Below, in pieces: positions 1-30,170 of a stretch of 30,170 nt of DNA (positions are counted from its first letter, which is position 1; each line of letters begins with the position of its first letter). Location: positions 1-30,170 of the forward strand of contig JAFGGQ010000084.1 of assembly GCA_016930435.1 (NCBI GenBank), given 5' to 3'. Under the pieces are notes generated by a model. That model saw nothing but the letters and a program-made list of their open reading frames with translations. It ran no database searches and was not told the DNA's origin. Source of the stretch: a bacterium (lineage in GTDB: Bacteria > UBP14 > UBA6098 > JAFGQG01). Both the position numbers and the translations under genes were made by a program.

Positions 1-2
1 AT

Positions 3-76
3 GGGCGATTAGCTCAGATGGTTAGAGTGCTTGCTTGACATGCAAGAGGTCACAGGTTCAATTCCTGTATCGCCCA
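3..76 (+). tRNA. tRNA-Val (anticodon GAC)
   Basis: A complete cloverleaf can be folded. The acceptor stem pairs 3-9 with 69-75 and A76 is the discriminator. The D arm is 12-15 with 25-28, the anticodon stem 30-34 with 42-46, and the T arm 52-56 with 64-68 around a TTCAATT loop. The anticodon at 37-39 is GAC, which reads valine GUC/GUU codons. No CCA is encoded, so the 3' end must be added by tRNA nucleotidyltransferase. A T-rich run follows from about 79, and thrS starts 34 bases after the tRNA. The promoter would lie upstream of the window. Confidence 0.96.
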
Positions 77-110
77 TATTTTTTTATTTTATTTATAGAA
101 AAGTACTAAT

Positions 111-2033
111 ATGGAAAAGCAGATTAATATTATCTTTCCGGACGGCAGTAAAAAGGAATTTCCGTCAGGGGTCACCCCATTGGAGATAGCCCGTAGTATC
201 GGTCCGCGTTTGGCAAAGGATGCCCTGGCAGCAAGAGTAGAGGGCAAGCTGGTGGATCTCTCTACCCCCATCAATGATGATTCCGAAATTGCAATTGTCA
301 CTTTCGACCTTGAAGAGGGAAAGAAGGTTTACTGGCACAGTACTGCTCATATCATGGCAGAAGCGGTTCGTAAATTGTTCCCTGGGGTTAAGGTTGGGAT
401 CGGACCCGCCATAGATGAGGGCTTTTATTACGACTTCGGCAAGGAAACACCTTTTACCCCTGAGGATTTAATATCCATTGAAAGGGAAATGACAAAGATC
501 ATTCAGGCCGATTATCAGTTTATTCGCCGGGAATTACCCAAACGGGATATCCTGGATCTCTTTCAGAAAAGCAATGAGAACTTCAAGGTTGAGTTAGCGG
601 GTGAGTTGGATGACCAGGTACTCAGCTTATATGAAATGGGTGATTTCGTGGATCTCTGTCGGGGGCCCCATATACCTTCCACCGGCATAATCGGCGCATT
701 CAAGCTGGTTTCAATTGCCGGAGCATACTGGCGGGGAAATGAGAACAACCCCATGCTGCAGAGAATTTACGGGGTATCATTTCCCAAAAAATCCATGCTG
801 GATGATTTTCTCAAGAGAATGGAAGAGGCAAAACTGCGGGACCACCGAAAGCTGGGACCACAACTGGACCTCTTCAGCATCGATGAGAGCGTGGGTGCAG
901 GGCTGGTGCTCTGGCATCCTAAAGGCTCCATTATCCGTAATATAATCGAAAATTTCTGGAAAGAGGCACATAGTAAATTCAACTACGAACTAGTCTATAC
1001 TCCACATATCGCCCGGCTGACACTATGGGATACCAGCGGGCATACCCAGTTTTACTCCGAAAATATGTATAATCCCATCAATATAGACGACGTCAATTAC
1101 CAGTTGAAGCCGATGAATTGCCCTTTTCACATGGCAATCTATAATTCCAGGAGAAGAAGTTACAGGGAACTTCCCATTCGCTGGGCAGAACTTGGAACTG
1201 TATATCGTTATGAGCGATCCGGAGTATTGCACGGATTGATGAGGGTACGGGGATTTACCCAGGATGATGCCCATATTTTCTGTACACCCGAACAGCTTCT
1301 TTCGGAGATCCAGGGGGTAATCGATATCACCCTTTATCTCTTTAACGCCTTTGGATTCAACGATTTTGATATTTATATTTCCACACGTCCCGAAAAGTAC
1401 GTCGGGCCCAAAGACGGATGGGAACAGGCTACTGCCGCCCTTAAAAAAGCCCTGGAACAAAAGAATATGTCCTATAGGATCGATCCCGGAGAGGGTGTAT
1501 TTTATGGCCCTAAGATCGACATCAAGATCAAGGATGCCCTGGGCCGCTCCTGGCAATGCACTACTATCCAGGTGGATTTCAACCTCGCAGAGCGATTTGA
1601 CCTGAAGTACATGGGGCAGGATGGTCAACTCCATCGTCCTTTTATGATACATCGCGCCCTGCTAGGTTCTCTGGAAAGATTCTTTGGGATCCTGATAGAG
1701 CATTATGGAGGCAATTTTCCGCTCTGGCTGGCTCCTGTACAGGCCATCATCCTCCCTATTACCGAAAACCAACTGGAATACGCCCAGGATATACACCGGA
1801 AGCTTCTGGAAAAAGGGATACGGGCGGAACTGGACGGCCGCAGTGAAAAGGTCAATTACAAGATCCGTGAAGCGGAAACAAACAAGATCCCTTATATGCT
1901 CATTATTGGGCCCCGGGAAGCCGAAGATAAGAAGGTTTCAGTCAGAAAGCATACCGTTGGAGATCAGGGCAGCCAGGAACTCCGCGAATGGCTGCAAGCT
2001 GTTGAAGAAGAAATAACTAACAAAGGAGGTTAG
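111..2033 (+). CDS. thrS: Threonine--tRNA ligase
   Basis: This cytoplasmic class II aminoacyl-tRNA synthetase charges tRNA-Thr. At 640 residues it has the usual bacterial length. The order is an N-terminal TGS domain (about 1-62), an editing domain with HxxxH (H76, H80) and a CRGPH motif (C183, H187), the class II catalytic core, and a C-terminal anticodon-binding domain (about 540-640). The three ligands of the catalytic zinc are visible as C337 (PMNCPFH), H388 (QDDAHIF) and H514 (MIHRALLGSLERF). The ATG start has no clear Shine-Dalgarno sequence, but the TGS domain is intact from it. I see no T-box or other leader in the short tRNA-thrS gap. The stop codon is directly followed by the infC start region, and the reverse-strand open frames inside it are shadows. 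Confidence 0.98.
   Translation: MEKQINIIFPDGSKKEFPSGVTPLEIARSIGPRLAKDALAARVEGKLVDLSTPINDDSEIAIVTFDLEEGKKVYWHSTAHIMAEAVRKLFPGVKVGIGPAIDEGFYYDFGKETPFTPEDLISIEREMTKIIQADYQFIRRELPKRDILDLFQKSNENFKVELAGELDDQVLSLYEMGDFVDLCRGPHIPSTGIIGAFKLVSIAGAYWRGNENNPMLQRIYGVSFPKKSMLDDFLKRMEEAKLRDHRKLGPQLDLFSIDESVGAGLVLWHPKGSIIRNIIENFWKEAHSKFNYELVYTPHIARLTLWDTSGHTQFYSENMYNPINIDDVNYQLKPMNCPFHMAIYNSRRRSYRELPIRWAELGTVYRYERSGVLHGLMRVRGFTQDDAHIFCTPEQLLSEIQGVIDITLYLFNAFGFNDFDIYISTRPEKYVGPKDGWEQATAALKKALEQKNMSYRIDPGEGVFYGPKIDIKIKDALGRSWQCTTIQVDFNLAERFDLKYMGQDGQLHRPFMIHRALLGSLERFFGILIEHYGGNFPLWLAPVQAIILPITENQLEYAQDIHRKLLEKGIRAELDGRSEKVNYKIREAETNKIPYMLIIGPREAEDKKVSVRKHTVGDQGSQELREWLQAVEEEITNKGG
2022..2030 (+). promoter_or_regulatory. 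Strong Shine-Dalgarno sequence for infC
   Basis: AAAGGAGGT lies inside the last codons of thrS. The AGGAGG core (2024-2029) is 7 bases from the ATC at 2037 and 4 bases from the ATC at 2034. It is 76 bases from the TTG at 2106. It therefore supports initiation at an ATC codon rather than at TTG. Confidence 0.8.
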
Positions 2034-2036
2034 ATC

Positions 2037-2561
2037 ATCGCACAAAAAGACGATTCCAGGGGTTTAAGCCGGGTAAACGAACAGATTCGTGCTCAATCCG
2101 TCAGGTTGATTAGTGATGAGGGTGTTCAAGTCGGAATTGTAGGGATTGAAGAAGCCCTGCAAATGGCAAAAGAGCGCGAACTGGACTTGGTTGAGATTTC
2201 GCCCAATGCGAATCCCCCTGTATGTAAGGTAATGAATTACGGTAAGTATTTGTATAAACTGCAAAAACGTGAAAAAGAAGCTAAGAAAAAACAACTGGGT
2301 ACACAGTTAAAAGAAATCAGGTTTTCAGCCAAGATCGAGGAGCATGATTATCAGCATAAGTTGAAACGCATTATTGCCTTTCTGCAAAAAGGGCATAAGG
2401 TCAAATTATCCCTCTTTTTCCGGGGCCGGGAAATTACCCATAAGGATTTTGGTATTGAGCTAATGGCCCGTGTGGAAGAAGATGTAAAAGGTATTGGTGC
2501 GGTACATCAAGCTACCAAGATGGAAGGTCGTAAACTGTTCTTAATACTGCGTCCTAATTAA
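2037..2561 (+). CDS. infC: Translation initiation factor IF-3, non-canonical ATC start
   Basis: IF-3 binds the 30S subunit, prevents premature 50S joining and checks the initiator tRNA and start codon. The N-terminal domain carries VNEQIRAQSVRLI, the linker is Lys-rich, and the C-terminal domain follows VEISPNANPPVCKVMNYGKY. The conserved N-terminal part lies upstream of the first TTG (2106), and the only in-frame starts there are two adjacent ATC codons at 2034 and 2037. I chose 2037 because it sits 7 bases from the perfect Shine-Dalgarno sequence, giving 174 residues; 2034 is the alternative. In E. coli and other bacteria infC begins at AUU, which lets IF-3 repress its own translation. An ATC start here suggests the same feedback, by inference. 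thrS lies immediately upstream and rpmI 48 bases downstream. Confidence 0.92.
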   Translation: MAQKDDSRGLSRVNEQIRAQSVRLISDEGVQVGIVGIEEALQMAKERELDLVEISPNANPPVCKVMNYGKYLYKLQKREKEAKKKQLGTQLKEIRFSAKIEEHDYQHKLKRIIAFLQKGHKVKLSLFFRGREITHKDFGIELMARVEEDVKGIGAVHQATKMEGRKLFLILRPN

Positions 2562-2609
2562 TAATAAACAATCCTGTAACCATTATCAGGAGAAAGGTGA
2601 ATTTAAGAT

Positions 2610-2813
2610 ATGCCAAAGGTCAAAACCCGAAAATCCATGTCAAAAAGGATCAAGGTAACAGGCAGCGGGAAATTGATGAGGAACCGTGCTGGAGGCGCCC
2701 ATCTGCAGCGTAAGAAAAGCGCCAGCCGGAAGATAAAACTCCGGCAGACCACGCTGGTGAGTCCTTCCGAAGTTAAGAAAGTGAAACAGATGCTTCCCGG
2801 CACTAAAACCTAA
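2610..2813 (+). CDS. rpmI: 50S ribosomal protein L35
   Basis: This is a small, very basic 67-residue protein of the large ribosomal subunit. It begins MPKVKTRKSMSKRIKVTGSGK, typical of the L35 family, and continues with an RNRAGGAHL segment and a Lys/Arg-rich middle. An AGGAG-type ribosome binding site lies about 16 bases upstream of the ATG, a little far. It sits in the conserved infC-rpmI-rplT order. In E. coli and Bacillus this operon is feedback-controlled by L20 binding the mRNA; I cannot see a convincing L20 site here. Confidence 0.97.
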   Translation: MPKVKTRKSMSKRIKVTGSGKLMRNRAGGAHLQRKKSASRKIKLRQTTLVSPSEVKKVKQMLPGTKT

Positions 2814-2895
2814 TAGCCTGATTTTTCGGCTGTTACCGTTGTAAAGAACGCAATTTTTTTGAACAAAATACTATCAATAATTTCAGGAGGCTTAA

Positions 2896-3258
2896 ATGGC
2901 GAGAGTTAACAAGCAAGTCGCTAAGCATAGAAGGCATAAAAAATACCTCCAGGCTGCCAGAGGTTTTTATAGCAAGCGCAGTTCCTGCTACCGCATTGCC
3001 CGGGAAGCCGTGGAAAAAGCCTGGCAATATGCCTATGTTGGCCGAAAACTGCGGAAACGGGACTTCCGGAGATTATGGATCGCCCGGATAAATGCGGCCA
3101 CCAGGTTGCACGGCTTATCATATTCCCGATTCATTAACGGATTGAAAAATGCCAACATCGAACTGGACCGCAAGATACTGGCGGATATGGCCGTTTATTC
3201 AGCCAGCGATTTCGAAAAACTGGTGGAGTTAGCAAAAGAAAACCAGGGCAATGCATAA
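2896..3258 (+). CDS. rplT: 50S ribosomal protein L20
   Basis: L20 binds 23S rRNA early in large-subunit assembly. The 120-residue basic protein has the family signature at the start ([16 protein letters not shown]), then [23 protein letters not shown] and [17 protein letters not shown]. It is full length. A good ribosome binding site (CAGGAGG) precedes the ATG. The gene ends inside pheS: the last 8 bases are shared, so the two are probably translationally coupled. The 82-base rpmI-rplT gap has only a weak 4-pair hairpin (2815-2831). Confidence 0.98.
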
Positions 3259-4261
3259 TGAAGTCGAAATCACCCTAAAAGAAGCTCTGGAATTACTGGA
3301 AAACGCCTCTTCCGAAAGTGATATTCTCCGGATCAAGGGGGTTTATGTTGGCAAAAACGGGAAGATCACGCAGTTATTGAAGCTTATCCCTACACTCAAT
3401 GCGGATGAAAAACCGGTCTTTGGCCAGCAGGTCAATAAAGCCAAGGAAAAGATAGTAGAAAAGGTCGAATCCTGCCTGGAGCAGATCAAGGTAAAAAGAA
3501 CAGGATCAGTCCCGGATCAGACCTTGCCCGGCCGGCGGAACTGGCTGGGAAGCCGCCATCCTATCAGCGCAATGGTTAACCAGATCGTGGAAGTGTTCTA
3601 CGGTATGGGCTTTGAACTGGCCGGCGGCCCGGATATCGAAACAGAATATTATAATTTCGACGCCCTTAATACCCCCGCCGACCACCCATCAAGGGACCTC
3701 AACGATACATTCTACACCAAAAACGGAATGCTCCTGCGCACACAGACCTCACCGGTCCAGATCAGGGTGATGAAACAGCAAGAACCTCCGGTTAGGATCA
3801 TCGCACCCGGAAGATGCTACCGGCGTGATACTATCGACGCATCACACCACATCCTGTTTACCCAGGTAGAAGGTTTATTCATCGACCGGGAGGTTACTCT
3901 GGCGGACCTAAAGGGGGTACTGACCACTTTTGCCCATCGTATCCTTGGACCAGGGGTGAAGATCCGCTTCAGACCGCATTTTTTCCCGTTTACAGAACCC
4001 TCTGTGGAATACGATTTCTCCTGCCTTATCTGCCAGATGAAAGGTTGCCCGGTTTGCAAAGGCACCGGATGGGTTGAAATATCCGGGGCGGGAATGGTGG
4101 ACCCCGCCGTCCTCAAGGAAGTAGGATATGATCCGGAAAAATGGCAGGGTTATGCCTTCGGAATGGGCCTGGAAAGAATTGCTATGCTTAAATACGGCAT
4201 TAACGATATCCGCTTGTTCCTGGAAAACGATTTGCGCTTCCTTAAACAATTCAATTTTTAA
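3251..4261 (+). CDS. pheS: Phenylalanine--tRNA ligase, alpha subunit
   Basis: This is the catalytic alpha subunit of the (alpha-beta)2 synthetase that charges tRNA-Phe. It has 336 residues, the normal bacterial length. An N-terminal helical arm (about 1-85) contacts tRNA. The class II core follows, with the [16 protein letters not shown] region, motif 2 ([22 protein letters not shown]), a Cys pair region ([19 protein letters not shown]) and motif 3 ([18 protein letters not shown]). The ATG overlaps the rplT stop by 8 bases and the beta-subunit gene starts 5 bases after the stop. This places pheS in a transcript with the translation genes upstream. Confidence 0.98.
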
Positions 4262-4266
4262 TTATT

Positions 4267-6672
4267 ATGAAAATCAGCTATAACCTGCTTAAAAGCTTAA
4301 TAGACTTTGACCTTACACCGGATGAACTCGCTTTCAAACTGACCATGTCCGGTTCAGAAGTGGAAAACATTTCCGTCTTCGGCCCATTTGATCCCATGAT
4401 CAAAATAGGATTGATACAAGAAGTAAAAAACCTGCCCGATTATGAGAACCTGAAGCTTTGCCAGGTCGATACGGGCGGTAATAAACTTCAGCTATTGAGC
4501 ACTGCACCCAATATTTTCGAGGGCCAAAAGGTTATTGTAGCCCCCGCAGGCGCCGTGATCAACGGCATAACCGTGGAGGTCAAAGAGTTCGGTGGTTACC
4601 GTTCCCAGGGTATGCTGGTTTCCAAACAGGAATTAGGTTATGAAGAAAAATCAGCCACCATCTGGGAGGTGGGCCCAAATGAGGTACCCGGTAGTCAGGT
4701 CAATGATCTTCTTGGTACGGACTATGTTCTGGAATTAGAGATCACTCCTAATCGCCCCGACTGTCTCTGTCACTTAGGGATTGCGCGTGAGGTAGGAGCA
4801 CTTCTGGGGAAAAAACTGGAAATTCCCCAGGTACAGCTAGTTGAAACAAACGAATCAGCCTGTGAACTTTACAGGGTGGAGATCCAGGATCCCGCGGATT
4901 GCCCTCGTTATGCCTGCCGGATTATAAAAGGGCTCAAAGTTCACCCATCCTCGCTGTACCTGCAATCTTTGCTGCAATCGTTGGGTACCCGGTCTATCAA
5001 TAATGTTGTTGACGCAACCAATTATTCAAATCTCCTTCTTAATCAACCAATGCATGCTTTTGACCTTGAAAAGTTGAATTCCCGAAAAATCATAGTCAGG
5101 AGAGCAAGTGCTGGTGAAAAAATAAACACCCTGGACGAGGTTGAAAGGGAACTTAGCGGGGAAGTGTTGTTAATTAGCACCCCCGAACGGCCGGTTGCGA
5201 TTGCCGGGATAATGGGCGGAACAGAGACCGAGGTAGATAGCAATACCACCTCTATACTACTGGAATCCGCATATTTCGATCCGGTTCGTGTAAGGAAAGG
5301 AAGCAAATTTCTGAGCCTTTCATCAGAATCTTCACAGCGATTCGAAAGGGGAATCGATCCTAATAAAGTAGCATGGGCTGCTGATTTTTGCGCAGATTAT
5401 CTTGTTTCTGTCGCCGGGGGACATGTTCTCAAGGGCATCGTTGACCATTACCCACGCAAAATTGAACCCATTAGCATTAAGCTGCGCCAAAGCAAACTCC
5501 ATTCCCTGCTGGGCCTCTATATTCCCCCGAACAGGACTATTCAAATACTGGAGAGTTTGGGATTCGGAGGAGTTCAGGCCCTCGGAGCTTCGATGGATAT
5601 CATCCGCTGCGAGGCTCCCACTTTCAGACCAGATGTTACCAGAGAAACTGATTTGATCGAAGAGGTTGGTCGAATCTATGGTTACCATGAGATTGAGCCC
5701 TGTTTCCGGCCTGGAGGGAAGCTATCAGCAGAACTGCCGGAGATCTTTAAATTTTCTAACCGCGCTGCAGAATACTTGACAAATAATGGATACTATGAAA
5801 TTACAACTGTTGCAATGGGAACTCACGAAGACCTCCAGCCATTCAACCCCTATGAGTCTTTAATCTCCCTGGCTAATCCCACCTCTGCTGATTTTGAATG
5901 TCTCCGGCCATCCCTGAAACCCCTGATGCTGCAAACGGTACTCTATAATCTTAAACAGAAAATCGAGGATATTCGGCTTTTCGAGATAGGCAATGTTTAT
6001 CATGATCCCGGCGGCAAAGGTTATAATGAACCCCTTATGCTTTGCATCGGTATCTGCGGTCGCCGAAAGCCACTTGGTTGGACTGCTGATCAGGAAGAAA
6101 CGGACCTCTTCGACTTGAAGGGAGATTTAGAAAACTTGTGGCCCAAACTCAACACTCAAAAGGTGATCTTCAAGCCCAAACAATTTCCCTTTTTTAACCC
6201 GGATTTTTCGCTTGAGATCCTGGCCGAGGATGAGACAGTTGGCGAGATCGGACTGCTTTCTGATAGCATTAAAAAGCACTTTGATATCGATAAAAAACTC
6301 TTTCTGGCAGAGATCAATCTGGATAAGCTTCTCAAACACTCCTTGAAATCGATTTCCTTTAAGGAAATAAACCGGATGCCGGTTACTCGCAGGGACCTGG
6401 TCATTATAGTTGACGAAAATCTACCATGTAGTAAAATTCTGGAGGCCATTCAGGGGTTCAGAGGAGATATCTTTGAGAGTGTTGAATTATTCGATTTTTA
6501 TATGGGTAAAAACGTCCCTTCCGGCAAGAAAAGCCTGGGATTTACCCTGACCTACTCAAACCCCCGGCGAACCCTTACCACTGAAGAGGTGAACGATTTT
6601 CATAATAAACTTTCGGATTCCGTTCTGGAAAGTTTCGGGGGAATATTACCCACAAAAAAAGAGACTATGTAA
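4267..6672 (+). CDS. pheT: Phenylalanine--tRNA ligase, beta subunit
   Basis: This is the 801-residue beta subunit of the phenylalanyl-tRNA synthetase and partner of PheS. It contains an N-terminal tRNA-binding EMAP-type domain (about 40-150, with YENLKLCQVDTGG), a B3/B4 editing region (LELEITPNRPDCLCHLGIARE, then NNVVDATNYSNLLLNQPMHAFD), a B5 domain (about 400-475) and a C-terminal anticodon-binding FDX-ACB domain (MPVTRRDLVIIVDE to the end). All parts of the usual architecture are present and no frame disruption is seen. The ATG lacks a strong ribosome binding site, consistent with coupling to pheS 5 bases upstream. Confidence 0.98.
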   Translation: MKISYNLLKSLIDFDLTPDELAFKLTMSGSEVENISVFGPFDPMIKIGLIQEVKNLPDYENLKLCQVDTGGNKLQLLSTAPNIFEGQKVIVAPAGAVINGITVEVKEFGGYRSQGMLVSKQELGYEEKSATIWEVGPNEVPGSQVNDLLGTDYVLELEITPNRPDCLCHLGIAREVGALLGKKLEIPQVQLVETNESACELYRVEIQDPADCPRYACRIIKGLKVHPSSLYLQSLLQSLGTRSINNVVDATNYSNLLLNQPMHAFDLEKLNSRKIIVRRASAGEKINTLDEVERELSGEVLLISTPERPVAIAGIMGGTETEVDSNTTSILLESAYFDPVRVRKGSKFLSLSSESSQRFERGIDPNKVAWAADFCADYLVSVAGGHVLKGIVDHYPRKIEPISIKLRQSKLHSLLGLYIPPNRTIQILESLGFGGVQALGASMDIIRCEAPTFRPDVTRETDLIEEVGRIYGYHEIEPCFRPGGKLSAELPEIFKFSNRAAEYLTNNGYYEITTVAMGTHEDLQPFNPYESLISLANPTSADFECLRPSLKPLMLQTVLYNLKQKIEDIRLFEIGNVYHDPGGKGYNEPLMLCIGICGRRKPLGWTADQEETDLFDLKGDLENLWPKLNTQKVIFKPKQFPFFNPDFSLEILAEDETVGEIGLLSDSIKKHFDIDKKLFLAEINLDKLLKHSLKSISFKEINRMPVTRRDLVIIVDENLPCSKILEAIQGFRGDIFESVELFDFYMGKNVPSGKKSLGFTLTYSNPRRTLTTEEVNDFHNKLSDSVLESFGGILPTKKETM

Positions 6673-6681
6673 ACTTTTTTA

Positions 6682-6709
6682 TTGCAATAATATCGATATA
6701 TGTTAAATT
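6682..6709 (+). promoter_or_regulatory. Weak candidate promoter before the zapB-like gene
   Basis: TTGCAA (6682-6687) and TAAATT (6704-6709) are separated by 16 bases, the same spacing seen at better promoters in this window. Each box has only a partial match to the consensus, and the 77-base gap is AT-rich, so a chance match is quite possible. It would give the division and RNA-decay genes a start site independent of pheT. Confidence 0.3.
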
Positions 6710-6749
6710 ATAGAATAATGAACCTTTAATATATATACAGGAGGTCTGA

Positions 6750-7028
6750 ATGGACACGGAAAAGTTACAGATATTAAATGAAAAAGTAAATCAAGCCATC
6801 GATTTAATATCCAGACTCAGGGAAGAAAATAAGAGATTGCTGGAAGCTAATGGCAATCTTGAAGAAAAAATACAGATGCTTAATGAGGAAGTTAACAATT
6901 ATAAATTGGAAAATTCTGATTTAAAGGATAAAGTTGAGGGCTTTTCCTCGACTCAGGAAAAAGATGAAATTATCAAGGATAAGGTTGAAGACCTATTAGA
7001 CAAACTATCCAGCACCCTTGATAGTTAG
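6750..7028 (+). CDS. Small coiled-coil protein, probably ZapB-like
   Basis: This is a 92-residue, almost entirely charged coiled coil with heptad-like spacing of Leu and Ile (residues about 5-65) and a short acidic helical tail. There are no Cys residues, membrane segments or enzyme motifs. A strong ribosome binding site (AGGAGGT, 6739-6745) sets the ATG. It lies between pheT and zapA. In other bacteria short coiled coils in this place are annotated as the division factor ZapB, which joins ZapA and the Z-ring. Coiled coils are easy to mis-assign, so the function rests mainly on context. The next gene starts 32 bases downstream. Confidence 0.75.
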   Translation: MDTEKLQILNEKVNQAIDLISRLREENKRLLEANGNLEEKIQMLNEEVNNYKLENSDLKDKVEGFSSTQEKDEIIKDKVEDLLDKLSSTLDS

Positions 7029-7060
7029 GGTAAATTTTTATTTCGCACTATGAAGTTATA

Positions 7061-7471
7061 ATGGATGAAAAAGCCAAAAAAGTTTATAAAGTTATCATAC
7101 ATGGGAGAGAGTATCCCATCAGATCCGACGAAAAAGAGGAATATGTGCTGAAGGTCGCCAATTATGTGGATTCCAAGATGAAAGATATATCCGATAGTAG
7201 CCGGCCTTTTCCATCCCCTACTGGAATCGCTGTATTAGCAGCTTTGAATATTGCCGATGAATTATTTAAGATAAAGTTTGACCAGCAGGATGTTTCATCA
7301 GATTTGCTGGAGCACATAAGCTTTCTTTCTCAAAAATTAGGGCAGGTATTAACTGGTTCTTCTCCATCTTCCGGGAGTACCCTTTCGGAGGCAAAATCGG
7401 ATCCTTTAGATGAAGCCCCGGAGCCCATGGAAAAAGCCGGGGAAGCTTCTCTTCCCGATATAGAAAACTAA
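7061..7471 (+). CDS. zapA: Cell division protein ZapA
   Basis: ZapA binds and bundles FtsZ filaments at the division site. The N-terminal globular domain shows the family pattern VYKVIIHGREYPIRSDEKEEYVLKVANYVDSKM. It is followed by a helix with ALNIADELFKIKFD and a coiled coil to about residue 95. The last 40 residues are a Ser, Pro and Glu-rich low-complexity tail, longer than in short ZapA proteins. The gene sits between the ZapB-like coiled coil and rny, a frequent arrangement. The ATG has only a weak ribosome binding site. Confidence 0.9.
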   Translation: MDEKAKKVYKVIIHGREYPIRSDEKEEYVLKVANYVDSKMKDISDSSRPFPSPTGIAVLAALNIADELFKIKFDQQDVSSDLLEHISFLSQKLGQVLTGSSPSSGSTLSEAKSDPLDEAPEPMEKAGEASLPDIEN

Positions 7472-7501
7472 CCCGGTTGCCTGTCCCCATACTGTAAGTT
7501 T

Positions 7502-7559
7502 AGATCCCATTATAACTGGTAAGAGTGCGCCATAATGGAGAGCCAGTTTAATGGGATTT
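7502..7559 (+). promoter_or_regulatory. Long hairpin in the zapA-rny gap (rny leader)
   Basis: Positions 7502-7519 pair with 7543-7559. This gives 17 base pairs, including one G-T pair, with a single bulged T at 7513 and a 23-base loop (7520-7542). The inner half is AACTGG/CCAGTT and the outer half ATCCCATT/AATGGGAT. It starts 30 bases after zapA and ends 32 bases before the rny ATG. It could be a processing or control structure in the rny leader, or a terminator with a poor U-tract. The pairing is seen directly; any role is inference. Confidence 0.65.
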
Positions 7560-7591
7560 ATTTAATATAAAATATTGTTAAGGAGGTTGAA

Positions 7592-9154
7592 ATGCCAGTT
7601 ATAATTTCAATAATAGTGATGGTTGTGATCGGATGCCTGGGTTTCGGGATTGGCTGGTTAATTAGCAGGAATATCGGACGCAATAAGATAAAGGGGGCCG
7701 AGACAAAAGCCCAACAGATCATCGATGATGCTCAAAAGGAAATTGAGATAATGAACCGTGAGGCTAAGTTACAGGCCAAAGCGGAATGGTTAAATCAGAA
7801 GGCGGAATTTGAAAGGCAAACGCAGAACCGCAGGGCGGAACTTCGCCGCGTTGAAAAAAAGATAGAATCACAGGAAGAAAGCCTTGAGCGGAAGGCAAAT
7901 CTAATCAATCGGCGTGAGCAAAATATTAACAATAAAGAGAAGAATCTGGGTGCCAAGGAAAAGGCAATTGTCCGTAAGGAAAGCGATCTGGACCAACTGA
8001 TCAACGAGCAGAACAAGCTTTTGGAGAGGATCGCCGGGATGAGCGCTGAGGAAGCCAAGCAGATATTGATGAAGAACCTGGAAAGTCAGGCTCGTCAGGA
8101 AGCGGTTCAGATTGTTAAGAGGATCAAGGAAAAAGCGGAGCGGGATGCCGAGAAAGAGGCACGGGAGATCATTATAGGCGCCATACAGCGATGCGCAGCG
8201 GACACCGTAGTTGAGTCCACAGTTTCGGTGGTATCGTTGCCATCCGATGAGTTGAAAGGGCGGATCATTGGCCGTGAAGGACGTAATATCAGGGCCTTTG
8301 AGATTGCTACCGGAATAGACGTTATCGTTGATGATACCCCGGAAGCTGTCATCCTGTCCGGCTACGACCCCATTCGCCGTGAGATCGCCAAGATCGCCCT
8401 GGAAAAATTGATACTGGACGGGAGAATTCATCCCTCCCGTATCGAAGAAGTAGTTGAAAAAGCCAAGCAGGAGATAGAAGTAATTATACGGGAAAATGGT
8501 GAACAGGCTTGTTTCGAGGTGGGTATCCTGAATATGCACCCGGAATTAGTGAACTATTTAGGCAAACTTACATACCGTACCAGTTACGGGCAGAACGTTC
8601 TGCAGCACAGTAAAGAGGTAGCCTTCATCTCCGGATTGATAGCCAATGAGCTGGATATGGATGTCACGCTTGCCAAGCGAGCGGGGCTCCTTCATGATAT
8701 CGGCAAGGCTATCGATAAAGCGGTTGAGGGCACCCATACGCAACTTGGTTATGAACTGGCTAAAAAGTTCAACGAAAACGAGATCGTTCTGAACGCTATA
8801 CTATCCCATCATGAGGATACTCCTCCAACTTCTTCTATTTCGGTAATAGTGCAGGCTGCTGATGCCATTTCCGGGGCGCGCCCAGGGGCACGAAGGGAAA
8901 CCATTGAAAACTACGTCAAACGCCTGGAGCGTCTGGAAGAATTAGCGGATTCCTTCCCCGGAGTATCAAAAACATACGCCATTCAGGCGGGAAGAGAAGT
9001 CCGGGTTATCGTTGAACCGAACCGGATAAATGATTCCCAGGCCGCTATTATGTCAACCGAGATCGCCCAGAGGGTACAAAGCGAAATGGAATATCCCGGA
9101 CAGGTCAAGATAACCGTTATCCGTGAAACCCGGTCGGTTGATTATGCTAAATAG
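7592..9154 (+). CDS. rny: Ribonuclease Y
   Basis: RNase Y is a membrane-anchored endoribonuclease that starts mRNA decay in many bacteria lacking RNase E. The 520-residue protein has one N-terminal membrane helix (about 3-25). A long charged coiled coil follows (about 30-200), then a KH RNA-binding domain with [15 protein letters not shown] from residue 223. The HD domain has [10 protein letters not shown] (H368, D369), followed by SHHEDTPP. Length and order match the family exactly. A strong ribosome binding site (AAGGAGG, 7580-7586) fixes the start. The YmdB phosphodiesterase gene follows after 21 bases, as in Bacillus and many others. Confidence 0.98.
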
Positions 9155-9175
9155 TAAAGAACGATTGGATAACTA

Positions 9176-9991
9176 ATGAACATATTATTTATTGCCGATA
9201 TCTTTGCCAAAGCCGGGCGGAATGCCGTTTTACAATTACTTCCTGGCATCAAAGAGGAATACGATATCGAGTTCACCATCGCAAATGGGGAGAACGTCGC
9301 GGGTGGTTACGGCATCACCCCTAACCTGGGCCGGAAACTACTGCGCTACGGTATTGATGTCCTCACCAGTGGAAACCACATTTGGGATCGTAAGGACGAT
9401 GTTCAGGACTGGCTGGATACCAGCTCCCAGATCCTTCGTCCCTTTAACTACCCGCCCAGCCTGCCCGGTTCCGGTAGTAACATATACACCACCGAGCGAG
9501 GAAACAAGATAGCCGTGCTTAATCTGCAGGGACGGGCTTTCATGGCCAGTATCGATTGCCCTTTCCGAACTGGAGAAATGGAAGTAAAAAACCTTAAAGC
9601 ATCTACCCCAAATATAATCATTGATTTTCATGCCGAAACCACCGCTGAAAAAAAGGCCCTGGGCTATTATTTCGACGGTAAAGTTAGCGCGGTTATCGGG
9701 ACACATACCCATATTCAAACCGCGGATGAATGTATACTCCCAAACGGAACCGCTTATATCACCGATGTAGGGATGACCGGCCCATTCGATTCGGTCATTG
9801 GCATGCGAAAAAAAGGTGCGATTGAGCGAATAATCACACAAACCAAGGTAAAATTCGCTCCCGCTGAAAAGGACGTGCATTTATCCGGGGCGGTGATCGA
9901 GATCAACAGCGCTAACGGCAAAGCCCTGAGTATTCAGCGGTTATGTTTGAAAATACCTGACCACACAAGTCTCGATCAGAAAGAGGACTAA
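9176..9991 (+). CDS. ymdB: YmdB-family metallophosphoesterase
   Basis: This 271-residue calcineurin-like phosphoesterase belongs to the YmdB (TIGR00282) family. Its Bacillus member hydrolyses 2',3'-cyclic nucleotides and affects biofilm and motility choices. Metal-binding motifs are visible: D8 in the opening FIADIF, the ANGENVAGG segment, TSGNHIWD, DFHAETTAEK and GTHTHIQTADE. The opening loop reads ADIFAKAGR where the family usually has GDIVGKPGR, so three small residues differ, but the metal ligands remain. It lies 21 bases after rny, consistent with a joint role in RNA turnover. Its stop overlaps the next start (TAATG). Confidence 0.95.
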   Translation: MNILFIADIFAKAGRNAVLQLLPGIKEEYDIEFTIANGENVAGGYGITPNLGRKLLRYGIDVLTSGNHIWDRKDDVQDWLDTSSQILRPFNYPPSLPGSGSNIYTTERGNKIAVLNLQGRAFMASIDCPFRTGEMEVKNLKASTPNIIIDFHAETTAEKKALGYYFDGKVSAVIGTHTHIQTADECILPNGTAYITDVGMTGPFDSVIGMRKKGAIERIITQTKVKFAPAEKDVHLSGAVIEINSANGKALSIQRLCLKIPDHTSLDQKED

Positions 9992-11151
9992 TGGACTACC
10001 AGTTGACCGATACCCAGGCAAAATTCCGCGAATTAGCCGGAGAAATAGCCGAAAAACATATTAAACCCCTTAGGGGCGAATACGATCACACCGGGGCATT
10101 CCCCCGGGAAATTGTAAAATATATGGCGGATGCTGACCTCTTCAGGCTTATAATTCCCAGGGAATACGAAGGACTGGGAGGCGGAGTTATGGATATGGTC
10201 GTTGTTGCTGAAGAGCTGTCCAGGGTTTGCGGAGGCATTTCCCTGGCTTACGCAGCAACTATGCTGGGAACATTTCCTATACTTCTTTACGCTTCTGAAG
10301 TCCAAAAATTAAAATATCTGCCCCAGATAGCCTCAGGAAAAAAGCTAGCCGCGTTTGCTCTGACCGAACCAAACGCCGGAAGTGACGTTTCAGCAGTCCG
10401 GACAAGGGCCGTCAAAAAGGGCAGCCACTATGTTCTGAATGGTACCAAACAATGGATCACCAACGGTAAAGAAGCCGATATCTATTCAGTAGTAACTTCA
10501 ACCGATCCTTCCCGTGGCGCCCGGGGAATGTCCGCTTTCATCGTTGAGAAGGGCACCGAGGGATTTTCCTTTGGGAAGAAAGAGAATAAATTGGGGATTC
10601 GCGGCTCTACAACCATGGAATTGGTCTTTGATAACTGCTACGTCCCCCCCGATAACCTGATTGGGAGGGAGGGAGCTGGCTTCCTGGTAGCAATGAGGAC
10701 TTTCGATATTTCCCGCCCCGGAGTGGCTGCACAAGCCCTGGGAATTGCTCAAGGTGTTCTGGAAACACTTATAGCCTTTACAAAAGAACATCATTTAGAG
10801 AACAGACCACTTATAAGCTCTCAGGGCGTTCAATGGCAGCTTGCGGATATTGCCACCGAAGTGGAAGCTGCAAGGGCACTGATTTATCAGGTTGCCCGAA
10901 ACATCGACAGTGGTGAAAAGAACGTGGCTACAATATCCTCTATGGCAAAGGTTTACGCATCCGATATCGCCGTAAGAGCGGCTAATACAGCGACCCAGAT
11001 TATGGGAGGGTATGGATTCCTGGAGGATTTTCATATTGAGAAAATGCTACGGGACGCCAAAATTACCCAAATCTATGAAGGAACAAACCAGATCCAGCGA
11101 AATATCATCGCCCTGGGATTGATCAAGGAATATGGCTCTCATAAAAATTAG
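9991..11151 (+). CDS. Acyl-CoA dehydrogenase (short-chain/butyryl type)
   Basis: This FAD-dependent enzyme introduces the alpha-beta double bond in acyl-CoA and passes electrons to electron-transfer flavoprotein. The 386-residue protein has the full fold: an N-terminal helical domain, a middle domain with AFALTEPNAGSDVSAVRTRAVK and GTKQWITNGKEAD, and a C-terminal helical domain ending in QIMGGYGFLEDFHIEKMLRD and YEGTNQIQRNIIA. The catalytic base is E363 in YEGT, the position used by short-chain enzymes. The ATG overlaps the ymdB stop by one base, so the two are probably translated together. The functional link to ymdB is not obvious, and I see no ETF genes nearby. Confidence 0.95.
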   Translation: MDYQLTDTQAKFRELAGEIAEKHIKPLRGEYDHTGAFPREIVKYMADADLFRLIIPREYEGLGGGVMDMVVVAEELSRVCGGISLAYAATMLGTFPILLYASEVQKLKYLPQIASGKKLAAFALTEPNAGSDVSAVRTRAVKKGSHYVLNGTKQWITNGKEADIYSVVTSTDPSRGARGMSAFIVEKGTEGFSFGKKENKLGIRGSTTMELVFDNCYVPPDNLIGREGAGFLVAMRTFDISRPGVAAQALGIAQGVLETLIAFTKEHHLENRPLISSQGVQWQLADIATEVEAARALIYQVARNIDSGEKNVATISSMAKVYASDIAVRAANTATQIMGGYGFLEDFHIEKMLRDAKITQIYEGTNQIQRNIIALGLIKEYGSHKN

Positions 11152-11200
11152 ACGTTCTGATGTTACCCGTTACCTTCTAAACCCCCTCCTATTTTTGACC

Positions 11201-11228
11201 TTGACAATTTCACCCTCGGATTTATATT
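11201..11228 (+). promoter_or_regulatory. Sigma70-type promoter for the DUF2851 gene
   Basis: TTGACA (11201-11206, perfect) and TATATT (11223-11228, five of six) are separated by 16 bases. They lie in the 99-base gap after the acyl-CoA dehydrogenase gene. The predicted transcript start near 11235 gives a short leader. Confidence 0.7.
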
Positions 11229-11274
11229 TTTCTATTGAAAAGGGTATTATTTGGTTTCAATAAGGACTACCATT

Positions 11275-12648
11275 GTGGCCGTGAAAGGTTTAGCAGAGCG
11301 TTTTATATGCCACATTTGGGATGGCAATCATATTAAAAAGCGAAACCTTTATACCCAATCAGGGAAAAGGATTTCCATTAAATTTCCCGGCAACTGGAAT
11401 ACCTTTGCCGGTCCCGATTTCAGGAATGCGATTATCAAGCTCGACCATGAGGAGCTTTCCGGTGATGTAGAAGTCCATTTACACAGCAGCCATTGGTACA
11501 GTCATCAGCATCATCTGGATCCGAATTACAATAGGGTTATACTGCATGTGGTTATGTGGGGCAACGATACGCCCTATACAAATAAAGAAAACAATCAGCG
11601 GGTTGAGATCCTGGAATTGCATAAGATACTGGACCGTTCAATTGACAAGTTATTTACCGAATATAAATTGGAGGATATGAAGGTTCAAACAAAAAACTGT
11701 CCCTTTATCCCTAAGGAAAAGCGTCTTCTGGCGATTCTGGAGGAATGTGGTGAGATCCGCTTTTTAGAAAAGGTAGAGCGATTTCGGAAATTGACACAAA
11801 ATGTGTCTTATGAACAAGCTCTTTACCAGGGCATTCTGGAAGCCCTGGGTTACAGCAAGAACAGCATGCCCTTTTCCCTTCTGGCTGAGCGCTTGCCGGT
11901 TGAAGCAATTCGCTACCACATCGCTAATTATACTTTGAGAGAACGGATCTTCAGGACCCAGGCATTACTGCTGGGGATGGGGGGGCTACTGCCCTCCCAG
12001 AACATACAGACGGTCCTCGATCTTCCCCAAAAGGACATGACATTTATCTCTTCACTGGAAAAGACCTGGGCAAATATCGATCCACGGTACCAGCGAAAAC
12101 ATCTGAACCGTTCCGATTGGAAATTCTTCCGCATACGGCCCGATAACTTTCCTACAAGAAGGATTGCAGGGATCTCACATATCCTTGGCAAACACATAAA
12201 TAAGGGCGTTTTAAATGCTTTGATCAATGCTTTTTTCCAATCCACACCAGAAAAAGACACCCTTGCTGAGTTTTTTATCAAGCTCTATTATGATGATTAT
12301 TGGTGTTCGCATTATGATTTCTCAGGCAAAACCCAGCCTCCGCGAACAAACCTGATCGGTAACGACCGGGCCCGTACTATAGTGGTTAATATTGCTCTCC
12401 CGGTTATTTTTCTGTTTTTCGATTCCGAAAAGAATGTCAAAGAGGCCAATAATGTTCTTAAATACTATGTTTCCTACGCTCCCCTTCCAGATAACAACAT
12501 TACCAGATTGCTTAAACAGCGCATTTTTTCTTCGGTTGCAGAAGGGAACAAATACATCGATTCGGTATCCCGGCAGCAAGGCTTACTCTATCTCTATAAA
12601 AAATACTGCTATTGCGGTGATTGCACAAATTGTGTGATCACAAGTTAA
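11275..12648 (+). CDS. DUF2851 family protein
   Basis: The protein belongs to the uncharacterised DUF2851 family, common in Bacteroidetes and relatives. The signature region reads FPGNWNTFAGPDFRNAIIK and DVEVHLHSSHW, with HQHHLDPNYNRVILHVVMW after it; the His, Asp and Glu residues there look like a possible active or metal site. A Cys-rich end (YCYCGDCTNC) is also typical. No signal peptide is seen. I chose GTG 11275 because AAGGA (11262-11266) is 8 bases upstream. TTG 11251, with AAAAGGG before it, is a real alternative that adds 8 residues. The function is unknown. Confidence 0.88.
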   Translation: MAVKGLAERFICHIWDGNHIKKRNLYTQSGKRISIKFPGNWNTFAGPDFRNAIIKLDHEELSGDVEVHLHSSHWYSHQHHLDPNYNRVILHVVMWGNDTPYTNKENNQRVEILELHKILDRSIDKLFTEYKLEDMKVQTKNCPFIPKEKRLLAILEECGEIRFLEKVERFRKLTQNVSYEQALYQGILEALGYSKNSMPFSLLAERLPVEAIRYHIANYTLRERIFRTQALLLGMGGLLPSQNIQTVLDLPQKDMTFISSLEKTWANIDPRYQRKHLNRSDWKFFRIRPDNFPTRRIAGISHILGKHINKGVLNALINAFFQSTPEKDTLAEFFIKLYYDDYWCSHYDFSGKTQPPRTNLIGNDRARTIVVNIALPVIFLFFDSEKNVKEANNVLKYYVSYAPLPDNNITRLLKQRIFSSVAEGNKYIDSVSRQQGLLYLYKKYCYCGDCTNCVITS

Positions 12649-12710
12649 ATAATTTTTTCTATATCCTTAAATTAAAATTGCGGAATTTTTATATTTATAT
12701 AATTTTAGTT

Positions 12711-12740
12711 TTGACAATAAAGCCAATTACATAATATATT
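12711..12740 (+). promoter_or_regulatory. Candidate sigma70-type promoter for the small membrane protein
   Basis: A perfect TTGACA (12711-12716) is followed after 18 bases by TATATT (12735-12740). The spacing is one or two bases longer than at other sites here. The gene starts at 12799 with AAGGAGG before it. Confidence 0.6.
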
Positions 12741-12798
12741 GAATGTTACTAAATCACTTGGTTAAAAAAATCTCTAAAATATTTAAGGAGGTCGTTGA

Positions 12799-13062
12799 AT
12801 GATTGCAGTTATAGGCGGGATAGTAGCCCTGGTCGTTGGTTTTGTACTGCTGGTTGCAGCCTGGTGGGAATGGTTTGTTATCGTTCTTCTGGGTTGTATT
12901 CCAGTTTTTCTTATCCTGGGTGGAGTAATTGCTATCGCCGCAGGTATTGTCAGTATTAAGGATAGCATGGCCGCTAAAAAGATCGTTTCTGAAGAGAGCT
13001 TCGATGAAGAACCGGAGGTCAAGCAAAAAACCGGCGGCAGCGCTGAAGAAAAAGCTGAATAG
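12799..13062 (+). CDS. Small two-helix membrane protein, MamI-like
   Basis: This is an 87-residue protein with two hydrophobic helices (about 2-22 and 27-50) and a charged, Glu/Lys-rich cytoplasmic-type tail (about 58-87). The turn between the helices is AWWEWF, and the second helix contains GCIPVFLILGG followed by IAAGI. From memory, this Gly-rich, Trp-rich pattern resembles MamI, a small magnetosome membrane protein that also has relatives in non-magnetic bacteria. No other magnetosome gene is present, so I would not infer magnetosomes. A strong ribosome binding site (AAGGAGG) and its own promoter suggest it is well expressed. The function is unknown. Confidence 0.8.
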   Translation: MIAVIGGIVALVVGFVLLVAAWWEWFVIVLLGCIPVFLILGGVIAIAAGIVSIKDSMAAKKIVSEESFDEEPEVKQKTGGSAEEKAE

Positions 13063-13115
13063 CGTTAGTTTTCTTTTCAATCCCAGCGCATTATCCACAT
13101 CTTAGCCACACTGAA

Positions 13116-13137
13116 GGCGTCGGTGATTACCGTTGCC
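13116..13137 (+). terminator. Possible terminator after the small membrane protein gene
   Basis: GGCGTCGGT and ACCGTTGCC form an imperfect stem (eight pairs including one G-T, one mismatch) around a GATT loop. TTTATATTT follows, so the U-tract is interrupted. It could also be a leader structure of the next gene, which starts at 13159. Confidence 0.35.
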
Positions 13138-13158
13138 TTTATATTTAATATTATCTAA

Positions 13159-14085
13159 ATGCTTTGGAAACAACACTTACAGCCGAGAGCCTTAGTGGCT
13201 CTGTTAGGGTTTGTTTTATTGTTGGGGTCCACTCTTTTCGGCGAACCTGCCGTTCCTTCATTTCAAATCCAAAGCAATAACTCAGAGCTTGAACATAACC
13301 TTGAAAAAAGCGCTGCCAGTTCCTACAGGCAAATTATCCAATATTTTCCGGGTCTCCAGATCGGATCCCTGATTACCATTAGAATCATAGACAGCGACCG
13401 GGAATTCCAAGGCTCCCTGGGCGGCACCGCACCAGACTGGGGAGTGGGAATAGCAATTCCACGTCAAACCCTGATAATCATGAAATCCCCTGACCTTTAC
13501 GATTATCCGCAGAAGTTTGAGGAGGTGCTAACCCATGAAATGGCTCATCTTTTACTCCATTACCGGTTAGACCATTCCCCCATACCCCGCTGGTTTGACG
13601 AGGGCTTTGCCCAGTTCGTTTCCGAAAGATGGTCATTCACCAAAGGTGTTACCCTGACTACCGCAGTGTGGTCCGGTAAAATCCCATCCCTCAACGATCT
13701 GGAAAGCCTGAACCAATTCGACCGAATAAAGGCGAATCTGGCCTATACCATAAGCTTCTCTGCTTTTTCCTATCTCTTCCAGAAAATAGGTACCGATGGC
13801 TTCGCGATTCTCCTTAATAACATAGCTTCTACCGGTGATTTTCACCGCGGATTTCAGCTTACTACCGGAGTAACCATAGAAACCTTTAACCAATACTGGC
13901 TATCCAGCCTGAAAAATAAATACAACTGGTCTTATATCATTAATGACCCCCGGCTGGTCTATTTTCTCTTCCTGATTTTACTTATAGCAGCTATGATATC
14001 TAAAATGATCCGAAGAAAAAAGATATTAAAACAATGGGAAGAAGAAGAAAAAGGTTATTTTGATCCACATTTCCCACAACAATAA
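13159..14085 (+). CDS. Membrane-anchored gluzincin-type peptidase (peptidase MA-like)
   Basis: This 308-residue protein has an N-terminal signal or anchor helix (about 12-32) and a zinc-peptidase domain. A C-terminal membrane helix (about 266-286) precedes a basic and acidic tail. The active site shows HEMAH (H126, E127, H130) followed by WFDEGFAQF, with E148 as the likely third zinc ligand. This HExxH plus Glu pattern is that of the peptidase MA and M1-like gluzincins. The domain would face the periplasm. Substrates are unknown. The ATG has no clear ribosome binding site. The 3' end overlaps only the optional upstream part of the next gene, whose likely ATG is at 14114. Confidence 0.87.
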   Translation: MLWKQHLQPRALVALLGFVLLLGSTLFGEPAVPSFQIQSNNSELEHNLEKSAASSYRQIIQYFPGLQIGSLITIRIIDSDREFQGSLGGTAPDWGVGIAIPRQTLIIMKSPDLYDYPQKFEEVLTHEMAHLLLHYRLDHSPIPRWFDEGFAQFVSERWSFTKGVTLTTAVWSGKIPSLNDLESLNQFDRIKANLAYTISFSAFSYLFQKIGTDGFAILLNNIASTGDFHRGFQLTTGVTIETFNQYWLSSLKNKYNWSYIINDPRLVYFLFLILLIAAMISKMIRRKKILKQWEEEEKGYFDPHFPQQ

Positions 14086-14113
14086 ATCAGTTTTTGGCCA
14101 ATGGAAAAACCTG

Positions 14114-15151
14114 ATGGAAAATATCCTTGTTATACAGACTGCGTTCAGTGGTGACCTTATCCTTACCACACCATTTGTAGCCCTGATTCGAAAATATATG
14201 CCTGATAGCCGTATTACTTTGCTTACCACTCCGGTTGGTGAGGAGATATTCAGGAACAATCCTAATTTAGATCAGATTCTGGTCTATGACAAACACCTTT
14301 CGCAAAAAACATTTGGGGCATTCACAAAACTGGCAAGGACGCTCAAAGTAGCCGGATTCAGCATGGCTCTGCTACCTCATCGTTCTTTTAGAAGCGGTTT
14401 GCTGAGTTGGCTGGCGCGTATTCCCCGAAGGATTGGGTTCCAAAAAGCACCAGGGGCAATTTTCTATTCTGAAAGGGTATTCAGGGACCCAGGTCAGATA
14501 GAGATCGTCAGGATATGCAGCCTGCTTAAAGCCATAGGACATGATCCACTGGCATTAGCGCCACAGCTGTTCCCTACCAAAGATGATTTGGAAAGGGCAA
14601 AGGATTTTTTTACCGCCCATAATCTTCTATCCGATACCCATATTATCGTTGGTATAGCCCCTGGCTCATTCTGGGGCACGAAGCGTTATCCCTGGCAAAA
14701 CTACCGGAAACTTATCACCCTTCTGCTTCAGGATAGCGCAATCAGAATTGTCTTGATTGGAGGGAGGGATGACCATGAACTTGTCGAAGATATCCGTTTT
14801 GGTATGGGTGAGAGGGTGATCAACGCTACCGGATACGGTGGTATTCCTGCTACTGCAGCCTTGATCGGGAAGTTCAGATTACTTGTAGGTAACGATTCCA
14901 CACCGGGTCATATCGCATCTGCAGTCGGCACGGCTGTTCTGACCATCTTCGGCCCGACAGTACCGGAATTCGGGTTTTCACCCTACGGGGAGGACAACCG
15001 GTTTCTGCAGGTACCTTTAAAGTGCCGGCCCTGCAGCACTCACGGCCCCCAAACCTGCCCCCGGAAACACCATCATTGCATGACCCTGATCGAACCGGAA
15101 AAAGTGTTCCAGACCGTCAAAACAATGCTCGAAAAGACACCCGATGTATAG
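14114..15151 (+). CDS. Glycosyltransferase family 9 (heptosyltransferase-like)
   Basis: GT9 enzymes transfer heptose or related sugars to the lipopolysaccharide core on the cytoplasmic face of the inner membrane. The protein starts MENILVIQTAFSGDLILTTP, the family's N-terminal nucleotide-sugar fold motif. It contains VGIAPGSFWGTKRYPWQNY and the donor-binding stretch LLVGNDSTPGHIASAVGTAVLTIFGPT. It ends with a Cys-containing tail (CRPCSTHGPQTCPRKHHHC) as in ADP-heptose transferases. I chose ATG 14114 because it gives the standard start; TTG 14060 would add 18 atypical residues and overlap the previous gene. The 3' end overlaps the next gene by 8 bases. Confidence 0.93.
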   Translation: MENILVIQTAFSGDLILTTPFVALIRKYMPDSRITLLTTPVGEEIFRNNPNLDQILVYDKHLSQKTFGAFTKLARTLKVAGFSMALLPHRSFRSGLLSWLARIPRRIGFQKAPGAIFYSERVFRDPGQIEIVRICSLLKAIGHDPLALAPQLFPTKDDLERAKDFFTAHNLLSDTHIIVGIAPGSFWGTKRYPWQNYRKLITLLLQDSAIRIVLIGGRDDHELVEDIRFGMGERVINATGYGGIPATAALIGKFRLLVGNDSTPGHIASAVGTAVLTIFGPTVPEFGFSPYGEDNRFLQVPLKCRPCSTHGPQTCPRKHHHCMTLIEPEKVFQTVKTMLEKTPDV

Positions 15152-16598
15152 ACCTAAATTTATGCCGGGGGTTCTCCTCACTATCTTGATCTTTATGAAT
15201 ATCCATGCCATCGAGGTTTATTTCAATAAGCATTCAAACGGCCCTGGCGGGGATACCCGTCTGGACCAGAAATTCTGCAGCTTCATTAGCCAAGCTGAAT
15301 ATTCTATCGATATTTGCTTCTATAATATAACCCTTCCCCTGATCAGGGACAGCCTACTCAGCGCATACAGAAGGGGTGTATCCATCCGCATGATCACCGA
15401 GGCAGACAACCGTGACCATTTTGTCTTTGAAGACCTGTCCACTGCCGGGATCCCAATTATTGATGATAATTTCCCGGGCTCCGGGGGGTCCAATTATATG
15501 CACCATAAATTTGCCATCCGGGATGCCAGGGGGAACTCTGACCCTGACGATGACTGGATCTGGACCGGAAGCTGGAACGCCTCCTATTCCAATACTTTTC
15601 CGGATGCCAATAATGTGGTTATCATCCAGGATCAATGCCTTGCAGAACAATATTCCACTGAATTCAACGAGATGTGGGGCTCGGAATCGGAGATACCCCA
15701 GGCATCCAATTCACGATTCCACACCCGAAAAACCGACAATAACACCCATATCTGCCTTAATGATCATACCTTTAATATCTATTTCTCGCCTTCCGATGGA
15801 TCCACTCAGGCTATCATTAATGCCCTGAATACCGCCAATTACGAGATATACTTTTGTATAATGGCATTTACCTTCGATACCCTGGCTCATTTTATGAGAG
15901 ACAAGTATGAGGGCAGTTCCAACCTCATCCTAAAGGGGGTCTTCGATAGTGGGATGTGGGATAATACTTCCAGTATATCCATGGACATGAGGGGACTGGG
16001 CTCAGATCCATGGGCAATTCAACCACCTGTTTTCCCGGATTCCGTGGGCAAAGAGGAGGGAGAAGATGGAATCCTGCACCACAAATATATGATCATTGAC
16101 CCTAATCACCCTCAAAGCGATCCAATAGTGATAACCGGCTCAATGAATTGGTCCAATAACGGTGAGTACCTTAATGATGAAAATACATTGATCATTCATA
16201 ATGCTCAGGTCACGCGATTGTTTTTAAGTGAATTCGAAGCCAGGTTCACTGAAGCAGGGGGAATTTTAGTTCCTCCTAAAATACTGGTCCAGAATTACCC
16301 CAATCCATTTTATGATAACACCCATATTTACTTTCACAGGGATTCACTGCGACAGCGTTCCAGCCTCTATGATCAGGAAGGTTATATTCCCGTCTATCAG
16401 GAAGGTCTTATCCTTATTTATAACATACTGGGCAAACAGATCAGAACATTCATGCTGGATTCTGAACAAAATTCAATCACCTGGGATGGTACTGATCAAA
16501 ATGGAATACCCCAGCCTTCCGGAATCTACTTCTATACCCTTAGTTACCATAATCACCAGATTTCCAAAAAAATGGTGTTTCTCAATCGGTACAAATGA
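15144..16598 (+). CDS. Secreted phospholipase D-family protein with C-terminal sorting domain
   Basis: The 484-residue protein has a signal peptide (about 1-22, ending near IHA). Two PLD-family half-sites follow, each with a complete HxKx4D motif: H120-K122-D127 and H312-K314-D319, both followed by Asn/Ser-rich TGSWN/TGSMNWS segments. PLD enzymes are phospholipases, nucleases or transphosphatidylases; which one this is cannot be read from sequence. From about residue 382 there is a C-terminal domain of the type IX/FlgD-like kind: QNYPNPF, then ILIYNILGKQIRTF, WDGTDQNGIPQPSGIYFYTL and a short Lys-rich end. This implies export to the surface or medium. The gene overlaps the glycosyltransferase by 8 bases and the nuclease by 4. 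Confidence 0.92.
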   Translation: MYRPKFMPGVLLTILIFMNIHAIEVYFNKHSNGPGGDTRLDQKFCSFISQAEYSIDICFYNITLPLIRDSLLSAYRRGVSIRMITEADNRDHFVFEDLSTAGIPIIDDNFPGSGGSNYMHHKFAIRDARGNSDPDDDWIWTGSWNASYSNTFPDANNVVIIQDQCLAEQYSTEFNEMWGSESEIPQASNSRFHTRKTDNNTHICLNDHTFNIYFSPSDGSTQAIINALNTANYEIYFCIMAFTFDTLAHFMRDKYEGSSNLILKGVFDSGMWDNTSSISMDMRGLGSDPWAIQPPVFPDSVGKEEGEDGILHHKYMIIDPNHPQSDPIVITGSMNWSNNGEYLNDENTLIIHNAQVTRLFLSEFEARFTEAGGILVPPKILVQNYPNPFYDNTHIYFHRDSLRQRSSLYDQEGYIPVYQEGLILIYNILGKQIRTFMLDSEQNSITWDGTDQNGIPQPSGIYFYTLSYHNHQISKKMVFLNRYK

Positions 16599-17089
16599 AC
16601 TCAAAACTGAAAACAGTCTCAATTATCCTCTTTATCCTGGTACTTTCTGCAGCCATTCTCCTGCTTATTTCCCAGGATAAAAACCTGCGGGTAAAATATA
16701 CCATAGATGGCGACACTATTGTGCTTAATGACGGTCGCCATGTCCGTCTGATCGGCATTGATACGCCGGAAATGAATTATCGTTCCCCCACCCCACCGGA
16801 GCCCTTTGCACGGGAAGCCACACGCTTTACCGATTCCCTGGCTACCGGCAGGCTATGTTACCTGGTTTATAATTCCACCGGGGATAAGGTGGATCGCTAT
16901 GGCCGTACCCTGGCGTTTGTTTATCTTCTTCCGGACTCCATGCTCCTTAACGGAGAGATAATTAAAAACGGTTATAGCCCTGTCTTCGACCGGTACCGTT
17001 TCGATCCGGAGTTTTTAGCCCTATTCCGAAAATTTGAGAAGCAAGCCCAATATCGGAAATTGGGAATGTGGCATAATAACACCAATTGA
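16595..17089 (+). CDS. Thermonuclease (SNase)-family protein with N-terminal anchor
   Basis: This is a staphylococcal-nuclease-like protein of 164 residues. A hydrophobic N-terminal helix (about 7-27) is either a signal peptide or an anchor. The SNase fold shows DGDT (38-41), RLIGIDTPE with R51 and E59, and DRYGRTLAFVY with R104. These match the catalytic Arg, Glu and Arg of the family, and the Asp residues match the calcium ligands. It should cleave DNA or RNA outside the cytoplasm. The ATG overlaps the stop of the PLD gene by 4 bases (ATGA), implying coupled translation. Confidence 0.93.
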   Translation: MNSKLKTVSIILFILVLSAAILLLISQDKNLRVKYTIDGDTIVLNDGRHVRLIGIDTPEMNYRSPTPPEPFAREATRFTDSLATGRLCYLVYNSTGDKVDRYGRTLAFVYLLPDSMLLNGEIIKNGYSPVFDRYRFDPEFLALFRKFEKQAQYRKLGMWHNNTN

Positions 17090-17115
17090 ATATAAATTAA
17101 ACATTGATAATTTTG

Positions 17116-17143
17116 TTGCTAATAGACAGAAGCGGTTTATATT
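17116..17143 (+). promoter_or_regulatory. Candidate promoter for the DUF3857 gene
   Basis: TTGCTA (17116-17121) and TATATT (17138-17143) are separated by 16 bases. The latter continues as TATATTTG, which also fits the Bacteroidetes -7 box TAnnTTTG. The gene starts at 17177 with a GCAGGAGGG ribosome binding site. Confidence 0.5.
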
Positions 17144-17176
17144 TGTTTAATTTTAATTAATTAGCAGGAGGGTTCG

Positions 17177-19288
17177 ATGATACAAAAAACAAGATTGGTG
17201 TTCACGGTTGTAATAATCGGCATACTATTAGCAATCTCTTTAGGCTGGGCTCAAATCCAACATAAAGATATTATTTATACCAAGGACGGAGAGGAATATT
17301 TTGGCGAACTCCAGAAAGTTGACCAAAATACGGTCTATTTTATTGACCGGCATGGAGAAGCCTTAACCTTTTCAGTTGATTCTGTTAAGAGCATCGATAT
17401 GGGCAAAAAACGCCCCGGTGATGATTGGGAAAGCACTGAAGCCATCGATGATACACTTTTATTGAGAGTAATCGAGGGCTCCCCTTCCCCCCTTCAGGTA
17501 GCTCAATCCTACGTTGACGCCGGATACCTGGTTCTTTATGAAAAGGAAACCTGTAAGTACTTTGAAGATAATTCATCCCAGGTTACTACCCGGAAAATAA
17601 TAAAGGTATTCAAGGACCGCGGAAAAGACCAGGCCAATCAGATGTTCTATTATTTCCAGGACAATCAGGAGATAAGCATTGACTTTGCCCGGAGTATCAG
17701 CAAGGAGGGGATGGTAATTTCCCTCAATGATAATGCAATCGAGGATGCATCTGCATACAGTTACCTACCTGAATACCAGCGATTACGCCGAATAAAATTC
17801 GCACTGAAAGACGTTACGCTAAGTTCTATAATCGATTTTCAGATCACACGCAAAACCCACGGCCATGACATCTTGGAGCCATTTTACAGGACATGGAACT
17901 TTCAAAGTTCAGAACCGGTACTCTATTCGGGTATCGAGGTAATCGTTCCTCAAAAAACCAAGGTAACCTATCATCCTTACAATTTTAAAGGAAAACCCAG
18001 GGAATCAAAGAACGGGAACTATAAACACTACCTCTGGGAAATGAGGGATCTAGAGCCCTATGTTTCGGAACAAACAATGCCTCCTACCTTCCTTGTCACC
18101 CCAAGTATTATTATAGCATTTGAAAGTGATTGGGCTGAAATTGGAGCTGCGTATTATAATAAAGCGCTGGAAGCCTTCCAGTCTCATAACGCGGTTGAAG
18201 CCAAGGTTGCCGAGTTAATCGCAGGGAATTCTCCCAATAAACTGGAAATCCTTTATAATTTTGTGGCGGAGAATATCGAGGATAAAGGCCTAAGCCTGAA
18301 TTCATATTACCCATATCCAAAACCCCTGGACACCATTTTAAAAAATGGATTTGGCAGCCAGCAGGATGTTACCTTTCTGCTCTGGGGAATGCTGAAACTT
18401 GCCGGAATAGAGTGCGATCTTTGCCTTTTTCCTCATAAAACCGGCTATCAATACAGATTTGCGGATGATATCGAATCCATTTCCCCTTTCCAGATCGTCG
18501 CCATTAAGTGCGATGGTGCCAATCGAGTGGGTTATCTCTACCCCAATGAATATATTCGCTATGACCAGAGCCCGTCAAACCTGGCCGGTATAACCGGATT
18601 ATTGATTACCGGAAAGGGAGGCAAGCTTATCAAGACTCCAGAATTACCCGCCTCCGTTAACGGGTCAATTAACAAGCTCGATGTTATCATGAAAACAGAC
18701 GGGTCCGTTGAAGTTGAACAGCATATCTTACTGGATGGTACGGCTGAAAGCACTTACCGGGCTCTAAAGTACAACAAGACCGAAGAAAACGATAATTATT
18801 TTGAGGATAAGGTCAAGGAGATCGATGACAGGGCAGTGCTTATTGACTATACTTTAGAGGGATACAAAACACTTGCTGATAATATTAATCTGGTGTTGAG
18901 GTTCAGAATTCCTAATTTTGCGATTACTGCCGGTGAGGAAATCCTTGCTTTCAATTTCCCGTCTATCAAGTATTCCGCTTACGGCGTTGGAGCCCCCTCC
19001 CGAACATATCCCCTGTTTTACGGAACCCTGATGGATCTGGAAAACCACATCGAGATCCAATTACCACAAGGATATGAGGTTTATTATATAGCATCCAGCG
19101 TGTCCTACGGAGATGACCGGGTAGGTTATAACGCTGAGATATCCCGGGAAAACGGGACGGTCAAATTCAACGACCATTATTTCAGAACTGAATGCTGGTT
19201 GGAAGCGGAATACTATCCTCAGTTTAAGAGCCTGATTGAGAACAGGGCAAAGATATCCAAGGAATGGGTTGTGCTAAAAAAGCTGTGA
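17177..19288 (+). CDS. Secreted DUF3857/transglutaminase-like protein, catalytic residues lost
   Basis: The 703-residue protein has a signal peptide (about 1-25, ending near GWA), a short beta-rich N-terminal module (about 28-75), a DUF3857 domain (about 120-320), a transglutaminase-like core (about 350-480) and a C-terminal beta-rich part. In this family the active site is usually GxGDCKD. Here residues 391-397 read GFGSQQD, so the Cys is Gln395. The usual FNHV histidine segment reads FQIV (438-441), and the final Asp is not evident either. It is therefore probably a non-enzymatic binding or scaffold protein in the periplasm or outer surface. The gene stands alone, with its own promoter and a good ribosome binding site. 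Confidence 0.85.
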   Translation: MIQKTRLVFTVVIIGILLAISLGWAQIQHKDIIYTKDGEEYFGELQKVDQNTVYFIDRHGEALTFSVDSVKSIDMGKKRPGDDWESTEAIDDTLLLRVIEGSPSPLQVAQSYVDAGYLVLYEKETCKYFEDNSSQVTTRKIIKVFKDRGKDQANQMFYYFQDNQEISIDFARSISKEGMVISLNDNAIEDASAYSYLPEYQRLRRIKFALKDVTLSSIIDFQITRKTHGHDILEPFYRTWNFQSSEPVLYSGIEVIVPQKTKVTYHPYNFKGKPRESKNGNYKHYLWEMRDLEPYVSEQTMPPTFLVTPSIIIAFESDWAEIGAAYYNKALEAFQSHNAVEAKVAELIAGNSPNKLEILYNFVAENIEDKGLSLNSYYPYPKPLDTILKNGFGSQQDVTFLLWGMLKLAGIECDLCLFPHKTGYQYRFADDIESISPFQIVAIKCDGANRVGYLYPNEYIRYDQSPSNLAGITGLLITGKGGKLIKTPELPASVNGSINKLDVIMKTDGSVEVEQHILLDGTAESTYRALKYNKTEENDNYFEDKVKEIDDRAVLIDYTLEGYKTLADNINLVLRFRIPNFAITAGEEILAFNFPSIKYSAYGVGAPSRTYPLFYGTLMDLENHIEIQLPQGYEVYYIASSVSYGDDRVGYNAEISRENGTVKFNDHYFRTECWLEAEYYPQFKSLIENRAKISKEWVVLKKL

Positions 19289-19329
19289 GTCAACCCAATG
19301 GGATATTAACAATATATTTAGGTTTTTTC

Positions 19330-19357
19330 TTGACAGTTAGATAACAATTAATATATT
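19330..19357 (+). promoter_or_regulatory. Sigma70-type promoter for the redoxin gene
   Basis: A perfect TTGACA (19330-19335) and TATATT (19352-19357) are separated by 16 bases. The ATG at 19385 is close behind, so the leader is only about 20 bases and lacks a clear Shine-Dalgarno sequence. Confidence 0.7.
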
Positions 19358-19384
19358 TAATAATAAATTACCAGTTGGCATATT

Positions 19385-19930
19385 ATGAAAATATCGGGAT
19401 TACTTTTAACTTTATTACTTTTAGCCACCGCAATCGCTTCAACCATAATCGGTATTGGTGAAGAAGCTCCTGATTTCAATCTCCGTAACACAGATGGTTC
19501 CAGCGTTTCCCTGAGCCAGATGGAAGGCAGTATTATTGTATTAGCCTTTATGGATAACCGTCAGCCCGGTTGCCTTATCCTGGCCCGGCAATTAGAGGAC
19601 CAGATATGGCAGCAGTACAATCCCCGGGAAGTTAAGGTTATTTCTATAATGGAGGGACTTACCTGGGAAGGACTGGGGAACTGGGAAAGGACAACAGGCG
19701 CTACCTATACCCTGCTTGCTGATCCCGATGGCGCGACCTGGGGGGACTACAAGGATTCCAACGATCTCCTGCCGGTTACCTATATAGTGGATCGGAATGG
19801 TATCGTCCGCCTAAAGGAAACCACCCTGGATCTTTCCCATATAACAACTGAGATAAATTCCCTGCTTACCGCCAGCATCCGACAAACTACCTGGTGGCGT
19901 ATCAAACAACTGTTCAATAAAAGCAATTAA
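19385..19930 (+). CDS. Exported thioredoxin-fold redoxin with a single cysteine
   Basis: This is a 181-residue thioredoxin-fold protein of the AhpC/TSA-redoxin group. A signal peptide (about 1-19, ending AIAS) is followed by GEEAPDFNLRNTDGSSVSLSQMEG, the usual opening of this fold. The active-site loop reads DNRQPGC with C63 the only Cys in the protein. A TlpA-type CxxC would need a Cys at the Gln; a peroxiredoxin TxxC would need Thr at that Gln. LPVTYIVDRNG supplies the expected cis-Pro region. It could act as a one-Cys peroxidase or be inactive. Its own promoter lies just upstream, and ridA follows after 9 bases. Confidence 0.85.
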   Translation: MKISGLLLTLLLLATAIASTIIGIGEEAPDFNLRNTDGSSVSLSQMEGSIIVLAFMDNRQPGCLILARQLEDQIWQQYNPREVKVISIMEGLTWEGLGNWERTTGATYTLLADPDGATWGDYKDSNDLLPVTYIVDRNGIVRLKETTLDLSHITTEINSLLTASIRQTTWWRIKQLFNKSN

Positions 19931-19939
19931 TTTCCCCTT

Positions 19940-20332
19940 ATGAAAATAGTATATACTCCCAATGCTCCTGAGCCGGTAGGGCCATATAGTCAAGCCATCA
20001 GAGCGGGTTCATTATTATTTCTCTCCGGCCAAATACCTATCAATCCAATGAACGGTGAAATTGTGGAGGGTGATATCGCAGCTCAAACCGAAATGGTGAT
20101 TAAAAACCTTGCAAGCGTCCTAAAAGCTGCCGGTGCGACTTTAGCCGATATCGCAAAAACTACCGTTTATATGACCAACCTGGGCCAGTTCTCACAAATG
20201 AATGAGGTTTATAATCGTTACTTCAAGGATCACCCACCAGCCAGGGCGACCATTGAAGTCAGTAGTCTGCCCAAAGGAGTCCAGGTCGAGATTGAAGCTA
20301 TCGCTTATATAGAAGAAAACCGGGAACGATAA
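19940..20332 (+). CDS. ridA: RidA family enamine/imine deaminase
   Basis: RidA hydrolyses reactive enamine and imine intermediates, such as 2-aminoacrylate made by PLP enzymes, and so protects PLP-dependent proteins. The 130-residue cytoplasmic protein has PVGPYSQAIRAG, LFLSGQIPINP, KTTVYMTNLGQFSQMNEVY and PARATIEVSSLPKGVQVEIEAIA. R102 in PARAT is the substrate-carboxylate Arg of active RidA, and the Glu after it (VEIEAIA) is also kept. It is full length and trimeric by family. It lies 9 bases after the redoxin gene and probably shares its transcript. Confidence 0.96.
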   Translation: MKIVYTPNAPEPVGPYSQAIRAGSLLFLSGQIPINPMNGEIVEGDIAAQTEMVIKNLASVLKAAGATLADIAKTTVYMTNLGQFSQMNEVYNRYFKDHPPARATIEVSSLPKGVQVEIEAIAYIEENRER

Positions 20333-20385
20333 ACCATAAATTTTTTTTGCCCCTATATGTTATAAAAAAATAACTGGTGATTATC

Positions 20386-22569
20386 ATGAATAAAACCATC
20401 ATTGCCCTGCTTGCTATCCTGTTCCTTCTCCTGGCCTTTTCCGGAGGAGGCTGGAAGGCCTATCCCAAAGCTATCGGCGTGGTTGCCATCTGTGGATTGT
20501 TTATGCTCCATCTAAGCCGTTCAAAAACCCGGTTGGACTTTTCCCGGCCTTACCTTGCTGCCTGGCTGCTATTTCTGCTCTGGGCTCTATACTGTACCAT
20601 AAGTTCTCATTCGCCGGATAAATCCGTTGAGGAGCTGATACTATATTGCTCTTATTTTATGATATTCCTGCTTGGACTGCGAATTAATCTTGATCCCCAT
20701 ATTTTAAAAAATTTTTTACGCTATTTTTTACTGGGCAGCATGGCCATCCTGCTCATTGGTTACTATTATTTCCTGCTTCCCAGGATATCAAGCATTGATA
20801 CTACCAGTGATATGATCCAGTACTTTTTCGGTACTTTTTACTGGAAGAATCCTATGGGGGGTTACCTTATCATGATCCTCCCCCTAATACTGTCCATGAT
20901 CGCACTTGAGAAAAAAGGCTGGCGGGTTTTCTTTATCTGCCTGTTCGCGCTGGGGGGACAAGCGCTGATACTGACACATTCCCGGGGTGCCTGGCTGTCA
21001 TTTTTACCAGCATTCCTGATCTGGATCGCGCTGGCAGCGAAATTTATTACGCGTAAAGCATTGGTCTATATCCTCCTGGCTATATTTCTCTCACTTATCA
21101 TTACCCCGCTCTTTTCACCTCCAAGGAACCTCTTCCGCAAAGTACAAACCATCAGCCAGATATCAGAGGATATAGAAAAACAGGAACAATCTTTTGGGGA
21201 CCGCATAACCATGTATAAAGGGGCACTCCGGATAATACGGGACCATCCCTTCAGGGGCGTTGGACTTAATGCTTACAGCTCTGTCTATCCACAATACCTC
21301 CGAACCTCTACCTATCTTTCAAAATACCTTCATAATCAATACCTTCAGATCACCACCGAGATGGGAATACCTGGATTAATCCTATTCCTTTTTTTATTGG
21401 GTTCCCTGATTTTCACTCTTATCAAAAGGACATTACGGACGAAGGATGAAATACGGATACTCCTGGGTGGATCCTTAGCTGCCCTTTTGGCGGTTCTTTT
21501 TCATATCCTGGTCGATTTCGATTGGACATTTTGCGCTATCACCATGCCTTTCTGGTTCATCTCCGGACTGGCCATCAATCTTGGTGCCCCAAAAGAACAT
21601 TTTAAACCCGGTAAGGGTATTCTCCAAAGAGCTTTCCTGATTATCCTGGCAATATTAACCGCTACCCTTATCCTGACCCGGTATTATGCTGAACATTACT
21701 ATCAAACCGGCGTTATGCTCCTAAATGAAGGCTATTACGGGGAGGCTGAACTGAAGTTTAAAAGAGCTCATCAGCTCAATCCTTTATCCGGGGAATACTG
21801 CAATGCCCTGGCTCAAACTTATAAAACCACCAACCAACCCCTTGATTGGCTTGAATATTCCAGTAAAGCGATTAAATGGGAACCATATTCCGCAGATTAC
21901 CATTATGAACTTGGCTCCTACTACCTTAACGCCGGACGGTCAAGTGAAGCTCTCAAGTACTTTTCCCGGTCAGTTGAGCTTGCTCCCTTAAGCCGGCCAC
22001 AACATTATAATCAACTGGCAGAATTATTCCTTGAAAGGGGAAATTTCCAAAAAGCGCTGGAAACTTATGAAAAGGTTGCGGTTAAATTTTCCAATGACCC
22101 TAATGAATGGTACAACAGCAGTACTATTGCCCATCGCTATTTCGTGGCAGAAGCATACCTGCAGATCGCCCGGCTAAAAGAAACAATGGGCGTTCAGGAT
22201 AATATTGAATATTACCGCAAGATCGCTAAAAGGTTATGGGAACCTCGTGAAGTGGACAAGATCGCAGAAATATTTGGCCATCATATCCAGGCCCCCGAGA
22301 AAGTGGTTTACGATTTCTGGAATGCACTTTCCCGGTTGGATTCTAACCTGGTCGTAGAATTGGTTTACGAAAATATAACCTTCTCCCCTCCAGATTGGAA
22401 AAAAGCATCCCTCTATCGTATCCTTGATATCAATTATGACTATATTCAGGGTTATTGCCAGCTTATATTCATCCTCGAACTTGAGGACTGGGAGGGTAAC
22501 CAGTGGAAGGAAAAGAGGCGTATCAACCTCGAACTTACCGAACCGGGCTGGAGAATTCGCTTATTATAA
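20386..22569 (+). CDS. O-antigen ligase-like membrane protein fused to TPR repeats
   Basis: The protein belongs to the Wzy_C/O-antigen ligase superfamily, which joins or polymerises glycans at the periplasmic face of the inner membrane. About the first 430 residues are a multi-helix membrane domain. It includes R200 in RGAWLSF and H316 in LHNQYLQITTEMGIPGL, the two conserved periplasmic-loop sites of the superfamily. Residues 436 to about 590 are tetratricopeptide repeats (AELKFKRAHQLNPLS, ALKYFSRSVELAPLS). The last 110 residues resemble an NTF2-like fold, by inference. I chose ATG 20386, with GGTGAT just upstream, over the in-frame GTG at 20377. The glycan substrate is unknown. Confidence 0.88.
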   Translation: MNKTIIALLAILFLLLAFSGGGWKAYPKAIGVVAICGLFMLHLSRSKTRLDFSRPYLAAWLLFLLWALYCTISSHSPDKSVEELILYCSYFMIFLLGLRINLDPHILKNFLRYFLLGSMAILLIGYYYFLLPRISSIDTTSDMIQYFFGTFYWKNPMGGYLIMILPLILSMIALEKKGWRVFFICLFALGGQALILTHSRGAWLSFLPAFLIWIALAAKFITRKALVYILLAIFLSLIITPLFSPPRNLFRKVQTISQISEDIEKQEQSFGDRITMYKGALRIIRDHPFRGVGLNAYSSVYPQYLRTSTYLSKYLHNQYLQITTEMGIPGLILFLFLLGSLIFTLIKRTLRTKDEIRILLGGSLAALLAVLFHILVDFDWTFCAITMPFWFISGLAINLGAPKEHFKPGKGILQRAFLIILAILTATLILTRYYAEHYYQTGVMLLNEGYYGEAELKFKRAHQLNPLSGEYCNALAQTYKTTNQPLDWLEYSSKAIKWEPYSADYHYELGSYYLNAGRSSEALKYFSRSVELAPLSRPQHYNQLAELFLERGNFQKALETYEKVAVKFSNDPNEWYNSSTIAHRYFVAEAYLQIARLKETMGVQDNIEYYRKIAKRLWEPREVDKIAEIFGHHIQAPEKVVYDFWNALSRLDSNLVVELVYENITFSPPDWKKASLYRILDINYDYIQGYCQLIFILELEDWEGNQWKEKRRINLELTEPGWRIRLL

Positions 22570-22668
22570 GCCCGTTCCACTTAGCTTTATTTGAACTTAG
22601 CCAGAGCGAATTCTGATTGAGAGTATATTATTGGAATATATCTATAAATAGTAATTCTATATAATAAT

Positions 22669-25600
22669 ATGGCTGTGCTCTTCAATAAATTTACGGTAAC
22701 AAGGGTTTTAGGGGAGGGTGGGACGGGCAAGGTTTTCCTTGTCCGGGATGTAGCTGGTACTCCCACTCAGTTAGCCCTAAAAGTGCTCTCCCCGGATATC
22801 AGGAACTCGCTGATGCTGGGTCATTTCAAACGGGAATTCTACCTGATGGCACAGCTTTCCCATCCACAAGTAGTTAAAGTACATGATTTCGGCGGGTCTG
22901 ATAGCGATTATTATTTTACAATGGAATACCTTAAGGGCAAAGCACTTGCCGAAATTCACCGTGGTCAGGATTGGGGAACAGTAGCTGAATATCTTATAGA
23001 GATCTGCCAGGGTTTGGAGTTCATTCATTCCTGGGGTATCATACACCTGGATCTAAAACCCAGCAATATTTTCAAAGAACATAACCGGCTGGTGTTGCTG
23101 GATTTTGGCCTTGCATATCGGGGCGGCAGAAAGAGCCAAAAGCTTTCAGGAACACTTCCGTACTTATCACCCGAAAGGATCCGCAATGAACCCTTCGACC
23201 ATCGGGCAGACCTTTACTCCCTGGGCATAATCGCTTATGAATACTGCTCCGGAGCTAATCCCTTCGGGGATAAGCAACCCCTGCAGATAATAAAAAAGCA
23301 ACTGGAATTTCAACCCCCGCCACTTGAGCTGTTAAATCCTGATACAAACCCTCAATTCTCCGGGCTGATACAGTCCCTCCTGAACAAAAACCCTTATGAC
23401 CGCATTAATAATGCCTACCAACTCAGGGTTCAATTGCTTAAACTGCTGAATAAACCACTTAAAGGAAAATCATGTAAGAACAAATACCTGCCCCAGGGCA
23501 AACTGACCGGAAGAACTGCCCAGATAAAACTATTGCAGAATACCCTCAATCAGTTAGGTGAGATAACAGCTATCGCCCTCACCGGAGAAGAAGGTCTGGG
23601 CAAAAAAAGGTTAATGCAGGAGTTCAAACCACTTGTACAATTGCAGGAAGGAACCTTTATCTGGGTTGAACCAAACAATTTGGACCTTTTTTATCAGATT
23701 GTTGAACCATTCCTGAAACCCGGCGTGGAACCTATCCTGACTAAATACCTGGTTGACTTTTTGCACTTTATACCCTCGATGAAGGAGCATCCATTTATAC
23801 AAAAACAGGGTGTGCCCGATGGTAAAAGGAGTCTGGAAACCCGCAAAGTATTTTGGAATGCACTCATCCAATTCCTGTTCGAGGTATGCGCAAAAAAACC
23901 ATGCGTGATATTCTGGCCTGACCATATTCAACATCCCTTTCTGAAAAGCCTTGTAGCAAGCAAGCCCAGGGAAAGCAAACTTTTGGTCGTTTATGCCATT
24001 GACGACCAATCCAAGGCGGAGACAGATTATTTGGTCAGAAACTCTGATTTCCAGATAGAATTGAAAAATTTTTCATCTTCTGAAATTGCCGAATATTTAC
24101 TATCATTATTTAATCCACTTAAGGGTAAAGATGACCTGGTTAGTTTTCTTTACCATCAAACCAAAGGACACCCTGGCAAAATCAGGCAAATACTTGTACA
24201 ACTATTAGCTTGTGATAAATTACTGCAAACACTATCCGGATGGGAATATCGAGCCGGTAAAACCATTCAGGATAAATTGACAAATAAACAATCTATTGCT
24301 AATACACTACAAAAACTATCAGATCAGCAAAGAGAATTACTAATAGCCTTTACATTGGTCAGAAGAACTCTTCCCTATAGCTTTCTTGAATTAATACTAC
24401 CCTCCCCTCACCAACTGGCGGATGCCCTTTCCGTACTGCTTTCAGTTAATCTGGTCAAGGAAGACACGGAAACTGAAGGCAATTATTCGCTCGCCTCCTT
24501 CGGGCTTCTGAAACCTGTACGCTCAAGCTGGAAAAAAAGGGAGCTGGAATCTTATTGTCTGAGATTGGCCGGGGCTGTTTCCGAATGGGAACAATGTCAG
24601 GATTGGTTGGCCGAACTCGCCCTTATCTTTTACCAGGCTAACGATATTCAAAATGCCCTAAAATACGCCGAATTAGCTGCTGAAAAAGCAAGGAAAGAAT
24701 ACAACTACGAATTGGTTATAAGTAATTATGAGCTTTATATTAAAATTCAGAACGAACAGGGAGAGCGGGAACATACAATTAAACCCTTGAAGATCATAGG
24801 TCTGATGCAAAAGGATATCGGCAATTACCATGCCGCCCGAGAGAGTTACCAGAAAGCTGCTGAAATCGCAAAAGAGTATAACCTCCCTGATCAACTTGCT
24901 GATATTTACAATGATTTGGGAGTAACCTACTTCGAGGAGGGGATCCCGGAAAAGTGCCTGACATACTACCGGGAAGCCTTGAAACTAGAAGATGAGCAAC
25001 AATATACCAAGGGTATTATGCGGACGCTTAACAACCTGGGAAGCGTCCTTTTACGTTTGAACAATCTACCGGAAGCTCGCGAACACTTTGAGAAATCCCT
25101 AAGATTAGCTCAAGAGACAGACCATATCAAGATGCAGGCGACCCTGATGCTCAATCTGGGCGAGGTTAATCTTATATTGGACAATCTGGAAATTGCCCAT
25201 GAATTTTTCCAGCATTCCGCTAGTATATCGAGAAAACATAATGCTTTCCCTTATCTCTTTACGAATTTGATCAACCTGACGGAGCTCTATCTTAGGCAAG
25301 GAAAGTTGGCTTTCGTTCAAAAGGCTATGGAAGAAGCAGAACAACTCCTTAAAAAAATTAAAACCACCAAATACCATTTTATTTATACTCTTCAGCAGGC
25401 CAAATGGTTACTCCAAACTGGAGATTTCCCCAAGGCAAATAAGGTTTTGGATGATTTCATTAAAGAGGAAGTGTTGATAACTGAGTCTCAGAAACAAAAA
25501 ATACTGCTCCAGAAATGTATTATTGCAGTTTATTCGGAGGACCCTCAAATTCTTAGGAGTTTGACAAGCCAATTAAAAAACCATCCGGACATCCCGGAAA

Positions 25601-27531
25601 TAGAGGCTTATCATTTACTTTTCCAGGGAGTAATCAGATACATTCTTGATGAAAAGCAGGGGGCATATCCCTATTTCAACGAGGCAATAGGCAAGTTCCG
25701 GGAGATTCAATCACCTGAAGGAATTGCACTAACGCTGTTTTATCAGACCCAGCTCTTTTTGGATCTTGGTGAATTCGAAAATGCCACCGGGAACATCGAG
25801 GACTTCCGGATTCGGAACAAACAGTACTTCTATTTTCGTGCTGCCGGTTATTTTCTGGCGGCAAGGCAAGCCCTGTTACAAAATAGGGATAAAGACTTTA
25901 TTAGCTTTTATGAGGAAGCCAGGGAATCCTTCCTGATACTTAATCATAAACCCTGGCTGGAAAAGCTAAAAACCCTTAAAGAGAATACACTAAATAAGAG
26001 AGATTCAACCATGAATGCCAAAACCGATAGACTATTTGAGGTTATCAAAGCACTCAATTCCACCTTAAAACCAGATGCCCTTTTGAATTTGATAGTAGAG
26101 AAGTTCCTGGAGGTTAGCCAGACTGAACGAGGCTTTTTGTTGTTGGACGAAGAGGGTGATCTGAAGTTGAAGGTAGCCCTGGATTCACATGGCCAAACCC
26201 TGAGTGGTGATAGGGCAAGGTTTTCCCATACCATCGTAAATGAGGTATTTATAGGAGGTAAATCCCGCATTGCCGAAAGTATATCCGACGAGGATACCCT
26301 GTCAATTCAAAAGAGCATTATTGATCTGGATTTAAAAACAGTTCTCTGCGTTCCCATACGCGTAAGGGATAAAATAGAGGGAGTTATTTATACGGACGCC
26401 TCCTATGGATCAGCTCAGTTTTCGGAAGAAGACCTGAAGATACTCTCCGCTTTGGCTGATCAAGCTGGTATCGCCCTGGAAAATGCCCGGACTTATTACC
26501 AGCTTAAAGAGCGTAACTTTTTTCTCCGCCAGGAGCTGGAGGGCCGTTTCAGTTCCGATAATATTATCGGGGAATCCCCCCCTATGCAGGCTCTGTACCA
26601 CAAACTGCAGGTTATTTGTAATCAGGATGTTACCGTTTTGATACTGGGTGAAACTGGGGTCGGTAAGGATCTTATAGCTAAGGCAATCCATTATAACAGC
26701 GACCGTCGGGAAAATCCTTTTGTAGCTTTGAACTGTGCAGCAGTACCCGAAACGCTTCTGGAAAGTGAGTTATTCGGTTATAACAAAGGAGCCTTTACAG
26801 GAGCAGTTAAAGACAAACCCGGTAAATTTGAAGTGGCACAGGGTGGCACCATCTTCCTTGATGAGATCGGCGATCTCAGTCCTGCACTCCAGGCTAAGCT
26901 GCTCCGTGTAATCGAGGACCACTGCTTTCAGAGAGTAGGTGGATTACAGGATATTTCGGTGGATGTACGTATTCTATCCGCTACTAATAAGAATCTCCAG
27001 TTACTGATGAAAAACGGCCAGTTCCGGGAAGACCTCTACTACCGTCTGGCAGCTATCCGATTAGAGATTCCACCCCTCCGTGAACGTTTTGAAGATATCC
27101 CACTGCTATCCGAGTACTTCATCAAAAAAGCAGGGGACAAATTCAATAAGAATATAAGGGGATTAAATCCTGAGGTTAATCGAATCCTTAAAGAATACCC
27201 ATGGCCCGGAAATGTCCGTCAATTGGAAAATGCCGTGGAAGAAATGGTAATATTCTCAGAATCGGACATAATTACCCCCCAGCAACTGCCAAATTACCTC
27301 CAGGGCTCACCCGATCATCACGCAGAACCAGAGTCCTTCCATAAATATTCGAACCCCCGCAACCTGGAGGAGCTCAAAGAGATAAAAAGAAGTTTATCCG
27401 AGGAATACGAGAAAATGATAATTCAAAAATTACTCGCGGATTACCAGGGAAATATAACAATAGCTGCGGATAGATTCGGAATAAACCGCTGCAGACTGCA
27501 CCACCTGATTAAAAAATACCACTTAAAGTAA
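22669..27531 (+). CDS. Kinase-STAND-TPR-GAF-sigma54 AAA+-Fis regulator
   Basis: This 1620-residue cytoplasmic protein joins a signalling kinase to a transcription activator. Residues 7-262 are a Ser/Thr kinase: Gly loop GEGGTG (15-20), K38, E56, HLDLKPSN (126-133) and DFG (145-147), all intact but with Leu in place of the HRD Arg. Residues about 280-600 are a STAND-like ATPase with P-loop GEEGLGKK (306-313). TPR repeats fill about 650-1080, and a GAF domain about 1118-1282. A sigma54-activating AAA+ domain follows: Walker A GETGVGKD (1327-1334), GAFTGA (1374-1379), TIFLDE (1394-1399) and REDLYYRLA. The C-terminus is a Fis-type helix-turn-helix (about 1575-1620). The ATG lacks a ribosome binding site, and an upstream TATAAT-like string lies only 3 bases before it. 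The gene is isolated from upstream genes by about 100 bases. Confidence 0.95.
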   Translation: MAVLFNKFTVTRVLGEGGTGKVFLVRDVAGTPTQLALKVLSPDIRNSLMLGHFKREFYLMAQLSHPQVVKVHDFGGSDSDYYFTMEYLKGKALAEIHRGQDWGTVAEYLIEICQGLEFIHSWGIIHLDLKPSNIFKEHNRLVLLDFGLAYRGGRKSQKLSGTLPYLSPERIRNEPFDHRADLYSLGIIAYEYCSGANPFGDKQPLQIIKKQLEFQPPPLELLNPDTNPQFSGLIQSLLNKNPYDRINNAYQLRVQLLKLLNKPLKGKSCKNKYLPQGKLTGRTAQIKLLQNTLNQLGEITAIALTGEEGLGKKRLMQEFKPLVQLQEGTFIWVEPNNLDLFYQIVEPFLKPGVEPILTKYLVDFLHFIPSMKEHPFIQKQGVPDGKRSLETRKVFWNALIQFLFEVCAKKPCVIFWPDHIQHPFLKSLVASKPRESKLLVVYAIDDQSKAETDYLVRNSDFQIELKNFSSSEIAEYLLSLFNPLKGKDDLVSFLYHQTKGHPGKIRQILVQLLACDKLLQTLSGWEYRAGKTIQDKLTNKQSIANTLQKLSDQQRELLIAFTLVRRTLPYSFLELILPSPHQLADALSVLLSVNLVKEDTETEGNYSLASFGLLKPVRSSWKKRELESYCLRLAGAVSEWEQCQDWLAELALIFYQANDIQNALKYAELAAEKARKEYNYELVISNYELYIKIQNEQGEREHTIKPLKIIGLMQKDIGNYHAARESYQKAAEIAKEYNLPDQLADIYNDLGVTYFEEGIPEKCLTYYREALKLEDEQQYTKGIMRTLNNLGSVLLRLNNLPEAREHFEKSLRLAQETDHIKMQATLMLNLGEVNLILDNLEIAHEFFQHSASISRKHNAFPYLFTNLINLTELYLRQGKLAFVQKAMEEAEQLLKKIKTTKYHFIYTLQQAKWLLQTGDFPKANKVLDDFIKEEVLITESQKQKILLQKCIIAVYSEDPQILRSLTSQLKNHPDIPEIEAYHLLFQGVIRYILDEKQGAYPYFNEAIGKFREIQSPEGIALTLFYQTQLFLDLGEFENATGNIEDFRIRNKQYFYFRAAGYFLAARQALLQNRDKDFISFYEEARESFLILNHKPWLEKLKTLKENTLNKRDSTMNAKTDRLFEVIKALNSTLKPDALLNLIVEKFLEVSQTERGFLLLDEEGDLKLKVALDSHGQTLSGDRARFSHTIVNEVFIGGKSRIAESISDEDTLSIQKSIIDLDLKTVLCVPIRVRDKIEGVIYTDASYGSAQFSEEDLKILSALADQAGIALENARTYYQLKERNFFLRQELEGRFSSDNIIGESPPMQALYHKLQVICNQDVTVLILGETGVGKDLIAKAIHYNSDRRENPFVALNCAAVPETLLESELFGYNKGAFTGAVKDKPGKFEVAQGGTIFLDEIGDLSPALQAKLLRVIEDHCFQRVGGLQDISVDVRILSATNKNLQLLMKNGQFREDLYYRLAAIRLEIPPLRERFEDIPLLSEYFIKKAGDKFNKNIRGLNPEVNRILKEYPWPGNVRQLENAVEEMVIFSESDIITPQQLPNYLQGSPDHHAEPESFHKYSNPRNLEELKEIKRSLSEEYEKMIIQKLLADYQGNITIAADRFGINRCRLHHLIKKYHLK

Positions 27532-27538
27532 TGCTAAT

Positions 27539-27551
27539 ATAACAATGTTAC
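27539..27551 (+). promoter_or_regulatory. Inverted repeat 1, candidate activator site
   Basis: ATAAC-AAT-GTTAC, with a perfect TAACA/TGTTA core, lies 8 bases after the regulator's stop and about 180 bases upstream of the -24 box. It shares ATAAC/GTTA with two other repeats in the gap. AT-rich DNA makes such repeats common, so this is tentative. Confidence 0.35.
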
Positions 27552-27625
27552 AATTAAATAATAATAGTATATTTGCATATTTCATTTCATATCAATTGAA
27601 TATAGCAATAATATACCAAAGTATA

Positions 27626-27641
27626 GTTATATTTATATAAC
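27626..27641 (+). promoter_or_regulatory. Inverted repeat 2, candidate activator site
   Basis: GTTATA and TATAAC flank a TTTA spacer with perfect six-base arms, about 90 bases upstream of the -24 box. The half-sites face the other way compared with repeats 1 and 3. Confidence 0.35.
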
Positions 27642-27680
27642 AATTTTCAAGGGAGAAGGAGATACCCGGCATTCATCCAG

Positions 27681-27707
27681 CTATTATAACTTATTGTTAT
27701 TCAATAG
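27681..27707 (+). promoter_or_regulatory. Inverted repeat 3, candidate activator site
   Basis: ATAAC (27686-27690) and GTTAT (27696-27700) flank TTATT. Outer arms CTATT (27681-27685) and AATAG (27703-27707) extend it with a 2-base offset. The centre lies about 38 bases before the -24 box, closer than most enhancer sites for sigma54 activators. Confidence 0.4.
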
Positions 27708-27729
27708 TATAGTAATGATACAGGTTTTT

Positions 27730-27745
27730 TGGCACAATAGTTGAT
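27730..27745 (+). promoter_or_regulatory. Candidate sigma54 (-24/-12) promoter
   Basis: TGGCAC (27730-27735), five bases, then TTGAT (27741-27745) matches the family pattern TGGCACGnnnnTTGCW at the right spacing. The GG is exact and the -12 box has GA where GC is usual. It is preceded by a T-run. Transcription would start near 27756, about 100 bases before the surface-protein ATG. The upstream gene encodes an intact sigma54 activator, which strengthens the case. Confidence 0.6.
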
Positions 27746-27854
27746 ACTTAAGATGGCAAAGCTTTAATTAAGGGCCAGGAAAATTAGAGAAAAAAACATA
27801 ACCTCAAAAAAAATATAAACATGCCTCAATGATAATAAGGCAAGGAGGATTAAA

Positions 27855-30170
27855 ATGGGACTAAGTAAGATCATCCCGAACAACTTTGTAAGGTTTATTT
27901 CGTTTTGTATTTTGATTATTTCAATTTTTGGGGCCATTGGATCAGTTTGTCCTATATTCGGGGCCGAACTGCTGGATACGAGTCCACCATATTTTCAGAA
28001 CTGGAACCCCTCCCCCGGCGCAGTCAACATTCCGCCGAATACTGCAATCACTGTGGATATTCTGGACTGCCGGGGAGAAGATATCTCCGGAGTGAACCCC
28101 GAAACAATACACCTTTTAATAGTGTTTGGGGCAGATACCCTTCTGATACCCCACTCAAGCTTAGGATTAACTCCCATCGATTGCGCAGGTTATTCGATTT
28201 TCTATAACGATCCTCTGCACCCCTTCCCGGAATGCACCGAAATTAAAGTAGGCGTTTATGCCGAGGATTTTGCAGGACTAATCGCCGGCGATCACATCTC
28301 TTTCACTACCGGGGGATGCTCTATACCCCCTGATTCAGCGGGTCCTGTAGCTGAACTAATAACCCCTCTTAACTTTTCCTGGAGTGCCTGCCCTGACCAA
28401 AACATTGTGATCAGTATTGAGGATCCCGATGGAATCAACCCGGAGACTATTCTCCTCGACGTTAATGGATTTGAATATGGGGTCGATCATCCCGCTCTCA
28501 CCTGGTATCACATGGATGCTATTCTGGTCTTCGACCAAGATCCCCCATGGCCTGATGGCATTACTGTTAATGTATCACTCTTAACCGCAGAAGATATGCG
28601 TGGAAATCCACTTACGGACGCACCCCTATCCTGGAACTTCGGAATTGATCTCGGTAACCCCTATTTCCAGGAACCATTACCAGGCCATTTGGAAACACTT
28701 ACAGCTCATCCCGAATTCATATCCGTTGTCTGCCTCGATGATTACAGCGGTATCAATGTCGAAACTTTACAAATCCAGTTCAACGCCGGACTCTGGCATT
28801 CTTATTCCGAACCCCATGTTTTCTGGGACCCTTATACGAACCGTTTAACCTACAGCACCCTGGGCTATCCTCCCTACACTCCCGGTCCGGAAGGTTCCGT
28901 GCGAGTCTGTGTTAGAGCAGCAGATAATCCCGACTACTGCGATGAAAATTGGGGAAATTACTGCTGGACATTTTACGTAGTCCCCGAAGAAGAAGACTCT
29001 TGCCCACCACTTGCTATGGATTGGCATCCTGCCAGAAGCGATACCTGCTATCCGCCCGATATCAATATTCATTTTAATATAGTTGATCCCCAGGATCCCG
29101 GATCCGAATGCCCTGTCTGCTCCGGGATAAACCTGGATAGCCTCCGGGTAACCCTTTATAATTACGGGACCTTATATGAATTATACCCCGGCGAGGGTTT
29201 GATCATTGATCCCGCCGGACCTTGCAACTTGTTCGTAATGCTCGATTCCAGCTACTATTCTATCGAGGGCTCCCATGCTATGATAACCGTTTACATGATG
29301 GATAACGCAGGAAACTCTGCCGTAACCAATAAAAATATTTATTTTTGCGCCACCCTCGATGATATCTGGGCTCCATGCTTCAGTAACTGGTATCCAGCTG
29401 AAGGTTGTCTCGAACCGGGTGAAAGCCTTGGGGTTACTATCTGCGACGTTTGTGAGGGAGCTTTATATTCCAGCGGAGTCGATCTGGAGTCCATCGAAGC
29501 GGTCGCCATTCATGGAACCGACACATTGAACATATTAGATTACCTTACCTTCTACCCCAATGAATGCGGGGGATATTCGCTTTCATACACCGTCCCTCGC
29601 ATTATCGTTTCACGGGAAGCCGTTGAAGTATGTATTTATGCCTCTGATTTCTCCGGTAACCGCAGCCATGATTGTCATATTTTTAACTATTGTGATTCCC
29701 TGCCGCCGGATTGTTCACCCCTATTATTAGGGGTTACTCCCCATGTTGGAGCCTGGGAGGTACCTGCCAATGCCGGTATAGCGATGGATTTCGGTCCCGC
29801 GGGGGATTTCTGCCCGGAAATGTGCTGGGATACTCTGAGTTTTTCCGGATGGCTGGAAATAATACATGATGGGTCTATTGATACGGTGGAACTGAACTAC
29901 GACGATGTGGAATTCTGGTTCGGTTTTTACCCGGTTATCAATATCGAATACCACCATCCGGAACCCTGGCCTTCAGGGGCAACCGTGCATGGTATCTGGG
30001 AAATAGCCGATTGCGCAGAAAATTATGCTGATGGGATGGTCTATTTTCACGTTGAAGCATTGGATACTACAGATACCTGGCCACCCTGCTTTAGTGAATG
30101 GTTCCCGATACGCGAATGCCTTGAACCCGGCGATATTCTGGGCGTCAGTATCTGCGACGTTTGCGAGGGA
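27855..30170 (+). CDS. Secreted cysteine-rich Ig-like repeat protein (3' end beyond window)
   Basis: The frame is open from ATG 27855 to the window edge, 772 codons with no stop, so the protein is longer. AAGGAGG (27842-27848) fixes the start. A signal peptide covers about residues 1-37, with probable cleavage after PIFGA. The rest is a series of beta-rich modules, each with a (S/D)G(I/V)(N/D)xxxx(I/L) motif at about residues 79, 193, 299, 424 and 541, spaced 106-125 residues. This pattern is that of bacterial Ig-like domains. From about residue 370 on the modules become Cys-rich. A segment with CLEPG and ICDVCEG (about residues 507-527) recurs at the very end, 237 residues later. It is probably a surface or extracellular adhesin or sheath protein. 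The partner or ligand is unknown. Confidence 0.85.
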   Translation, partial: MGLSKIIPNNFVRFISFCILIISIFGAIGSVCPIFGAELLDTSPPYFQNWNPSPGAVNIPPNTAITVDILDCRGEDISGVNPETIHLLIVFGADTLLIPHSSLGLTPIDCAGYSIFYNDPLHPFPECTEIKVGVYAEDFAGLIAGDHISFTTGGCSIPPDSAGPVAELITPLNFSWSACPDQNIVISIEDPDGINPETILLDVNGFEYGVDHPALTWYHMDAILVFDQDPPWPDGITVNVSLLTAEDMRGNPLTDAPLSWNFGIDLGNPYFQEPLPGHLETLTAHPEFISVVCLDDYSGINVETLQIQFNAGLWHSYSEPHVFWDPYTNRLTYSTLGYPPYTPGPEGSVRVCVRAADNPDYCDENWGNYCWTFYVVPEEEDSCPPLAMDWHPARSDTCYPPDINIHFNIVDPQDPGSECPVCSGINLDSLRVTLYNYGTLYELYPGEGLIIDPAGPCNLFVMLDSSYYSIEGSHAMITVYMMDNAGNSAVTNKNIYFCATLDDIWAPCFSNWYPAEGCLEPGESLGVTICDVCEGALYSSGVDLESIEAVAIHGTDTLNILDYLTFYPNECGGYSLSYTVPRIIVSREAVEVCIYASDFSGNRSHDCHIFNYCDSLPPDCSPLLLGVTPHVGAWEVPANAGIAMDFGPAGDFCPEMCWDTLSFSGWLEIIHDGSIDTVELNYDDVEFWFGFYPVINIEYHHPEPWPSGATVHGIWEIADCAENYADGMVYFHVEALDTTDTWPPCFSEWFPIRECLEPGDILGVSICDVCEG

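Follow-up and report, generated by a model that had tools for sequence, protein, structure and literature searches.

A kinase-STAND-TPR-GAF-sigma54 activator fusion and its predicted exported-protein targets in an uncultured bacterial lineage

Gene layout of the locus and domains of the fusion protein

The window (the whole 30,170-nucleotide stretch analysed) contains one open frame of 1,620 amino acids, running from an ATG at 22669 to a final base at 27531. Pfam places in it, from the N to the C terminus, Pkinase, AAA_16/STAND, TPR, GAF, Sigma54_activat, AAA_lid_14 and HTH_8, with all matches above their cut-offs except HTH_8. The reading of an earlier note, in which kinase, STAND-like, TPR, GAF and sigma54 activator parts occupy a single polypeptide, is thereby confirmed, and this architecture is regarded as practically certain; its suggestion that several inputs are integrated is consistent with the domain order. 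The features of the locus are as follows.

20359 to 20374, no strand assigned: dyad GTTATAAAAAAATAAC, candidate auto-operator, just 5' of the Wzy_C gene
20386 to 22569, + strand: gene for a Wzy_C (O-antigen ligase family) plus TPR membrane protein (PF04932, 6e-27), conserved upstream neighbour
22669 to 27531, + strand: kinase-STAND-TPR-GAF-sigma54 activator (single ORF, Pfam, homologues)
22693 to 23409, + strand: Hanks-type kinase domain, non-RD (HLDLKPSN), residues 9-247 (PF00069, 5e-45; alignment with PknB)
23500 to 23931, + strand: core of the STAND module, an AAA_16 domain of NOD fold whose Walker A and Walker B are non-standard, residues 278-421 (PF13191, 1.4e-8; 35.8 bits against a cut-off of 32.6)
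24736 to 25998, + strand: TPR superhelix that presumably senses a signal or binds a partner (TPR_12, TPR_MalT and others, at residues about 740-930 and beyond; limits approximate)
26071 to 26481, + strand: GAF domain, residues 1135-1271 (GAF_2 2e-13, GAF 4e-11)
26563 to 27327, + strand: sigma54-interacting AAA+ domain plus lid, GAFTGA intact (PF00158, 3e-71, residues 1299-1465; PF25601, 4e-26)
27400 to 27519, + strand: Fis-type helix-turn-helix, residues 1578-1617 (PF02954, E 3e-4; R-x-R-L-(H/Q)-x-L helix conserved)
27547 to 27562, no strand assigned: distal dyad, imperfect, GTTACAATTAAATAAT (9/10 match with the degenerate consensus, at 79 bp from its proximal partner)
27626 to 27641, no strand assigned: proximal dyad GTTATATTTATATAAC, perfect, candidate UAS
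27730 to 27745, + strand: predicted -24/-12 promoter TGGCACAATAGTTGAT (consensus and position shared with genomes G001 and G002)
27855 to 30170, + strand: presumed target gene, start only, coding for a large Ig-like exported protein and open to the contig end

The engine motifs of the activator part are complete (Walker A GETGVGKD, GAFTGA, Walker B GTIFLDEI, FREDLYYRL, PPLRER and WPGNVRQLEN), and all sigma54 motifs, the arginine-finger region included, are kept across the aligned homologues of the phylum, which bears out the claim that the output motifs are intact. The HTH_8 match scores just below its cut-off (20.8 bits vs 22) and is conserved in homologues. The nearest solved structure to the activator part is NifA (9qq6), and a NifA profile matches residues 1119-1540 at 1.5e-112; the score for the NifA equivalog TIGR01817 stays under its cut-off (377.1 vs 528.85 bits). 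The same assembly encodes one RpoN (PF04552, 1.1e-56) and has seven strong sigma54 AAA+ matches. Judged by sequence, the fusion therefore appears to have what marks a sigma54 enhancer-binding protein, namely the AAA+ motifs, a Fis-type HTH, an RpoN in the genome and dyads with a -24/-12 promoter at a presumed target, the promoter being assigned by consensus and conservation with the -12 element of the window one base off (TTGAT, not TTGCW).

Within the kinase domain the catalytic residues K38, E56, D128, N133, D145 and E169 are present, and Leu replaces the HRD Arg. Alignment with PknB, the solved kinase nearest to the domain, and with homologues recovers the Hanks-type core (beta3 Lys, alphaC Glu, catalytic Asp, Asn and DFG) much as it had been described before. 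The Lys, Asp, Asn and DFG are kept throughout the phylum homologues, and the alphaC Glu is lost in the kinase of G014 (L035). All phylum homologues covering the catalytic loop read HLD or HCD, which places the domain outside the RD subclass, and no conserved Ser/Thr was found in their activation loops. With the HRD Arg absent from these homologues and the loop so composed, autophosphorylation of the activation loop is not favoured as a gate for the ATPase. The fusion kinase is the sole Pkinase of its own 2.85 Mb assembly (90% complete), and it is usually the only one in each of the 11 genomes that carry the fusion.

The STAND module was modelled by AlphaFold with a pLDDT of 85, and its best Foldseek matches were the STAND-TPR structure 6mfv, Apaf-1 and CED-4, with MalT 8bob also in the list; the module has thus kept the NOD fold, and a repeat sensor comes after it, as in STAND NTPases. 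Its Walker motifs are non-standard (GEEGLGKKR, with Lys for Ser/Thr, and IFWPDHIQ). Walker A reads GKK in the window and in both copies of G011, GYS or GYT in family f3, GCS or GVT in G016 and G013, and GKT or GKS with the remainder lost in G014 and G002; Walker B is degraded in the phylum outside f3. Because none of the phylum members checked has both Walker motifs in standard form, the description of this module as an energy-dependent sensor is not supported.

Distribution of the fusion within and beyond the phylum

Homologues were sought by searching the middle part of the fusion against 17 genomes of the phylum, and matches of similar length were found in 11 of them, the source genome included, across four families. 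Full kinase-to-HTH ORFs occur in G011 (two copies), G014, G006, G002, G007 and G005, contig ends truncate those of G003, G013 and G016, and the frame of G001 is split. No homologue was found in G004, G009 or G015, each over 90% complete. Identity between families is about 40% for the kinase, about 20% for STAND plus TPR and 51-59% for the AAA+ domain. The source is a MAG and a split frame does occur in G001, so an ORF produced by assembly or annotation from two separate genes, as the earlier note had warned, was considered; the same single ORF is present in independent assemblies of four families, and the split gene of G001 has an intact close relative in G002. This explanation was rejected, and its probability is taken to be negligible. 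The second fusion of G011 (L034:5182-10501) is diverged and has as divergent neighbour a gene for a 1,525 aa beta-helix exported protein, with a 9/10 dyad GTTACTAATTAATAAC in between.

Related fusions had been anticipated in other genomes, and a scan of genome contigs with a kinase-to-GAF alignment found the Pkinase-AAA_16-TPR-GAF-sigma54 order with GAFTGA in MAGs labelled as Calditrichota, Acidobacteriota (two), Gemmatimonadota and Latescibacterota, the GAF match being partial in one of them (L066). These proteins share the domain order of the window fusion, and their STAND Walker motifs are largely standard. No Wzy_C partner or dyad/promoter layout was seen in those of their flanks that were examined. 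The Calditrichota protein (L053:8730-13805) reads HGNLKPEN and is probably a pseudokinase, because Asn replaces the catalytic Asp; its sigma54 engine is intact. In keeping with the earlier statement that no characterised member with this order is known, no paper on a kinase-sigma54 fusion was found among the open-access papers searched; the order itself is present in these other phyla.

In a kinase tree the fusions of the phylum cluster (SH-aLRT 92). Placing the kinase-sigma54 fusion on this tree takes 4 changes of label, at weak support, and the fusion may have arisen once or more than once. The HRD Arg was lost in 12 of 14 sigma54-fused kinases vs 4 of 36 other fusions, a count in which the search pattern took in HLD/HCD and 9 of the 12 losses come from one lineage; the association of HRD loss with sigma54 fusion is accordingly a lead rather than a rule.

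Predicted control regions and neighbouring genes

The earlier reading of the locus had overlooked both its cis-elements and the probable target gene beside it. Downstream of the fusion gene, 16-bp dyads of the form GTTAYN6RTAAC (GTAAY in G001 and G002) stand in a pair about 79 bp apart, the distal one lying 75-84 bp beyond the proximal. A dyad pair and promoter were found beside the fusion gene in six genomes from three families (G000, which is the window genome, G001, G002, G014, G016 and G011). The spacing is regular: from the centre of the proximal dyad to the GG of the -24 element the distance is 97 bp in G000, 96 in G011, 73 in both G001 and G002, 82 in G014 and 95 in G016, and in these genomes the distal dyad sits 75-79 bp beyond. 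The -24/-12 element is at the same place in G001 (TGGCACAATAGTTGCT) and G002 (TGGCACAATAATTGCC), G014 (TGGCAAGAAAAATGCG) and G016 (CGGCATATTTTATGCT) match the promoter less well, and the contig of G011 stops inside TGGCAC at the corresponding place. The distal dyad is imperfect in G001 as well as in the window, and the dyads are AT-rich and lie within AT-rich DNA.

The gene that follows is homologous to the gene at the same place in G001, G002, G014 and G016, with identities of 42% over 206 aa between the window and G014 and 33% over 283 aa between the window and G016. A Big_5 match in the window protein is below cut-off, and the G014 protein carries a C-terminal T9SS-type sorting domain. Contigs end in or just before this gene in five genomes (window 30170; L033 12626; L038 1; L041 9289; L036 5254), a pattern suggestive of strain variation or of repeats within the gene. 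In genus g7 (G006 and G007) a gene for a Sir2-like deacetylase lies directly 3' of the fusion and replaces the exported-protein gene (L037:3822-4574, L039:1-258).

Sites of the same layout also occur away from the fusion gene. In G014 and G016 they lie 5' of orthologous CotH-kinase (PF08757) genes, 55% identical, and two in G011 lie 5' of genes for exported proteins of 1,172 and 1,641 aa; in the source genome the window site is the sole dyad-promoter pair of this layout. Across the 17 genomes the combined dyad-promoter pattern gave 4 matches vs 0 in the reversed control in its strict form and 6 vs 1 and 7 vs 2 in looser forms, every match falling in a fusion-bearing genome. The loose -24/-12 pattern alone was near chance in the source genome (40 vs 30 in the reversed control), and no case was built on promoters by themselves. 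GTTATN6ATAAC on its own was likewise not enriched there (7 vs 7), and the case for the target therefore rests on position and conservation, from which activation of the downstream gene by the fusion through the dyads is predicted with good confidence. A GTTATN6ATAAC copy at 26769, inside coding sequence, was taken as coincidence, and a double-dyad pattern in G004, with no promoter or exported gene seen, was taken as chance. Two further sites were recorded: a double dyad 78 bp apart in G016 C5 (L190:6777-6870), within an apparent polysaccharide cluster and with no recognisable -24/-12, and a perfect TGGCACGGGAATTGCT at G000:C113:17526-17541 (L148), flanked by the gene for a sigma54 activator of response-regulator type and by the following response-regulator gene.

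Upstream, the Wzy_C gene adjoins the fusion in eight genomes from four families (the window and seven others), its homologues being full-length. The two genes overlap or abut in several genomes and appear to form one operon. A small ORF that resembles a transposase (by eye of IS200/RAYT type) lies between them in G011 (L033:6859-7290), and a Rid-family gene (window 19940-20332) is found 5' of the Wzy_C gene, conserved in G000, G011 and G014. Five genomes, three of them from f3, have an intergenic stretch before the Wzy_C gene, and in all five GTTAN8TAAC lies immediately 5' of that gene, a result reached by 0.001-0.0045 of dinucleotide shuffles in each genome. In f3 the exact dyad GTTATTNTATNTTAAC was present only at fusion operons in the four genomes searched, and its near-matches genome-wide were equal in number to the control. 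The dyad overlaps a sigma70-like -10 in G006 and G005 (by eye), and repression is therefore suggested. Control of its own Wzy_C operon by the fusion is considered reasonably likely.

Proposed mechanism, alternatives and relation to known systems

Taken together, the protein is best read as a cytosolic one-component sigma54 activator that probably controls surface-protein genes and also its own operon. Its HTH would bind the paired dyads, and the protein would assemble as an AAA+ ring and open the sigma54-RNA polymerase complex at the -24/-12 promoter, switching on the large exported surface protein; further targets may be the CotH-family proteins in G014 and G016 and other sorted proteins in G011. 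At the Wzy_C dyad it would tune, and probably repress, its own operon, whose Wzy_C product may transfer sugar onto envelope glycans or the exported protein. The GAF and TPR parts may restrain the engine and release it on binding of a ligand or partner, the STAND module presumably serving as a non-cycling scaffold, and a candidate role of the kinase is to modify the fusion itself or a partner. A bolder reading, judged less likely than not, makes this a sigma54 activator gated by the Ser/Thr kinase in the same chain: on a signal read by the TPR region and a non-cycling STAND scaffold, the non-RD kinase would phosphorylate the GAF/AAA+ half of the protein, or some partner, and so control a phylum-wide exported-protein regulon plus the O-antigen-ligase operon.

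The place of the kinase can be read in two other ways. It may be a gate, an idea of the earlier note, with phosphorylation of the GAF, linker or AAA+ part of the same chain switching the sigma54 engine on or off; kinase and engine share a chain in 11 genomes, where this is usually the only Pkinase, and the catalytic residues are conserved. Set against this are the missing HRD Arg and the activation loop with no conserved Ser/Thr in the phylum homologues, the loss of the alphaC Glu in G014, and the Calditrichota relative with Asn for the catalytic Asp, and such a gate is a doubtful proposition. Kinase and STAND might instead be relics or scaffolds on a plain GAF-controlled, NifA-like activator, as the phylum-wide degeneration of the STAND Walker motifs beside an intact engine and the nearness of the GAF-AAA+ part to NifA would have it. 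The kinase, however, seems to be under selection, because it is better conserved between families than STAND and TPR and keeps its catalytic residues, and the relic reading is judged rather unlikely.

The dyads could also be owned by another regulator, their linkage to the fusion being coincidental and the fusion acting elsewhere. The target pair was not found in the four fusion-bearing genomes of family f3 that were searched; on the other side, four families have dyads adjoining either the fusion gene or its operon, and the combined matches are confined to fusion-bearing genomes. This linkage leads us to infer that the dyads belong to the fusion protein, and ownership by another regulator is considered improbable.

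A kinase and a sigma54 activator normally come as two different proteins. The present lineage, in which the fusion kinase is usually the genome's only Pkinase, has both in one chain. None of the parts is new in itself; what the analysis adds is the predicted cis-code and regulon. For uncultured bacteria this supplies a predicted regulon of exported surface proteins tied to an O-antigen-ligase-like enzyme, and since the comparison gives a predicted binding site, promoter and target gene, the activity of the protein, the role of its kinase and its signal can be tested in the absence of cultivation.

Compared with NifA/NtrC-type activators, the fusion shares the GAF-AAA+-Fis HTH arrangement in its C-terminal third, the GAFTGA motif and dyads upstream of a -24/-12 promoter, but it has 1,100 extra N-terminal residues (kinase, STAND and TPR) and falls under the NifA equivalog cut-off. 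PknK, a relative of MalT, belongs to the STAND class and is a serine-threonine kinase (PMC4381067). The fusion resembles PknK/MalT-type regulators in having a STAND fold followed by a TPR-like sensor and differs in its non-standard Walker motifs and in its output, which is a sigma54 AAA+ engine rather than a kinase alone or a LuxR-type HTH. Surveys from 2005 and 2007 include kinase-MalT, kinase-TPR-GGDEF (PMC1262709) and kinase-GAF-HisKA proteins, the last being the cyanobacterial Ser/Thr-His dual kinases of the HstK group (PMC2176072); the word sigma54 is absent from both surveys (PMC1262709, PMC2176072). The HstK group and the kinase-TPR-GGDEF proteins share the front-end logic with exchangeable outputs, whereas the output of the fusion is transcription activation. 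GGDEF-output proteins of the kinase-STAND-TPR type were also seen in MAGs labelled as Spirochaetes and Firmicutes (L061, L059, L072, L089 and L093); all have HRD, and those of L093 lie in tandem.
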